From NCBI RefSeq assembly GCF_001368915.1, contig NZ_CSTE01000006.1:62001-126000 (forward strand): a DNA stretch of 64,000 nt, given 5' to 3'. A program made the translations under genes and the position numbers. Source of the stretch: Haloferax massiliensis (GTDB lineage: Archaea; Halobacteriota; Halobacteria; Halobacteriales; Haloferacaceae). This document shows, one piece after another, positions 1-64,000 of the stretch. Numbering within the stretch: the first letter of the stretch is position 1; every line of letters begins with the position of its first letter. Under the pieces are notes generated by a model that had not been told where the DNA came from, ran no database searches, and saw only the letters and a list, made by a program, of their open reading frames with translations.

Positions 1-135
1 CACCGGACTGCTCCCGCGTCGATTCAACGTGAACGCCGGACCTACAAGAACCTCGCTAAGTTCCCTCGATGGACCTATATATCTCCAACGAGGCGTCAGC
101 AAATACTGCCGCATCGGGGAAATCGCCCCCGCCGC

Positions 136-1086
136 TCAGACCGGCCGGTGCCCCGCTTCGTCGGGGGTGTTGTTCGGCGTCCGCCACGCGTCGTCGAGGT
201 GTTCGACGAGCGCGCGGGCGACGGCGACCGGCTCCTCGTGGTGGACCCAGTGGGTCGCCTCGTCGAACGTCCTGAGGTGGCCGTCCTCGCAGAACGCGAG
301 GCTCTCGCGCGCCATCTTCGGTCGGAGGAACCTGTCTTTGCTCCCCCAGACGACGAGCGTCGGCGGTTCGACCGTCTCGGCGCGGGGACGCGGGCGCTCG
401 CGGACGACCGCGCGATACCAGTCCACCATCGACCCGTAGGCACCCGGCACCGACCACGCGGCGCGGTAGTAGTCGAGGTCGGTCGCCGAGAACGTGCCGG
501 GAAGCGCGGAGCCGGTCATCGCCCGCTCCAGGACGGCCCAATCGCCCACGGGCGCGACGAGTTCGGGGAGCTTCGGGAGTTGGAAGAACAGGACGTACCA
601 GCTCCGGAGCTGTTGGGCCGGGTCGCGGCGGAGGTGGCGGGCGAACACCGCGGGATGCGGGAGGTTCATCGCGGTGAGCGAGCGCACCCGCTCCGGGTGG
701 TGGAGCGCGGTCCACCACGCCACCGCGCCGCCCCAGTCGTGACCGACGACGTGCGCCTTCTCGTGGCCGAGCGCGTCCGCGACGCCGACGACGTCGCCGG
801 CGAGTTCGTCGATGCTGTACCACTCGACGCCCGAGGGGCGGTCGCTCAGGTTGTAGCCGCGCTGGTCGAGCGCGACGACCCGATAGCCCGCCTCGGTCAG
901 CGGGCGGAGGTAGTCCGCCCACGCGTACCAACACTCCGGGAAGCCGTGGAGGAGCACGGCGAGGTCGCCGTCTTCCGGTCCGGCTTCGACCGCGTGGAGC
1001 GTGACCTCGCCCACCTCGATACGACGGCTCGCCGCCTCGACGGGGAGTTCCACGTCGTCGCGCGACAGCCCCGATTGCTTCGCCAT
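136..1086 (-). CDS. Alpha/beta hydrolase, epoxide hydrolase-like
   Basis: A soluble 316-residue alpha/beta-hydrolase-fold enzyme with no signal peptide or membrane segment. Visible are HGFPE (about residues 47-51, oxyanion hole), the nucleophile elbow GHDWGG with Asp117, and a late THWVHHE segment that would carry the catalytic His. An Asp nucleophile with HGFPE is the pattern of epoxide hydrolases and the related haloalkane dehalogenases; epoxide hydrolase is the better guess, and the substrate cannot be told. The ATG giving MAKQSGL was chosen over one nine codons upstream, because the extra residues look like untranslated leader. It is transcribed alone, downstream of the transporter gene on the same strand. 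Confidence 0.85.
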   Translation of the reverse strand: MAKQSGLSRDDVELPVEAASRRIEVGEVTLHAVEAGPEDGDLAVLLHGFPECWYAWADYLRPLTEAGYRVVALDQRGYNLSDRPSGVEWYSIDELAGDVVGVADALGHEKAHVVGHDWGGAVAWWTALHHPERVRSLTAMNLPHPAVFARHLRRDPAQQLRSWYVLFFQLPKLPELVAPVGDWAVLERAMTGSALPGTFSATDLDYYRAAWSVPGAYGSMVDWYRAVVRERPRPRAETVEPPTLVVWGSKDRFLRPKMARESLAFCEDGHLRTFDEATHWVHHEEPVAVARALVEHLDDAWRTPNNTPDEAGHRPV

Positions 1087-1179
1087 ACTCACCGCTACGG
1101 CGGCGAGGGACAAATGTGCCGCGGCGGCGAGCGGCCGTCGTCTGCGAGAAATGCGTCGGTGTCGCGGCGGGAGTCGAAC

Positions 1180-3399
1180 CTACCCGAACAGGCGCTTTCT
1201 GATGCTCCGCGTGCGGCTCTGTTCGGCCATGAGAACCGAACACTCCACGTCTTCGACGACGTCCATGACGACGGTGCCGCGGACCAGCCGCGAGAGGAGG
1301 CCGCGTTCCGTCGCGCCGATGACGAGGAGCGAGGCGTCGGTCGCGTGGGACTCGATGGCCGCCTCGACGTCTCCGGTCTCGACGGTGAGCGTGGCGTCGC
1401 CGAGGCCGCGTTCGTCGGCCCACTCCTGCAGGAAGCGCTCGCCCTCCGCCGCGTCGTCGGCGACGTGGAGGAGTTCGACCTCCGCGTCACAGAACTCCCG
1501 GAGGACCGAGGCGATGGACGCCGAGAGGTCGGAGTCCGGGCCGCCGGCGGTCGGTACGAGCACGTGCGAGGGGTCGAAGCCGCGGTCCTTCAGCACCAGC
1601 ACGTCGTAGGGGAGCGAGTGGGTCATCTCCTCGAACGCGCTCTCGGCGCGGCCGGGGGACCCGTGGCTGTCGGGACCCCAGCCCATGACGACGAGGTCGG
1701 CGTTGTAGGTCTCAGCCGCGTCGAACACCTCCTCGAACGACCGGTGGGAGAGGACGGTGTGAGTCTCGATGTCCACGTCGAGTTCGTCGGCGTCGGCGCG
1801 GGCCTGTTCGAGCAGGCGGTCGGCCTCGGCGAAGTCGTACTCCTCGCGGGCCGATTCGAGGGCGGTCTGGTCCGGTACCTTCACGATGTGGACGCCGACG
1901 AGCGTCCCGTCGTTGGCCTTGGCGACCGACCCGGCGAGCGACACGAGGTCGCGCTCGCTTTCGGGGTTCGCGAGCGGGACCATGACGCGGTAGCCGCCGT
2001 CGGGCTGGACCGACGTGGCGGCCGAGACCGCGGCGTCGGGGAGCTGTTCCGACTGCTGAAGCAGGTACTTCCCGAGGATGCCCTGCTTCGTCGCCCTGGT
2101 GCGGGCGTAGGCCGCGTACCACAGCATGGCGAACACGACGAAGCCGGCGGCGAGGAGGATGATGGTGTCGGCGAAGAAGGCGATGAGGGCGAACGACGTG
2201 ATCGCCCCGAGGATGGGGGTGATTGGGTACAGCGGAACCCGGTAGTCCGGCTGGTAGTCCTCGGGGTCGGCCACGCGCATCACGACGAGCGCGACGTTGA
2301 GCAGCCCGTAGATGATGAGGTGGAGGACGCTCCCGGCGTTCGCGAGGGTGTTGACGTTGGCCAGCAGGATGAACAGGAGGATGAACCCGCCGGTGATGGC
2401 GATAGATCGGTACGGCGTGCCGAACCGGGGGTGAATCTCGTTGAGTTCCTCGGAGACGATTCGGTCGCGCCCCATGGCGAAGTTGATGCGCGAGGAGGCG
2501 AGAATCGAGGCGTTCGCGGACGAGGCCGTGGCGAGGAGGCCGCCGAACAGCATCGCGCCCGCGCCGACCGGACCGATGAGGAGTCGGGCGACGTCGACGA
2601 CGGCGGTCTCGTTCCCGGCGACGAGGCTGTTGTCCACCGCGGCCAGCACGGTCAGGAGAACGAGCGCGTACACCAGCGTCACGATGACGACGCTGCCGAG
2701 GACGGCCCGCGGGAGGTTCTTTCCGGGGTTCTTGATTTCCTCCGCGACGGAGGTTATCTGGACGAACCCGAGGTACGAGACGAAGATGAGGCCGGTCACC
2801 GGCAGGAGCGGCGACAAGCCCCTGTCCGGCGGGACGAACGGGCGGAGTTTGGCGAGGTCCGCGTTCAGGAGTCCGAAGAGCGTGAACACGGCGAGGATGG
2901 CCAGCAGGATGAGCACGATGGCGTTCTGTAGCTTCCCCGTCTCCTTCGCGCCGACGTAGTTAATGAACACGAAGAGGAGGCCGCCCGCGAGGGCGACGAG
3001 CTTCACGGCGGAGACCGTGACACCGCCGAGTACGAGGCTCGGAACGGGGAGGAACGTCACCACGTACTGACCGAAGCCGGTCATGTAGAACGCGGAGGCG
3101 AACGCGAGCCCCATCCAGTTGCCCCACCCGGCGACGCTCCCGAACAGCGGCCCGAGCGCGTGGTTGATGTAGTAGTACGCGCCGCCGGACTTCGGCATCG
3201 CGGTGCCGAGTTCGCTGGCGGACGCGGCGGTCAAGAGCGCGATGACGCCGCCGAGGACGAACGCGCCGGCCGAGAGCGGTCCGGCCGCTTTGACCGCAGC
3301 GCCGGGAAGCACGAAGATGCCCGCGCCGATCATCGTTCCGATACCGATGGTCAACGCCGCGAGCGGCCCGAGGTCCTTTGCGAGTTCCTCGTCGGTCAT
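1180..3399 (-). CDS. APC-family amino acid permease fused to two UspA domains
   Basis: 739 residues. The first ~430 form about 12 membrane helices and open with the amino acid/polyamine/cation (APC) signature GIGTMIGAGIFVLPG at about residues 18-32. The last ~270 residues are cytosolic and contain two universal-stress-protein folds in tandem (about 473-605 and 612-730). Archaeal permeases with C-terminal Usp domains are known, and nucleotide-controlled transport is the usual interpretation. The start codon overlaps the stop of the upstream single-domain Usp gene (ATGA), so the two are translationally coupled. Substrate is unknown; cationic or neutral amino acids are plausible. Confidence 0.9.
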   Translation of the reverse strand: MTDEELAKDLGPLAALTIGIGTMIGAGIFVLPGAAVKAAGPLSAGAFVLGGVIALLTAASASELGTAMPKSGGAYYYINHALGPLFGSVAGWGNWMGLAFASAFYMTGFGQYVVTFLPVPSLVLGGVTVSAVKLVALAGGLLFVFINYVGAKETGKLQNAIVLILLAILAVFTLFGLLNADLAKLRPFVPPDRGLSPLLPVTGLIFVSYLGFVQITSVAEEIKNPGKNLPRAVLGSVVIVTLVYALVLLTVLAAVDNSLVAGNETAVVDVARLLIGPVGAGAMLFGGLLATASSANASILASSRINFAMGRDRIVSEELNEIHPRFGTPYRSIAITGGFILLFILLANVNTLANAGSVLHLIIYGLLNVALVVMRVADPEDYQPDYRVPLYPITPILGAITSFALIAFFADTIILLAAGFVVFAMLWYAAYARTRATKQGILGKYLLQQSEQLPDAAVSAATSVQPDGGYRVMVPLANPESERDLVSLAGSVAKANDGTLVGVHIVKVPDQTALESAREEYDFAEADRLLEQARADADELDVDIETHTVLSHRSFEEVFDAAETYNADLVVMGWGPDSHGSPGRAESAFEEMTHSLPYDVLVLKDRGFDPSHVLVPTAGGPDSDLSASIASVLREFCDAEVELLHVADDAAEGERFLQEWADERGLGDATLTVETGDVEAAIESHATDASLLVIGATERGLLSRLVRGTVVMDVVEDVECSVLMAEQSRTRSIRKRLFG

Positions 3400-3884
3400 G
3401 TTTCACCACCGGCGTCGTCCGCGTCGTCGGTGTCGACGTCCGCAGCGTCCGCTGCCGGCAGGACGACCACGGGCCGGTCGCTGTGCCGGACCAGTTGGTC
3501 GCGGACCGCGCCCGAAAACAGGTCCCACCACGAGCGACCGCCGCGCGGGGTGAAAACGATGGCCGTCGCGTCGGCGTCCTCGGCGGCGTCGAGGATGGCG
3601 TCGCCGACGTCCGTGGCGAACCGGAGGTCGGTGTGGATGTCGATGCCGGCGTCGTCCGCGGCGCGGCGGGCGACGTCGAATAGCTCGTCTGCGACCTCCT
3701 CGCGCTGTTCGACGCCGGCCTTGTCCGGCGCGCCGCCCGCCTTCTCGATAACGTGGACGACCGAGGCCCGACCGCCGGCCGCGGCGATGCGCGGGAACGC
3801 GGCGGCGCAGGTGAGTTCGGCGTCGTCCGCGTTCGCAATCGGAAGCAGGGGACGCGAGAACAGCGGTTCGACGTGTTCAGTCAT
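3396..3884 (-). CDS. Universal stress protein (UspA family)
   Basis: 162-residue single UspA-like domain, cytosolic. It has the N-terminal beta strand with LLPIAN, the alternating alpha/beta pattern and a Gly-rich segment (FTPRGGRSWWDLFSG) where the nucleotide-binding loop sits in the family, ending in the strand PVVVLPAA. The loop does not match the ATP-binding consensus exactly, so nucleotide binding is uncertain. It is the first gene of a two-gene operon with the Usp-fused permease and probably acts with it. A 7-bp inverted repeat (GTTCCGC/GCGGAAC, 3919-3935) lies just upstream of the expected promoter and could be an operator. Confidence 0.85.
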   Translation of the reverse strand: MTEHVEPLFSRPLLPIANADDAELTCAAAFPRIAAAGGRASVVHVIEKAGGAPDKAGVEQREEVADELFDVARRAADDAGIDIHTDLRFATDVGDAILDAAEDADATAIVFTPRGGRSWWDLFSGAVRDQLVRHSDRPVVVLPAADAADVDTDDADDAGGET

Positions 3885-4077
3885 GTGTCGAGCCCGCGAG
3901 CGCGGTGTGAGGAAAGCGGTTCCGCCCGGCGGAACGGGATTGTGCCGGGACGACTACACCCGATTCACAACGTGACCGTCGGGAATTCATACGCCGGGGT
4001 TGTGCGGCAATCGGTTTAGAAGTTCGCAAACCGGGGTACGGTGTCGGCCGGGCCGATTCCGGGGCGGCGGCCCCACC

Positions 4078-4473
4078 TCAGACCGCGGTGACCCACGCTC
4101 GATACGCCTCGTCGCGGCCGTAGACCGCCTGAAAGACGCGGTCGGCGAAGCCGGCGAGACGGTTGGCGTCCGAGCGGGCGGTGATGCGGACGTTCGTCCC
4201 CTCGGCCTCCTCGGGGCTCTCCAGTTTGTCGATACGGAACTCGGGGAACTCCGAGAGGAGCGTCTTGAGGCGGTCGAGTTCCGCCTCTGTCACGTCCATG
4301 TTGAACGTCTGGTCGGCGAACTGAATCCACGGGCCGGGACCCTCGCCGTCGAGGTCGTCGAGGCGCTCGGCCTCGATGGTGAGAAAGGCGCTGCCGCGGT
4401 CGCGGTGCGCCGACACGGCGTCGGCGAACAGCTTCCGGCGCTCGCGGGGCGTGTCGGCCTCGAATCGGGTCAT
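4078..4473 (-). CDS. Conserved haloarchaeal hypothetical protein
   Basis: 131-residue acidic soluble protein with no membrane segment and no recognised catalytic motif. The composition (Asp/Glu-rich, few Lys, patterned hydrophobics) and third-position GC are those of a real haloarchaeal gene. The start at MTRFEAD was chosen over an ATG nine codons upstream because the upstream residues lack that composition. It lies 35 bp beyond the start of nothing else and reads in the same direction as the YeiH-type gene upstream. No function is assigned. Confidence 0.75.
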   Translation of the reverse strand: MTRFEADTPRERRKLFADAVSAHRDRGSAFLTIEAERLDDLDGEGPGPWIQFADQTFNMDVTEAELDRLKTLLSEFPEFRIDKLESPEEAEGTNVRITARSDANRLAGFADRVFQAVYGRDEAYRAWVTAV

Positions 4474-4512
4474 GTGGAACGGTACAGCCGCGCGGTACAA
4501 AAGCGACCCGCG

Positions 4513-5541
4513 TCAGAACAGCGCGATGACGGCGGCGAGCGCGAGCGCGCTGACGGTGAGCAGTTGCAGTCCGAGGACGCCCAGCGGGGCCGCGCCCGTC
4601 CGCCGCATCGCGTCGAGGCGGACGTCGAGACCGAGACCGACGAACGCGAGCGCGAACAGGGCGTCGCTGGCGGTGCCGACGGTGGCGAGCGTCGCCTCCG
4701 AGAGCAGGCCGAGGTTGGCGACGGCGGCGACGGCGACGAAGCCGACGAGGAACCGCGGGACGCCGTCGAAGACGGCTCGCAGGCCGGTGGCGGCCTCCTC
4801 GGCGCGACCGGCGTAGCGGACCGCGTAGGCGACGGCGACGAAGCCGAGCATGGAGTTGCGCGCGAGTTTGGTCACGGTCGCCCAGCGACCGGCGACCTCG
4901 GAGTGGGCGAAGCCGGCCGCGGTGACGGGGCCGGTGCTGAACATGCTCAGGCCGGCCCAGATGCCGAACTGGCGGCCGGACAGCGGGAGCAGGTCGCCGG
5001 CGATGGGGAACACGGCGAGCGTGAGCGCGTCGAACAGGAGGACCGCGGCGACGACGTGGGCGAGCGACTCGCCGTCGGCGTCGATGGTGCCGGCGATGGC
5101 GGTGGCCGCGGAGACGCCGCAGACGCTCGCGCCCGCCGCGAGGAGCGACCCGGTCTTGTCGGCGAGGCCGAACACGCGGCTGGCGACGGCCTCGACGAGG
5201 AGGACGCCCGCGGTGACCGTGACGACGACGAGCGCGACCAACACCGGCCCGGAGGCGACGAGTTCGTCGACGGCGATGCGAGCGCCGAGCAGGACGATGC
5301 CCGTTTCGAGGAGGAGTTTCTGCGTGTCGACGCCGGGGCGCGCCCAGTCGGGGACGCCGACCGTGTTGGCGACGACGGCCCCGAAGAAGACGCCGAGCAG
5401 GAGCGCGTTGACACCGGGGACGAAGCCGGCGACGAGCGTCGCCGCCCCCGCGAGGACGACGAGGAGGCCGACGCCGGGAGCGAGTCGCGCGAGCCGACTG
5501 ATGCCGGCGTTCTCGGCGTCCGAGTTCCCCCCGGTGCTCAC
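4513..5541 (-). CDS. YeiH/UPF0324-family putative sulfate exporter
   Basis: 342-residue membrane protein with about ten helices, of the YeiH (UPF0324, putative sulfate exporter) family. Recognisable blocks are the region LLGVFFGAVVANTVGVP, the KLLLETGIVLLGARI segment and the central ASVCGVSAATAIAGTI motif. It starts at a GTG whose TG begins the TGA stop of the upstream 48-residue ORF (GTGA overlap), which fixes the start and implies translational coupling. The family name rests on weak functional data (sulfonate or sulfate efflux is suspected), so the substrate is open. Confidence 0.85.
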   Translation of the reverse strand: MSTGGNSDAENAGISRLARLAPGVGLLVVLAGAATLVAGFVPGVNALLLGVFFGAVVANTVGVPDWARPGVDTQKLLLETGIVLLGARIAVDELVASGPVLVALVVVTVTAGVLLVEAVASRVFGLADKTGSLLAAGASVCGVSAATAIAGTIDADGESLAHVVAAVLLFDALTLAVFPIAGDLLPLSGRQFGIWAGLSMFSTGPVTAAGFAHSEVAGRWATVTKLARNSMLGFVAVAYAVRYAGRAEEAATGLRAVFDGVPRFLVGFVAVAAVANLGLLSEATLATVGTASDALFALAFVGLGLDVRLDAMRRTGAAPLGVLGLQLLTVSALALAAVIALF

Positions 5542-5684
5542 GGCCCGAGCGCCGCGAGGACGGTCACGACGACGAGTCCGAGGGCGGTCGCGCGCCAGCC
5601 GCGTTCGAGCGTACACCACAGTTCGTACGCGCGCTCGACGGTGGCCGCGCCGAGCGCGTCGCGCATGGGAGACGAATCGCGCAT
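5538..5684 (-). CDS. Small single-span membrane protein upstream of YeiH
   Basis: 48 residues (start MRDSSPMRD; a second Met six codons later is possible). A charged amphipathic N-terminus (AATVERAYELWCTLERGW) is followed by one hydrophobic helix (ATALGLVVVTVLAALGP) at the extreme C-terminus. Its stop overlaps the GTG of the exporter gene, a typical arrangement for a real coupled gene. It may be a small partner or regulator of the exporter; no family is recognised. Confidence 0.55.
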   Translation of the reverse strand: MRDSSPMRDALGAATVERAYELWCTLERGWRATALGLVVVTVLAALGP

Positions 5685-5861
5685 TTGTCGGTGCCACGAG
5701 AGCCGGGCCGTTGAACGTGTCGCTTCCGTCTGTGAAAACAGCAACAATATCCGCTAAATCGGCGGTGGCCCGGTCGATTGAGCTGTAAGCCGGCAAACAA
5801 GGAGCAACATTTTCTCGTTCCTCTGACCGTCGCCGTCGCAGAACTCAGTACGTATCTTCAA

Positions 5862-5869
5862 CACTATAT
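5862..5869 (+). promoter_or_regulatory. TATA box of adk
   Basis: An A/T-rich element (CACTATAT) is centred about 27 bp before the ATG at 5893. This is the haloarchaeal spacing between TATA box and transcription start. It implies a leaderless adk transcript beginning at that ATG, and so excludes the in-frame ATG at 5881. Confidence 0.55.
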
Positions 5870-5892
5870 GCTCTCGCCGGATGGGGTCAGAT

Positions 5893-6519
5893 ATGGGAAA
5901 GCGCATCCTCCTGCTCGGAGCGCCGGGCGCAGGTAAGGGCACACAGTCGAAGCGACTCGCCGAGACCTACGGCGTCGAACACGTCACCACCGGCGACGCG
6001 CTGCGCGCGAACAAGGACATGGAGACCGAGTACGGGACGCCCCGCTCGTTCATGGAGAAGGGCGAACTCGTCCCCGACGCGGTCGTCAACGAAATCGTCG
6101 AGGCCGCGCTGGAAGACGCCGACGGCTACGTCCTCGACGGCTACCCGCGGAACCTCTCGCAGGCGGAGTACCTCACCGAGATCACCGACCTCGACGCGGT
6201 CGTCTACCTGAACGTCGCCGAGTCAGAGCTCGTCGAGCGCCTCACCGGCCGCCGCGTCTGCGACGACTGCGGCACGAACTTCCACGTGAAGTTCAACCAG
6301 CCAGAAGAGGAGGGCGTCTGCGACGACTGCGGCGGCGAACTCGTCCAGCGCGACGACGACACCGAAGAGACCGTCCGCGAGCGCCTGTCGGTGTTCGAGG
6401 AGAACACCGAACCCGTCATCGAGCACTACCGCGACGAGGGCGTCCTCGTCGAAATCGACGGCGAACAGACCCCCGACGAGGTCTTCGAGGACATCCGGTC
6501 CGTCGTCGACGACGCCTGA
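5893..6519 (+). CDS. adk: Adenylate kinase
   Basis: 208 residues. It makes 2 ADP from ATP and AMP in the cytosol. The P-loop GAPGAGKGT is at residues 9-17, followed by TTGDALR (AMP-binding region) and the DGYPRN motif. The LID domain carries two CDDCG knuckles (Cys123/126 and Cys143/146), the four-cysteine zinc-finger version of long-form adenylate kinases. The start was placed at the second ATG, 27 bp from a TATA box. It heads the archaeal cluster adk, DUF106, cmk, truB that normally accompanies secY and ribosomal protein genes. Confidence 0.97.
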
Positions 6520-6670
6520 GCACGGGTTCGACGCGCGAACCGCCTCGTCGACGCAGTCCGACGCGGCGTTTTTCACCGACCGAGACGCGACCGTCCGCAC
6601 CGCCGACGGCGCGCTCGCTGTCGTCCGCAGAGTAAAACCTTGATAACAGCCGGTTGCTAAAGAGCCGGTA

Positions 6671-7591
6671 ATGGCACGAATCGAATCTCGGGTGCGCGAC
6701 CTCGTCGGCTCCGACGCCGACATGCGCGCCGCCGTCGAGACCGTCCTCGACCGGGCGGACGACGGAGAAGTCGAGTGGGCCGACGTTCGCGACGAGCTCA
6801 CGAGCGGCCAGTGGGGTCGCCTCATCGAGAAGGGTATCCTCGTCGACGGCGACGAAGGGTTCCGGCTCGCCGACGTGGGGGAGACCCGCGCCGGCCTCGA
6901 AGACGACACGTCCGGCTCCGGCGGGTCGTCGTCGTCCTCGTCGACCGACGTCGACACCGGCGACTCCTCGTGGTCGAAGTACGACAAGGGCGCGGCCGTC
7001 GTCACGGTCGGCCTGTTCCTCGGCTACTCCGTCTCCGAGGTCCGAAACGTCATCGGCGGCGTGATGGACGTCGTCCTCGGCCCGGTCGCGGGGATGCTCC
7101 CGTTCTACGCCGTCGTGATGGTTCTCGCGCTCGCCACCGGCCTCTACTCCACGCTCCTGCAGGCGAACCTCATGGACATGGAGAAGATGGGCATGTATCA
7201 AGAGCGGATGAAGGACATCCAACAGCGGCAGAAGGACGCCAAGGAGCGCGGCGACGACGCGGAGCTCGAAAAGATTCAAGAAGAGCAGATGGAGGCGATG
7301 GGCGACCAGATGGGCATGTTCAAAGAGCAGTTCCGCCCGATGGTCTGGATTATGTTCCTCACCATCCCGGTGTTCCTCTGGATGTACTGGGCCATCGGCG
7401 TCGGCGGCAACGCCCAGCCACACATCGACGCCGGGACCATCGTGCTCCCGCTCGTCGGCACCGCGGAGTGGACGCAGGGCGTTCTCGGCCCCATGCAGGC
7501 GTGGATTGTCTGGTACTTCCTCTGCTCGATGGGCTTCACCCAGATCATCCGCAAGTCGCTCAACATCGACATGTCGCCGTCGGCGTCGTAA
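6671..7591 (+). CDS. DUF106 membrane insertase-like protein (Oxa1/EMC3/TMCO1 superfamily)
   Basis: 306 residues. An N-terminal ~75-residue winged-helix-like domain and a Ser/Asp linker precede the membrane core. Helices lie at about 108-125, 140-164, 223-243 and 275-293. Between the second and third is a long charged, Met-rich coiled coil (170-215: MEKMGMYQERMKD and repeats). This is the architecture of archaeal DUF106 proteins, homologues of YidC/Oxa1, EMC3 and TMCO1, which insert membrane proteins. Its place between adk and cmk in a translation/secretion cluster fits co-translational insertion. The N-terminal domain is an addition to the minimal family. Confidence 0.9.
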   Translation: MARIESRVRDLVGSDADMRAAVETVLDRADDGEVEWADVRDELTSGQWGRLIEKGILVDGDEGFRLADVGETRAGLEDDTSGSGGSSSSSSTDVDTGDSSWSKYDKGAAVVTVGLFLGYSVSEVRNVIGGVMDVVLGPVAGMLPFYAVVMVLALATGLYSTLLQANLMDMEKMGMYQERMKDIQQRQKDAKERGDDAELEKIQEEQMEAMGDQMGMFKEQFRPMVWIMFLTIPVFLWMYWAIGVGGNAQPHIDAGTIVLPLVGTAEWTQGVLGPMQAWIVWYFLCSMGFTQIIRKSLNIDMSPSAS

Positions 7592-7799
7592 GCCGGTTCG
7601 GGCGACAGTCGACCCGGTCGGTTCGGCTCGAATCAAATCGACGCGAAGTAACTCGCTTTCTCTCCGTTTCCGACGCTCGCCGGCCGCGAGGCTCTCCCTC
7701 AAAGCCGCCGCGAGGCGTCCGCCACGATACCCGTGAGAAGCCTCCGCAGGGGCCGTCGGCAACGATAACACCTTTTAGCCGACCGCACCCAGCATGGAT

Positions 7800-8378
7800 A
7801 TGTTACTGACCGTCTCCGGACCACCGGGCAGCGGAAAGAGTACGACCGCCGCCGCGCTCGCCGAGGCGTTCGACCTCGAACACATAAGCGGCGGGGACAT
7901 CTTCCGCGAGCTCGCCGCCGAGCGCGACATGACCGCCGTCGAGTTCAACAAACTCGCCGAGGAAGACGACCAGATCGACCGCGACCTCGACCGCCGCCTC
8001 CGCGACATCGCTCTCGACCGCGACGACGTGCTCCTCGAATCCCGACTCGCCGGCTGGCTCGCCGGCGACGCCGCCGACCTCCGCTTCTGGCTCGACGCCC
8101 CCGTGGACGTCCGCGCCGAGCGCATCGCCGACCGCGAGGGCAAGCCCGTGGACGTCGCCCGCGAGGAGACCACGACCCGCGAGGCGAGCGAGGCCAAGCG
8201 GTACGACGCGTACTACGACATCGACATCACGGACCTCTCTATCTACGATATCGCGCTCAACACCGCCCGCTGGGGCCCCGACGAGGTCACGGCCGTCTGC
8301 GTCGCCGCGGTCGACTCCTACGACCACGAGGCCGACGAGGGCAAGTACCCGGTCGAAGGCGTCCGCTACGACTTCTGA
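7800..8378 (+). CDS. cmk: Cytidylate kinase
   Basis: 192 residues. It phosphorylates CMP and dCMP. The P-loop GPPGSGKST is at residues 7-15, followed by [14 protein letters not shown] (archaeal CMK signature) and an Arg-rich lid region. An ATG two codons upstream is possible, but a T-rich TATA-like element centred about 28 bp before the chosen ATG favours MLLTVSG. The stop is two bases before the truB start, so the two genes are one transcription unit. Confidence 0.95.
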
Positions 8379-8380
8379 CC

Positions 8381-9244
8381 ATGCTCCGAGACCCGCCCGA
8401 ACGCCGGAGCGTCGACGACCTGCTCTCGTTCGGCGTCGTCAACCTCGACAAGCCGCCGGGGCCGTCGGCCCACCAGGTCACCGGCTGGGTCCGCGACATG
8501 GCCGACGTCGACCGCGCCGCCCACTCGGGGACGCTCGACCCGAAGGTGACCGGCTGTCTCCCCACGCTCCTCGGCAACGCGACCCGTATGGCGCAGGTGT
8601 TCCTCGAAGGCTCGAAGGAGTACGTCTCCGTGCTCGAACTCCACGGACCCGCGCCGGCCGACATCGACTCGACCGTCGCCGAGTTCGAGTCGAAGCTCTA
8701 CCAGAAGCCCCCGCGGAAATCCGCCGTCTCGCGTCGCCTCCGCGTCCGCGAAATCTACGACCTCGACCTCCTCGAAGTGAAAGACAGACAGGCGCTCCTA
8801 CGCATTCGCTGTGAGTCGGGGACGTACATCCGAAAGCTGTGTCACGACCTCGGCCTCGCGCTCGGCACCGGCGGCCACATGGGCCACCTCCGCCGGACCG
8901 CGACCGACCCCTTCGACGACGCCGACCTCGTGACGCTCCACGACCTCAAAGACGCTCTCGCGTTCGCCGCGGAGGGCGACGAATCGTGGCTCCGCGACGT
9001 GGTCGCGCCCGCCGAGCGGGCGCTGTCGCATCTCCCGTCGGTGACCATCGCCAACAGCGCGGCCCGCGAAGTCGCCAACGGCGCGCCCGTCTACGCGCCC
9101 GGCGTCTTCGACGTCGACGCCGCCCGCGGCGACCTCGTCGCCTGCTTCACCGACGACGGCTCCGCGGTCTGTCTGGGCGAACTGGTCGGCGACGCCGACG
9201 CCGACTCGGGGACGGTCGTCTCGCTGGAAGCCGTGTTGGTCTGA
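8381..9244 (+). CDS. truB: tRNA pseudouridine synthase (archaeal TruB/Cbf5)
   Basis: 287 residues. The archaeal Cbf5 type isomerises U55 in tRNA and serves as catalytic subunit of H/ACA ribonucleoproteins. The catalytic motif HSGTLDPKVTG contains Asp53. NLDKPPGPSAHQV opens the catalytic domain, and the C-terminal ~85 residues form a PUA RNA-binding domain (from about ALSHLPSVTIANSAAREVANG). It starts two bases after the cmk stop. Confidence 0.95.
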   Translation: MLRDPPERRSVDDLLSFGVVNLDKPPGPSAHQVTGWVRDMADVDRAAHSGTLDPKVTGCLPTLLGNATRMAQVFLEGSKEYVSVLELHGPAPADIDSTVAEFESKLYQKPPRKSAVSRRLRVREIYDLDLLEVKDRQALLRIRCESGTYIRKLCHDLGLALGTGGHMGHLRRTATDPFDDADLVTLHDLKDALAFAAEGDESWLRDVVAPAERALSHLPSVTIANSAAREVANGAPVYAPGVFDVDAARGDLVACFTDDGSAVCLGELVGDADADSGTVVSLEAVLV

Positions 9245-9253
9245 AGCGGGAGT

Positions 9254-9538
9254 CTATTTTCTCCGGCGCTTTCTGTCCGCGTCCGCGAGCGTTTCCGCCT
9301 GCTCGTTGACCGAGGCGACCTCTCGCTTCGCGTCCGATTTGTCGAGGTCGTAGACGTAGCGCCACGACGCCAGCGGGTAGCCGTGCGACTCCTCGTCTCG
9401 GTCCGCGGCCGGTTCGGACCCGCCGCCGCGACGAATCGACCACCATCGGGCGGCCGCGACGCTCAGCGCGATGAGGACGAGGAGCAACACGACGAACGGG
9501 AGGAGGGCGAGCGGGAGGCTCTGGAGGGGCAGGGCCAT
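9254..9538 (-). CDS. Small single-pass membrane protein
   Basis: 94 residues from MALPLQS. One strong hydrophobic helix (LALLPFVVLLLVLIALSVAAARWW, about residues 9-32) is followed by a charged cytosolic tail ending in KRRRK. It converges on truB with only nine bases between the stops. No family recognised. Confidence 0.7.
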   Translation of the reverse strand: MALPLQSLPLALLPFVVLLLVLIALSVAAARWWSIRRGGGSEPAADRDEESHGYPLASWRYVYDLDKSDAKREVASVNEQAETLADADRKRRRK

Positions 9539-9711
9539 ACGTCGACGTTGTCCGCGGAGCGACAAAAGCGTACCCGCAGGCCGGTGCCACCGACTCGGAG
9601 CCGTCCGAACCGCACGACGCCGATGCCAAACCGTGGCACGACAGACCCTCGCGCCGCCGCGACGAAACGAAGGGCTTAACCGCGAGACACGCATCGGTTC
9701 GAATGCACCCC

Positions 9712-9782
9712 GGGACCGTGGGGTAGTGGTATCCTCTGCCGATGGGGTCGGTAGGACCTGAGTTCGACTCTCAGCGGTCCCA
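9712..9782 (+). tRNA. tRNA-Pro (GGG)
   Basis: A 71-nt cloverleaf. The acceptor arms GGGACCG and CGGTCCC are perfectly complementary, with discriminator A. The D-loop carries GGTAT, the anticodon stem TGCCG/CGGTA encloses loop ATGGGGT (anticodon GGG), and the T arm CTGAG/CTCAG encloses TTCGACT. CCA is not encoded. No intron is present. Confidence 0.92.
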
Positions 9783-10152
9783 CTTCTTACTTTCGTGGAT
9801 TAAAATTACTGGGAGTACAAGCCCTCTCTGTACATTTTGCACTTAAATATTGTCTGGAAACAACCCTCTGCTTAAAAAAGCAACTCTGAGGGGGAGGTGT
9901 GGCCCGCGAGCGTCCGACTTGCGGTCACGACTCAGAGAGAGACGTCACCTCGGACGATGGCGACACCGTCGCCTCCGCGGTCGAAGGACGTACGACCTCG
10001 TATCTCCCGTCGGAGACGACGGAGAGACACCGAATTCGGACTACAGGCGTTCGTCGCCGCCTGTCGGAACGCCCAGACGAGTTTCGAGACCGGGGCAGTC
10101 GCGCTCGCCCGCGGGTGGAACTGCGACCGAGAGCCGACTGGCGGGTGTCGCT
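9783..10152. other. Gene-poor, AT-richer tract after tRNA-Pro
   Basis: 370 bp with no convincing gene. The first ~100 bp are markedly A/T-rich compared with the surroundings and contain a small hairpin (TGCTT/AAGCA around AAAA, 9869-9882). The remaining 250 bp return to high GC, but all frames give Arg-rich translations unlike haloarchaeal proteins. It may be debris from an insertion at the tRNA 3' end; no duplicated tRNA end was found by eye. Confidence 0.4.
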
Positions 10153-10884
10153 TCAAACCGTATTATGCTCACAAACGAGGATAATCTCCGCGTCTTTTCC
10201 GTAGTTTGCGCCCCGAGCGTCGCAGTACTCTTTCGTCACCTCGTAGCCCGCGGTTTCGAGCAGGGACACGACCTCGTCCCGATCGAACTCAACGACGACC
10301 TCTCCGTCGTTGCGCACCGCGTGATGCTCGACGACGAGTCTCTCCGGCGGTTGACCGGTGCCAGCGAGGGAACGAAGGATGGAGAACTCCGCCCCGTCCG
10401 CGTCGATACCGAGGACGTCCGACTCCGCAACGTCGGAGACCGGAACGACGTCCGCGTTTCCTTTGTTCGAGCGTAAAGAGACGTCGTCGCCGACGACTGC
10501 GTGTCGAATCCGCGCGTTCTGCACGTCGTTCAGTTGGAGCGTTCTGCGCCCCGCTCGGACCTGGTCTTCGCCGCCTTCGTACGTGGTCACGAAACCGTCC
10601 GGCCCGACCATCTCCGCCGCGCTCACCGTCGAGACGCCCTCGCCACCACCGATAAGCGTGACTTCGGAACCAGCGGAACAAACGTCCGAGAGGCCCCTGA
10701 CGTACTGGTATTCATACGCGGGTTCGTCGTTGACGACGAACTTCGTAACAGCGTCCGGGAGCACCTCGTCGGTCCAGATCGTCCTCGACTCGACACGGAC
10801 GCCGTTTAACGTCGCGTTCCGACCGAGTGGTCGGAACGGGGCTGTCAACTGTTGGTATATAATCGCGGGTATGTCGGCGTTCAT
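10153..10884 (-). CDS. FkbM-like methyltransferase
   Basis: 243 residues. It has a Rossmann-type glycine motif (VTLIGGGEGVST) where an SAM-dependent methyltransferase binds its cofactor, then VTTYEGGEDQV as the second strand. A central DVLGIDADGAEFSILRSL matches the D-x-D-x-E-G/A-x-E signature of the FkbM family, and the protein ends with a strand near ERLVVEHH. Such enzymes often O-methylate sugars or glycolipid heads. It lies alone behind tRNA-Pro, with lower GC at its edges than neighbouring genes, which hints at acquisition. Substrate unknown. Confidence 0.8.
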   Translation of the reverse strand: MNADIPAIIYQQLTAPFRPLGRNATLNGVRVESRTIWTDEVLPDAVTKFVVNDEPAYEYQYVRGLSDVCSAGSEVTLIGGGEGVSTVSAAEMVGPDGFVTTYEGGEDQVRAGRRTLQLNDVQNARIRHAVVGDDVSLRSNKGNADVVPVSDVAESDVLGIDADGAEFSILRSLAGTGQPPERLVVEHHAVRNDGEVVVEFDRDEVVSLLETAGYEVTKEYCDARGANYGKDAEIILVCEHNTV

Positions 10885-11070
10885 AGGACGATTCAGACCC
10901 TGTTCGGTATAGTACTATGTGTGAATTTACGAGAGTTGAGAACGACAGCCGCGTTCATCGAACACCGCCACCGCCGGACTGACCGGCCAGCTATTCGCCG
11001 ACCGCCTCGCAGACGGCGAGAGGGTGGGGACTCGAAGAGGAAGCCACCGGACATCGATGACCCACGGCGT

Positions 11071-11271
11071 TCACTCCCCGTAAAACAGATACGAGAACGC
11101 CAGAAACGCCAACACCGACCCGACGAAGAACGTAATCAGTCCCAGCGGCGTCCCCGGTCGCAACGATCCAACGAACACCGCAGAGACGCCGCCGGCGAGC
11201 GCCGACCCGAACAGGAGGAACGCGCCGCGTTGCCACTCTTCGACGAATTCGACCATCGTCCGTTCAGCCAT
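11071..11271 (-). CDS. Small two-helix membrane protein
   Basis: 66 residues. A short amphipathic start (MAERTMVEFVEEWQRG) precedes two hydrophobic helices (about 17-36 and 43-63) separated by SLRPGTP. The acidic/amphipathic start and haloarchaeal composition support it as real. No function known. Confidence 0.65.
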   Translation of the reverse strand: MAERTMVEFVEEWQRGAFLLFGSALAGGVSAVFVGSLRPGTPLGLITFFVGSVLAFLAFSYLFYGE

Positions 11272-11384
11272 GCAACAGCTTTCGCGGCGGCGGACAAAAG
11301 CCTCGTGGCGACGCCGAGACCGGCGCGGTGAGATTCCTCTCCACAACCCATGCAACGACGCAAAAAACAGCCGAGAACCGCTAT

Positions 11385-11654
11385 TCAGGTCGAGACGGCA
11401 TCGCAGGTCCAGCCGGGGTCGGTGCCCGTCCGGCGGATGAGGTCCGCGCGGCACGCCGGACAGTAGTCGGGGACCGTCGATTCGCCCCGCGGGACATAGA
11501 CGCCGCCGCCGCATTCCACGCACGCATCGGCGACGACTGTCGTGCAGTCCGCACACAGGTTGAAGTCGTCAACCGTGAGGTCGCGCAGCACTTCGAGCTT
11601 TTTGTCCAGGATGTACTCGTCGATAACCGCCTGACAACTGTGGCACGGCTTCAT
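11385..11654 (-). CDS. Small zinc-ribbon protein
   Basis: 89 residues with eight cysteines in four pairs: CHSC, CADC, CVEC and CPAC. These would make two zinc ribbons or a double treble clef. The first Met of MKPCHSC starts directly at the first knuckle, and a TATA-like GTATATGAG lies about 35 bp upstream. Small CxxC proteins of this type are abundant in Haloferax and mostly uncharacterised; nucleic-acid or protein binding is the usual guess. Confidence 0.75.
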   Translation of the reverse strand: MKPCHSCQAVIDEYILDKKLEVLRDLTVDDFNLCADCTTVVADACVECGGGVYVPRGESTVPDYCPACRADLIRRTGTDPGWTCDAVST

Positions 11655-11976
11655 AGCGATACAGCGTGTCAATTGAGACCATGACTCATATACCTGTCGT
11701 CGGAGGAGTCTCTTGTCGCGGAATTTCAGTCGGAGGAGACCCCTTCCGAGGACGGGAACTGCCACGGATGGGCGCGGTAGGCGCTAGCGCGCCCGATGCG
11801 AACGTGAGTCACAGAATACATAAGTAACTCGGTGACGAGTTACTATTTGCTGCTGTCAGAGGCACATCGGGGTGACGAACGGATTCGTTCGCCTCCACAC
11901 CACCCATTCTCCCGCGTCTCTCGGTTCGAGCGGTATCCACGTCGACTCGGCACCGGGCGGCGTCCGAGAGCGACTC
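11655..11976. other. Intergenic region with a perfect hairpin
   Basis: 322 bp between the HPP gene 3' end and the zinc-ribbon gene start, both on the minus strand. No gene was seen. It holds a TATA-like element for the zinc-ribbon gene (about 11685-11693) and a perfect 9-bp inverted repeat at 11823-11844 (arms AGTAACTCG/CGAGTTACT, loop GTGA), which could end the HPP transcript or be an operator. Confidence 0.5.
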
Positions 11977-12498
11977 TCAACGCCGCGCGCCCGCGTCGGT
12001 GCGGGCGTCTCCGTATCCCCCTGAGAGCATCGCGTCCGCCGCCCGATGAACTCCCACGAGAACGACCACGCTCGCGACGATAGTCGCGACCGACCGCGGC
12101 GTCGAGAGCAGGCCGAGCGAGACGATGAGCGTCGTCGCGCAGGCCGGCGGGTGGACCGCGTCGAGTTCCACCATCCCCCAACTCGTCGCGGCGACCGAGA
12201 GCGCCGCGCTCGCGACGAGCCGAAGCGTGTCAGTCGACGCGGCCGAGAGCGACGGGTCGAGCGTCGCGCCGGAGGCGACGAGCGCGTAGGCGGCGAAGCC
12301 GACGACGGCACCGACGGCGTGGCCGACGACGATGCGGGTCGAACGAGCGCGTCCGCTGCGCCGCCGGAACGCGAGGACGAACGCCGTGGGGCCGAGGCTC
12401 GGGAAGACGAACGGCTCCCCGGTGGCCCACGCGATGCCGCCGAGCGCGGCGACGAGCAGCCCGGCGGAGAGCCCCGTTTCGAGGCCGCGTCGAGACAT
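11977..12498 (-). CDS. HPP-family membrane protein
   Basis: 173 residues with about five membrane helices. The family's namesake motif is visible as AVHPPACATTLI at about residue 122, and FVFPSLGPTAFVLAF matches the other conserved block (SLGPTA). HPP proteins are integral membrane proteins; some plastid members move nitrite, but archaeal roles are unknown. The start at MSRRGLETG was chosen because upstream residues are not membrane-like and have poor composition. Confidence 0.85.
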   Translation of the reverse strand: MSRRGLETGLSAGLLVAALGGIAWATGEPFVFPSLGPTAFVLAFRRRSGRARSTRIVVGHAVGAVVGFAAYALVASGATLDPSLSAASTDTLRLVASAALSVAATSWGMVELDAVHPPACATTLIVSLGLLSTPRSVATIVASVVVLVGVHRAADAMLSGGYGDARTDAGARR

Positions 12499-12610
12499 GC
12501 GACACGCTCTGTCGGTGTCGCGTGAAAACGTTGTCTGATTCGGTCGAGCCGAAGGGAACGCCGACGACGCCAAGAGCCGCCCGGAAGCGACGCCGACGGG
12601 CGAGGAAAGC

Positions 12611-13645
12611 CTAAATCCAGCCCTCTTGAGCGAGCAGTTCGCCGTTGAGAACGGAGGCACCGGCCGCGCCGCGAATCGTGTTGTGCGCGAGGCAGTTGTA
12701 CTTCACACCGTGTTCGGTGGCCTGGATGCCGCCGGCCGAGATCTGCATCCCGTCGCCGCGGTCGCGGTCGAGACGGGGCTGCGGGCGGAACTCGTCCTCG
12801 AAGACGTGGATGAGCTGTTCGGGCGCGCTCGGGAGGTCGACGCCGGGGTACTCGCGCATCGCGGCGGCGACGTCCTCGGGGGAGGCGTCGTCGGCGAGGT
12901 CGGCGAAGACGCTTTCGAGGTGGCCGTCGAGCGTCGGGATGCGGTTACACGAGGCGTTGACCTCCGCGCCGTGGAGCGCGACCTCCGCGCCGTCGAACGA
13001 GCCCAGAAGCTTGCGGGACTCCGTCTCCATCTTCTCGTCTTCGCCGCCGATGTGCGGGATGGCGTTGTCGATAATCTCCATCGAGGTGACGCCGTCGTAG
13101 CCCGCGCCCGAAACCGCCTGCAGGGTCGTGACGTCGACGCGTTCGAGGCCGAACTGGTCGAGCGCGGCGAGCGTCGGGACCATCGTGATGGTCGAGCAGT
13201 TCGGGTTCTTCACGAGCGCGCCGTCCCAGCCGCGCTGGTCGCGCTGGACCTCGATGAGGTCGAGGTGCTCCGGATTGATTTCCGGAATCGTGAGCGGCAC
13301 GTCGGGAGCCATACGGTCGTTCGAGGAGTTCGAGGAGACGACGTAGCCCGCTTCGAGGAACGCGGGTTCGACCTCGGCGGCGACCGACGACGGGAGCGAC
13401 GAAAACAGGAGGTCGATGTCGTCGGGCACGTCCGCGGGGTCGGTGCTGCCGACTTCCATCGCGGCCACGTCGTCAGGGATGGGCGTGTTGACGCGCCACT
13501 TCGCGGCCTCGTCGTACCGCTTGCCCGCGCTCTGTTCGCTCGCGGTCAGCGCCGCGAGTTCGAACGTCGGGTGGTCGTCGAGGAGTTGGATGAATCGCTG
13601 TCCGACTGCGCCGGTTGCACCGAGGATGCCGACTCGTACTGCCAT
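12611..13645 (-). CDS. asd: Aspartate-semialdehyde dehydrogenase
   Basis: 344 residues. It reduces aspartyl-4-phosphate to aspartate semialdehyde with NADPH, the branch to threonine, methionine and lysine. The nucleotide loop GATGAVGQR is at residues 9-17 and the catalytic Cys150 lies in KNPNCST. It belongs to the archaeal/fungal ASADH subgroup by length and by the long C-terminal region. The ATG giving MAVRVGILG has a TTATGC TATA-like element about 27 bp upstream, so the transcript is probably leaderless. It is divergent from pccA. Confidence 0.96.
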   Translation of the reverse strand: MAVRVGILGATGAVGQRFIQLLDDHPTFELAALTASEQSAGKRYDEAAKWRVNTPIPDDVAAMEVGSTDPADVPDDIDLLFSSLPSSVAAEVEPAFLEAGYVVSSNSSNDRMAPDVPLTIPEINPEHLDLIEVQRDQRGWDGALVKNPNCSTITMVPTLAALDQFGLERVDVTTLQAVSGAGYDGVTSMEIIDNAIPHIGGEDEKMETESRKLLGSFDGAEVALHGAEVNASCNRIPTLDGHLESVFADLADDASPEDVAAAMREYPGVDLPSAPEQLIHVFEDEFRPQPRLDRDRGDGMQISAGGIQATEHGVKYNCLAHNTIRGAAGASVLNGELLAQEGWI

Positions 13646-13842
13646 TACCCGTGTCGTAGTGTGGCACACGCATAAGGCCGTTTGGATTTGAACCAGTATT
13701 CGCGGCGTATAGTGCCAGAGAAGTGTAAGCTCGGGCGTTCTATCACGGTCGAACACGTAAATCGTCGTCTGTCGAATCGACCACCGACGTGCGTTGGGAA
13801 AATCGATAGAATAACGTGCGGTTCCCTGAAAGACTACCGCAA

Positions 13843-15651
<1,809 letters not shown>

Positions 15652-15717
15652 TCTCGGGGCCTCGGGACCGACGCTCGAACCGCGAACCTCTTTTCCCGCG
15701 CGGCGGTACCGACCACC

Positions 15718-16824
15718 ATGAGCGACACGCGACGCGCCCTCCTCGACGCACTCGCCGCGGGCCCCGTCTCCGGGCCCGACCTCGCCGACCGACTTGGCGT
15801 CTCCCGCGCCGCGGTCTGGAAACACGTCGAAGCACTCCGCAACGAGGGGTTCGGCGTCGAGAGCGCCGACGACGGTTACGTCGTCACCGACGTCCCGGAG
15901 TACGGCGGCCCGGCAATCGAGTACGGCCTCGGCGTCGACTACGACGTGGAGTTCCACGAGACGCTCGACTCCTCGAACGACCGCGCCCGCGAACTCGCCG
16001 CCGAGGGCGCGAGCGACGTGGTCGTCGTCGCCCGCGAGCAGACCGCGAGCCGAGGCAGGAAAAGCCGGGAGTGGTCCGCACCGGACGGCGGCGTCTGGAT
16101 GAGTCTCCTCGTCCGTCCCGACGAACCGCCGGCGTACGCCCCGCTGTACACGCTGGCGATGGCCGTCGCCGTCTGTGACGCGGCGCGCGAGGCCGGGGTT
16201 GACGCGAGCATCAAGTGGCCGAACGACGTTATCGTGAGCGAAGCGAACGATAACTCATCTGACTCGTCAGAGTCAGATGTAGTTGCCACGAGCGAAGCGA
16301 GTGGCAGTTCGTCTGCGAACGCAGACGGTATTTCCGCGAGCGAAGCGAGCGGGGGCGCACCGGCTCACGCCGGTGACAGTTCGAACGACGCCGACCCGCC
16401 AAACAGCCGCGGCTACCGGAAGCTCTGCGGCGTCCTCACCGAGATGGAAGGCGAGGCCGACCGCGTCTCGTGGCTCGTCATCGGTCCCGGAATCAACGTC
16501 AACCTCGACCCCGCGGACCTCCCCGAGGGCGCGACGAGTGTCGCCGCGGAAGCGGGTCCCGTCGAGCGCCGCGTGTTCGTCCAGCGGGTGCTCGAACGCT
16601 TCGACGAACTGCGCGGCGACCTCGACGCCGTTCTTCCGGCGTGGCGCGAGCGGGCGGACACGCTCGGCAGGCGGGTCCGCGTCCACACCGCGAGCGGCGT
16701 CATCGAAGGAGAAGCAGTCGATATCGAACACCCCGGCACGCTCGTCGTCCGAACCGACGAGGGCGAAAAACGAGTTCACGCCGGCGACTGCGAGCACCTG
16801 CGCCCGGCCGACGTCGGGCGCTGA
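15718..16824 (+). CDS. birA: Biotin--[acetyl-CoA-carboxylase] ligase with in-frame hairpin-array insert
   Basis: 368 residues. An N-terminal winged helix (1-60, SRAAVWKHVEALR) resembles the DNA-binding domain of bifunctional BirA. The ligase core has ETLDSSND, the GRKSREW loop (GRGRRGR-type biotinyl-AMP loop) and SIKWPNDV; after an insert it resumes with KLCGVLTEME and GPGINVN. The C-terminal SH3-like domain covers about 315-365. Residues ~173-231 are a Ser/Ala/Asp/Glu-rich insertion in the loop where other BirA proteins go from KWPND to K-L-G within a few residues. It is encoded by the hairpin array described separately. The target is the PccA carrier domain encoded next door. Confidence 0.93.
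   Translation: MSDTRRALLDALAAGPVSGPDLADRLGVSRAAVWKHVEALRNEGFGVESADDGYVVTDVPEYGGPAIEYGLGVDYDVEFHETLDSSNDRARELAAEGASDVVVVAREQTASRGRKSREWSAPDGGVWMSLLVRPDEPPAYAPLYTLAMAVAVCDAAREAGVDASIKWPNDVIVSEANDNSSDSSESDVVATSEASGSSSANADGISASEASGGAPAHAGDSSNDADPPNSRGYRKLCGVLTEMEGEADRVSWLVIGPGINVNLDPADLPEGATSVAAEAGPVERRVFVQRVLERFDELRGDLDAVLPAWRERADTLGRRVRVHTASGVIEGEAVDIEHPGTLVVRTDEGEKRVHAGDCEHLRPADVGR
16228..16375 (+). repeat. Array of six alternating hairpins inside birA
   Basis: Three type-A hairpins share an invariant 11-nt loop GAGCGAAGCGA. Their stems differ but are each self-complementary: GTTATCGT/ACGATAAC (16228-16254), TGCCAC/GTGGCA (16284-16306) and CCGC/GCGG (16334-16352). They alternate with three type-B hairpins with 4-nt loops: arms CATCTGACTC/GAGTCAGATG (16256-16279), CGTCTGC/GCAGACG (16310-16327) and CACCGGC/GCCGGTG (16358-16375). 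Spacers are one to six bases. All three constant loops are read in the same frame as Ser-Glu-Ala, so the reading frame survives. Confidence 0.9.
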
Positions 16825-16870
16825 GACCGCGACCGGACCCGCGCCGCCGGTCGGCTAGTTCGCTATTCCG

Positions 16871-17425
16871 CTACTCTCCGCCGTCGGCAGTCGCCGTCGA
16901 GTCGGCGGCCGCGTCTGCCTCCGCGGGCGACTCGGGCGCGGCCTCGCCCGGCACCTCGACGGCGTGCTCGTCCGCGTCGTCGTCGCCGCCCTCGATGCGA
17001 ACGGTCAGGACGGGCACTTTCGACGCGCGGACGACTTTTTCGGCGACCGACCCGAGGAGAAGGCGGTCGATGCCGCCGCGACCGTGGGTTCCCATCACGA
17101 TGAGGTCGCACCCGCCGCGCTCGGCGAACTCGACGATTTCGCGGCTCGGCGTCCCTTCGAGGACGTGCGTCTCGACGGGGACGCCCTGCGACTCGGCCGC
17201 GCGCTCGACTTGGTCGAGCGCCGACTCGGCGTCGGCGCGCAACATGTCGTCGAGCCCCTCCCACGACGATTCCATCGGGAGCCCCGCGAAGCTCCCCGCG
17301 TTCACCACGTACACCCCGTGGAGTTCCGCATCGTGGACGGCCGCTAAGGCCGCCGCGTGGACCGCGACGCGCTCGGAGCCGGCTGAGCCGTCGATGGGAA
17401 CGATGATTCGGTCGTACAACACCAT
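16871..17425 (-). CDS. Universal stress protein (UspA family, ATP-binding type)
   Basis: 184 residues. The Usp fold is complete and ends with the ATP-binding consensus G-x2-G-x9-G-S (GTHGRGGIDRLLLGS), so this member should bind nucleotide, unlike the Usp near 3.4 kb. After the fold there is a ~45-residue acidic low-complexity tail (Ala/Glu/Asp). The start MVLYDRIIVPID was chosen over a Met five codons upstream. It converges with birA. Confidence 0.9.
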   Translation of the reverse strand: MVLYDRIIVPIDGSAGSERVAVHAAALAAVHDAELHGVYVVNAGSFAGLPMESSWEGLDDMLRADAESALDQVERAAESQGVPVETHVLEGTPSREIVEFAERGGCDLIVMGTHGRGGIDRLLLGSVAEKVVRASKVPVLTVRIEGGDDDADEHAVEVPGEAAPESPAEADAAADSTATADGGE

Positions 17426-17558
17426 GACACTTGATAACATTTTCTCGGGGTCGGTAATAACCCTTTGCTACGGGAGGAGTACTGCGAGAATAGGTCTGCC
17501 CCGTACGCGCTCTGCGGCCCGCCGGGAGCGGATTCCGGAAGCGGGGGGTCGTCCGAAC

Positions 17559-18572
17559 TCAGAGGTACACGTCTTTCACGTCCGCCTGCCCGGCGCGGCG
17601 GACGACGGCGCGGACCACGTCTTCGACGCCCGCGAGGTTGTCCGTGTCGCCGTCGAGGACCAGAAGCTTGGCGTCGCGGCCCTCCTCGACGAGGCCGTAG
17701 TTCAGCCCGGCGATGTCGGCCCCGTTGACGGTCGCCATGCGGAGGACTTCGGCGGCCGACACGTCCGCCAGCTTGGAGGTGAACTCCATCTCGCGGAACA
17801 TCGAGGGGCTGTTGAGCATCACGTTGTCCGTGCCGAGCGCGACGGTCGTGCGGTCGACCAGTTCGCGAATCGGCGCGACGCCCGCGTCGGTGACGAGGTT
17901 CGACCGCGGGCAGATGACGATGGGTATCTCGCTGTCCTCGACGCGTTCGAGGTGGAGCGCCTCGGGGTGGACCATGTGGACGAGGAAGTCCGGTTCGAGG
18001 TCCAACGCGGCGTTGATGTCGTGGGCGTCGCGCTCGCCGGCGTGGATACCGAACAGTTTTCCGGCGGCCTCAGTGGCGTTCCGGAGCGCCCCGAACTCGC
18101 CGTCCCGCGCGCCCGACGCGCCGAAGCCGTCGGCGATTTCCATCGCGTCGGCCGTCTCGCGGCCGAGGACGACCGCCTCGATGTCGCGGCCGTCGAGCGC
18201 CCGCCGGATGACGTCGACGCCCTCGACGCCGCCCTCGCGGAACTCAAGACAGGCCGCCGTGCCGCCGGCCTCCATCATCCGGAGCGACCGGTGCATCGCG
18301 GCGGCCTTCTCCTCGGTGCTGGCCGCGCGGAGCAGTCGGTGTTTCAGCCCGTCCGGCGGTGCGACGAGGTCGTCGAGCGACAGCCCCTCGCCGGCCTCCT
18401 TGGCGATGGAGTCGCCGAGGTGGGTGTGGGCGTTGACGAACGCCGGGAGGATGATATCCGTCGAATCGGTCGCCGTCTCCTCGACTGCGGTTATCGTGCC
18501 GTCCTCGACGACGACCCGCCCCTCGACCGGGTCGAAGTCGCGGCCGCGGAGTATCGTACCCTCTAATTGCAT
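17559..18572 (-). CDS. Amidohydrolase-superfamily deaminase/hydrolase
   Basis: 337 residues. It has the metal-dependent amidohydrolase layout: N-terminal beta sandwich, VNAHTHLGD metal motif, GIHAGE and VHMVHPE as the next histidine ligands, and a late LGTDN with the catalytic/metal Asp. This set matches cytosine-deaminase, chlorohydrolase and guanine-deaminase relatives (COG0402 type). It is short for that group. The substrate, probably an aminated heterocycle, cannot be fixed from sequence. Confidence 0.85.
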   Translation of the reverse strand: MQLEGTILRGRDFDPVEGRVVVEDGTITAVEETATDSTDIILPAFVNAHTHLGDSIAKEAGEGLSLDDLVAPPDGLKHRLLRAASTEEKAAAMHRSLRMMEAGGTAACLEFREGGVEGVDVIRRALDGRDIEAVVLGRETADAMEIADGFGASGARDGEFGALRNATEAAGKLFGIHAGERDAHDINAALDLEPDFLVHMVHPEALHLERVEDSEIPIVICPRSNLVTDAGVAPIRELVDRTTVALGTDNVMLNSPSMFREMEFTSKLADVSAAEVLRMATVNGADIAGLNYGLVEEGRDAKLLVLDGDTDNLAGVEDVVRAVVRRAGQADVKDVYL

Positions 18573-18624
18573 CGCTCTCGACTGCGTCTCGGCGGTGCTT
18601 GAACCTCCCGTCTCGGGACGGCGG

Positions 18625-19848
18625 CTACTCGAACTCGTCGAGCGTCGCGTTGAGGCCGCTTCTGACCTCGGCGACGAGCGCGCCGTCCACGTCGAGACCG
18701 AGCACGTCCGCGGCCGCGCGGCCGACCCGCTCCGTCTCCTCGCGCGGGGCGTAGACGCCGAGTCGCCACTGCTGTTCCTGTGCGGTCCGGAGCGCCTGCA
18801 CGAGCGGCGACTCCCGCTCCAACTGCCGAATCTCGCCGTTGACCATCACCCGCGACGACGACTCGGTCATCGACGGGCGCGAGGGCACGTCGAGGATGAC
18901 GGACTCGGACGAGACGTCGGCCGCGTCGGCGATGTCCCGCTCGAACGCCGCGAGCGCGTCGTGTTCGGCGTCGATAATCGAGTCGGGGACGTTCGGCAAC
19001 TCCGCCCAGACGGCCCGCTTGTAGAGGTCGCGGGTGGCCAGTCGCTCGGCGAACCCCTTCGTCGAGTCGGTGAGTCTGAGCGCGACGAGCAGGTCGGGGT
19101 CGTCCATCCGGCGAAGCTCCTCGGCGTCGATGTCGGGCTCGCCGAGCAGTCGCTCCGACGCGCGCCGAAGCATCGCCTTCGAGATGCGCGCGACGTGGTG
19201 CTGGTAGACGGTCGGGTTCATGAGCGCCCGGGCGAGAAGCAGGGATTCGGCGGTCTGGACGTTCCCCTCCGCGAGGACCAACTCGCCGTCGACGAACGTC
19301 AGCTCTCGAATCAGGCGCTCGTGGTCGATGGTGCCGTAGGGGACGCCGGTGTGGTGGGCGTCGCGCACGAGGTAGTCCATCCGGTCCACGTCCAACTCCC
19401 CGGAGACCAACTGGCCGAACTCGCCGTCGCCCTCGACCAGGGCGGCCACGCGCTCGGGGTCTAACCCCTCGTCCGCAAGCGTCTCACCGACGGTTCCGCG
19501 GGCGACGAGTTCCTCCACGTCGTCGTGGTACTTGCCGGTGTGGCGGTGGGTCACGTCCTCGATGTTGTGGCTGTAGGGACCGTGGCCCACGTCGTGGAGG
19601 AGCGCCGCGGCCTCGACGTGGGCGGCGGCGTCGCCCTCGATGCCGAGATGCGAGAGGGCGCGGGAGGCGAGGTGGTAGACGCCGAGGCTGTGTTCGAACC
19701 GCGTGTGGTTCGCGGAGGGGTAGACCAGTTGGACCGTCCCCAACTGTTTGATGTGCCGGAGCCGCTGCATCTCCGGCGTATCGAGGAGGGCTTCGGCCGC
19801 GCCCTCGACCTCGATGTGGTCGTGGACGCTGTCCTTGATGGTCGTCAT
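18625..19848 (-). CDS. HD-domain phosphohydrolase (copy 1)
   Basis: 407 residues. The HD-superfamily metal site is plain: RFEHSLGVYHL (first His) followed by ALLHDVGHGPYSH (HD pair) and a later Asp in LDVDRMDYLVRDA. The layout resembles dGTPase/SAMHD1-like dNTP triphosphohydrolases, but the substrate is unproven. It is tandem with a paralogue of similar length 69 bp upstream on the same strand; the two share two stretches of identical DNA. The start was set at MTTIKDSVHDHI, where alignment with the paralogue begins. Confidence 0.9.
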   Translation of the reverse strand: MTTIKDSVHDHIEVEGAAEALLDTPEMQRLRHIKQLGTVQLVYPSANHTRFEHSLGVYHLASRALSHLGIEGDAAAHVEAAALLHDVGHGPYSHNIEDVTHRHTGKYHDDVEELVARGTVGETLADEGLDPERVAALVEGDGEFGQLVSGELDVDRMDYLVRDAHHTGVPYGTIDHERLIRELTFVDGELVLAEGNVQTAESLLLARALMNPTVYQHHVARISKAMLRRASERLLGEPDIDAEELRRMDDPDLLVALRLTDSTKGFAERLATRDLYKRAVWAELPNVPDSIIDAEHDALAAFERDIADAADVSSESVILDVPSRPSMTESSSRVMVNGEIRQLERESPLVQALRTAQEQQWRLGVYAPREETERVGRAAADVLGLDVDGALVAEVRSGLNATLDEFE

Positions 19849-19917
19849 CGTGGGTGAGTCGACCGCCATCGGTGAAAAAGGGTCGGACGGCCGCGTCTCG
19901 CCGACTCTCCGCGCGCT

Positions 19918-21090
19918 TCAGACGGGGGTCGTCACGCGAACCGGGAGCCCGAGCACGTCCACGGCGGCCGCGGCCACCTCGTCGCGGACGGCTTCGGGCG
20001 CGTAGACGCCGAGTCGCCACTGCGTCCGCTCAGTCGACCGGAGCGCGCCCACGAGTTCGGAGGCGTCTTCGAGCCGTCGGACGACGCCGTTGACGACGAC
20101 GCGCGACCGGGACTCCTTGATTCGCGGCCGCGACGGCGCGTCCACGATGACCGAGTCGGGCGACACGTCGGCGGCGTCGGCGATGTCGCGTTCGGCCGCC
20201 CGCGTCGCCTCGAAGTCGAGTTCGACCACGTCGGCCGGCACGGCGTCGATGGGGGCCCAGACGGCCCGTTTGTAGAGGTCGCGGCGCTCGATTCGGCGGC
20301 CGAGGTCGGGCACGCGCTCGCCGAGGGCGACGAGCAGGTCGTGGTCGGCCATGCGGACGAACTCCTCGATTGGCACGCCGTCGTCGACGAGGCGCTCGGA
20401 GGCGCGTTCGAGCATCGCGCCCGCGATGCGGGAGACGTGATGGCGATAGACGGTCGCGTTCATGAGCGCCCGCGCGAGAAGGAGCGATTCGGCGGTCTGG
20501 ACGTTCCCCTCGGCCAACACGAGTTCGCCGTCCCGGTACCGGAGTTCGCGGACGAGGCGGCCGTGGTCGATAGTGCCGTAGGGGACGCCGGTGTGGTGGG
20601 CGTCGCGCACGAGGTAGTCCATCCGGTCCACGTCCAACTCCCCGGAGACCAACTGACCGAGGCCGCCCGCGCCGTCGACCATGTCGGCGACGCGGTCGGG
20701 GTCGAGACCGTGGCCGGTCAGGACGTCGCCGACCGCGGTCCCGTCGAGCAGGTGGTGAATCTCGTCGTGGTCGCGGCCGGTCCGCCGGCGGATGAGGTCC
20801 TCGGTCTGGTGGCCGTAGGGGCCGTGACCGATGTCGTGGAGGAGCGCGGCGGCGCGGACGTGGGCGGCGCGGTCGCCGTCGACGCCGAGGTGCGAGAGGG
20901 CGCGGGAGGCGAGGTGGTAGACGCCGAGGCTGTGTTCGAACCGCGTGTGGCTCGCCGAGGGGTAGACGAGCCGGACCGTCGAGAGCTGTTTGATGTGTCG
21001 AAGCCGCTGGAAGGCGGGCGTATCGACCAGTTCGGCGGCCACGGGGTCGAGCGAGATGTAGTCGTGGACGCTGTCCTTGACGGCGGTCAT
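19918..21090 (-). CDS. HD-domain phosphohydrolase (copy 2)
   Basis: 390 residues, paralogue of the gene just downstream. It has the same RFEHSLGVYHLASRALSHLG and LLHDIGHGPYGH metal-binding motifs and the same LDVDRMDYLVRDAHHTG block. The start MTAVKDSVHDYI matches that of copy 1. The C-terminal ~120 residues are less similar between the copies, apart from shared motifs such as DIADAADVS and WRLGVYAPE. Presumed dNTP or nucleotide phosphohydrolase; the pair may have divided substrates or form a hetero-oligomer. Confidence 0.9.
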   Translation of the reverse strand: MTAVKDSVHDYISLDPVAAELVDTPAFQRLRHIKQLSTVRLVYPSASHTRFEHSLGVYHLASRALSHLGVDGDRAAHVRAAALLHDIGHGPYGHQTEDLIRRRTGRDHDEIHHLLDGTAVGDVLTGHGLDPDRVADMVDGAGGLGQLVSGELDVDRMDYLVRDAHHTGVPYGTIDHGRLVRELRYRDGELVLAEGNVQTAESLLLARALMNATVYRHHVSRIAGAMLERASERLVDDGVPIEEFVRMADHDLLVALGERVPDLGRRIERRDLYKRAVWAPIDAVPADVVELDFEATRAAERDIADAADVSPDSVIVDAPSRPRIKESRSRVVVNGVVRRLEDASELVGALRSTERTQWRLGVYAPEAVRDEVAAAAVDVLGLPVRVTTPV

Positions 21091-21216
21091 AGCGGGTGTT
21101 GTGCGAGAGGCATCAAATAGCCGAGCATTCGGGTCGGCGGAGGGTCGAAAGGCGGGGACGACTCGGAAGCCGCTGCGCCCACAAACCGTTTCACGCGGGG
21201 GCGACGAGACGCCGAT

Positions 21217-21477
21217 ATGACTCTCCGGTCGGCCTTCGGAAACGCCGTCGGCTACGCCCTCCTCGGCTTCGCGTGTCTCTCCGTGGTCTTCGCGGGCTAC
21301 TGGGCCGCGATGAGCGCCCTGACCGGCGTGACAGCCGGTCGTGCGATGTTCGTCATGTCCGGCCTCGGGGCGGCCGTGACGACCGGCTTTTCGGGCTACT
21401 TCGTCAGGAAGGCGGTCGCCGGACAGGTGATGCCGTCGGAGTTCGACGTGTCGGTGGCCTATCGCGGCGGTCGCTGA
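21217..21477 (+). CDS. Small membrane protein
   Basis: 86 residues with two hydrophobic helices (about 8-30 and 40-62) and a short C-terminal tail. It lies between the divergent HD gene and cofD and reads towards cofD. Haloarchaeal composition supports it; no family recognised. Confidence 0.65.
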   Translation: MTLRSAFGNAVGYALLGFACLSVVFAGYWAAMSALTGVTAGRAMFVMSGLGAAVTTGFSGYFVRKAVAGQVMPSEFDVSVAYRGGR

Positions 21478-21593
21478 CGAGCGCCCCACGGGCCCCCTGC
21501 CCCGCCCCTAACGCGCCCACAACACCCTGACTGCGACCGGCCGGCGTCTCCGGTGAAGGAACTTTCAAACGGACACTCGCCGTACGGCGCACC

Positions 21594-22586
21594 ATGGTCA
21601 CCTTCCTCGCCGGGGGTACGGGCACCCCCAAACTCCTCGACGGGGCCGCCGGGGTGTTCGACCCCGCCGAGACGACCGTCGTCGCCAACACCGGCGACGA
21701 CGTGGAACTCGGCGGCCACCTCGTCTGTCCCGACGTGGACACCGTCCTCTTCGCCGGCGGCGGCGTCCTCGACACCGACCGCTGGTGGGGCGTCGCCGAC
21801 GACACCACCGCGACCGACGACGAGCTCCACCGCCTCGCCGACGCGGCCGGCCTCGAATCCGGCCCGCGCTACCTCCCCGAGTCGGCCCAGACCGCCGGCC
21901 GCGACATCGTCCGCTGGCGGCGCTTTTCGGGCGTCGCGGAGTTCATGGAAATCGGCGACCGCGACCGCGCGGTCCACATCACCCGCACCTCGCTTCTCGA
22001 CGAGGGGAACACGCTCACCGAGGTCACCCGGACGCTCGCCGACGCCTTCGACCTCGACGTGTCGCTCCGCCCGATGAGCGACGACCCCGTGGCGACGCTG
22101 ATTCACACCGACGAGGGGACGATGCACTTCCAGGAGTACTGGGTCCACCGCCGCGCCGACCCCGCCGTCCGCGACGTGGAGTTCCGCGGTGCTGACGACG
22201 CCGCCATCACCGGCGAAGTCGCCGACGCCCTCGAAGAGCCCGTCGTCGTCGGCCCCTCGAACCCCGTCACGAGCATCGGCCCGATGCTCGCCATCGACGG
22301 CTTCGCGGACGCCCTCGCCGACACGCCGGTCGTCGCCGTCTCGCCGTTCGTCGAAGACACCGTGTTCTCCGGCCCCGCCGCCGACCTCATGGAAGGCGTC
22401 GGCTACGACCCCTCGACCGCTGGCGTCGCCGAGGCCTACCCCTTCGCCGACGCGTTCGTCCTCGACGCGGACGACGGCACCGACCTCGACCGCCCGGTCG
22501 TTCGAACCGACACCCGAATCGACGGCCCGGAAGACGCCGAGCGCGTCGCCCGGGCCGTTTCCGAGGCGCTCGCGGAGGTGTCGTGA
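21594..22586 (+). CDS. cofD: 2-phospho-L-lactate transferase (coenzyme F420 biosynthesis)
   Basis: 330 residues. CofD joins lactyl (or phosphoenolpyruvyl) diphosphoguanosine to the deazaflavin Fo, giving F420-0. The N-terminal [14 protein letters not shown] and [13 protein letters not shown] blocks, and [15 protein letters not shown] with the later VAVSPF, are diagnostic. It is the first gene of a four-gene run with overlapping ends (cofD, Dus-like, CitG-like, DUF447). Haloarchaea contain F420, so the role is credible. Confidence 0.95.
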
Positions 22587-23377
22587 TGTTCGACCCGCGG
22601 GTCGCCGTCGCGAGCCTCAGCGGCGAGTCCGACGCCGCGTGGGCGGACGCCGCGGCACCGCACGTCGGCGCGGCGTTCCTCGGCGGCGTCGCCCTCGATG
22701 AGCCCTCGCAGGCGGCGGCCCGCGACCTCGTCGCCCGCGGGCGCTCGGAGTTCCTCGCCGACGACCCGGTCGCCTTCGTCGCCGACCAGCTCGATTCGCT
22801 CGCCGGGTTCGACGGCGAAGACCGCTTCGTCGCCGTCAACGTCAGAGCGACCTCGCCCGTCCCGGTTCGGGCGGTCGCGGCCGTCTGCGCCGACCGCGGC
22901 GCGGGCGTGGAGATAAACGCCCACTGCCGACAGGACGAACTCCGCGCCGTCGGTTGCGGCGAGACGCTCCTGCGCGACGGCGACCGACTGGCCGACTACG
23001 TCGCCGCGGCCGCCGAGTCGAACGCGCCGGTCGGCGCGAAAGTCCGCGCCGAAATCGACGGCGTCGACCTCCCGAGCCTCGCGGCCGCGCTCGCCGACGC
23101 GGGGGCCGACTGGCTCCACGTCGACGCGATGGACTCCGAGGCCGTGATTGCCGACGTGGCCGCCGCCGCGCCCGACCTCTTTCTCGTCGCCAACAACGGC
23201 GTCCGCGACCGCGCGACGGCGACCGAGTACCTCGACTACGGGGCCGACGCGGTGAGCGTCGGGCGGCCGAGCGACAACCCGACGGTCCTCCGCCGGGTCC
23301 GAACCGCCGTGGACGACTGGTTCGCCGAACGCGAGAACGCCGCCGAGTCGGGCGACGACAGCGGGGTGTCGGCCTGA
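22586..23377 (+). CDS. TIM-barrel protein related to tRNA-dihydrouridine synthase (MJ0144-like)
   Basis: 263 residues. The FMN-barrel relatives of Dus are recognised by GVEINAHCRQ (in place of the Dus N-x-G-C-P segment, with the cysteine kept), VGAKVRAE, a WLHVDAMDS strand and VANNGVRDRATATEYLDYGADAVSVGR. The ATG shares its A with the last base of the cofD stop. The altered active-site segment and the position beside F420 genes make a function other than tRNA modification possible. Confidence 0.8.
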   Translation: MFDPRVAVASLSGESDAAWADAAAPHVGAAFLGGVALDEPSQAAARDLVARGRSEFLADDPVAFVADQLDSLAGFDGEDRFVAVNVRATSPVPVRAVAAVCADRGAGVEINAHCRQDELRAVGCGETLLRDGDRLADYVAAAAESNAPVGAKVRAEIDGVDLPSLAAALADAGADWLHVDAMDSEAVIADVAAAAPDLFLVANNGVRDRATATEYLDYGADAVSVGRPSDNPTVLRRVRTAVDDWFAERENAAESGDDSGVSA

Positions 23378-24237
23378 TGGTCGCACCAGTCTCAGACCGC
23401 GGATTCGGCCCCGCGCGACACGCCGAACTCGCGCTCCTGCTCGAAGTCGCCGGCACGCCCAAACCGGGCAACGTCGACCGCCGACGCGACCTCTCGGACC
23501 TACATTTCGAACACTTCCTGACCGGGGCGGTCGGCTCCGCGGCCGGCCTCGAACTGGCCGAATCGGGCGCACCGGTCGGCGAGGCGTTCGAGGAGGCGGT
23601 CGCCGGCATGAGCCGACAGGGCGGCGGCAACACCCAGTTCGGCTGTCTCCTGCTTCTCGTCCCGCTCGTCCGGGCCGCGGCCGCCGCCGACCGCGAACTC
23701 TCCCCTGCGGGCGCGACCGCCGTGGTCGAGTCGACCACCGTCGCCGACGCGGTCGGGTTCTACCGCGCGTTCGAACACGTGGACGTGGCCGTCGGCGACG
23801 TGCCCGAGGACGCCCCCGACCTCGACGTTCGGCGGGGCGGCGACGCGGCCGACGCGCTCAGGGACGGCGGGTTCACGCTGTACGACGTGATGGACCTGAG
23901 CGCCGACCGCGACGCCAACGCCCGCGAGTGGACCGGCGGCTTCGCCCGGACCTTCCGCGCGGCCGAGGCCATCCTCGCCGACGACGGCCCCGTCACCGAC
24001 CGCGTCGCCCGCGCGTTTCTGGACCTGCTCACCGAGGAACCGGATACGCTCGTGGCGACGAACCACGGCGAGGCCGTCGCCCGCGACGTGATGGCCCGCG
24101 CGGCCGACGTTTCGGTCCTCGACGAGGCCGAGGAACTGGCCGAGGCGTTCGTCGCCGAGGGTATCAACCCCGGGACGACCGCCGACATCGCCTGCGCGGC
24201 GACGTTCGTCGCGCTGGAGCGGGGGGTCCCGCTGTGA
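23377..24237 (+). CDS. CitG-like triphosphoribosyl-dephospho-CoA synthase family protein
   Basis: 286 residues. The family motif TPKPGNVDRRRDLSDLHFEHFL near the N-terminus and SRQGGGNTQFG, plus an all-helical composition with NPGTTADIACAATF near the end, identify the CitG/MdcB (COG1767) family. The bacterial enzymes make the citrate-lyase prosthetic group, but no citrate lyase is visible here. Archaeal members are thought to act in pterin or C1-cofactor metabolism. The start overlaps the preceding stop by one base. Confidence 0.85.
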   Translation: MVAPVSDRGFGPARHAELALLLEVAGTPKPGNVDRRRDLSDLHFEHFLTGAVGSAAGLELAESGAPVGEAFEEAVAGMSRQGGGNTQFGCLLLLVPLVRAAAAADRELSPAGATAVVESTTVADAVGFYRAFEHVDVAVGDVPEDAPDLDVRRGGDAADALRDGGFTLYDVMDLSADRDANAREWTGGFARTFRAAEAILADDGPVTDRVARAFLDLLTEEPDTLVATNHGEAVARDVMARAADVSVLDEAEELAEAFVAEGINPGTTADIACAATFVALERGVPL

Positions 24238-24914
24238 GCGACGAGGGCGACTCGGGAACCGAACCCGCGGCCGACTGGCCCGTGGAACTCCGCGGCGTCA
24301 CCGAGACGGTCGTCGCCACGCTCGGGCCGAACGACCGGTGGAATTTCGCGGCGCTCGGCGTCCACGCGCCCGAGACCGACCGCGGCGACGGCGACGCCTC
24401 CGCCGGCAGGCCCGCGAACCCGCCCGCGACCGCGACGACGTGGGGCAACACCCGAACGCGCCGGAACTTCCATCGACGGGGGGGCGGCGTCGTCCAGTTC
24501 GTTTCCGACCCGCGGGCGTTCGTCGAGGCCGCGATGACCATTTACGAGCGGGAGTCGCCGGTCCTCGACTCGGCCGACGCGTGGGCCGAAGTCGAGGCGA
24601 CGCCGGTCGATTCCGGCGCGGACGGCGGGACCGAGTGGGAGACGTGGGAGCTCCGACCCGTCGATGCCGCGGTCGAGCGGACCCGGCCGTTCACCATCAA
24701 CCGCGGCTTCGGCGCGGTCGTCGACGCGACGGTCGCGGCCTCGCGCCTCGACGTGCCGGCGTTCGACACCGGCGACCTGCTTGACCGGCTCGACTACTTC
24801 GCCGAGACGGTCGAGAAATGCGGCGGCGACAGAGAGCGAGAAGCGTTCGCGCGAATCGACGAGTTGACGGGCTGGCGCGAGCGGGCGGCCGCGAGACGGA
24901 ACGAATCGTTTTAG
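24234..24914 (+). CDS. DUF447 family protein
   Basis: 226 residues, GTG start overlapping the CitG-like stop (GTGA). The N-terminal VTETVVATLGPNDRWNFAALGVH, the TTWGNTRTRRNF block and RPFTINRGFGAVVDATVAASRL match the archaeal DUF447 family, whose structures show a flavin-reductase-like split barrel binding FMN. Its linkage with a CitG homologue also occurs in C1-carrier gene clusters of methylotrophs, by my recollection. Precise reaction unknown. Confidence 0.85.
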   Translation: MSDEGDSGTEPAADWPVELRGVTETVVATLGPNDRWNFAALGVHAPETDRGDGDASAGRPANPPATATTWGNTRTRRNFHRRGGGVVQFVSDPRAFVEAAMTIYERESPVLDSADAWAEVEATPVDSGADGGTEWETWELRPVDAAVERTRPFTINRGFGAVVDATVAASRLDVPAFDTGDLLDRLDYFAETVEKCGGDREREAFARIDELTGWRERAAARRNESF

Positions 24915-24938
24915 TGTTCGTCCGGGGAATCTTCCGAC

Positions 24939-25127
24939 ATGGCAATCAAGCCCAAGTACGTCAAGCAGCTTGGTAACATCCTGCTGGAGCGATACCCGCA
25001 GGCGTTCAACACGGACTTCGAGACGAACAAGGACAGCGTCGAGGAACTGACCACGGTCGAGTCGAAGGGCGTCCGCAACCGCATCGCCGGCTACATCACG
25101 CGCAAGAAGGGCGGACAGGGCGCGTAA
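24939..25127 (+). CDS. rps17e: 30S ribosomal protein S17e
   Basis: 62 residues, the full length of archaeal S17e. MAIKPKYVKQLGNILLERYP and KGVRNRIAGYITRK are diagnostic. A TATA-like TTTTAGTG inside the last codons of the DUF447 gene is centred about 26 bp before the ATG, giving a leaderless promoter of its own. Confidence 0.97.
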   Translation: MAIKPKYVKQLGNILLERYPQAFNTDFETNKDSVEELTTVESKGVRNRIAGYITRKKGGQGA

Positions 25128-25335
25128 GTTCGAGTCAGTCGATTCTCTCTGCGAACACATCTTCTCCGGCCCGCGCGGAGCGGCCGCGCCGGTCCGCGCG
25201 CGTCGTCGCGCCGTCCCCAGTAAACGATTCCCGTACGTACCGCTCCCGAGCCATCCCCATCGCTCTCCATCGCCCTCCATCGCTCGTGAGCCGACCGGAG
25301 GAAGCGTTTAGTCCGCCCTCCCGAGATGCACCGAC

Positions 25336-25992
25336 ATGCGCGTCATCGGTCACCGCGGCTGTCCCGCCCTCGCCCCCGAAAACACGCTCGCCGCCTTCGA
25401 GGCGGCCGCAACGCGACTCGACTGGGTCGAACTCGACGTCCGACGCTGCGGCTCCGGCGAACTCGTCGTCTTCCACGACGAGACGCTTGACCGCCTGACC
25501 GACGCGCGCGGTCGCGTCGCCGACACGAGTCTCGCGGAGTTGCAGGCACTCACCGTCGGCGATTCCGACGAGTCGGTTCCGACGCTCGCCGCGGTGTTCG
25601 ACGTCCTCCCGGACCGCGTCGCGGTCAACGTCGAACTGAAAGAAAGCGGCCTCGCCGCCGACCTCGCGGCCGTCGTCGCCGACGCGGGAAACGAGATACT
25701 CGTCTCGTCGTTCGACGCCGAGGCGCTCCGCGAGGTGCGCGAGGCGAGCGCGCTCCCGGTCGCGTTCCTCTTCGCCGCCGACTGGGAAAGCGCGCTCTCG
25801 GTCGCCACCGCTCTCAACTGCGCGGCCGTCCACCCGCACTACGACCTGCTCTCGTCGGCGCGGGTCGAGGAGGCGCACGACCGCGGCTTCGAGGTCAACG
25901 CGTGGACGGTCCCCGACCGCGAAGTCGCGCGGCGACTCCGGGAGTACGGCGTGGACGGCGTCGTCGTCGACGACCCGGGAGTCGCGGGGTGA
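25336..25992 (+). CDS. Glycerophosphodiester phosphodiesterase
   Basis: 218 residues, cytosolic GDPD (UgpQ-like) TIM barrel that releases sn-glycerol phosphate from glycerophosphodiesters. HRGCPALAPENT carries the first catalytic His, WVELDVRRCGSGELVVFHDETLDRLT the metal-binding Glu/Asp and second His, and VNVELKE the later Glu. A GTTTA element centred 28 bp before the ATG supports a leaderless start. There is no signal peptide, so it degrades intracellular lipid head groups. Confidence 0.93.
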   Translation: MRVIGHRGCPALAPENTLAAFEAAATRLDWVELDVRRCGSGELVVFHDETLDRLTDARGRVADTSLAELQALTVGDSDESVPTLAAVFDVLPDRVAVNVELKESGLAADLAAVVADAGNEILVSSFDAEALREVREASALPVAFLFAADWESALSVATALNCAAVHPHYDLLSSARVEEAHDRGFEVNAWTVPDREVARRLREYGVDGVVVDDPGVAG

Positions 25993-26028
25993 ACGACGGG
26001 CCACCGACTGCCGGCTACTGACTGCCAA

Positions 26029-26331
26029 CTACCGAGACCGAGCGCCCCCGCGAAACGCTTGAAACGCCGATTGGTCCCGTTTCACACCGAGCGCGAGCGA
26101 GACGAGGCCGACGACGATGCAGACTCCGACGACGGCGGTCGGGAGGACGCCGTCGGGGAGGTAGCCGTTTGCCATCCCGAGTTCGACGCAGGACCCGACG
26201 AAGACGGCGGCGAGCGCCGCGGAGACGAAGTCGGGTTCGCGCTCGTCGGCGTAGTGTACTGCGACCGCGACGGCGGCGAACCCGGCGAGGACGGCGTTGA
26301 GAAACAGCCAGACGAGCGCGGATTGGACCAT
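26029..26331 (-). CDS. Small membrane protein
   Basis: 100 residues with three hydrophobic helices (about 5-26, 34-52 and 62-82) and a short basic C-terminus. Composition is typical of real haloarchaeal membrane proteins. It is downstream of pccX on the same strand with a 63-bp gap. No function known. Confidence 0.65.
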   Translation of the reverse strand: MVQSALVWLFLNAVLAGFAAVAVAVHYADEREPDFVSAALAAVFVGSCVELGMANGYLPDGVLPTAVVGVCIVVGLVSLALGVKRDQSAFQAFRGGARSR

Positions 26332-26394
26332 ATTGGACCGACTGACGCCGGGCGAGAATGTAAGCGTTCTGTCGTGAAACCGCAGACCTCCGAT

Positions 26395-26664
26395 TTAGAA
26401 CCGGTCGACGCGGCCCGAGGCGGCCCACGCGTCGGTCGGCGCGCCGGCGGGGACGCGGCGGCCACAGCCCGTGACCGATTCGAGGCGGCCGGCGTAGCGC
26501 CAGCGCTTTTCGTTCCACGTCTCCTCGCCGTCGTCTGCGGCCGCGGCGGCCGCGGCGACCGACTGGTCGTGGAGGTGCGCGCCGACGGCGGCGGCGATGG
26601 CCGCGGCCTCCTCGGCGTCGGCGTCGTCCGGAATCAACAGCCCAGACAGCAGTTCGCCGCTCAT
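26395..26664 (-). CDS. pccX: PccX, small subunit of propionyl-CoA carboxylase
   Basis: 89 residues, beginning with the segment [23 protein letters not shown] followed by an Ala-rich stretch and [16 protein letters not shown]. The start overlaps the pccB stop (ATGA). Haloferax propionyl-CoA carboxylase is known to need a small third subunit, PccX, and position, size and the acyl-CoA-carboxylase epsilon-like W-x4-W-x2-A-G pattern fit. Bacterial actinomycete epsilon subunits have a similar layout. Confidence 0.85.
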
Positions 26665-28211
26665 AGCGGGATGTTGCCGTGTTTCTTGTCGGGCTGGGAC
26701 TTGCGCTTGGAGTTCAGCATCTGGAGGTCCGAGATGAGTCGCTCGCGGGTCTCACCGGGTTCGATGACGTCGTCGATGAAGCCGCGGTCCGCGGCGGTGT
26801 AGGGGTTGGCGAACTCCTCGCGGTACTCCTCGATGAGTTCGTCGCGGCGGGCGTCGGGGTCGTCCGCGGCGTCGAGTTCGTCGCGGTAGAGGATGTTGAC
26901 CGCGCCCTGCGGGCCCATCACGGCGATTTCGGCGGTCGGCCACGCGTAGTTCACGTCCGCGCCGAGATGCTTTGAGGCCATGACGTCGTACGCGCCGCCG
27001 TAGGCCTTGCGCGTGATGACGGTCATGAGGGGGACCGTCGCCTCGGAGTAGGCATAGAGGAGCTTCGCGCCGTGGCGGATGATGCCGTTGTGCTCTTGGT
27101 CCGTACCGGGGAGGAAGCCGGGCACGTCCACGAACGAGAGGATGGGGATGTTGAAGGAGTCGCAAAAGCGGATGAAGCGCGCGCCCTTCTCGGAGGCCTC
27201 GATGTTGAGGGTGCCGGCGTTCACGCGGGGCTGGTTGGCGACGATGCCGACCGAGCGGCCGTCGAGGCGGCCGAAGCCGACGACGATGTTCTTCGCGAAG
27301 TCCTCTTGGACGCCGAAGAACGAGCCCTCGTCGAGGACGCCGTCGAGCACGTCGTGGATGTCGTAGGGCTTGCGGGGCTGGTCGGGAACGACCTCGGCGA
27401 GGTCGTCGTCGACGCGCTCGGGGTCGTCCCACGGTTCGACCCGGGGCGGGTCCTCGACGTTGTTCTGCGGGAGGTACGAAAGCAGGTGGCGGATGTCGTC
27501 GAGCGCCTGCTCTTCGGTGTCGGTGGCGAAGTGGGCGACCCCGCTGGTCGAGGTGTGGGTCGTCGCGCCGCCGAGTTCGTCGAAGGTGACCTCCTCGCCC
27601 GTGACCGTCTTGATGACGTCCGGGCCGGTGATGAACATGTGGCTCGTGTCGCGGACCATGAACGTGAAGTCCGTCAGCGCGGGGGAGTACACCGCGCCGC
27701 CCGCGCAGGGGCCCATGATGGCCGAAATCTGCGGGATGACGCCCGAGGCCTCGGTGTTGCGGCGGAAGATCTCTCCGAAGCCGCCGAGCGACTGGACGCC
27801 CTCCTGAATCCGCGCGCCGGCGGAGTCGTTGAGGCCGACGACGGGCGCGCCGACCTCCATCGCCTTGTCCATCACCTTACAGACCTTCTCGGCGAACACC
27901 TCGCCGAGCGAGCCGCCGAAGACGGTGAAGTCGTGGGCGAAGACGAAGACGGTTCGGCCGTCGACCTCGCCGTAGCCGGTGATGACGCCGTCGCCCGGGA
28001 GCTTCGTCTCCTCCATGCCGAACTTGTGGTTGCGGTGGGTCCGGAACTGGTCGAACTCGCGGAAGGTGCCGTCGTCGAGGAAGTAGTCGATGCGCTCGCG
28101 GGCGGTCATCTTGCCCTTGTCGTGCTGGGAGGCGATTCGGTCCTCGCCGCCGCCCTTCAGGGCTTCCTCGCGCTTCTCGCGGAGTTCGTCGATCCGGTCT
28201 TCCATCGTCAT
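26661..28211 (-). CDS. pccB: Propionyl-CoA carboxylase carboxyltransferase subunit
   Basis: 516 residues; transfers CO2 from carboxybiotin (on PccA) to propionyl-CoA. Two crotonase-like carboxyltransferase halves are visible: the N half with [27 protein letters not shown] and [12 protein letters not shown]; the C half with [28 protein letters not shown] and [14 protein letters not shown]. Start is MTMEDRIDE (a second Met two codons later is possible). It forms an operon with pccX. The pccA gene is about 11 kb away, so the complex is assembled from separate transcripts. Confidence 0.95.
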
Positions 28212-28288
28212 GCCAGACCACCTTCGCTCATTGGAGCAACGGTCCGCAGTCCTCGGTCAAAGGAGTTCCGCAATCCGACAACCCATGA

Positions 28289-28304
28289 TTCGACAGCTGT
28301 CGAA
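28289..28304. repeat. 16-bp perfect palindrome upstream of pccB
   Basis: TTCGACAGCTGTCGAA is fully self-complementary and lies about 78 bp before the pccB start and 124 bp from the stop of the transporter gene. The position suits an upstream activator or repressor site for pccBX; it could equally be chance. Confidence 0.4.
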
Positions 28305-28427
28305 AAACAGATGGAACAATCATCATAGTTGGTGGCGCGAACGCGGGCCGCTCCTCGGAGCGCGTCGCCGGAAAACGGAGGTTTCGGAGGCGTGTCGTCG
28401 CCCCGAACGCGGCGGGGTGGTCGCCGC

Positions 28428-29846
28428 TCAGACGACCGAGTCGGGCTGTCGAAGGCCGAAGAAGGCGGCGGCGGACGCGACGACGGCGACGCCGACGGTC
28501 GGCCAGAAGCCGATGGTCGTGTCCACACCGAAGTGCGTGAGGAGCGTGAACACGAGGAACAGCGGGAGGACGACGCCGACGGCGAAGAGCCACGGCGTGC
28601 CGAGGGACTTCCCGAAGTCGCCCGCGCCCGCGGCGAACTCTTCGAGCGCTTCGCGTCCCATGACCCAGCCGACGAACAGGAGGAACGCGGCGAGGCCGGC
28701 GGTCAGGAGAACGTTCACGAGCGGTCCGGCGACGAAGCCGAAGATGCCCGGGTTGAACGCGCAGACGGTTCCGGTGACGGCGACGACCCCGGTCATCCCG
28801 GCGACGGCGCGGTGGCGGGAGACGCCGTACTCGTCGACGAGGAACGCGACGGGGATTTCGAGCATGCTGATGGAACTCGACAGCGCCGCGAGCGTCACGA
28901 CGGCGAAGAACGCGGTGGCGATGAGCGTCCCCGCGGGGAGCTGTGAGAACGCCCCGGCGAGGCCGACGAACAGCGCGCCCGGCCCCGTGCCGGTCTCGGT
29001 CGGGTTGATGCCCTGCGAGAACAGAAGCGGGAAGACGACGAGACCAGTGATGACCCCGACCGCCGTGTTGAGGACGGCGATGGCGCTCCCGTCGAAGGGG
29101 AGCGAGCGGTCCTCGTCGAGGTACGAGGAGTAGGTTATCATGGTGCCCGCGCCGAGCGAGAGGGTAAACAGCGCCTGCCCGGCGGCGGGGCCGAGGATAG
29201 CGAAGAAGTTCTCGGAGATGACCGAGGGGTCGAACCGGAGGAAAAAGGCGTAGCCGGCGGCCGCGTTGGGCTGGGTCGCGGCCCACGCGGCGAGGCCGAC
29301 GAGGAGGACGAGCACGGCGGGCATCATGACTTTCGTGCCGAGTTCGATGCCCTTGCGGACGCCCGCGAAGACGATGAGCGCGGTCAGGCCGAGAAACAGG
29401 AGGTGGTAGAGCGCCGCGTCGACGCCGGCGGAGACGCCGCCGAAGTACTGCCCCGGGTTCGTGAAGTACGCGGGGTTCCCGCCGGCGACCGCGGCCCCGC
29501 TTTCGAGGAGATAGCGGAAAATCCACCCGCCGACGACGCTGTAGAACGAGAGCAACGAGATGCCGGTGACGACGGAGAACGCGCCGACGACGCCCCACGT
29601 TCTCGACCCCGAGAGGTCCCGGAGCGCGCCGACCGGCGACTTCTTCGCGCGGCGGCCGATGACGAACTCGCCGAGCAGTCCGGGGACGCCGACCAGGAGA
29701 ACGATGCCGAGGTACACGACGAGGAACGCGCTGCCGCCGTTTTCGGCGGTCTGCCACGGGAACCGCCAGATGTTCCCGAGACCGACCGCGCTGCCGACGG
29801 CCGCGAGGATGAACCCGAGCCGTGTTGCCCATGTTTCTCGTGTCAT
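28428..29846 (-). CDS. NSS (SNF) family sodium-dependent amino acid transporter
   Basis: 472 residues, about 11-12 helices, LeuT fold. The first-helix signature GFILAAVGSAVGLGNIWRFPWQTAENGG contains the substrate and sodium site Gly/Asn residues, and FTLSLGAGTMITYSSYL and ALSSSISMLEIP are the sixth- and eighth-helix motifs. It couples sodium entry to uptake of an amino acid or similar solute. The start at MTRETWATR follows the family; seven upstream codons were discounted. A paralogue lies 172 bp upstream on the same strand. Confidence 0.92.
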   Translation of the reverse strand: MTRETWATRLGFILAAVGSAVGLGNIWRFPWQTAENGGSAFLVVYLGIVLLVGVPGLLGEFVIGRRAKKSPVGALRDLSGSRTWGVVGAFSVVTGISLLSFYSVVGGWIFRYLLESGAAVAGGNPAYFTNPGQYFGGVSAGVDAALYHLLFLGLTALIVFAGVRKGIELGTKVMMPAVLVLLVGLAAWAATQPNAAAGYAFFLRFDPSVISENFFAILGPAAGQALFTLSLGAGTMITYSSYLDEDRSLPFDGSAIAVLNTAVGVITGLVVFPLLFSQGINPTETGTGPGALFVGLAGAFSQLPAGTLIATAFFAVVTLAALSSSISMLEIPVAFLVDEYGVSRHRAVAGMTGVVAVTGTVCAFNPGIFGFVAGPLVNVLLTAGLAAFLLFVGWVMGREALEEFAAGAGDFGKSLGTPWLFAVGVVLPLFLVFTLLTHFGVDTTIGFWPTVGVAVVASAAAFFGLRQPDSVV

Positions 29847-30018
29847 TGCCACCCATTGCCAGTCCACCGGTAAAAGGGCTTTCGAACCGACGATACGTCA
29901 TCGGAGAAATTTAACGGCTTTGAGTGGTCTACGCGTGAAATTCGCCGTCAGATAGTCGGGAAGAACGCGTCGCTACCGACGATTCCTAGCCGGCCGGAAC
30001 CCGGGACCGGTCGCCGCC

Positions 30019-31356
30019 TCAGAGCGGCGGGACGATGGCCGGGCTCTCGGCGAGGAACAGCGTCTGGAGGCCGAGGGCGAGCGTCGCCACGACGGCGACG
30101 ATGACGAGGGTGCGGGCGAGCCAGAGCCACGTCAGACCGACGCCCTCGCCGAGCCCGCTCCCTTTCATCAGCTCGTCGATGGCGGGCGCGCCGTAGACCC
30201 ACGCCGCGAAGACGAGGATGCCGAGCACCGAAAGCGGGAGGAGAAGCTGGTAGGCCAGCGTGTCGAACCAGCCGAGCCACGCGGTGTCGATGGCCGAGGG
30301 GACGCCGAGCAGGAAGATGGCGCCGCCGAGGCCGACGGCCATCTGCGGGCGGGACACGTCGTAGTTGTCGATGGCCCACGAGACGACGACTTCGAGCAGG
30401 CTAATCGCCGACGAGAGCGCCGCGATGAGCACGACCGCGAAGAAGACGAGGCCGATTATCTGACCGCCGGGGATGTCGCCGAACGCGCCGGCGACGCTGA
30501 TGAACACCGCGCCCGCGCCGCTCGTGTTGGGGTCGATGCCCTGCGCGAACAGCAGCGGGAGGACGACGAGCCCGGCGAGGATGCCGACGAAGCTGTTCAG
30601 GAAGACGATGGTGATGCCGTCGCCGAACAGGCTCTGGTCGCCGTCGATGTAGGAGGCGTAGGTGATCATCGCGCCCATGCCGAGCGACAGCGAGAAGAAC
30701 GCCTGCCCGACCGCGAAGGGGACGATTTCGGCGAGGTTCTCCGAGAGCGCGTTGAAGTCGGGCGAGAGGAAGTACGCGTAGCCCGCCGACGCGCCGGGGA
30801 GCGTGAAGGCGAAGACGGCGAGCGCGCCGAGGATGACGACGATGCTCGGCACCATCAGCTTCGTCGCCTTCTCGATGCCGTCTTCGATGCCGGCGGCGAC
30901 GATGCCGACGACGAGCGCCATGAACACGGCGTGGAGCGCGAGCGCGTCCATCCCGGCGGACACCTGACCGAAGTACTCCGCGGGGGCGGCGAAGTACGCG
31001 CCGGTCAGGCTGCCGCCGATGTACCGGAGGACCCAGCCGCCGACGACGCTGTAGTACGACAGAATCCAGAAGCCGGTGAACAGGCCGATAGCGCCGACGA
31101 CGCGCCACTCCTTGTACCCGAGTTTCTCGAAGGCGCTGATGGTGTTGAGGTTGGCTTTGCGTCCGATGACGAACTCGGCGAGGATGGCCGGGAGGCCGAT
31201 GCCGAGCGCCGCGACGAGGTAGACGATCAGGAAGGAGGCACCGCCGAATTCGGCGGTCTTGAACGGGAACTGCCAGATGTTCCCGAGGCCGACCGCGCTG
31301 CCGACGGCCGCGAGGATGAACCCTGCCCTGGTTGCCCACGTTTCACGTTCGGTCAT
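30019..31356 (-). CDS. NSS (SNF) family sodium-dependent transporter, second copy
   Basis: 445 residues, LeuT-fold sodium symporter. It has GFILAAVGSAVGLGNIWQFPFKTAEFGG in helix 1, FFSLSLGMGAMITYASYIDGDQSL in helix 6 and ALSSAISLLEVVVSW in helix 8. It is clearly paralogous to the adjacent transporter but diverged, so different substrates are likely. Start is MTERETWATR, three codons inside the longest frame. Gln replaces Arg in the helix 1 WRFP motif (WQFP), a residue that in characterised NSS proteins takes part in the extracellular gate. Confidence 0.92.
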   Translation of the reverse strand: MTERETWATRAGFILAAVGSAVGLGNIWQFPFKTAEFGGASFLIVYLVAALGIGLPAILAEFVIGRKANLNTISAFEKLGYKEWRVVGAIGLFTGFWILSYYSVVGGWVLRYIGGSLTGAYFAAPAEYFGQVSAGMDALALHAVFMALVVGIVAAGIEDGIEKATKLMVPSIVVILGALAVFAFTLPGASAGYAYFLSPDFNALSENLAEIVPFAVGQAFFSLSLGMGAMITYASYIDGDQSLFGDGITIVFLNSFVGILAGLVVLPLLFAQGIDPNTSGAGAVFISVAGAFGDIPGGQIIGLVFFAVVLIAALSSAISLLEVVVSWAIDNYDVSRPQMAVGLGGAIFLLGVPSAIDTAWLGWFDTLAYQLLLPLSVLGILVFAAWVYGAPAIDELMKGSGLGEGVGLTWLWLARTLVIVAVVATLALGLQTLFLAESPAIVPPL

Positions 31357-31574
31357 GTCTATCACCCTGTTGCCGATGTGGGTGTGATAAATGACGCGGT
31401 ATGCCGTCGCATATCGGAGCGAAAATCAACATAATTCTCCAAGCAACTATACCTCGTGGAACGTTCGTCCGAATTCAGGCCCCGTATCTCCTCATTTTTC
31501 TAACGAGTGTCGTGTTCGTGAATCCCTTGCGTACCGCGTAAAAATTCGTGCGCACCGAAACGAATGTCATACCA

Positions 31575-31599
31575 TCTCGTGGCGGATGTTGCCACGAGA
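31575..31599 (-). terminator. Hairpin terminator of the SDR gene
   Basis: A perfect 9-bp inverted repeat (TCTCGTGGC/GCCACGAGA, 7-nt loop) lies nine bases after the stop codon of the dehydrogenase gene. A T-rich tract follows on the minus strand about 40 bp later. Intrinsic archaeal termination mainly uses T tracts, so the hairpin may instead protect the mRNA end. Confidence 0.5.
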
Positions 31600-31607
31600 C
31601 GGGCGGC

Positions 31608-32315
31608 TCAGGCCTCGCCGTACACCGGCACTGCCGCGCCGCTCGTCACGGGGGTCGCGTCCGAACAGAGCGCGAGGACGGTCCGGGCGATTTCCTCGGG
31701 TTTCACCCACTTCTCGAAGTCGGCGTCCGACATCATCTCGCGGTTCATCGGCGTGTCGATGACGCTCGGCATGACCGCGTTCGCGCGCACGACGCCGCGG
31801 TTCTCCTCGGCGATGGTCTCGGTGAGCAGGCGGACGCCGGCCTTCGACGCCCGGTAGACGCCGTCGCCCTCGCCGCCCTCCAGCGACGAGCGGGCCGAGA
31901 CGCTCACGACGGAGCCCTCGGTCTCGCGGAGGTGCGGTACCGCGTGTTTCGACGCGAGGAACATCGTCTTGAGGTTCACGTCGAACAGGAAGTCGAAGGT
32001 GTCCGCGTCCGTCTCGTCGACGGGCGTCCCGCCGCGCCACGTCCCGGCGATGTTGGCGAGGTGGTCGAGGCGGCCGAAGTCGGAGACGACCGCGTCGACG
32101 ATACGCGCCACGTCGCCCTCGTCGGTGAAGTCGCCCTCGTAGAACCGAACCTCCTCGGACTCGAAGAAGCCGTCCTCGTCGTCGGGTTCGACCACGTCCG
32201 CGGCCGCGACCGACGCGCCCGCCTCGTAGAACGCGCGGGCGACTGCGCCGCCGAGCGCGCCGCTCGCACCGGTCACGAGAGCCACGGTTCCGTCGAAATC
32301 GAATACCACGTCCAT
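31608..32315 (-). CDS. Short-chain dehydrogenase/reductase
   Basis: 235 residues, classical SDR. TGASGALG is the NAD(P) loop, LANIAG the NAG-type motif, SVSARSS supplies the catalytic serine and YRASK the Tyr and Lys. Asp at the end of the second strand (AADVVEPDDED) favours NAD(H). The start MDVVFDFDGTVALVTG was set by the family's length and by an AATTATG TATA-like element about 27 bp upstream. The substrate is unknown. Confidence 0.9.
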   Translation of the reverse strand: MDVVFDFDGTVALVTGASGALGGAVARAFYEAGASVAAADVVEPDDEDGFFESEEVRFYEGDFTDEGDVARIVDAVVSDFGRLDHLANIAGTWRGGTPVDETDADTFDFLFDVNLKTMFLASKHAVPHLRETEGSVVSVSARSSLEGGEGDGVYRASKAGVRLLTETIAEENRGVVRANAVMPSVIDTPMNREMMSDADFEKWVKPEEIARTVLALCSDATPVTSGAAVPVYGEA

Positions 32316-32447
32316 GTCCGTGCAATACGTGCGCACGGAACATAATTCGGTCGCGGCTGTGCGCCCGTCGGCGACCGGCCGCGCCGTCACCCTCCCGCGT
32401 CGGTGACCACCGGCTCGGATTGCGGCGGGCACGACGAGGCGGTCCCG

Positions 32448-33413
32448 TCAGGGCGTGATGACCAACTTGCCGAGGAAGCTGTCTTCCATGACGGCGCGGT
32501 GGGCCTCGGCGGCCTCGTCGAGGTCGTAGGTCCGCGCCACGTCGATTTCGAACTCGCCCGCGCCCATCTGGCCGGCGAGTTCGCGCAGGGGCGCAGAGAG
32601 GTCGGGCGTGTTGAACATGCTCATCATCGTCAGCGAGAGGTCCTTGCCGCGGGCCGACGACGACAGGTCGAAGCCGACTTCGGGGTCGTTCTCGCCGATG
32701 CCGACGATGCGACCGCCGACGGCGGCCACGTCGGCGTCGAACTGGAGGTAGTCGTCCATCCGGTGGTCGAGCGTCAGGTCCACGCCGTCGCCCGTCGCGG
32801 CGTCCACGACGGCCTCGGCGAGGTCGTCGCGGGCGTAGTCGAGGACCACGTCCGCGCCGAGTTCGGATACCCGGTCGTGGTAGTCGGGCGCGGCGGTGAC
32901 GATGACGCGGGCACCGGACGCGGCGGCGAGTTGGACCGCGGCGTGGCCGACGCCGCCAGAGCCGCCGTGAATCAGGACCGTGTCGCCCAGTTGCATCCGA
33001 CCGTGGTCGACGAGGGCGCGCCACGCGGTGACGCCGGCGACGCCCGCGCCGCCGGCCGCAACGAGGTCCACGTCGTCCGAGAGGACGGCCAGCCGGTCGG
33101 TCGGGACGGCCGCGAACTCGGCGTAGCCGCCGTAGTGGTCCTTGCCGATGCCGGTGCCGACGACGCGGTCGCCCTCCGCGAATCCCGTCACGTTGGCCCC
33201 GACCGCCGCGACCGTTCCGGCCACGTCAACGCCGGGAATCATCGGCATCGCGAAGGGTTGGTACGAGCCTTCTCGGAAGTACGTATCCACCGGATTGACG
33301 CCCGCGGCCGCGACTTCGACGAGGACCTCGCCCGCCGCCGGTTCGGGCGTGTCGATGTCGTCTACCTGAAGCACGTCGCGTCCGCCGTGGTCGTGGAATC
33401 TGACAGCGCGCAT
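32448..33413 (-). CDS. NADPH:quinone reductase-like medium-chain dehydrogenase
   Basis: 321 residues of the zinc-free quinone-oxidoreductase (zeta-crystallin) branch of the MDR superfamily. GVNPVDTYFREG, PGVDVAGTV and VLIHGGSGGVGHAAVQLA (NADPH loop) are visible, and the zinc-binding cysteines of alcohol dehydrogenases are absent. It may detoxify quinones or reduce enones. It reads in the same direction as the SDR gene 132 bp downstream. Confidence 0.92.
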   Translation of the reverse strand: MRAVRFHDHGGRDVLQVDDIDTPEPAAGEVLVEVAAAGVNPVDTYFREGSYQPFAMPMIPGVDVAGTVAAVGANVTGFAEGDRVVGTGIGKDHYGGYAEFAAVPTDRLAVLSDDVDLVAAGGAGVAGVTAWRALVDHGRMQLGDTVLIHGGSGGVGHAAVQLAAASGARVIVTAAPDYHDRVSELGADVVLDYARDDLAEAVVDAATGDGVDLTLDHRMDDYLQFDADVAAVGGRIVGIGENDPEVGFDLSSSARGKDLSLTMMSMFNTPDLSAPLRELAGQMGAGEFEIDVARTYDLDEAAEAHRAVMEDSFLGKLVITP

Positions 33414-33457
33414 AGTTACACAGGAGTTCTTATCCTATTACGTATTTTCCCTACACT

Positions 33458-34312
33458 ATGGACCGAAACCTCGCGCCGTGGCAGAAACGAGACGGTCCAA
33501 TGTATCTCTCCGAGAAACAACTCTTGAACCGGCTAGTAGAGCATGGGGTTTCCACGCCCGAGGACCTCGCGGAGGACCGGTTTCGAGAGAACGTAATTCG
33601 GCTTCAATGCCGCTTGCTCGCCCGCGTAGGGGCAGTCGTGGAAGTCGCTGAAGATACGTTCGAAGCGACCGCATCTGGTGAGGCCATTTTCTCCGAGGAG
33701 GGTTGCTCTCCCTGGTTCTCTGGGGAGGATCTCGTCATCGGTGAGGAACTCTGTGTCTCTGACTGGCGTCTCACCGACTTCTCTAAGTTGGACCCGACAG
33801 ACATCAAGCAGATTAACCTCCAATTCTTCGAAGATCCGGAGAACGACTATCGAATCCTCGACGAGTCGCCAACATATACCCAACAAAAGATTCTCGGAGC
33901 TACCGATTGGAAACTAAACCGCTTGCTCCGCGAGTTCCCACGGACAGAATCACTCTCACAGCAGTGCGCGCATTGGATGCGTGCGTTCGCTGGGATTCAC
34001 ACGTTTCCGGATGCGAACCACCGAACAGGCATGGCCTCCTTGTACGGTTTACTGAAGCAGAACGACGTCGAGTTCCCCGACGAAGAGTGGCCGGGCGACC
34101 ACATCGAGCGTGCCGTACTCCATTCGAAAATAATCCGCGGCCTCCACTCGGATGTGAAATACAATTCCCTGTGGCTGAAAGACGAACTATACGTTAGCTG
34201 GCATCGCTACTTCCGAAATTTCCTCTTGGACTGCGAGAACCGCCTGCCGATGAAGCCGACGCTCGAACAGTTACGAAGCGTAATCAATCACGGCCGGGAA
34301 AACGGATTTTAG
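33458..34312 (+). CDS. Fic/Doc-domain protein with N-terminal winged helix
   Basis: 284 residues. The N-terminal ~70 residues look like a winged helix (SEKQLLNRLVEHG, LLARVGAVVEVAEDTFEAT). The Fic core holds the catalytic loop HTFPDANHRTGM starting at His181. This resembles the Doc version (H-x-F-x-D-A-N-K-R) more than the AMPylating H-P-F-x-x-G-N-G-R, with His in place of the Doc Lys. Doc phosphorylates EF-Tu; what this variant does is unknown. The gene is visibly lower in GC and less biased in codon use than its neighbours, suggesting recent arrival. A CTTATCC element 27 bp before the ATG supports the start. Confidence 0.85.
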   Translation: MDRNLAPWQKRDGPMYLSEKQLLNRLVEHGVSTPEDLAEDRFRENVIRLQCRLLARVGAVVEVAEDTFEATASGEAIFSEEGCSPWFSGEDLVIGEELCVSDWRLTDFSKLDPTDIKQINLQFFEDPENDYRILDESPTYTQQKILGATDWKLNRLLREFPRTESLSQQCAHWMRAFAGIHTFPDANHRTGMASLYGLLKQNDVEFPDEEWPGDHIERAVLHSKIIRGLHSDVKYNSLWLKDELYVSWHRYFRNFLLDCENRLPMKPTLEQLRSVINHGRENGF

Positions 34313-34313
34313 C

Positions 34314-34442
34314 TTAGACTCGGTCCTCGGCGACCTCGCCGGGAGAACCCATCGCCACGTACTTATCGTGGTTCTTCTCGATGTTCTTGCTGATTAGATC
34401 CAGCGTATCTGGGTTCATCTCTGTATGCGATTTAGATTGCAT
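34314..34442 (-). CDS. Small protein convergent with the Fic gene
   Basis: 42 residues, starting MQSKSHTEMNPD and ending GEVAEDRV. It is helix-forming and acidic at the C-terminus, with a plausible TATA-like stretch about 25 bp upstream. Its stop lies one base beyond the Fic stop in convergent orientation. GC content is as low as in the Fic gene, so both probably arrived together. An antitoxin role is a guess; the class I Fic inhibition motif S/T-x-x-x-E-G/N is not present. Confidence 0.45.
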   Translation of the reverse strand: MQSKSHTEMNPDTLDLISKNIEKNHDKYVAMGSPGEVAEDRV

Positions 34443-34588
34443 GTACGCAAAAGTGTTTTCCTATCCAGAGCTTCGGGAGTCATCTGCCCGTAGGCGTACC
34501 GCACAGACCTCATAGAAAGCATATCTGAAAAGAGAGTTCTTTATCAAGAGAATCTGATACGGTCAACCCTGAACGTAGATGAATGGGA

Positions 34589-34594
34589 TTTAAG
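34589..34594 (+). promoter_or_regulatory. TATA box of sucCD
   Basis: TTTAAG is centred about 26 bp before the first ATG of sucC, preceded by an A/G-rich BRE-like stretch. This places the transcript start at or beside that ATG. Confidence 0.55.
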
Positions 34595-34616
34595 CGCGTG
34601 CCTTTCCCTCCCACGC

Positions 34617-35768
34617 ATGGTAATGAAGCTTCACGAATACCAGGCGAAGGATATCTTCGCAGAGGCTGGGATTCCGGTGCCAGAGTCCCGTCTCGCGTCG
34701 TCGGTAGAGGAAGTCATGGAGGCGGTCGAGGAGATCGGATACCCCGCCGCCATCAAGGCGCAGGTACACGTCGGTGGGCGTGGCAAGGCCGGTGGCATCA
34801 AAATCGCTATGAACGAAGACGAGGCTCGGCAGGCCGCAGAGGACATCCTCGGGATGGACCTCAAGGGCTACACCGTCGAGCGGGTGCTCGTCGAGGCGGG
34901 CGTCGACTTCGAGAACGAACTGTACGTCGGCATCACGATGGACCGCAGCGAGGGCAAGCCCGTCGCGATGGTCTCGACGGAGGGCGGCGTCAACATCGAG
35001 GAAGTCGCGGAAGAGACCCCCGAGGCAATCGCCCGCGAGCACATCGACCCCGCGTTCGGCCTGCACCCCTATCAGGCCCGCAAGGTCGTCTTCGAGGCGG
35101 GTATCCCCCGCGACGTCGCCTTCGACGTCGCCTCGTTCCTCACGACGCTGTACGACCTCTACGAGTCGAACGACGCGTCGGACATCGAAATCAACCCCGT
35201 CATGATCACCTCGGACCGCGACATCGTCGCCGCGGACGCCGTCATGAACATCGACGACGACGCCCTGTTCCGTCACGACGACCTCGCGGCGATGGAAGAG
35301 GACTCCTACGAGGACGAACTCGAAGCCAAGGCCGGCGAGTACGGCTTCGACTACGTCCGTCTCTCGGGTAACGTCGGCATCATCGGCAACGGTGCCGGTC
35401 TCGTCATGACGACGCTCGACCTCGTGGACTACTTCGGCGGCGAACCCGCCAACTTCCTCGACATCGGCGGCGGCGCGAAGGCCGAGCGCGTGGCGAACGC
35501 GCTGGACATGGTCTTCTCCGACGAGAACGTCGACTCCGTCGTGTTCAACATCTTCGGCGGCATCACCCGCGGCGACGAGGTCGCCAAGGGTATCAACGAG
35601 GCGCTGGAGAGCTTCGACGAGATTCCCAAGCCGGTCGTCGTCCGCCTCGCGGGCACGAACGCCGAGGAGGGAATGGAGATTCTGAACACGGACCTCGTAC
35701 AGGTCGAGGGGACGCTGGAGGACGCCGTCCAGCGTGCCGTCGGGAACGCACAGGAGGTGTCCCAATGA
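34617..35768 (+). CDS. sucC: Succinyl-CoA synthetase, beta subunit (ADP-forming)
   Basis: 383 residues (MVMKLHEYQ; the family start [10 protein letters not shown] is two codons in). ATP-grasp domain with [25 protein letters not shown] near residue 200, and the C-terminal CoA-ligase-type domain with [19 protein letters not shown] and [14 protein letters not shown]. With SucD it interconverts succinyl-CoA and succinate with nucleotide phosphorylation in the citric-acid cycle. The TATA position suits the upstream ATG. The stop overlaps the sucD start (ATGA). Confidence 0.96.
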
Positions 35769-36634
35769 GCATTTTCGTCGACGACGACACGCGAGTAGTT
35801 GTACAGGGTATCACGGGCGGCGAAGGCAAGTTCCACACCCGCCAGATGGTGGAGTACGGCACGAACGTCGTCGCCGGGACCTCCCCCGGAAAGGGCGGTC
35901 AGGACGTCGACGGCATCCCCGTCTACGACACCGTCGAAGAGGCGGTCGACGAGGAAGACGCCAACGCCTCCGTCGTGTTCGTCCCGCCGGCGTTCGCCGG
36001 CGACGCCATCTTCGAGGCGCTCGACACGGACCTCGACCTCGTCGTCGCCATCACCGAGGGCGTCCCGACGCAGGACATGGCCAAGGTGAACAAGCGCCTG
36101 TCTGAGACCGACACGCGCCTCATCGGCCCCAACTGTCCGGGCATCATCACGCCCGGCGAGGCCAAGCTCGGCATCCTCCCCGGCAACATCTTCGAGGAGG
36201 GGAACGTCGGCCTCGTCTCCCGCTCCGGCACGCTCACCTATCAGGTCGTCTCGAACCTGACCGAGCGCGGCATCGGCCAGACCACCGCCATCGGCATCGG
36301 CGGCGACCCCATCATCGGCACGTCGTTCGTCGACGCCCTCGAAGCGTTCGAGAACGACCCCGACACGCACGCCGTCGTCATGTGCGGCGAAATCGGCGGC
36401 GAGGACGAAGAGCAGGCCGCGAAGTTCATCGCGGAGAACATGGACACGCCCGTCGCCGGCTTCATCGCCGGCCGCACGGCCCCGCCGGGCAAGCGCATGG
36501 GTCACGCCGGCGCTATCGTCTCCGGGTCGGGAACGGGCACCGCCGAGTCCAAGATTTCCGCCCTCAACGACGCGGGCGTCCCCGTCGGCGACACCCCTAA
36601 CGAGGTCGCCGACCACATCGAAGACTTCCTCTAA
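35765..36634 (+). CDS. sucD: Succinyl-CoA synthetase, alpha subunit
   Basis: 289 residues. CoA-binding Rossmann domain with [33 protein letters not shown] and [12 protein letters not shown]. The phosphohistidine region is [21 protein letters not shown], in which the HAG histidine is the one phosphorylated. Partner of SucC and translationally coupled to it by a four-base overlap. Confidence 0.97.
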
Positions 36635-36635
36635 G

Positions 36636-36686
36636 CCCGCTTCGAGCGCGGGGTTCTCCCGCGTCGATTCTTCTCGGTTCTTTTTC
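36636..36686 (+). terminator. Probable sucCD terminator
   Basis: A CCCGC/GCGGG hairpin directly after the sucD stop is followed by a pyrimidine/T-rich run (TTCTTCTCGGTTCTTTTTCC) just before the convergent zinc-ribbon gene, a typical archaeal T-tract termination region. Confidence 0.5.
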
Positions 36687-36687
36687 C

Positions 36688-36981
36688 TCATCGCAACGCC
36701 GCCCCGCACAGTCCACAGCGCCCGCCGTCGGCCGCGTTCGGTACGCCGCACTCTCGGCAGACAGTCGTCCGCCGCCGCGACTTCTCCCGCGCGGACCGCA
36801 GGAACGTCGTCGGGTCGAGCGACGTCCCGGTCGTCCCGCCGCCCTCGTCGACTCTGTCGAGGACGCGCTCGACGAGGGCGTCCTCGCGCATGGCGTCGAG
36901 CAACCTGACGAACCCGACGAACAGGAGCGACGGCGCGACGATGCAAAAGCCCGCCACGAGCAGGCGGAACTCGGTTTCCAT
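36688..36981 (-). CDS. Membrane-anchored zinc-ribbon protein
   Basis: 97 residues. An N-terminal hydrophobic helix (about 7-29) is followed by a charged linker and a C-terminal zinc ribbon (CRECG and CGLCG, 11 residues apart). It converges with sucD and is divergent from the chemotaxis transducer. Unknown role. Confidence 0.7.
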
Positions 36982-37142
36982 GTGGCTTGCTAGCTTCCGA
37001 CAGACGTATGGTTGACGCTCGGGTCGGACCGGCTCGTGGTCCGCGGCCGCCGGAGCCTGTTCGGCCGTCGCCGCGACGCTATATTATCTCGTTTGATATT
37101 CGGACGCGCGGATTTATGCCTCGCATTCGGTTCGGTACGGTA

Positions 37143-39440
37143 ATGGCCGAAAATCTCGTTTTGGAGGCCGAATCACGGCTTCCTGATGCGATTACGGAGA
37201 GCTACACGCGGCGGCTCGTCGCCGCGATGCTGCTCGTTTCAGTCCTCGTCGCCGGCGTCGGAGCCGTCCAGTATCAACAGACGGCATCCACGATAGACGA
37301 GAACGCCCGCGCCGACCTGCTCACCGAGGCCGAACGCGAGGCCCTGCAGGTGGACACGTGGTTCGACGAGCGCGAACGCCTCGCGACCATCGTCGCCGAC
37401 GACCCCGCCGCCGGGAGCACGCTCGACGGGCGGTCCTCGGCGACCCTGACGGCCGCGAAAGCGGAGATGCCCGCGGACGTGGCCGCGCTCCACTTCGTCG
37501 ACACCGAGACGACGACCGTCATCGGGTCGTCCGAGGAGGGCGCGGTCGGGACGACGCTGTTCGAAGGCGGATCGCTCCCGCTCCCCGCGAGCGCCGACCT
37601 CTCGGACGACGGCGTCGAGCGAACCACGGTCTACGTCGAAGACGGCGTCGCCTACATGGGCTTCGTCGCGCCGCTCCCGTCCATCGAGCCGCGCGCAATC
37701 GTCCTCGTCGCCGAGGCGTCCTCGCTCGGGGCCGCGCTCGACGGCAACCGCATCGACGGCGGCTTCACCCAGCTCGTGACGACCGACGGGAACGTCCTCT
37801 ACGACGGCGGCGGCGGCCGGTCGAACGTCGCCTATCCCGCGGCCGAGGCGTCCGAACTCGACGACGCCTTCGCCGGCGAGACGGGCGTCACCCGCCTCGC
37901 CCCGGTCGAGGGCTTCGTCTCCTCGCCGCACGTCGTCGCGCACGTTCCCGTCTCCGGCGGCGTGCTCCTCCTGCACGCCCCCGCGAGCAGCGTCTTTGCC
38001 CTCTCCCGCAGCGTCGGCCTCCAGATTGCGACGCTGCTGGCGCTCTCGATACTCGGCTTCGTCGTCTTCGCGCTCATCGTCCGCGGGAACACCGCGCGCC
38101 CGCTCGTCGACCTCGCGTCGACCGTCGCCGCGCTCCGCGACGGCGACCTCGGCGTCGACCTCGAAACCGACCGGAAAGACGAGTTCGGACAGGTCGTCCG
38201 CGGCATCGGCAACCTCCGGGACGACCTCCGCGACCAGCGGACCGACGCCCGGACCTACAGCGAGGCGATGACCCGCGCGGCCGACGGCGACCTCCGCGTG
38301 CGCCTCCCGACCGACTCCGAGAGCCGCGACATGGCGACCGTCGCCGCCGCGTACAACGAGATGATGGACGACATCGAACAGACCGTCGGCACGGTCAAGA
38401 CGTTCGGCGAGGACGTGGCGACGCTCGCCGACCGCGTGGCCGACCGCGCCGACGACGTGTCCGCCGCGAGCGAGGAGGTGTCGGCGTCGGTCCAGCAGAT
38501 TTCCGAGGGCGCGAGCGAGCAGACCGACAGCCTCGTCGCCGCCGCCGACGAGATAAACGACCTTTCTGCGTCCATCCAGCAGATTGCCTCGTCGGCCGAC
38601 GAACTCGTCCGGCTCACCGAGGAGGCCGAGGCGCGCTCGCTCGACGGTCAGACCGCCGCCACCGACGCCCTCGACGACATCGACGCCGTGCGCGCCGAGA
38701 CGGAGGCGACCGTGGGCGAGGTCCGCGAACTCGACGACCGCCTCGCCCGAATCGAGGAAATCGTCGAGGTCATCACCGACATCGCCGAACAGACCGACAT
38801 CCTCGCGCTCAACGCGAACATCGAGGCCGCCCGCGCGGGCGAGGCCGGCGAGGGGTTCGCCGTCGTCTCCAACGAGGTCAAACAGCTCGCACAGGAGACG
38901 AAGTCCTCGGCGGGCGACATCGAGTCGCTCGTCGCCGAAATCGAGACCCAGCGCGACGCCGTCGTCTCCCGCATCGAACGCATGCAGGCGCAGGTCGAAG
39001 AGAGCGCCACCTCGGTCGACGAGGCGCTGTCCTCCTTCGACGGCATCGTCGAGCGCGTCGAGGAGACGACCGCGAGCGTCCACGAGATTTCGGACGCCAC
39101 GGGCAGTCAGGCCGACTCCTCCCAAGAGGTGCTCTCGATGACCGACGAAATCGCGGGCATCTCCGAGGAGACCGCCGCCGAGGCCGAGAACGTCTCCGCG
39201 ACCGCGGAAGAACAGAGCGCCGCGCTCGTCGACGTCAACGGTGACGTGCGCGAGCTCTCGTCGCACGTGAGCCACCTCGACGACCTCTTGGACGCGTTCG
39301 AGGTCGACGACGGCGACGACGTGGCCGCGACCGTCGACGACGTGCTCGGCGAGGACGCGACGGGCGGTCCCGACCCGGACCAGACCCCCGCCGCATCCGA
39401 GTCGCGCCCCGACCGAGAACCCTCGCCCGCGGACGACTGA
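37143..39440 (+). CDS. Methyl-accepting chemotaxis transducer (Htr)
   Basis: 765 residues. Helix 1 (about 25-45) and helix 2 (about 290-312) flank an extracellular sensor domain of ~245 residues, probably Cache-like. A HAMP domain follows, then a long coiled-coil signalling domain whose conserved tip ([27 protein letters not shown], starting at about 557) binds CheA and CheW. Gln/Glu pairs for methylation flank the tip. The ligand is unknown. A GATTTATG TATA-like element centred 28 bp upstream selects the ATG of MAENLVLE over earlier in-frame starts. A CBS-domain gene follows one base after the stop. Confidence 0.93.
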
Positions 39441-39441
39441 G

Positions 39442-39879
39442 ATGCGCGTCGACGACATCATGACCGAGGAGGTTGCGACCGTCGAACTGGGGTCGAGCGT
39501 CGCCGACTGCGCGCGAACCATGCTCCGCGAGGGCGCGGGGAGCGTCGTCGTGATGGCCGACGGCGGTCCCGCGGGCATCGTCACCGAGTCGGACGCGCTC
39601 CGCGCCGGCGTGGCGAGCGGGAAGCCGCTTTCGGCGGTCCCGGCCCGCGCGGTCATGTCGAGTCCCATCAAGTGGATTCGACCGGACTCCACGACGCGCG
39701 TGGCCGCCGAGAAAATGCGCGAAACGAAGGTGAAAAAGCTCGTCGTCGTCGACGGCTCGGAGATGGTCGGCATCGTGACCGCCACGGACATCGCCTTCCA
39801 CCTCTCTGACGTGGCCCGCGGCGTCGGCCAGATGATAGAACTCAAGGACAAGTGGGAGTCGGACCGGCGGTTCCGCTGA
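39442..39879 (+). CDS. CBS-domain pair protein
   Basis: 145 residues forming two CBS motifs in tandem (Bateman module). The first has VRVDDIMTEEVATVELGSSVADCA and GIVTESDAL, the second AVMSSPIKWIRPDST and GIVTATDIAFHL. Such modules bind adenosine nucleotides or SAM and act as sensors. Starting one base after the transducer stop, it is certainly co-transcribed with it. Confidence 0.92.
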   Translation: MRVDDIMTEEVATVELGSSVADCARTMLREGAGSVVVMADGGPAGIVTESDALRAGVASGKPLSAVPARAVMSSPIKWIRPDSTTRVAAEKMRETKVKKLVVVDGSEMVGIVTATDIAFHLSDVARGVGQMIELKDKWESDRRFR

Positions 39880-39970
39880 CCGTCGCTGGCCGCTGTCCCG
39901 CGGTGACTGGTAGCATCGAACAGTCACCGGCGAAGCGTTGATTACGCCGTCTCGCGTCTAGTCGCGACGA

Positions 39971-40480
39971 GTGTACGACCGTCTCGCGTCGATTCGTCCC
40001 CGCGTCCGGTCCGGCCTCGAACGAGCGTTCGCGGCGGACCACACACCTCACGAGGTGGCCGCCAGCTTCGCGTTCGGCGTCTTCTTCGTGGCCATGCCCA
40101 CCGCGGGGACCGCCCTCGCGCTGTTCGCCCTCATCGGCTACTTCGTCGAGCGGGCGAGCCGACTCGCGCTCGTCGCCACGCTCGTCGTGTTCAACCCGCC
40201 CGTCAAGTGGGCGGTCTACGGCGCGAGCTTCTGGCTCGGCTCGCACCTGCTCGGCCCGGTTCCGGGAACGTCCGTCGCCGACGTGTCGCTCAGTTCCGGC
40301 GTCGACATCCTGTTCCGACAGCTCGTCGGCAACACGATTCTCGCGGCCGTCCTCGCCGTCGTCGGCTACGCGGTGACGCTCCAACTGGCGCGTCTGCACC
40401 ACCGGCGACAGCCGTCTGCGTCGCCGGCGGGAACCGCCGAGAGTCGAAGCGACGACGCCCGACCCGACGTGCCGTCGTGA
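39971..40480 (+). CDS. DUF2062 membrane protein
   Basis: 169 residues, GTG start supported by a GATTACGC TATA-like element 28 bp upstream. TPHEVAASFAFGVFFVAMPTAGTAL and VVFNPPVKWAVY are the DUF2062 hallmarks; about three membrane helices. The C-terminal 30 residues are a disordered Ser/Arg/Asp tail. Function unknown. Confidence 0.88.
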   Translation: MYDRLASIRPRVRSGLERAFAADHTPHEVAASFAFGVFFVAMPTAGTALALFALIGYFVERASRLALVATLVVFNPPVKWAVYGASFWLGSHLLGPVPGTSVADVSLSSGVDILFRQLVGNTILAAVLAVVGYAVTLQLARLHHRRQPSASPAGTAESRSDDARPDVPS

Positions 40481-40630
40481 CTACCGCTGTGTCCGCTCGT
40501 TTCTGCCCTCCTCGAACGCCCGGAGCGACTGGATGAGCTTGTAGCCCAGATAGACGACCGCGAGCGGGATGAGGAGCAACAGGCCGAGGATGACGAGTTC
40601 GGGACCGCCGGGAATCTGCAGGAGGGTCAT
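40481..40630 (-). CDS. Very small membrane protein
   Basis: 49 residues (MTLLQIPGGPE). One hydrophobic helix (about 11-30) is followed by a charged amphipathic tail. The IPGGPEL start followed by a single helix recalls haloarchaeal TatA-type and related small proteins, but the TatA FG hinge is missing. It is convergent with DUF2062, the stops being adjacent. Confidence 0.6.
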   Translation of the reverse strand: MTLLQIPGGPELVILGLLLLIPLAVVYLGYKLIQSLRAFEEGRNERTQR

Positions 40631-40691
40631 GGGCGGAATTCGCGGGCCGTGAGGATAGTAGTTGGGTGGGACGTGGTGTTGTGTCGGGTGA

Positions 40692-40854
40692 CACGCTCGC
40701 TCCGCTCGCGTGAACCTCACTCGCAACGCTCCGCGACTCACGGCTCCGCCGTTCGTTTTACTGCGACACTGCGTGTCGCACGTCGCTCGCTGGTTCAAAT
40801 CTGCCCGGAACCACGTACACGACGTCGACGCGAGAGACACAGAGGTCTCTCGCG
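40692..40854. repeat. Palindrome cluster beside tRNA-Val
   Basis: Hairpins in succession: CACGC/GCGTG around an 11-nt loop that on the minus strand reads GAGCGGAGCGA (40692-40712); CGGC/GCCG around GGA on the minus strand (about 40741-40751); TGCGACAC/GTGTCGCA with loop TGC (40762-40780); and CGCGAGAGAC/GTCTCTCGCG with a 6-nt loop (40829-40854). No ORF explains them. The first is a GGA-loop variant of the birA type-A hairpin. Confidence 0.7.
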
Positions 40855-40874
40855 GTCGTGGCGTCGGAGAGAAG

Positions 40875-40949
40875 TGGGTTGGGGCAGATTTGAACTGCCG
40901 GCCTCCTCCATGTCAAGGAGGTGTCATAACCAGACTAGACCACCAACCC
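40875..40949 (-). tRNA. tRNA-Val (GAC), copy 1
   Basis: 75 nt. Acceptor arms GGGTTGG and CCAACCC with discriminator A, anticodon stem CCTCC/GGAGG enclosing TTGACAT (anticodon GAC), T arm loop TTCAAAT. Identical to the second copy 45 bp upstream on the same strand. Confidence 0.95.
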
Positions 40950-40994
40950 GGTGTGTTGCGAACATCGCCGAACGCCGAAACGCGGGAAGAGGAG

Positions 40995-41069
40995 TGGGTT
41001 GGGGCAGATTTGAACTGCCGGCCTCCTCCATGTCAAGGAGGTGTCATAACCAGACTAGACCACCAACCC
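40995..41069 (-). tRNA. tRNA-Val (GAC), copy 2
   Basis: 75 nt, identical in sequence to copy 1. It is the promoter-proximal copy; an A/T-rich CTTAAATT element on the minus strand around 41128-41135 could serve as the TATA box for both. Confidence 0.95.
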
Positions 41070-41250
41070 GGTTACGGTGCTTCCCGCGTCCGTTCGGACG
41101 TATCTCTCCGTTGTCCGGGGTTACAATTTAAGCTTTCGAATCGGACTACGTGCGGCGATTCGGGTCACAGCGCGGTCCCGCCGTCCGTCGCGGTCGATTC
41201 GCCCCGAGCGGCGACCGTTCGGTGCCGGCGATTTTCGCCAGCCCGACACG

Positions 41251-41299
41251 CTTAAGCCGATGTACGAATTTGTACATCGTAACCCGAAGAAGTACATCG
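41251..41299 (+). promoter_or_regulatory. trpDFEG promoter with candidate operator
   Basis: CTTAAG (41251-41256) fits a TATA box with start about 41281 and a ~29-nt leader. Just downstream lies an inverted repeat, CGATGTAC (41258-41265) and GTACATCG (41272-41279) with a GAATTT spacer. A third direct copy of GTACATCG is at 41292-41299, exactly 20 bp on, two helical turns. Sites between TATA box and start suggest repression. The regulator is unknown. Confidence 0.6.
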
Positions 41300-41309
41300 G
41301 TGATTACCA

Positions 41310-42305
41310 ATGCAGGATTATATCGAACGTGTGACCGGCGGTGCGGACCTGACTGTCGAGGAGGCGCGCGACGCCGCGCGGGCGGTCTTCGAGGGCGCGA
41401 CCGAGGCGCAAATCGGCGCGCTCCTCGCCGCGCTCCGGGCGAAGGGCGAGACCGAGGCCGAAATCGCGGGGTTCGCGCAGGGGATGCGCGACGCCGCCCT
41501 GACCATCGAGCCCGACCGCGGGCCGCTCGTCGACACCTGCGGCACCGGCGGCGACGACTACAACACCATCAACGTCTCGACCACGAGCGCGCTCGTCGCG
41601 GCCGGCGCGGGCGCGGCGGTGGCCAAGCACGGCAACTACTCCGTCTCTTCGTCTTCTGGGAGCGCCGACGTGCTGGAGGTCGCCGGCGTGAACGTCGAGG
41701 CCGACCCCGAGTCCGTCGAGGCGTGCATCGATGACAACGGCGTCGGCTTCATGCTCGCGCCCGTGTTCCACCCCGCGATGAAGGCCGTCATCGGCCCGCG
41801 GAAGGAACTCGGCATGCGGACCGTCTTCAACGTCCTCGGGCCGCTGACGAACCCCGCCGGGGCCGACGCGCAGGTTCTCGGCGTCTACGACGCCGACCTC
41901 GTCCCCGTCATCGCCGAGTCGCTGTCGCACATGCCCGTCGAGCGCGCGCTCGTCGTCCACGGCTCCGGCATGGACGAAATCGCGCTCCACGACGCGACCA
42001 CGGTCGCCGAAATCGACGGCGACGAAATCACCGAGTACACCCTCACGCCCGCCGACCTCGGCCTCGAACGGGCCCCCATCGAGGACGTCGCCGGCGGCAC
42101 CCCGCAGGAGAACGCCGCCGACCTCGAAGGCATCCTCACCGGCGACGTGACCGGACCGAAGCGCGACCTCATCCTCGCCAACGCCGGCGCGGCCGTCTAC
42201 GTCGCCGACCTCGCGGACTCGCTGGAGGAGGGCGTCGAAGTCGCCCGCGACGCCATCGAGTCCGGCGCCGCGAAAGCCAAACTCGACGCGCTCCGGGAGG
42301 CGTGA
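41310..42305 (+). CDS. trpD: Anthranilate phosphoribosyltransferase
   Basis: 331 residues; attaches PRPP-derived ribose phosphate to anthranilate. DTCGTGGDDYNTINVST is the PRPP/magnesium loop, KHGNYSVSSSSGSADVLE the anthranilate-binding region and NVLGPLTNPA a further signature. First gene of the trpDFEG operon of Haloferax. Confidence 0.97.
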   Translation: MQDYIERVTGGADLTVEEARDAARAVFEGATEAQIGALLAALRAKGETEAEIAGFAQGMRDAALTIEPDRGPLVDTCGTGGDDYNTINVSTTSALVAAGAGAAVAKHGNYSVSSSSGSADVLEVAGVNVEADPESVEACIDDNGVGFMLAPVFHPAMKAVIGPRKELGMRTVFNVLGPLTNPAGADAQVLGVYDADLVPVIAESLSHMPVERALVVHGSGMDEIALHDATTVAEIDGDEITEYTLTPADLGLERAPIEDVAGGTPQENAADLEGILTGDVTGPKRDLILANAGAAVYVADLADSLEEGVEVARDAIESGAAKAKLDALREA

Positions 42306-42306
42306 G

Positions 42307-42972
42307 ATGACCCGCGTCAAAGTGTGCGGCGTCACCGACGAGGCCGACCTCGACGCCGTCGACGCGGCCGGTGCCGACGCCGTCGGTGCCATCTGCGACG
42401 TGCCCGTGGACACGCCCCGCGAGATTCCCCGCGAGCGCGCCCGCGAGCTGTTCGCCGCCGCGCCCCCGTTCCTCACGACCGTCCTCGTGACCATGCCCGA
42501 CTCCATCGACCACGCCCGCGACCTCGCCCGCGAGGTCGGCCCCGACGTGCTCCAACTCCACGGCGACTTCGCGGCCGACGACCTCGACTCGCTCCGCGCG
42601 ACGGGCGTCGGGGTCGTCCCCGTCGTCGACGCCACCGACCTCGACCGCGCACGCGGCCTCGCGCCCGTTGTGGACGCTATCCTCGTCGACACGCCCTCCG
42701 CGTCCGGCGCGGGCGGCACCGGCGAGACCCACGACTGGGACGCCTCGCGCGAACTCGTCGAGGCGGTCGACGTACCCGTGATTCTCGCGGGGGGTCTGAC
42801 GCCCGACAACGTCGCCGAGGCGGTTCGGACGGTCGAACCCTACGGCGTCGACGTCGCCAGCGGCGTCGAATCCGCCGGCGGCGTCAAGGACCACGACGCG
42901 GTCCGCGCCTTCGTCGCCGCGGCCAAAGCGGCCCGCGGAGCGTCCGACGACCACGAGGAGGTCGTCGCGTGA
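42307..42972 (+). CDS. trpF: Phosphoribosylanthranilate isomerase
   Basis: 221 residues, TIM barrel that isomerises PRA to CdRP. RVKVCGVTDEADLDA carries the catalytic Cys, DVLQLHGD and VDAILVDTPS are conserved, the latter with the catalytic Asp, and ILAGGLTPDNV is the phosphate site. It starts one base after the trpD stop and its own stop is overlapped by the trpE GTG. Confidence 0.96.
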   Translation: MTRVKVCGVTDEADLDAVDAAGADAVGAICDVPVDTPREIPRERARELFAAAPPFLTTVLVTMPDSIDHARDLAREVGPDVLQLHGDFAADDLDSLRATGVGVVPVVDATDLDRARGLAPVVDAILVDTPSASGAGGTGETHDWDASRELVEAVDVPVILAGGLTPDNVAEAVRTVEPYGVDVASGVESAGGVKDHDAVRAFVAAAKAARGASDDHEEVVA

Positions 42973-44543
42973 CGACCCCCGACACCGGCCGCGAGGAGTT
43001 CGTCGACCTCGTCGGCGACGCGGACGAACCGGTCGTGACGCACCTCGTGACCGACCTCGACGTGTCCGTGGACCCGCTGGCCGCGTACACGACGCTCGCC
43101 GACCGAAGCGACTACGGCTTCCTCCTGGAGAGCGCCGAGAAGGTCTCCTCCAGTAACCCGCAAGGCGCGTTCTCCGCGCCCGCGACGGCCGCCGACTCCC
43201 ACGCGCGCTTCTCGTTCGTCGGCTACGACCCGGAAGCGGTCGTGACGGTCGGCCCCGACGGCGTCGACGTGACCGACCTCGGCGGTCCCGCCGCCGAGTT
43301 CGTCGGCGCGGGCGACGGCGACGTGCTCGACTCCCTGCGCGGCGCGCTCCCGGACCTCCCGCGCGTCAACTTCCCCGAGACGGACCGTCAGACGCTCACC
43401 GGCGGGCTGGTCGGCTTTCTCGCCTACGAGGCCGTCTACGACCTCTGGCTCGACGAGGTCGGCCGCGAGCGCCCCGACACCGACGGTCCGGACGCCGAGT
43501 TCGTCCTCACGACCCGGACGCTCTCGTTCGACCACCGCGAGGACGCCGTCCGCCTCGTCTGTACCCCCGTCGTCTCGCCCGACGACGACCCCGGCGAGGT
43601 GTACGACGGCGTCGTCGCCGAGGCCGAGCGCGTCGCCGAAAAGCTCCGCGCGGCGGCCGACCCCTCGCCCGGCGGCTTCGAGCGAACCGGCGAGGACGCC
43701 GGCTCCCGCGAGGACTACGAGGCCGCGGTCAGAAAGACGAAAGAACACGTCCGCGACGGCGACATCTATCAGGGCGTCATCTCGCGCACGCGGAAGCTCC
43801 GCGGACAGGTCGACCCCGTCGGCCTGTACGCCTCGCTGCGCGAGGTGAACCCCTCGCCGTACATGTACCTGCTCCGGCACGGCGACCGGCGCGTCGTCGG
43901 CGCGAGCCCCGAGACGCTCGTCTCCGTGCGCGGCGACCGCGTCGTCGTCAACCCCATCGCGGGGACGTGCCAGCGCGGCTCCGGGCCGGTCGAGGACCGC
44001 CGCCTCGCCGGCGAACTCCTCGCGGACGGAAAGGAGCGCGCCGAGCACACGATGCTCGTCGACCTCGGCCGCAACGACGTGCGCCGGGTCTCGACGCCCG
44101 GCAGCGTCCGCGTCGAGGACTTCATGAGCATCATCAAGTACAGCCACGTCCAGCACATCGAATCGACCGTCTCGGGGACGCTCGACCCCGACTCGGACGC
44201 CTTCGACGCCACGCGGGCGACGTTCCCCGCGGGGACGCTCACCGGCGCGCCGAAGGTCCGCGCGATGGAGATTATCGACGACCTCGAAGACGAGCCGCGA
44301 GGCGTCTACGGCGGCGGCGTCGGCTACTACTCGTGGACCGGCGACGCCGACATGGCAATCGTCATCCGGACCGCGACGATCGACTCCGGCGGCGCGGAAG
44401 ACGCCATCACCGTCCGCGCGGGAGCCGGCATCGTCGCCGACTCCGACCCGACCTCGGAGTACGAGGAGACGGAACAGAAGATGGGCGGGGTGCTCGACGC
44501 CGTCCGCCGCATCGAGTACGAGACCGAGGAGGCGCCGCAATGA
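42969..44543 (+). CDS. trpE: Anthranilate synthase component I
   Basis: 524 residues, GTG start overlapping the trpF stop (GTGA). Chorismate-utilising domain with LRHGDRRVVGASPE, NPIAGTCQRG, MLVDLGRNDVRRV and TFPAGTLTGAPKVRAMEII. The N-terminal region has the LLESAEK motif, which in feedback-sensitive TrpE proteins binds tryptophan, so end-product inhibition is likely. Works with TrpG as glutamine-dependent anthranilate synthase. Confidence 0.97.
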   Translation: MTTPDTGREEFVDLVGDADEPVVTHLVTDLDVSVDPLAAYTTLADRSDYGFLLESAEKVSSSNPQGAFSAPATAADSHARFSFVGYDPEAVVTVGPDGVDVTDLGGPAAEFVGAGDGDVLDSLRGALPDLPRVNFPETDRQTLTGGLVGFLAYEAVYDLWLDEVGRERPDTDGPDAEFVLTTRTLSFDHREDAVRLVCTPVVSPDDDPGEVYDGVVAEAERVAEKLRAAADPSPGGFERTGEDAGSREDYEAAVRKTKEHVRDGDIYQGVISRTRKLRGQVDPVGLYASLREVNPSPYMYLLRHGDRRVVGASPETLVSVRGDRVVVNPIAGTCQRGSGPVEDRRLAGELLADGKERAEHTMLVDLGRNDVRRVSTPGSVRVEDFMSIIKYSHVQHIESTVSGTLDPDSDAFDATRATFPAGTLTGAPKVRAMEIIDDLEDEPRGVYGGGVGYYSWTGDADMAIVIRTATIDSGGAEDAITVRAGAGIVADSDPTSEYEETEQKMGGVLDAVRRIEYETEEAPQ

Positions 44544-45160
44544 CGGCGATTCGGCTCGTCGTCGTCGACAACTTCGATTCGTTCACGTACAACCTCGTGG
44601 AGTACTTCTCCGAGCAGACCGTCGAGGGCGAACCGCTCGACATCGAGGTGCGCAAGAACACCGCGTCGCTCGACGAGATACGCGACCTCGACCCCGACGC
44701 CATCGTCGTCTCGCCGGGGCCGGGCCACCCGAAGAACGACCGCGACGTGGGCGTGACGAACGATGTGCTCACGGAACTTTCGACGGAGATTCCGACGCTC
44801 GGCGTCTGTCTCGGCCTCGAAGCCGCCGCGTACGCCTACGGCGGCACTATCGGCCACGCGCCGGAGCCGATTCACGGCAAGGCGTTCCCCGTCGACCACG
44901 ACGGCGAGGGCGTCTTCGCCGGCCTCGAAGACGGCTTCCCGGCCGGGCGCTACCACTCGCTCGTCGCCACGGACGTCCCCGACTGCTTCGACGTCTCGGC
45001 GACGACCGACCACGACGGCGAGGCGCTCGTGATGGGCGTTCGCCACCGCGAGTACCCAATCGAGTGCGTCCAGTTCCATCCGGAGAGCGTGCTCACGGGG
45101 TCTGGACACGGCGTCGTCAGAAACTTCCTCACAGAGGTCGCCGGCTTCGACGTGGCCTGA
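44540..45160 (+). CDS. trpG: Anthranilate synthase component II (glutamine amidotransferase)
   Basis: 206 residues, class I glutaminase feeding ammonia to TrpE. VVDNFDSFTYNL opens it, VSPGPGHPKN is the oxyanion segment, Cys90 in LGVCLGLE the nucleophile, and His180 and Glu182 in FHPES complete the triad. The usual CLGHQ reads CLGLE here, so the His-Gln pair that contacts glutamine is changed. The start overlaps the trpE stop (ATGA). Confidence 0.96.
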   Translation: MTAIRLVVVDNFDSFTYNLVEYFSEQTVEGEPLDIEVRKNTASLDEIRDLDPDAIVVSPGPGHPKNDRDVGVTNDVLTELSTEIPTLGVCLGLEAAAYAYGGTIGHAPEPIHGKAFPVDHDGEGVFAGLEDGFPAGRYHSLVATDVPDCFDVSATTDHDGEALVMGVRHREYPIECVQFHPESVLTGSGHGVVRNFLTEVAGFDVA

Positions 45161-45235
45161 GGCCTGAGACCGGTCAGGCGCAGAGACGTCGAGACGCGAC
45201 CGAGCGGATGCGACTGCGGTCTGCTGTTCTCGGTC

Positions 45236-45252
45236 CGGCGGCTGTGCCGCCG
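45236..45252. terminator. Convergent hairpin terminator after trpG
   Basis: A perfect 7-bp GC inverted repeat (CGGCGGC/GCCGCCG, loop TGT) sits between the trpG stop and the stop of the convergent membrane-protein gene, three bases from the latter. It could serve both transcripts. No strong T tract is next to it. Confidence 0.4.
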
Positions 45253-45254
45253 CC

Positions 45255-45467
45255 TCAGAGGACGTTGATGCCGAAGAACGAAAGCAGCAGCAGCGCGCCC
45301 ACGACGATGGCGGCGATAGTGACCAGTCGCCACGCGATTTTGAGGAACAGTCGGCCGACGAGGATGACGACGGCGACGGCCGCGAGCACCACGAGCATCT
45401 GACCGAGCGGGCCGGAGAGCAGGCCGCCGAGCTGTAACGGGGTGAGTGCGAGGGAAGTCAGTACCAT
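45255..45467 (-). CDS. Small membrane protein
   Basis: 70 residues. Two hydrophobic helices (about 24-42 and 48-66) are joined by LFLKIAWR. Convergent with trpG. A GCTTATCC element about 30 bp upstream of the ATG is a possible TATA box. No recognised family. Confidence 0.65.
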   Translation of the reverse strand: MVLTSLALTPLQLGGLLSGPLGQMLVVLAAVAVVILVGRLFLKIAWRLVTIAAIVVGALLLLSFFGINVL

Positions 45468-45932
45468 ACCACGATATGACTCCCGTGAAGTGGATAAGCT
45501 TGTGGGCGGTCTCGTCGCGCGGTTCCGGCGTGATTTTCCCGCCGAAACGACCGATTTCGGCACCCCTGAGCGACTGGCGAATTTGAACATATGAATTCTG
45601 ATAGTTGTATGAGCGGTGACTATCAGGCCATCCTTTATAATCTCCCCATTGATGCGAGACACGTCACCATGCGACTGGTTCAGCGGCTTCGTCTCCCCCC
45701 TCACGTTCTACTGGATATACCGCTTCCGTCTGTCGATTTTGGGCGTCACGATTTCACTTCCGCTCCGCTCTAACTACGGTTATGTGGCTTCCGTCCGTCC
45801 TATGAATCCGTGCACTTCGGACCCGGTCGTCGGCCGTCGGCGTAACTGCACTAATTATGATACGTTCGGCGGTCGAACCTCCGAGTTCGAAGCCCTTAAC
45901 CAACCACGCAACACACACCAATATCGTCACCA
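45468..45932. other. Long upstream region of nrdJ
   Basis: About 465 bp with lower GC than coding DNA, shared by the divergent small membrane gene and nrdJ. The plus-strand frames give translations rich in Arg, Cys and Tyr, so none is called. TATA-like elements occur near 45494-45501 (minus) and 45896-45902 (plus). No riboswitch fold was recognised by eye. Confidence 0.4.
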
Positions 45933-46001
45933 ATGAGCGGAATTTCCGGACACTATCGACGCGACCTCGCCCGAACGCGGCTCGGGCGGGAGGGACAGTA
46001 A
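45933..46001 (+). CDS. Putative 22-residue leader peptide of nrdJ
   Basis: ORF of 23 codons beginning MSGISGHYRR and ending LGREGQ. Its stop is one base before the nrdJ ATG. Near its end an inverted repeat CGCCCGA/TCGGGCG (7-nt loop) is followed by GGGAGGG, a Shine-Dalgarno match about 10 nt before the nrdJ start. Reading this ORF would melt the hairpin and expose the site. The high Arg content is unusual for a haloarchaeal protein. Confidence 0.45.
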   Translation: MSGISGHYRRDLARTRLGREGQ

Positions 46002-46002
46002 G

Positions 46003-49000
46003 ATGAGCGACGCGAACCTCTCGACGGACGAACTCGTGCTTCCGGTCAAGCGGACCGAAGGCGAGACCCTCGAAGCGCGGATGACGGGCAACGCCTACAA
46101 CAACATTCTCCCCGCCCGCTATCTCCGCAAGGACGCCGACGGCGACCTCGTCGAGACGCAGGAGGACCTGTTCCCCCGCGTCGCGAAGAACATCGCGCTC
46201 GCCGAGGCCGTCTTCGAGGCCGAAAAGCGCGACATCGAACTCACGGTCACCCCCGACCTCATCAAGCCGGACCACCCGCGCCGCGACGAACTCGCCGCGG
46301 AGGTCTTCGGTAAGGGCGTCACCGCCGACGACGACGAGGCCGAGGCGACGCTCTCGGTGTACAACGTCAACAAGTTCGCCTACGACACCCTCGTCCCCGA
46401 ACTCCCCGAGGAGGTCCGCGAGGTCGTCGTCGAGAAGCGCGAGACGTTCCAGGACATGATGGAACAGCTCTCCTTTATGCCGAACTCGCCGACGCTCATG
46501 AACGCCGGCGACGAACTCCAGCAGCTGTCGGCCTGCTTCGTCGACTCCCCGGGCGACGACATCACCGACATCCACCAGACGGCCAAGGAGGCCGCCGAGG
46601 TGTTCCAGTCCGGCGGCGGCATGGGCTACGCCTTCTGGAAGCTCCGCCCCTACGGCGACGCGGTCGGTTCGACCGGCGGCATCGCCTCCGGCCCCATCAC
46701 GTTCATGCGGACGTTCGACCAGATGTGCGAGACCATCGCGCAGGGCGGCGCGCGCCGCGGCGCGCAGATGGGCGTCATGCGCGTCAGCCACCCCGACGTC
46801 ATCCAGTTCCTCCACGCGAAGAACAAGGACGTCTCGCTCGCGCACACGCTCCGCCTGAACGACCCCGACGACTTCACCCACACCAAGTTCGTCGATGCGC
46901 TCGACGAGGCGCGCGAACTCATCGACGAGGACGGCCGCGTCCCCAAGCACCTCCGTAACGCCGTCGAAGGCCACCTCTCGAACTTCAACATCTCCGTCGG
47001 CATCACCGACGGCTTCATGGAGGCGCTGTACAACGACGAGGAGTTCGTCTTCACGAACCCCCGCACCGAAGAGCCGCACGTCGCCACGCCCCAGACGAAG
47101 GAGATCTACGACATGTTCGGTCTCGGCGAGTACGTCGAGGTCGGCGAGGTCCTTTCGGTCCCCGCGAAGGAGCTCTGGGACCAGATTATCGAGGGCGCGT
47201 GGGAGAACGGCGAACCCGGCGTCGTCTACCTCGAACGCGCGAACAAACAGCACTCCTTCGACGTCGAGAAACACCCCGACCACCGCATCCTCGCGACCAA
47301 CCCCTGCGGCGAACAGCCGCTGGAGGAGTACGAGGCGTGTAACCTCGGGCACATCAACCTCTCGACGCTCGTCGCGGAGGACTCCCCCGACTGGCGCGTC
47401 TGGTACGACGCCCACGGCGACGAGTACGACTCGCTTGAGGCCGCGACGGAGGCGTTCCTCGAAGACGCCGTCGACTGGGAGGAGTTCAACCACCGCATCG
47501 AAAGCGGCACGCGCTTCCTCGAAAACGTCGTCACGATGTCGGACTTCCCGGTCGAGAAGATCGAGGAGAAAGTCCGCGAACTCCGCAAGATCGGTCTCGG
47601 CATCATGGGTCTCGCCCAGCTGTACATCCAGCTCGGCGTCCGCTACGGCTCCGACGAGGGCAACGAAATCGCCCAGCAGCTCATGACCCACATCAACCAC
47701 GGGTCCAAGCGGGCCTCCCACGAACTCGCCGCAGAGCGCGGCCCGTTCGAGGCGTGGGAAGACTCGAAGTACGCGAACCCGACGGAGTACCGCGAGTGGT
47801 TCGAACACCACACCGGCGAGTCCGCCGACGACTGGGAGGACGGCTACCCCATCCGCAACCACAACACGACGACCATCGCCCCGACGGGCACCACGTCGAT
47901 GGTGTCGAACACCACCGGCGGCTGCGAACCCATCTACAACGTCGCCTACTACAAGAACGTCTCCGACGACGTGCAGGGCGACGAGATGCTCGTCGAGTTC
48001 GACGACTACTTCCTCCGCGTGCTGGAGGCCAACGACATCGACGTCGAGGCCGTCAAGCGCGAGGCCCAAGACCAGATGGCCGCAAACGAGTTCGACGGCG
48101 TCGCCTCGCTGTCGACGGTTCCGGACGCCATCTCCGAGCTGTTCGTCGTGACCTCCGACCTCGCGGGCATCGAGCACGCGGGCGTCCAGTGCGCCCTCCA
48201 GAGCGGCGTCGACTCCGCCATCTCGAAGACCTGTAACTTCCCGAACAGCGCCTCGAAGGAGGACATGGACGAGGTCTACCGCTACATCTACGACCACGGC
48301 GGCAAGGGCGTCACCGTCTACCGCGACGGGACCCGCTCGAAGCAGGTGCTCACCACGCGCGCGAAGAACACCGAGTTCTCCGACGACGAGGAGGCCGCCG
48401 AGGCCATCGTCTCGCAGATTCGCGACGTGTTCGGCGACGTGGAGGCGTTCCTCGAATCCGAGGAGGTCTCGGACCTCATCGGCAGCGAACTCGAACTCGC
48501 CTTCGCCGACTCCCCGAGCGACGTCGGCAAGAAGCGCCCCCGTCCGGACGTGCTGTACGGCGTCACCCAGCGCATCGACACCGGCTACGGGAAGCTCTAC
48601 GTCAACATCAACGAGGACGAACACGGCGAGCCGTTCGAGCTGTTCGCCAACATCGGCAACTCCGGCGGCTTCACCGCCTCCTTCACCGAGGCGCTCGCCA
48701 AGACCGTCTCCACCTCGCTCCGCTCGGGCGTCGACCCCGAGGAGATTGCCAACGAGCTGAAGGGCATCCGGAGCCCGAAGGTCGCCTGGGACAAAGGAGA
48801 GCAGATTAACTCCATCCCGGACGCCATCGGGACCGCCATGCGCCGGTATCTCGACGGCGACATCGACAAGGGCTACCCGCAACAGCAGAACCTGACCGAG
48901 GTCGAAGCCGAGGCCGCCGCGGCCGAGGACGCGGACACCGACGGCGGGGTCGCCGTCGACGACGGCTCCGATTCCGACGCCGTCGCGGACCTGCTCGCGG

Positions 49001-49098
49001 CGGGCGAGAGCCCCGAGTGTCCCGAGTGCGGCGAGATGGACCTCTACTACTCCGAGGGCTGTAAGACCTGCCAGAACTGCGGCTGGTCCGAGTGCTGA
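46003..49098 (+). CDS. nrdJ: Adenosylcobalamin-dependent ribonucleoside-diphosphate reductase
   Basis: 1031 residues, class II reductase making deoxyribonucleotides. Seen are LSACFVDSPGDD with Cys178 of the redox pair, ATNPCGEQPLEEYEACNLGHINLS with the thiyl cysteine (Cys435), and TTTIAPTGTTSMVSNTTGGCEP (phosphate loop). AISKTCNFPNSAS is present, and the C-terminal zinc-ribbon-like tail reads CPECGEMDLYYSEGCKTCQNCGWSEC with redox cysteines. Between about 950 and 1000 there is an acidic linker. Coenzyme B12 dependence implies function with or without oxygen. Confidence 0.97.
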   Translation: MSDANLSTDELVLPVKRTEGETLEARMTGNAYNNILPARYLRKDADGDLVETQEDLFPRVAKNIALAEAVFEAEKRDIELTVTPDLIKPDHPRRDELAAEVFGKGVTADDDEAEATLSVYNVNKFAYDTLVPELPEEVREVVVEKRETFQDMMEQLSFMPNSPTLMNAGDELQQLSACFVDSPGDDITDIHQTAKEAAEVFQSGGGMGYAFWKLRPYGDAVGSTGGIASGPITFMRTFDQMCETIAQGGARRGAQMGVMRVSHPDVIQFLHAKNKDVSLAHTLRLNDPDDFTHTKFVDALDEARELIDEDGRVPKHLRNAVEGHLSNFNISVGITDGFMEALYNDEEFVFTNPRTEEPHVATPQTKEIYDMFGLGEYVEVGEVLSVPAKELWDQIIEGAWENGEPGVVYLERANKQHSFDVEKHPDHRILATNPCGEQPLEEYEACNLGHINLSTLVAEDSPDWRVWYDAHGDEYDSLEAATEAFLEDAVDWEEFNHRIESGTRFLENVVTMSDFPVEKIEEKVRELRKIGLGIMGLAQLYIQLGVRYGSDEGNEIAQQLMTHINHGSKRASHELAAERGPFEAWEDSKYANPTEYREWFEHHTGESADDWEDGYPIRNHNTTTIAPTGTTSMVSNTTGGCEPIYNVAYYKNVSDDVQGDEMLVEFDDYFLRVLEANDIDVEAVKREAQDQMAANEFDGVASLSTVPDAISELFVVTSDLAGIEHAGVQCALQSGVDSAISKTCNFPNSASKEDMDEVYRYIYDHGGKGVTVYRDGTRSKQVLTTRAKNTEFSDDEEAAEAIVSQIRDVFGDVEAFLESEEVSDLIGSELELAFADSPSDVGKKRPRPDVLYGVTQRIDTGYGKLYVNINEDEHGEPFELFANIGNSGGFTASFTEALAKTVSTSLRSGVDPEEIANELKGIRSPKVAWDKGEQINSIPDAIGTAMRRYLDGDIDKGYPQQQNLTEVEAEAAAAEDADTDGGVAVDDGSDSDAVADLLAAGESPECPECGEMDLYYSEGCKTCQNCGWSEC

Positions 49099-49503
49099 AC
49101 GCGGGCCAGTAACATCCGCGGTCGCTGTCTCGTCTCTCTTCCGCTCTGTTCTTTGCGACTTCTCCACTCCGAGCCTGTGCGGTCCAGTCTCGCGGACGTG
49201 TTCGACGACGTCGTATGCGACCGTCGGAATCGAATGAAACGCCCCCGAGGACATGTCAAATGTCCTCAGAAAGCGTCTCTCGAAGGGGGGTAGTTAGGGA
49301 CTTAAACACAGTATAAACAGTATATTAATGTCCTAATTCCGGCTCGAAATTGCCCATTAATCTGGCACGTAGATTTAAGTTATCCCGGAGATACCGGTCG
49401 GGTGGACACACCGCGACGGGTGCCGGGCAGGGATGCTGGCAGCGACGACCGCGCCACTAGCGTCCTCGGCGAGCGATACCGTCCCGGGTGTCGGACATAA
49501 CGC
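49099..49503. other. Intergenic region with pilin promoter
   Basis: 405 bp. The first half holds a pyrimidine-rich stretch after nrdJ suited to termination. From about 49285 to 49380 it is strongly A/T-rich, with candidate TATA elements GTATAAACAG (about 49309-49318) and GATTTAAGT (49372-49380). The second implies a start near 49404 and an unusually long ~100-nt leader before the first pilin gene. Confidence 0.5.
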
Positions 49504-49932
49504 ATGCAACTCAAACATCTCTTCACGGAAGACCGTGCAGTCAGTCCCGTCATCGGGGTTATCCTGATGGTGGCGATTACAGTGATTCTCGCAGCCGTCA
49601 TCGGCACGTTCGTTCTCGGACTCGGTGACCAAGTCAGCGAGACGGCCCCGCAGGCGAGCTTTAGCTTCGATTACGACGGCACCGACAACCTGACGATTAC
49701 CCACGAGAGCGGGGAGCAGATTGCCGCGAACCAGGTCACCGTAACCGGTAACTTCAGCAACTCCGGTAATAACTGGACCGCTTACGGTGGCTCCGATCCG
49801 ATCTCCGCAGGTGGGTCCGCCGTCGTAAACAACTCTGATGGATTCGCTGACGGCGACACCGTTCGCGTCGTCTGGAACTCGCAGAGTGGCAGCACGTCCT
49901 CCACGCTCCAGCAGTGGACCTACAACGGATAG
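49504..49932 (+). CDS. pilA4: Type IV pilin PilA (probably PilA4)
   Basis: 142 residues. The class III signal MQLKHLFTEDRA is cut by PibD before the conserved hydrophobic domain [20 protein letters not shown], which forms the pilus core. The rest is a Ser/Thr/Asn-rich beta domain with several N-x-S/T sites. Haloferax volcanii has six PilA proteins sharing one hydrophobic domain, two of them (PilA3 and PilA4) encoded next to each other. The order here fits PilA4 first, by recollection of locus numbering. Surface adhesion and microcolony formation are the known roles. Confidence 0.88.
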   Translation: MQLKHLFTEDRAVSPVIGVILMVAITVILAAVIGTFVLGLGDQVSETAPQASFSFDYDGTDNLTITHESGEQIAANQVTVTGNFSNSGNNWTAYGGSDPISAGGSAVVNNSDGFADGDTVRVVWNSQSGSTSSTLQQWTYNG

Positions 49933-50403
49933 ATGAATTTCAAACAACTCCTCGCTGAGGACGACGCGGTGTCGCCGGTCATCGGCGTTATCCTCATGGT
50001 CGCAATCACGGTGATTCTCGCGGCCGTTATCGGGACGTTCGTCCTCGGTCTCGGCGACCAGGTCGGCGACACTGCTCCGCAGGCGAGCTTCGGGTTCGAC
50101 TACAACGGCACCGCCCTCACGGTCACCCACGAGAGCGGTTCTTCCATCGACGCCGCGCAGGTCAACATCACCTCTTCGGTTGCCCTTAACGACTCCACGG
50201 GAACTGAACTCGCCGGGGCGAGCGGTACGACCGGCACTTGGAAGTCGATATCCTCGGATTCGGAGATTACTGCCGGGAGCCAAGTGACGGTTGTCGAGCA
50301 GAACGCCGACGACCTCTCAACCGCGACTGTTCGAGTCATCTGGACCTCCGAGAGTGGCAGTAACTCCGCCACGCTTCAGAGCTGGTCCGGTCCCGACGCC
50401 TGA
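49933..50403 (+). CDS. pilA3: Type IV pilin PilA (probably PilA3)
   Basis: 156 residues, ATG directly after the previous stop. The hydrophobic domain is identical to its neighbour's over [20 protein letters not shown] and on through [11 protein letters not shown], preceded by EDDA rather than EDRA at the PibD site. The mature domain shares only the first strands (TAPQASF, FDY) and the C-terminal [19 protein letters not shown] pattern. Co-transcribed with the first pilin. Confidence 0.88.
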
Positions 50404-50576
50404 ACGCAACACCGCCTTTGCGGCATCGTTTTCTTCCGACCCACCCACCGAGCCGCGGCTGACTCGACTCCCGCGAAGCGTGTCCGGCCGCGTCGCTGGC
50501 GCGCGCTCAGACAGACGAACTGCGCCGTCGCGAGAACAGCCGGTTCTTCGCCGTTACAACGAGGGATACGCCGGTC

Positions 50577-50765
50577 TCAGACCGGGCGGCCGTCTTCGGA
50601 CGTGCCGACTAGCCACGTTCCGAGGGTGAGCGCGCCGGCACCGACGATGACCGCGTAGGACATCACCTGTGCGGAGTTCGGTAGCGTTCCCGGCAGCATC
50701 GCGATCGTCCCGACGATCATCAGCGCCATCCCGATGACGGCTTTCTTCGAACTGAGCAGTCCCAT
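50577..50765 (-). CDS. Small two-helix membrane protein
   Basis: 62 residues (MGLLSSKKAVIGM). Two hydrophobic helices (about 9-26 and 33-52) are followed by a short acidic tail. It converges with the pilin operon. Unknown function. Confidence 0.65.
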   Translation of the reverse strand: MGLLSSKKAVIGMALMIVGTIAMLPGTLPNSAQVMSYAVIVGAGALTLGTWLVGTSEDGRPV

Positions 50766-50816
50766 GTCGGTCTCTCCGGAAGCGTCCGATATGGAACTTG
50801 CGCTTTCGCGTCGCGG

Positions 50817-51377
50817 TTACTCGTAGTCCTGTTCGCCGGCGGGGACGACCACGTCGAGCCAGTTCTCCTCGGGTGGAAGCGGACACTCGAAGGCCTCGGT
50901 GAACGCGCAAAACGGGTTGTACGCGAGGTTGAAGTCGACGACGACCTCGTCTAACTCGTCGAGTGGCGCGTCGGGCGTGAGTTCCATGTACCGACCGCCG
51001 TTGTAGGTCTGCTGGCCCGTCGTCTTGTCGCGGAAGGGGACGAACAGCGTCGGCGAGTCGTCGTGTTCCTGGCGGTACGCCCCGAGGGAGAGGTCAGTGT
51101 CGCGGAGTTCGAAGTGGAACGTGGCGACGCGGAGATACCGGACCTCGCCGTCGGTCGAGGTGTCCATCGTCACCGGCTCGGGGTCGGCGTGCGTCTCGAC
51201 CGACGCGGTCACGCGGTAGTCCGGGTCGGGGTCGAAGTAGTCGAGGCCGTCGAACTCGTCCCGCTCTTCCGGCGGAATCGGCGACTGCGGGTGCGACCCG
51301 AAGAAGTCGTCTTTCTCCTCGCGCTTCGCCCGGAGTTCGGAGACGTAGGCGTCGGCGTCGAACGCGTGGTCGGTCAT
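50817..51377 (-). CDS. DUF1684 protein
   Basis: 186 residues. SELRAKREEKDDFFGSHPQSPIPPEER is the DUF1684 opening, RVATFHFEL and LFVPFRDKTTGQQTYNGGRYME the central block, and VVDFNLAYNPFCAFTEAFECPLPPEENWLDV the conserved end, with its two cysteines. Soluble. The family is widespread but functionally undefined. The N-terminal MTDHAFDADAY start was chosen because earlier residues are not acidic. Confidence 0.9.
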   Translation of the reverse strand: MTDHAFDADAYVSELRAKREEKDDFFGSHPQSPIPPEERDEFDGLDYFDPDPDYRVTASVETHADPEPVTMDTSTDGEVRYLRVATFHFELRDTDLSLGAYRQEHDDSPTLFVPFRDKTTGQQTYNGGRYMELTPDAPLDELDEVVVDFNLAYNPFCAFTEAFECPLPPEENWLDVVVPAGEQDYE

Positions 51378-51439
51378 ACGCGCCGATACCCGCCGGCGAC
51401 ACCTACACCTGACGGTTCGAGGGCGCGGCGACGAACCCG

Positions 51440-52423
51440 CTATCCGGAAACGCGGCGCTTGGCGACCGAGATGCGTTCGAACTGGTCGGGCGTGAGGTCG
51501 ATGTCCGCGGCCGCGACGTTCTCGCCGAGTTGGTCGACCGTCCGCGCTCCGACAATCGGCGCGGTGACCTGCGGGTGATGCATGAGCCACGCGAGGCTGA
51601 CCTGCGCGGGCGACGCGCCGACCGCCTCGGCGACCTCCTCGACCTGTTCGAGCGCGTCGAAGTTCGACGGCGTGAGGTAGGAGTCGGCGAACCGCTGGTC
51701 GTTCGCCGCGCGGGAGTCCGCGGGCGGGCGCTCGTCGCGGGCGTACTTGCCCGTGAGAAACCCGCCGGCCAAGGGCGACCACGGGACGACGCCGATGTCG
51801 TAGTCGGCGCACATGTCGAGGTAGTTCCCCTCTATCTCGCGGTTGGCGGCGTTGTACCGCGGCTGGGCGACTTTAAACGGCTCGTAGCCGCGCTTGTCGG
51901 CGAGTTCGTTCGCCTTGACGACTTTCCACGCGTTCGGTTCGAGCGTCGAGGTGCCGAGGTAGTTCACCTTGCCGTCGCGGACGAAGCCGTCGAGCGTCCG
52001 CATGAACTCCTCGACCGGGGTCTCGTCGTCCCACCGATGGATGTACAGCAGGTCGACGTAGTCGGTGCCGAGTCGGTCGAGGATGCGGTCCATCTGGCGG
52101 CGGAGGTGTTTCCGGTTGAGGCCGCGGCCGTTGGCGTCCTCTCGCGTGGGCCAGAAGATTTTCGACGCGACGACGAAATCCTCTCGGTCGCGTTCACCGA
52201 GCCAGTCGCCGATGTACGTCTCGCTGGCACCGTCGCCGTACATGTCCGCGGTGTCGATGAAGTTCCCGCCGGCGGCGGCGTACGCGTCGAGCAGTTCGTG
52301 GGCGCGGTCGCGGCCGACCTCGACCTCGCCGTCGTCGTTCCGCCGACCGAACCGCCACGTTCCGAACGCGAGTTCGGAGACCGTCGTCCCGGTCCGTCCT
52401 AATGGAACCATCGCGAGCGACAT
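51440..52423 (-). CDS. Aldo/keto reductase
   Basis: 327 residues, (beta/alpha)8 NADPH oxidoreductase. Catalytic tetrad motifs are NFIDTADMYGDG (Asp and Tyr), VVASKIFW (Lys) and LLYIHRWD (His); the cofactor end has PIVGARTVDQL. It resembles the YajO/Tas and general-stress GSP69 group. A TTTACC TATA-like element 27 bp upstream supports the MSLAMVPLG start, making the gene leaderless. Confidence 0.93.
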   Translation of the reverse strand: MSLAMVPLGRTGTTVSELAFGTWRFGRRNDDGEVEVGRDRAHELLDAYAAAGGNFIDTADMYGDGASETYIGDWLGERDREDFVVASKIFWPTREDANGRGLNRKHLRRQMDRILDRLGTDYVDLLYIHRWDDETPVEEFMRTLDGFVRDGKVNYLGTSTLEPNAWKVVKANELADKRGYEPFKVAQPRYNAANREIEGNYLDMCADYDIGVVPWSPLAGGFLTGKYARDERPPADSRAANDQRFADSYLTPSNFDALEQVEEVAEAVGASPAQVSLAWLMHHPQVTAPIVGARTVDQLGENVAAADIDLTPDQFERISVAKRRVSG

Positions 52424-52585
52424 ACCGAATCCGAAGACCGGACCGGGGTAAAGCCACTCGATTCCCGACGGTCGAAAATGAGGAACGTGCGGCGGTGGCG
52501 GGTCGACGCATCGAGCGCCCGAGAGACGCGAGAATCGCGGAGGGAGCCGCGCCGGAGGCGCTCGCGGAGGAGAGACCGAGAGTGT

Positions 52586-52653
52586 CGGAGGTGGGAGGAT
52601 GTGGAGGGGACGCGGAGGTGGGAGGATGTGGAGGGACGGAGGGACGGAGGGAC
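52586..52653 (+). repeat. Purine-rich tandem repeat
   Basis: Two copies of a 27-bp unit starting CGGAGGTGGGAGGATGTGGA (52586 and 52613) run into three 8-bp GGAGGGAC units (52630-52653). The plus strand is almost pure purine with many GGAGG and GGG runs. It lies between the aldo/keto reductase promoter and the stop of the next gene. No frame through it is protein-like. Confidence 0.85.
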
Positions 52654-52718
52654 GCGGAGGGAGAACGCAGGTCGCGTCGGTGCGCGAACCGTCGGATGCG
52701 TGTCGGCGACCGTCTCGC

Positions 52719-52985
52719 CTACGACCGGGCGTAGTTGTGCCCGATGACGAGCGCGAGCGCGTTGAGTGCGAGAAGCACTCCGAAGACGGTGAACTCGCTC
52801 GCTTCGAGGCCGCCGAACAGCAAGGGCAGATACAGGAACGGGAGGGCAACGGCGGCCCAGAAGCCGACGAACCGGAGCGGTGCGGCGACGAGTTCGAAGC
52901 CGAGGCGAAGCGACCGTTCTTCCGTTACGACCTCGCGGAGTTGGGAGAGGCGTTCACGGGGGACCGTGGATGGGGAGTTCGACAT
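52719..52985 (-). CDS. Small membrane protein
   Basis: 88 residues from MSNSPSTVPRERLSQLREVV. An amphipathic N-terminal half is followed by two hydrophobic helices (about 38-58 and 66-82). A TATA-like CTAATTATG about 50 bp upstream gives a short leader to this ATG; upstream in-frame Mets were rejected for composition. Confidence 0.65.
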   Translation of the reverse strand: MSNSPSTVPRERLSQLREVVTEERSLRLGFELVAAPLRFVGFWAAVALPFLYLPLLFGGLEASEFTVFGVLLALNALALVIGHNYARS

Positions 52986-53323
52986 TGGTTGGGGGGCACC
53001 TACGAACACAACATGGTGCGGAGGGGTCATAATTAGGTGCGAGAATTCGATTCGTTTCATACTCGTTTACTCGCGACCGTCGGATAAACGTGAAATTTCA
53101 TAGGCTGACGAGCGACGGCCTAATACTTTATACTCGGTTCTAACTCTTTTATTCAGAGAACATTCAGCTGTTCCTGAACAGTCCGGAAATCCTGATTTTC
53201 CCGAATTTCGATTGACCAGACTCGGCGCTCGGTGCGCCGGCCCGCGCGGTTCGTCAGTCGGTCTGAGGTTCGGCCGCCGTCGCTCCCGCAGGGATTTACC
53301 CCGCGAGCGCGACTGTCGGGGTG
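52986..53323. other. AT-rich intergenic region
   Basis: 338 bp between divergent genes. About 53060-53210 is markedly A/T-rich, with several TATA-like stretches (ACTTTATACTC, TTTTATTC) and a small hairpin CTGTTC/GAACAG with a 2-nt loop (53168-53181). A GATTTACC element 28 bp before the next gene is its likely TATA box. No gene seen. Confidence 0.4.
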
Positions 53324-53623
53324 ATGCCCGAACTCAACCGCGTCGCAAAGCGCATGTACAACATCCACCCGAACGCCATGCGTCTCGTCGTCGGCGAGGA
53401 GATAGACGGCACGTTCACGTTGGAGAGCGCGGAGTTCTTCCAGACGGAGTTTCAGGCCGAGGGGCGGTGCGTCGACGACGACGCGGTCTATCGGTTCGCG
53501 ACGACGGAGAACAACGACGCCGTCGTCGTCGGTCGACAGCGCCCCGGGGAGGACGGCTGGTCGATGGTCGGAGAAGTAGAGACAGTCGAGCGGGCGGACG
53601 CGGCGGATACGACGGACGCGTAG
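53324..53623 (+). CDS. Conserved haloarchaeal small protein
   Basis: 99 residues (MPELNRVAKRMYNIHPNAMRLVV). Soluble and acidic, with beta-rich patterning (GTFTLESAEFFQTEF, DAVYRFATTENNDAVVVG). The ATG was preferred to a GTG one codon upstream because a TATA-like element lies 28 bp away. No domain recognised. Confidence 0.75.
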   Translation: MPELNRVAKRMYNIHPNAMRLVVGEEIDGTFTLESAEFFQTEFQAEGRCVDDDAVYRFATTENNDAVVVGRQRPGEDGWSMVGEVETVERADAADTTDA

Positions 53624-53632
53624 CCGCGTGTT

Positions 53633-54568
53633 TCAGTCGGCCGCGCCCGCGCCGTCGCCGAACCGATAGCGGAGTTCGCGCCGAATCGCCCCGCGCTTCA
53701 GGAGGACGAACCCGAGGAAGATGAGCGCGAACCCGCCGACCGTGGACGAGGTGGGGACCTCGCTCAGGAACGCCCAGCCGGCGAGCGCCGCGAAGACGGG
53801 TGCAACGTACGAGACGAGGTTAATTTCGATGGGACCGAGCCGCGCGAGCAGGTCGAAGTAGATGAGGAAGCCGAGCGCGCTCGCCGCGAGCGAGAGGTAC
53901 GCGAGCGCGGCGACCGACTGGACGGTGAGGTCGACCGAGCCGATGCTCTCGCCGAGCCCGACGGACGCGACGTGCATCAGGCCCGCCCCGAGGAGCATCG
54001 ACCACGCCTCCATCGTCTCGATGGGCATCTCCGAGTCGACCCGACGGGTCAGGACGGAGCCGAGGGCGAAGGCGGCGGCCGCGCCGAAGATGAGCAGTTT
54101 CGCGACCGTAGCGCCGGCGAGGAGGTTGCTCGGGTCGAGTTCCGAGAGGACCGCGACGCCGACGAGGCCGAGGAGGAGGCCGACGACGCCGAGCGCGGTG
54201 AGTCGCTCGCTCGGGAGCAAGAGTCGGGCGAACCCGGTGGTGAGAACCGGGCTGAGGCTCACGATGACGGCGGCGGCGGCGCTCGTCACGGTCGGGTCGG
54301 TCTCGCCGATGAACAGAAGCGCGTGGTACGCGGCGATGAGAAACACCGCGCCGATGGCGATTTCCGTCCACTCGGCTCTGCCGCGTGGGACCGGCGAGTC
54401 GGTGGCGTACAGCGCGTAGGCGAGCATCACGACGCCGGCCACGTCGTACCGGAGGGCGGCGAACAGCACCGGCGGGAAAAAGTCGAGTCCGGCCTTTATC
54501 GCCATGAACGCGGAGCCCCAGACGGCTGCGAGGACGACGAACAGTCCGATGTTTCGGTACCGTGTCAC
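53633..54568 (-). CDS. EamA/DMT-family transporter
   Basis: 311 residues with ten hydrophobic helices arranged as two five-helix EamA repeats: AAVWGSAFMAIKAGLDFFPPVLFAALR opens the first, AYLSLAASALGFLIYFDLLARLGP lies in the second. Drug/metabolite exporters of this group often export amino acids or metabolites. Convergent with the small-protein gene by nine bases. Confidence 0.92.
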   Translation of the reverse strand: MTRYRNIGLFVVLAAVWGSAFMAIKAGLDFFPPVLFAALRYDVAGVVMLAYALYATDSPVPRGRAEWTEIAIGAVFLIAAYHALLFIGETDPTVTSAAAAVIVSLSPVLTTGFARLLLPSERLTALGVVGLLLGLVGVAVLSELDPSNLLAGATVAKLLIFGAAAAFALGSVLTRRVDSEMPIETMEAWSMLLGAGLMHVASVGLGESIGSVDLTVQSVAALAYLSLAASALGFLIYFDLLARLGPIEINLVSYVAPVFAALAGWAFLSEVPTSSTVGGFALIFLGFVLLKRGAIRRELRYRFGDGAGAAD

Positions 54569-54682
54569 AGCGTTGGTGCACCGGGGAGGTGCCTGAACGT
54601 TTCGTTACGGGGCGGTTTCGCCGGTGCCGCGAGGGGGGAACGGCCGAGCAACACCCGCCGGCCGCCAGCCTGCGACCGCGAC

Positions 54683-56014
54683 TCAGTCGTCCGCCTCGAC
54701 GGCCGCGCCGGCGTTCGTCTCGATGACCGTCACCTCGTCGGAGCCCTCGTAGAGGTGACACGCCGCGGGGTGCGGCGCGTCGCCGACCGCGGGGCGTCGC
54801 GTCTCACAGGGGCTCTCGAAGCGTTCCCGTAGCGTCTCGCCGGCGCGGTCGGCGTCGCCCTCGGCGAGGTGGCCCAGCGCCGTGTCGACGACGCCCGCGA
54901 CCTCGCCGCGGAGTTCGGCGTCGACGTGTCGCGCGCGCGCCTCCTCGATGAACGCCTCCGCGTCCTCCCGGTCGGGGTCGGCGGCGTCCCAGACGTGGTC
55001 GGGGTTCACGTCGCCGACCGCCAGCGCGTCGCGGAGGTCCATCACGGCGCGGTAGGTCTCCTGTTCGATGTCGAGGTCGTCCGGGGGGATGACCCGCGGG
55101 CACCGCGTCCGGAAGCGACAGCCGGACGGCGGGTTTCGCGGCGACGGCACGTCGCCCGACAGCGCCTCGACCCGACGGCCGTGTTCGGCCGTCGAGGGCC
55201 GGGGCACGCTCTCCAACAGCGCCTCGGTGTAGGGGTGTTTCGGCGACTCGAACAGCTCGTCCGTCGGGCCGAGTTCGACGATGTTGCCGAGGTACATCAC
55301 GGCGACGCGGTCGCAGATGTGCCGGACGACGGAGAGGTCGTGGGCGATAAACAGATACGTCAGCCCGAACTCCTCCTGCAAATCGTCGAGCAGGTTCAAC
55401 ACCTGCGCCTGCACCGAGACGTCGAGCGCCGACACCGGCTCGTCGAGGACGATGAACTCCGGTTCGAGCGCGAGCGCGCGGGCGATACCGACGCGCTGAC
55501 GCTGGCCGCCGGAGAACTCGTGGGGGTAGCGGTCGAAGTGGTTCGCGGAGAGGCCGACCCGCTCTAGCAGGTCGGTGACCCTGTCGCGCCGCCACTCGCG
55601 TTTGGACTCGCCGTCGGCGGTGTCGGGAATCCCGTGAATCCGCAGCGGCTCGGCGACGATGTCGCCGACGGTCATCCGGGGGTCGAGGCTCGAAAACGGG
55701 TCTTGGAAGACGATTTGGGCGTCCCTGCGGAACGCCTTGAGTTCGTCGTCGTCCATCTCGAAGACGTTCTTCCCGTCGAACGTGACCGCGCCGCCGGTCG
55801 CCTCGCGGAGCCGGAGCAGGGTTTCCCCGGTCGTGGACTTTCCGCAGCCGGACTCGCCGACGAGTCCGAGCGTCTCGCCGCGGACGATGTCGAACGAGAT
55901 GCCGTCGACCGCCTTGACGCTCGTCGGGTCGCGCCCGAGGAGGCTGTCGACGAGCGAGTCCTGTTCGAAGTAGTACTTCTGGAGCTCCCGAACCGACAGA
56001 AGCGGTTCAGTCAT
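54683..56014 (-). CDS. Peptide ABC transporter ATP-binding protein, second (OppF/DppF-type)
   Basis: 443 residues. Walker [10 protein letters not shown], signature [15 protein letters not shown], Walker [13 protein letters not shown] and switch His in [12 protein letters not shown]. The oligopeptide_C domain starts [10 protein letters not shown], but the expected following cysteine segment (ESPCETRR...[10 protein letters not shown]) comes only about 110 residues later, after a charged helical insertion. Those cysteines in DppD/DppF-type proteins can hold an iron-sulfur cluster. Last gene of the importer operon, overlapping the preceding gene by eight bases. Confidence 0.93.
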
Positions 56015-57200
56015 CGGCGCTCACCTCCGGGTCGGCCGCCTCGGCCCCGTCGACCGAATCGACGGCGTCCGAGGGGTCGAACTCCTGTTCGGCGAGGACG
56101 CACCGGACGCTGTGTCGGCCGTCCAGTTCGTACTCGGGGATGCGGGTCAGACAGTCGGTCATGGCTTTGGGGCACCGGTCGGCGAAGTAACACGCGTCGG
56201 GCATCTCCGAGTCGAGCAGACTGGGGACGTTACCCGAGATGGGTTCGAGGCGGCCCGAGGGGTCGTCAACGTCGGGAATCGACCCCAACATCCCCTGCGT
56301 GTACGGGTGGACGGGGTTCTCGAAGATGTCGGCGAGCGGGCCGCGCTCGACGACCTCGCCGGCGTACATGACGCCGACGCGGTCGCACATCCGGGCGATG
56401 ACGCCGAGGTCGTGGGTTATCATCAGGATGCTCATCCCCTCCTGTTCCTGCAGGTCGCGCAGCAGGTTGAGAATCTGCGCCTGAATGGTCACGTCGAGCG
56501 CGGTGGTCGGCTCGTCGGCGATGAGCACGTCCGGCTCGCCGGCGAGCGCCTGCGCGATCATCGCGCGCTGGAGCATTCCCCCGGAGAACTGGTGGGGGTA
56601 CTCCTCGGCGCGGTCCTCGGGGTCGGGGATACCGACCTGGTCGAGCAGTTCGACCGCGCGGTCCATGCTCTCGTCGTCGACGTAGCTCTTCGAGGGGAGA
56701 AGCGAGTCCCTGATGAGCGACGCGAGCCCGTAGCCCTGGGTGCGCGAGCGCGTGCTCCGCGGGTTCGACCGGGCGCGGCGCTGGACCTCCACCGCTTCGG
56801 CGATCTGCTCGCCGACGGTTATCGAGGGGTTGAAACTGCTCATCGGGTCCTGAAACACCATGCTGAACGACGGGCCGCGGAGCGACCGGCGGACGCCCTC
56901 CGGGAGCCGCCGGATGTCGACGAGGTCGCCGTCCACGGCGTCTGGCTTCGACCCGCGGAACTCCTCGGCGAGGTCGGCGTTGCGGTACCATATCTCGCCT
57001 TGGGTCACGCGACCGGGCGACTCGATGAGGTCGATGACCGACAGCGCGGTCACGGACTTGCCGGACCCCGACTCGCCGACGATGCCGAATATCTCGCCGT
57101 CTTCGACGTCGAACGAGACGCTTTCGACCGCGTTGACCTGCCCCTCCTCGGTGAAAAAGCGGGTCGAGAGGTCGCGGACGCTGAGAATCGTGTCGGCCAT
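56007..57200 (-). CDS. Peptide ABC transporter ATP-binding protein, first (OppD/DppD-type)
   Basis: 397 residues. Walker [24 protein letters not shown]-loop, signature [15 protein letters not shown], Walker [13 protein letters not shown], switch [11 protein letters not shown]. It has a haloarchaeal insertion of about 35 residues ([26 protein letters not shown]) after the Q-loop. The C-terminal [14 protein letters not shown]...C motif is the compact oligopeptide_C form. Starts one base after the DppC stop. Confidence 0.94.
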
Positions 57201-57201
57201 C

Positions 57202-58266
57202 TCAGACGCCCCCCTCCCCTTCGATGCCGGGGTCGAGCGCGTCTCTGAGCCAGTCGCCGACGAGGTTCAGCCCGATGACCGTCACCACGATAGCGAGGCC
57301 GGGCATCGTCGAAATCCACCACGCGGTGGACTGGTACTGCCGGCCGAGGGCGATGTCGAAGCCCCACGACACGTCGGCCCCGGAGAAGCCGAGGAACGAC
57401 AGCGCCGACTCCAGCAGGATGATGGCGGCCACCTGAATCGTCGCCAACACGAGGATGGGCGTGATGGCGTTGGGGAGGACGTGTCTGAGCATCGTCCGCC
57501 CGTCGCTCGCGCCGAGTGCCTTCGCGGCCTTCACGTACTCCTCCTCGCGGATGGAGAGCGCCTCGCCGCGGGCGACGCGGGCGAACCACACCCAGTTGAC
57601 GAGCGCGACGACGACGATGACCGTCCCCGGGAGGACGACCGTCCCCGGCATGCCCGTCGGTAACCCGACAGCCGAGCGGAACGCCGGGGCGAGTCCGGTG
57701 GCGACGAACGGGTCGGGAATCGGCGCTTGGGCCTGTCCCCAGACGCCCACGAGGGCGATTGCGAGGACGAGCGACGGGAACGCGAGCATGATGTCCGCGC
57801 TCCGCATCAGGACGTCGTCCACGCGCCCGCGGTAGAACCCCGCCGACAGCCCGACGAGGACGCCGATGAGCGCCGCGAGCGACGTGCCGAACAGGCCGAC
57901 GAGGATGGACGTTCTCGCGCCGTAGATGACGCGGGAGAGGATGTCCCGCCCGTTGCCGTCGGTGCCGAGCGGGTGTGCGACCGTCGCGTTCGTGTAGACG
58001 GTCTGCGTCTCGGTGACGACCTGTCCGTCCTCGATGACGACGCTCCCGTCTTCCATCTGTGTCACCTCCCGGGTCTCCGTCGTGCTGAAGCCGAGCGGCG
58101 GTTGCCGGGCGTTGTCGAGGTTCTGTTGGGACGGGCTATACGGCGAGATAAACGGGGCAAAGATGGCCATCGCCACCACGAGGACGACGACGACGATGCC
58201 GAGCTTCGCGAGGAGACTCCGTCTGAGCTCTCGGCGAAGGTTTCTGCGTGTGCGTTCCGATATCAT
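57202..58266 (-). CDS. Peptide ABC transporter permease (DppC-type)
   Basis: 354 residues. N-terminal helix, a ~70-residue extracellular loop (SPYSPSQQNLDNARQPPL...), then five helices typical of BPD_transp_1 with the EAA loop AKALGASDGRTMLRHVLPNAITPILV. The long loop with ETREVTQMEDGSVVIEDGQ is an unusual insertion between the first helix and HPLGTDGNGRDIL. Confidence 0.93.
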   Translation of the reverse strand: MISERTRRNLRRELRRSLLAKLGIVVVVLVVAMAIFAPFISPYSPSQQNLDNARQPPLGFSTTETREVTQMEDGSVVIEDGQVVTETQTVYTNATVAHPLGTDGNGRDILSRVIYGARTSILVGLFGTSLAALIGVLVGLSAGFYRGRVDDVLMRSADIMLAFPSLVLAIALVGVWGQAQAPIPDPFVATGLAPAFRSAVGLPTGMPGTVVLPGTVIVVVALVNWVWFARVARGEALSIREEEYVKAAKALGASDGRTMLRHVLPNAITPILVLATIQVAAIILLESALSFLGFSGADVSWGFDIALGRQYQSTAWWISTMPGLAIVVTVIGLNLVGDWLRDALDPGIEGEGGV

Positions 58267-58272
58267 AGAGCG

Positions 58273-59271
58273 TTAATCGTAGGCCACCTGCGGGTTGACG
58301 TAGGCGTACAGGGCGTCAACGAGGATGTTCACGAGGACGAACCCGACCGCGACGACGATGAGCGAGCCCTGTAAGACCGGCCAATCGCGGGCGTTGATGC
58401 TGTTGATGATGAGCGTCCCGAGCCCCGGCCACGCGAAGACGGCCTCCGTGATGACGGCCCCGCCGATGAGGGTTCCGAGTTGGAGACCGATGACGGTGAT
58501 GACCGGGATGAGCGTGTTCCGAAGCGCGTGCTTGTAGCGGACCAACGTCTCGGGGAGCCCCTTCGCCCGCGACGCGCGGACGTAGGTCTGTCCGAGTTGG
58601 TCGAGCATCCCGCTGCGGGTGAGCCGCGTGATGAGTGCGGTGAAGTACGTCCCGAGCGTGACGGCGGGGAGCGTGATGTGCCACAGCCACGTCCCGAAGC
58701 CGCGTATCGCCGCGCCCGGGTCGCCGCCGACGAGAAGCAGCGCGATGCCGTCGAGGCCGATGGGACGCTGGCTCGTCGGGAACAGGTTCAACTGGACCGC
58801 GAGCACGAGGATGAGCATCACCCCCAGCCAGAAGTTGGGCGTGCTGATGCCGACCAGCGAGAACACCGTCGCGCCGTAGTCCGCGGGCTCGTGCCGCCGC
58901 GTGGCCGACAGGACGCCGAGCGGGATGGCGATGACGACGGCGACGACGGTCGCCGCGACGGCGAGTTCGAGCGTCGCCGGGAGCTTCGCCACGACGCGCG
59001 CCGACACCGGCGTCCGGGTCACGAGCGACAGGCCGAGGTCGCCGAACGGGATACCGGAGACGAACTCCCAGTACTGGACGTACAGGGGCTCGTTCAGCCC
59101 GAGTTCGGCGATGACCTGCGCTCTGACCTCGGGGTCGACGTCGGGGGGCAACAGCACGTTCGCCGGGTCCCCCGGCGAGATGAACCGGAGGCCGAAGACG
59201 ACCGTGATGACCCCCCAGATGACGAACAGCCCCTGGAGCGAGCGCTTGATGAGGAACCTCGACAGCGACAT
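58273..59271 (-). CDS. Peptide ABC transporter permease (DppB-type)
   Basis: 332 residues, six helices; N-terminal FLIKRSLQGLFVIWGVITVVFGL is the DppB start and VRASRAKGLPETLVRYKHALRNTLIPVITVIG the EAA-containing coupling loop. It pairs with the DppC-type permease, six bases downstream, to form the membrane channel. Confidence 0.94.
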   Translation of the reverse strand: MSLSRFLIKRSLQGLFVIWGVITVVFGLRFISPGDPANVLLPPDVDPEVRAQVIAELGLNEPLYVQYWEFVSGIPFGDLGLSLVTRTPVSARVVAKLPATLELAVAATVVAVVIAIPLGVLSATRRHEPADYGATVFSLVGISTPNFWLGVMLILVLAVQLNLFPTSQRPIGLDGIALLLVGGDPGAAIRGFGTWLWHITLPAVTLGTYFTALITRLTRSGMLDQLGQTYVRASRAKGLPETLVRYKHALRNTLIPVITVIGLQLGTLIGGAVITEAVFAWPGLGTLIINSINARDWPVLQGSLIVVAVGFVLVNILVDALYAYVNPQVAYD

Positions 59272-59274
59272 CGA

Positions 59275-60906
59275 CTACTGCTGGCTCATCGCGTACGCGT
59301 CGATGCGCTCGTCGGAGCGGGCCTCCCACGCGATGGCGTTGCTGACGCCGTAGACGCTGTACTGCTGGTTCAGGAATATCCACGGGCACTGCTCGTGGGC
59401 CATCGCGTTCGCCTCCTGGAGGGTCGCCTCGCGCTCCTCGCCGGACTGGTTGCCGGCCTGTTCGAGCAGCGCGTCGAACTCCTCGTTTTGCCACGTCGTG
59501 AGCGTCCCCTCGGAGGCGAGAAGCGCCTCCATGACGAGGCCGCCGTCGAACGTCGCCTCGCCCCAGCCGATGAGGAACCACGGCGGGCGGGCCTCGATAC
59601 TGCCCGCGAGCAGTTCGTCGACGAGCGACCCGAAGTCGCGCTGGCGAACCGTCGCCGTGACGTTCGGGAGCTCGTCGATGTAGCCCGCGACCGCCTGCGC
59701 GACTTCGAGGTCCTTCAGGTAGCGCCCGACCGGCGTGTGAAGCTCGATTTCCGCGCCGGCGTAGCCGGACTCCTCGACCAACTGCTCGGCTTGGTCCGGG
59801 TCGTGCGGGTACGGGTCGATGTCGGGGTTGTGGCCGACGAACTCGGGGAGAGTGGGCTGGCCCGTCTGCGCGCCGAAGCCCCCGAGGACGTTCTGGACGA
59901 TGCTTTCGAGGTCGATGGCGTAGTTCATCGCCTGCCGGAACTCCATCGAGTCGAACGGTTCGACGTCGTAGCGCATCCCGTTGTAGATGATGCGGGTCGA
60001 CGGGGCCGCGGCGACGCGGGCGTTGTCGGAGTTGGTGACGCGCTGGACCTCCTGCGGCGGGACGTTGACGATGAGGTCGGTCTCGCCCTGCAGGAGTTGG
60101 TTGACGCGCGTGCTGGCCTCCGACGCGGCGCGGAAGGTGAGCGTGTCGACCGCCGCGGGCTCCCGCCAGTAGTCCTCGTACGCCGTGAGGACGACCTCCT
60201 CGTCTTCGGTGTACGAGTCAAGCTGGAACGGTCCCGTGCCGTTCATGTGCTGGCTGATGTACGCCTTGTCGTTCTCCTCGACCCACGACTGCTGCATCAC
60301 GTCGAGGTAGGTCGCGAACTCGGAGAACACGATGGGGTTGAGGGAGGCGTTGTTGACCCTGACCGCGTTCTCGCCCTCGATGACCTCCGCGCCGGCGACG
60401 CCGGCGAGTTGGTCGCTCTGCGGGCTGGCGAAGCCGACCTCCTCGTCGACGACGCGGTTGATGCTGTAGGCGACGTCCGCGGGAGTGAGTTCGTCGCCGT
60501 TGTGGAACGTGACGTCCTCGCGGAGGTCGAAGCGGACCGCGTTCTCCCCGTCGATGCGCTCGTAGTTCGTCGCGAGCGAGGTCTGAATCGACCCCGCCGC
60601 GTCGCGGGTCAAGACGCCCTCGTACGCGTGGAGGACGACGATGTCCGTCGTCGTCTCGCGGTGGTCCTGCGGGTCGAGACCGGAGGGCATCTGCCCCTGC
60701 GTGATGGTCACGTCGAACGAGCCGCTGGCCTCGGTCGTCGTCGTGGTCTCGTCGGTTTCGGTCTCCTCCCCGCCGGTCGTCGTCTCGGTGGTCTCGGTCT
60801 CCTCCCCGCCGCCACCGGAACAGCCCGCGAGCGCCGCCGACGCCGCCGCGCCGCCAGCCAACTTAATGTACGACCGTCGACTAATGTGAGAATTGGTATC
60901 AGCCAT
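59275..60906 (-). CDS. Peptide ABC transporter substrate-binding lipoprotein (family 5)
   Basis: 543 residues. A twin-arginine signal (SRRSYIKLAGGAAASAALAGC) ends in a lipobox cysteine, so it is Tat-exported and lipid-anchored outside, as usual in haloarchaea. An acidic Glu/Thr linker follows, then an SBP_bac_5 fold: GLDPQDHRETT, RFDLREDVTFHNGDELTPADVAYSINR, YGGYRYDVEPF-like region, RQAMNYAID. The ligand may be peptides, opines or similar. A TATAAG element about 30 bp upstream supports the start as near-leaderless and as operon promoter. Confidence 0.94.
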   Translation of the reverse strand: MADTNSHISRRSYIKLAGGAAASAALAGCSGGGGEETETTETTTGGEETETDETTTTTEASGSFDVTITQGQMPSGLDPQDHRETTTDIVVLHAYEGVLTRDAAGSIQTSLATNYERIDGENAVRFDLREDVTFHNGDELTPADVAYSINRVVDEEVGFASPQSDQLAGVAGAEVIEGENAVRVNNASLNPIVFSEFATYLDVMQQSWVEENDKAYISQHMNGTGPFQLDSYTEDEEVVLTAYEDYWREPAAVDTLTFRAASEASTRVNQLLQGETDLIVNVPPQEVQRVTNSDNARVAAAPSTRIIYNGMRYDVEPFDSMEFRQAMNYAIDLESIVQNVLGGFGAQTGQPTLPEFVGHNPDIDPYPHDPDQAEQLVEESGYAGAEIELHTPVGRYLKDLEVAQAVAGYIDELPNVTATVRQRDFGSLVDELLAGSIEARPPWFLIGWGEATFDGGLVMEALLASEGTLTTWQNEEFDALLEQAGNQSGEEREATLQEANAMAHEQCPWIFLNQQYSVYGVSNAIAWEARSDERIDAYAMSQQ

Positions 60907-60933
60907 CGAAGGTAGATTGAGTCGGTCGTTCTT

Positions 60934-60939
60934 ATATCC
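60934..60939 (-). promoter_or_regulatory. TATA box of the peptide importer operon
   Basis: TATAAG on the minus strand, about 30 bp before the substrate-binding-protein ATG. It is the only clear promoter before the five tightly spaced genes. Confidence 0.5.
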
Positions 60940-61083
60940 ATTGCCTGAGATTCGGCCCCGCATAGCGTTCTGACAATATATTGTGCGCAGTTATGCTCCC
61001 GGGGCATCGCCGCTGAACACACGGATGCGTCATCCCCCCAAACACGGGGTACGTTTATTACTGCCCATCGCGGAATCATTCGT

Positions 61084-61722
61084 ATGGCCGTGACCGGCCG
61101 TCCCACACTTCGGGACTTGTTCGACGAGTCGCCGACGCCCCACATCGCACACCCGCCGCGAACGCATCAACGACACTTCTACGTCGCGACGGACGGGTCG
61201 TACCGCCCGAACGGCGGGGGACTCGGTGCGGTGATAGAGACCCGCGACGGCGAGCGAGTCGCCCGTATCGCACTCCCGGACGTGCCGCCGGACAACAACG
61301 TCTCGGAGTATCGCGCACTGCACCTCGGACTTGACGTGCTCGCCCACCGCGCGCCGCCGGGCGCTCGCGTCGGCGTCCTCGTCGACCACGACGACCTCGC
61401 CGCGAACGTCAACAACGCCGTCCTCGCCGGTGACCACCCCGACTGGAAGTCGCCGAAGCGAATCGTCGTTCCCGCCGGAAGCGAACACCACTGGCGGGGG
61501 ATTCAGGCCCGCATCGCCGGGTTCGGCGAGCTACGCGCCGCGCGAATCGACAGCCGCGAGAACCCCGCGCACCCGCTGGCGAACGCGCCGGGCGAGTACG
61601 AACACGTCAACCGGCGCGCCGACCGCTGTGTGCTCCCCGACCCCCCGGAGTTCGAGGCCGACTCCGGGAGGGACGTGAGCTACCTCCCGCCCTCGCGGTT
61701 CGAGGGGCGCGCGAGCGACTGA
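61084..61722 (+). CDS. RNase HI-like (reverse-transcriptase-like) protein
   Basis: 212 residues. FYVATDGSYRPNGGGLGAVIE matches the first RNase H strand with Asp37, NNVSEYRALHLGL contains Glu75, and VGVLVDHDDL contains Asp101, the D-E-D metal triad of type 1 RNase H. A last catalytic Asp is less clear. N-terminal ~30 and C-terminal ~45 residues extend beyond the fold. RNA-DNA hybrid cleavage is likely; haloarchaea commonly carry such proteins. Confidence 0.85.
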   Translation: MAVTGRPTLRDLFDESPTPHIAHPPRTHQRHFYVATDGSYRPNGGGLGAVIETRDGERVARIALPDVPPDNNVSEYRALHLGLDVLAHRAPPGARVGVLVDHDDLAANVNNAVLAGDHPDWKSPKRIVVPAGSEHHWRGIQARIAGFGELRAARIDSRENPAHPLANAPGEYEHVNRRADRCVLPDPPEFEADSGRDVSYLPPSRFEGRASD

Positions 61723-61900
61723 GCGCAGAGCGTCGCTGAGACCCGTCCCGTTCGCCCCGCCCATCGAGTGGGCCGCCGAGCGCGAGCGGTCTCACCGGGC
61801 TGTCGCCTTCCCGGGGCGCGTCCCCCGGGCGGCCGTCCCGCCGCCGGCCGGTCTCCTCACCGTCACAAAGTTGACAACGCGGAGCGACGACGCCGGACGT

Positions 61901-62626
61901 ATGGACTCCGCGGAGACCGTCGACACGTTCGACCCGCGGCGACGCGGACTCTCGCCGCTCGCCGCGACCGCGAGACGCCACGCGACACGACTCGTCGCCA
62001 TCGGTCTTCTGACGGCCGTCTCCGTCTTCGCCGCTATCCGCGACCCAGGACTCCTCTCACCGACCGGCGGACTCCCGCCGACTGCCGGCGTCTCTCCGAC
62101 CGCCGGTGTTTCGACAGCTGTCGCCGGAGTCGGCGACCCGACCTTCCTCGTCCGTCTCGAACTGGGCGTGCTCACCGGCACTCTCACCGCCGGCGTCTCG
62201 CTCGTCGCCCTCGCCGGCTGCGACCCCGCGGTCGACCTCCGCGCCGCCTCGGGGTGGTTGGCGGTCGCCGCCGCGGGCTTTCTCGTCGGGACCGTCGCCG
62301 CGCGGCAGTTCGCGCCGGGCCTCACCGACCTGCTGGTCGAATGGGGCCGCGTCGCGGCCGACTCACGCCAGTCGGCGCTCGAACTCGAACTGTTCTTCCC
62401 GGTCGCGGTCGGCGGCGGCGCGGCCGTCGCCCCGCTCCTGCTCGGACTGCGCCGCGCCGGCGCGCTCTCCCGCCGACTCGCCGGGACGACCAGAGGGCTG
62501 TCGCTCCTCTGTCTCGTCGCCTTCGCCGCGTGCTTCTCGCCGCCGGACTCGACGACCTTCGCGCTCTACGCGGCCCCGCCGGCGGTCGGACTGGGCGTCG
62601 CCGTCGCGTGGGTCGAGTTCGGGTAG
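61901..62626 (+). CDS. Membrane protein of unknown function
   Basis: 241 residues with a soluble ~30-residue N-terminus and about six hydrophobic helices. A PT-G-rich loop (SPTGGLPPTAGVSPTAGVSTAVAG) between helices 1 and 2 repeats PTAGVS. Start is the ATG of MDSAETVDTF; a TTG ten codons earlier is possible but unsupported. No family recognised. Confidence 0.7.
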   Translation: MDSAETVDTFDPRRRGLSPLAATARRHATRLVAIGLLTAVSVFAAIRDPGLLSPTGGLPPTAGVSPTAGVSTAVAGVGDPTFLVRLELGVLTGTLTAGVSLVALAGCDPAVDLRAASGWLAVAAAGFLVGTVAARQFAPGLTDLLVEWGRVAADSRQSALELELFFPVAVGGGAAVAPLLLGLRRAGALSRRLAGTTRGLSLLCLVAFAACFSPPDSTTFALYAAPPAVGLGVAVAWVEFG

Positions 62627-62659
62627 CGATTCGAAGAAAAACCGAAGACAGATTGCGCG

Positions 62660-64000
62660 TTACTCTTCCTGCGCGTCCACAACCGCCGTCGCCGCCAGGT
62701 TGACGATGTCTTTGACCTCGTCGCCGCGCTGGAGGACGTGGACGGGTTTGTCCATGCCGACGAGCATCGGGCCGATCGCCTCCGCGCCGCCGAGGCGCTG
62801 GAGGAGCTTGTAGCCGATGTTACCCGCTTCGAGGTTCGGGAACACGAGGACGTTCGCGGGGCCGTCGAGCTCCGCGAAGTCGTAGGTTCCTTCGAGGATG
62901 TCCTCGACGAGGGCGGTGTCGGCCTGCATCTCGCCGTCGACCGGGAAGTCCACGTCGGGGTCGTCCTGCAGGAGCGCCGCCGCGCCGCGGGGCTTGCGCG
63001 TCCCCTCGTTCGTGACGCTCCCGAAGTTGGAGTACGAGAGCAGCGCCGCGCGGGGTTCGACGTTGAACTGGCGTGCGAGGTCCGCGGTGTGCTTCGTAAT
63101 CTCCGCGAGAATCTCCTCGTCGGGGTCGAGGTTGACCGTCGTGTCGGCGCAGAAGACGACGCGGTTCTTGAACGTCATCATGTAGACGCCGGCGGCGTAG
63201 TTGGCCTCGTCGGCCGTTCCGATAATCTGCAGCGGCGGGCGGAGCGCCGAGGGGTAGTGGTGAGTCAGCCCCGTCAGCATCGCGTCCGCGTCGCCGACTT
63301 CGACCATGACGCTGGCGAAGTAGTTCGAGTCGCGGCGGACGAGTTCCTCAGCCTCGGACTTCGTGACGCCCTTGCGCTGTCGAAGCTCGTAGAGGCGGTC
63401 GACGTAGTGGTCCCACTCGCCGTCGCGGGGGTTAGCGATGGTCGGGTCGAAGTCGAGACCCAGCTCCTCGGCCTTCCGCAGTATCGTCGTCGTCTTCCCG
63501 ACGAGGATGGGTTCGGCGATGCCCTCCTCCTGCATCTGGTAGGCGGCGCGAATCATCTTCTCGTCTTCGCCCTCGGCGAGGGCGACCCGCTTGGGGTTCG
63601 ACTTCGCCTTGTTGAGGACGACGCGCATCATCTCGCGGGACTTCCCGAGGCGGGCTTCGAGGCGCTCGCGGTAGGCGTTCATGTCGAGGCGCTCGCGGGC
63701 CGCGCCGGAGGTCATCGCCGCCTGTGCGACCGCGGGGGCGACCTCGAACAGCACGCGGGGGTCCAACGGTTTGGGGATGACGTAGTCGGCACCGAACTGC
63801 AGCGGGTGGTCGCCGTAGGCCTTGACGACCGCGTCGGGCACGTCCTGCCGGGCGAGTTCGGCGAGCGCCTCGGCGGCCGCGCGCTTCATCGCCTCGTTGA
63901 TTTCGGTCGCGCGCACGTCGAGCGCGCCGCGGAAGATGAACGGGAACCCGAGGACGTTGTTCACCTGATTCGGGTAGTCAGAGCGTCCCGTGGCCATGAT
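62660..64000 (-). CDS. maeB: NADP-dependent malic enzyme, C-terminal part (runs off the window)
   Basis: 447 codons of the 3' part; the 5' part is beyond the window edge. The beginning ([28 protein letters not shown]) is the end of the malic-enzyme NAD-binding domain. The rest (from about [32 protein letters not shown]) is the phosphotransacetylase-like domain of the large MaeB type. It converts malate to pyruvate and CO2. The PTA-like domain usually has a regulatory, acetyl-CoA-sensing role and not activity. Confidence 0.93.

Follow-up and report, generated by a model that had tools for sequence, protein, structure and literature searches.

Palindromic elements that invade proteins are best known from Rickettsia. 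In this system, palindromic repeats (RPEs) lie in frame in unrelated protein genes, where they are borne as extra peptide, and are also found outside genes (PMC10969869; PMC3733652). A much smaller palindrome, a GNA triloop closed by two G-C pairs, forms the exceptionally stable DNA mini-hairpin d(GCGAAGC) (PMC4686876). Both bear on a hairpin array inside the biotin protein ligase gene birA of the archaeon Haloferax massiliensis. A literature search returned no haloarchaeal description of the exact loop string of this array or of its hairpin family, a result that does not prove absence. The window analysed is a stretch of 64,000 nucleotides (contig NZ_CSTE01000006.1, positions 62,001 to 126,000), in which the features of interest are the following.

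15718..16824, + strand: birA ORF, 368 aa, with HTH, biotin protein ligase catalytic and C-terminal domains (Pfam HTH_11, BPL_LplA_LipB, BPL_C)
16228..16254, + strand: A1 hairpin, arms 16228-16235 and 16247-16254, 8 bp; loop 16236-16246, GAGCGAAGCGA
16256..16279, + strand: B1 hairpin, arms 16256-16265 and 16270-16279, 10 bp; loop gtca
16284..16306, + strand: A2 hairpin, arms 16284-16289 and 16301-16306, 6 bp; loop 16290-16300, GAGCGAAGCGA
16310..16327, + strand: B2 hairpin, arms 16310-16316 and 16321-16327, 7 bp; loop gaac
16334..16352, + strand: A3 hairpin, arms 16334-16337 and 16349-16352, 4 bp; loop 16338-16348, GAGCGAAGCGA
16358..16375, + strand: B3 hairpin, arms 16358-16364 and 16369-16375, 7 bp; loop tcac
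16246..16407, + strand: predicted disordered loop, residues 177-230 (AlphaFold2, pLDDT < 50), with flanking strands at 170-174 and 233-246

The first-pass annotation had reported six hairpins in 148 bp, three of them with the same 11-nt loop. Its coordinates are exact, and the 192 nt between KWPND and KLCG fold as single-stranded DNA into the same six hairpins; one detail is corrected, in that the A3 stem is just 4 bp. The array is a tandem repeat with a period of 48 or 54 nt, whose unit consists of one loop-capped A hairpin and one short-loop B hairpin. As had also been claimed, the insert keeps the frame, and the ORF is open through the whole array. The 5' arm of A1 is made of the codons of a VIV beta-strand. 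AlphaFold2 predicts the ligase around the insert well and places the insert between two strands, where residues 177-230 presumably form a disordered loop. The hairpins of the array are not due to chance. The DNA fold reaches -44.3 kcal/mol (z = -3.64), a value equalled by 0 of 200 shuffles, and the hairpin content of 38 bp is reached neither in 2000 codon shuffles (0/2000, maximum 27) nor in 2000 synonymous recodings (0/2000, maximum 37). For stem content the array ranks first among 17,157 windows of 150 bp drawn from 864 kb of the genome. The loop 11-mer occurs three times in the window against 0.22 expected, and all three occurrences lie inside the array.

The 11-nt loop is itself folded. 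Its form, GA-NN-GNA-NN-GA, comprises tandem G-A mismatches, two base pairs and a GNA triloop; GA...GA is the defining feature of the cap class. Units were picked by the loop alone, from 126 distinct birA inserts of haloarchaea. In 48 units the two inner bases of the cap paired, and 37 of the 48 had four or more flanking Watson-Crick pairs, as against only 1 of 11 units with unpaired inner bases. The inner pairs seen are GC/GC, AC/GT, GT/AC and GG/CC, and the triloop is GNA in 46 of the 50 in-frame units with stems. Glu in the triloop is always encoded by GAA (41/41), compared with 24% GAA among Glu codons in the rest of birA, and where Gly or Ala replaces it the codons are GGA and GCA, both rare. 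ViennaRNA parameters do not separate GNA from other triloops in DNA, so that they give no comparison of DNA and RNA cap energies. Two inserts (L034 and L038) contain nested hairpins in which the cap triloop is apparently swapped for a further hairpin, for instance GAGC[AGCACGCCAGAGCGTGCT]GCGA in L038.

Comparison across haloarchaea, together with the units picked by their loop and the codon nulls, supports the annotation's statement that structure is conserved and sequence is not. The alignment that it had proposed, with absence of the insert in relatives as the question, came out differently: the longer birA loop is found in 15/15 Haloferax species, so H. massiliensis has no new insertion, and it is the modules that differ. 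The loop measures 60 to 270 nt, with A and B modules varying in number and order; two Haloferax species have little or no hairpin in birA, and the sister species G003 and G005 have loops of 60 and 132 nt, respectively. In several genera A units mostly recur every 48 or 54 nt, and the first A hairpin is present in birA of other genera and families too. Stems at the A1 position in these are GTTATCGT/ACGATAAC, GTGATTGT/ACAATCGC, GTCCTCGT/ACGAGGGC, GTTCTCGT/ACGAGAAC and GTCGTCGT/ACGACGGC. From genus to genus, covariation is seen in the two base pairs of the cap as well as in the outer stems; orthologous copies differ in their GNA centres and in their stems. Among 17 distinct sequences 97.1% of stem cells are paired; the covariation score is 0.416 against 0.196 +- 0.022 in shuffles (0/500 as high) and at most 0.113 in slid versions, for sequences that are related and not independent. 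Between relatives, compensated multi-base differences (undated) are seen in the arms, and the BirA tree requires 10 or more changes of the hairpin trait.

Complementary flanks also surround the loop motif at other places in the genome and in the class, the point on which the first-pass annotation had staked its reading. A covariance model of the A hairpin (R1) was built from the window and from family members, whose own matches are by construction. At E <= 1 this model matches 15/15 Haloferax genomes, 15-44 times each; at E <= 0.01, with rough calibration, one match or more is present in 95 of the 97 genomes searched in the class. A model-free control over 1.66 Mb gives the same picture: the real cap carries 12 stems that reach 6 bp or more, and four permuted loops carry 0, 0, 1 and 0; such stems flank 12 of 125 GNA loops and 6 of 3056 non-GNA loops. 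Sequence was read in stretches totalling 2.0 Mb, from two genomes. The copies examined outside birA are mostly intergenic, their coding status being judged by simple ORF criteria. A B hairpin follows the A hairpin on its 3' side at 18 of 53 non-birA sites (2 in shuffled sequence), and a 5' hairpin is found at 10 of the 53. The feet of the A stems are variable, and CGTC begins only some B hairpins. A genus-wide search with the array itself yields only short matches outside birA, of about 15-65 bp.

By eye, some non-birA copies adjoin tRNA-end-like sequences. Capped hairpins lie between direct repeats of the tRNA-end-like TGGACTCGCGGGG at several loci (L345-L351, L375, L381, L392), and the outer arm is complementary to TGGACTCGCGGGG in some of them. 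At others (L355, L362, L370, L372, L373) the elements lie between inverted T-arm-like sequences, e.g., GATTTGAAC / GTTCAAATC; as a general feature such flanks were rejected, since of 20 flank pairs of this kind in 1.66 Mb just 3 enclose a capped hairpin. Upstream of a tRNA-Gly-like gene (L411-L417, G000:C2 about 1098686), capped hairpins accompany repeats of the tRNA 5' end GCACCGGTG, an arrangement kept in several Haloferax. The capped hairpin at the centre of L386 lies in a possible 538-aa frame (VPASEASGS) and is perhaps another coding copy.

Coding copies of the A hairpin are established in two genes only, birA and a gene for an aldo/keto reductase. The latter is common to 15/15 Haloferax. 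G003 and G005, which are sister species, are alone in having a 54-bp in-frame insert in it, and in the other 13 orthologues the site CGCGACGGC/GAGCG is still empty. The A hairpin of this insert matches a birA module in 27 of 30 bases, one base-pair change being compensated, and the second hairpin of the insert pairs perfectly in G005. The insert shows no evident target duplication and its arms are not copies of the target. Copy number also varies 3' of a conserved gene that is Elp3-like by eye (a 40-residue piece of its product gave no Pfam match), where 0, 1, 2 or 3 units are found depending on the species. These units (L396-L410; G000:C2 about 327768-327885) stand in tandem and measure about 91 bp each. 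Each repeats the last 20 or so bases of the gene (TACGTGTCGAAGCGGCTGTAG) and carries TTTTTGGTCCAGATTTTTG, the capped hairpin and GGAAAAAGGTGGG, with GAA, GGA, GCA or GTA as triloop. The first-pass annotation's idea of a palindromic element tolerated in protein surface loops is thus largely right, given the disordered loop and the second coding copy with its empty site; the self-propagation that it had added was not demonstrated, nor was mobility by a dedicated enzyme, and the coding copies showed neither a transposase nor a duplicated target nor a terminal signal.

We consider it probable that the birA array represents in-frame tandem copies of a hairpin element dispersed throughout Halobacteria, kept by foldback or template-switch copying and by unequal recombination. 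The unit, about 50 bp long, is an A hairpin capped by GA-NN-GNA-NN-GA, often followed by a short-loop B hairpin. Its home is mostly intergenic, and in birA it occupies a turn between two beta-strands of the ligase that tolerates frame-preserving inserts. Because the cap is stable in single-stranded DNA, exposed strands would fold back at these sites, and synthesis by foldback or template switching, one arm being copied from the other, could make and repair perfect stems of any sequence around the fixed cap. Perfect stems of ever-different sequence around a fixed structured cap are what such copying is expected to produce. Template switching can create and maintain hairpins (PMC8794818), and some human polymerases extend stem-loops from two terminal base pairs (PMC11292364). 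Duplication and unequal recombination between units, aided by their identical loops, would change number and order; recombination within the loops would account for the module shuffling and for the few Haloferax units that are chimeras, with two stem types joined within the loop. The chimeric A units also hint at template switching, although mispaired ones persist in Haloferax birA, so correction would not be immediate. In one species pair the B1 loop is inverted (gtca vs tgac, which are reverse complements) between the same 10-bp arms on both sides, a pattern also described for template switching in genes of yeast (PMC8604942). This is only suggestive, as a single case whose chance is about 0.05 for one such inversion in 14 loop pairs, and no template-switch event was caught between strains. 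New sites would be reached rarely; the arms of the aldo/keto reductase insert do not copy the target, and local foldback by itself therefore fails to account for that insert. The family, its covariation, the variation in copy number and in presence or absence, and the coding insertion are all observed, whereas we infer that the copying takes place at the DNA level and that the array has no function in birA.

The main rival to foldback or template-switch copying is a role in RNA, because the cap lies on the sense strand where this is clear, i.e., in birA and at the Elp3-like site. Selected as RNA, the hairpins would act in mRNA and 3' regions on termination, processing, translation or stability, and the array would preserve such structure in the birA message. 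T-stretches such as TTTTTGGTCCAGATTTTTG adjoin the intergenic copies, and in H. volcanii hairpins lie 5' of some termination sites, one of which was shown to terminate in vivo (PMC7237163). The stem mismatches on the sense strand lean the same way, G.T outnumbering A.C by 13 to 6 (p = 0.17, not significant), so that together with the sense-strand cap they would fit an RNA role too. Selection on RNA nevertheless seems unlikely to be the explanation, given that array size in Haloferax spans 60 to 270 nt, that two species have little or no hairpin, that mispaired units persist and that the state changes 10 or more times on the BirA tree. GNA caps are, moreover, exceptionally stable as DNA (PMC4686876), and no Rfam family exceeded its gathering score; the best, CC3552 (29 bits vs a threshold of 50, minus strand, E = 0.019), was set aside as an identity for that reason.

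Less probable still, and in our judgement improbable, is a non-autonomous transposable element for which some enzyme, e.g., a Y1/HUH transposase, would use the A and B hairpins as the ends of the unit of about 50 bp. The 54-bp insertion in the aldo/keto reductase gene is clean, the genome has a Y1 transposase gene, and PATEs, known from halophiles, have near-terminal palindromes (PMC3119063). However, the copies are alike in structure and not in sequence, and some intergenic units include a copy of the end of the neighbouring gene, unlike an IS605-type insertion. A link to the resident transposase was sought and not found: the only Y1_Tnp (IS200/605-type) locus of the genome has no GA-NN-GNA-NN-GA caps, and its palindromes, ACCAGAAC-acgccgc-GTTCTGGT and CGCCAGA-cgtaa-TCTGGCG, are built differently from the A and B hairpins. 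Finally, the array might be an ordinary low-complexity acidic loop, complementary through codon use (Val GTC vs Asp GAC) with no nucleic-acid cause. That codon complementarity partly favours the A1 stem, and hairpin-free BirAs often have 5-6 of 8 complementary positions at the A1 site. This reading may explain a weak A1-like stem in a few species, but for the whole array it is refuted by the codon-shuffle and synonymous nulls, the covariation, the rare triloop codons GAA/GGA/GCA and the intergenic copies, which leave it hardly any credibility.

The preferred reading, dispersed copies kept by foldback or template switching, can be carried a step further, to a claim that is possible but doubtful: a class-wide archaeal repeat whose heritable identity resides in a folded single-stranded DNA cap and not in a sequence, a cap which might self-prime foldback so that copies write their own stems and spread between genes, and occasionally into proteins, with no dedicated transposase. 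What is found is an archaeal class with a structure-defined hairpin repeat in nearly every genome searched, based on a DNA cap whose stability was known in vitro. This repeat has entered at least two proteins and, in an enzyme of core metabolism, has given rise to a hypervariable loop; a DNA-level repeat is thus repeatedly written into working proteins, to which it adds a floppy loop. Haloferax is genetically tractable, which opens two questions to direct test: the origin and upkeep of perfect inverted repeats, and the conversion of non-coding repeats into protein sequence.

Among known systems, REPs tagged with CGTC or GTAG are likewise short hairpin repeats, mostly intergenic, sometimes in genes and often paired (PMC3733652), but the haloarchaeal A hairpin has no constant GTAG or CGTC foot and no linked RAYT was seen. 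PATEs, which are IS605-related, are halophile repeats that are likewise short, bear palindromes and lack a transposase gene (PMC3119063); their palindromes resemble IS605 ends, whereas the A and B hairpins are unlike those at the Y1_Tnp locus examined. By the features tested, the element is neither a tagged REP nor an IS605-derived PATE. In coding DNA of Nematomorpha mitochondria, palindromes consist of almost perfect inverted repeats that come and go between species, and for which template switching has been proposed (PMC6649704); there both arms encode conserved protein, whereas the haloarchaeal arms lie in a disordered loop around a fixed cap and occur between genes as well. With RPEs the element shares in-frame copies in unrelated protein genes (here birA and the aldo/keto reductase gene, the only two found) and dispersal between genes. 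It differs from them in its archaeal host, its tandem array in one gene, the apparent rarity of its coding copies and its unit of about 50 bp rather than about 150 bp; its copies share only cap and pairing while the arms vary, and the sequence relatedness of RPEs is absent. The element therefore behaves like these protein-invading palindromes but lacks their size and sequence similarity. The birA cap holds precisely the d(GCGAAGC) motif (PMC4686876), which is known from oligonucleotides and here caps a genomic repeat, with G-A mismatches and covarying closing pairs.
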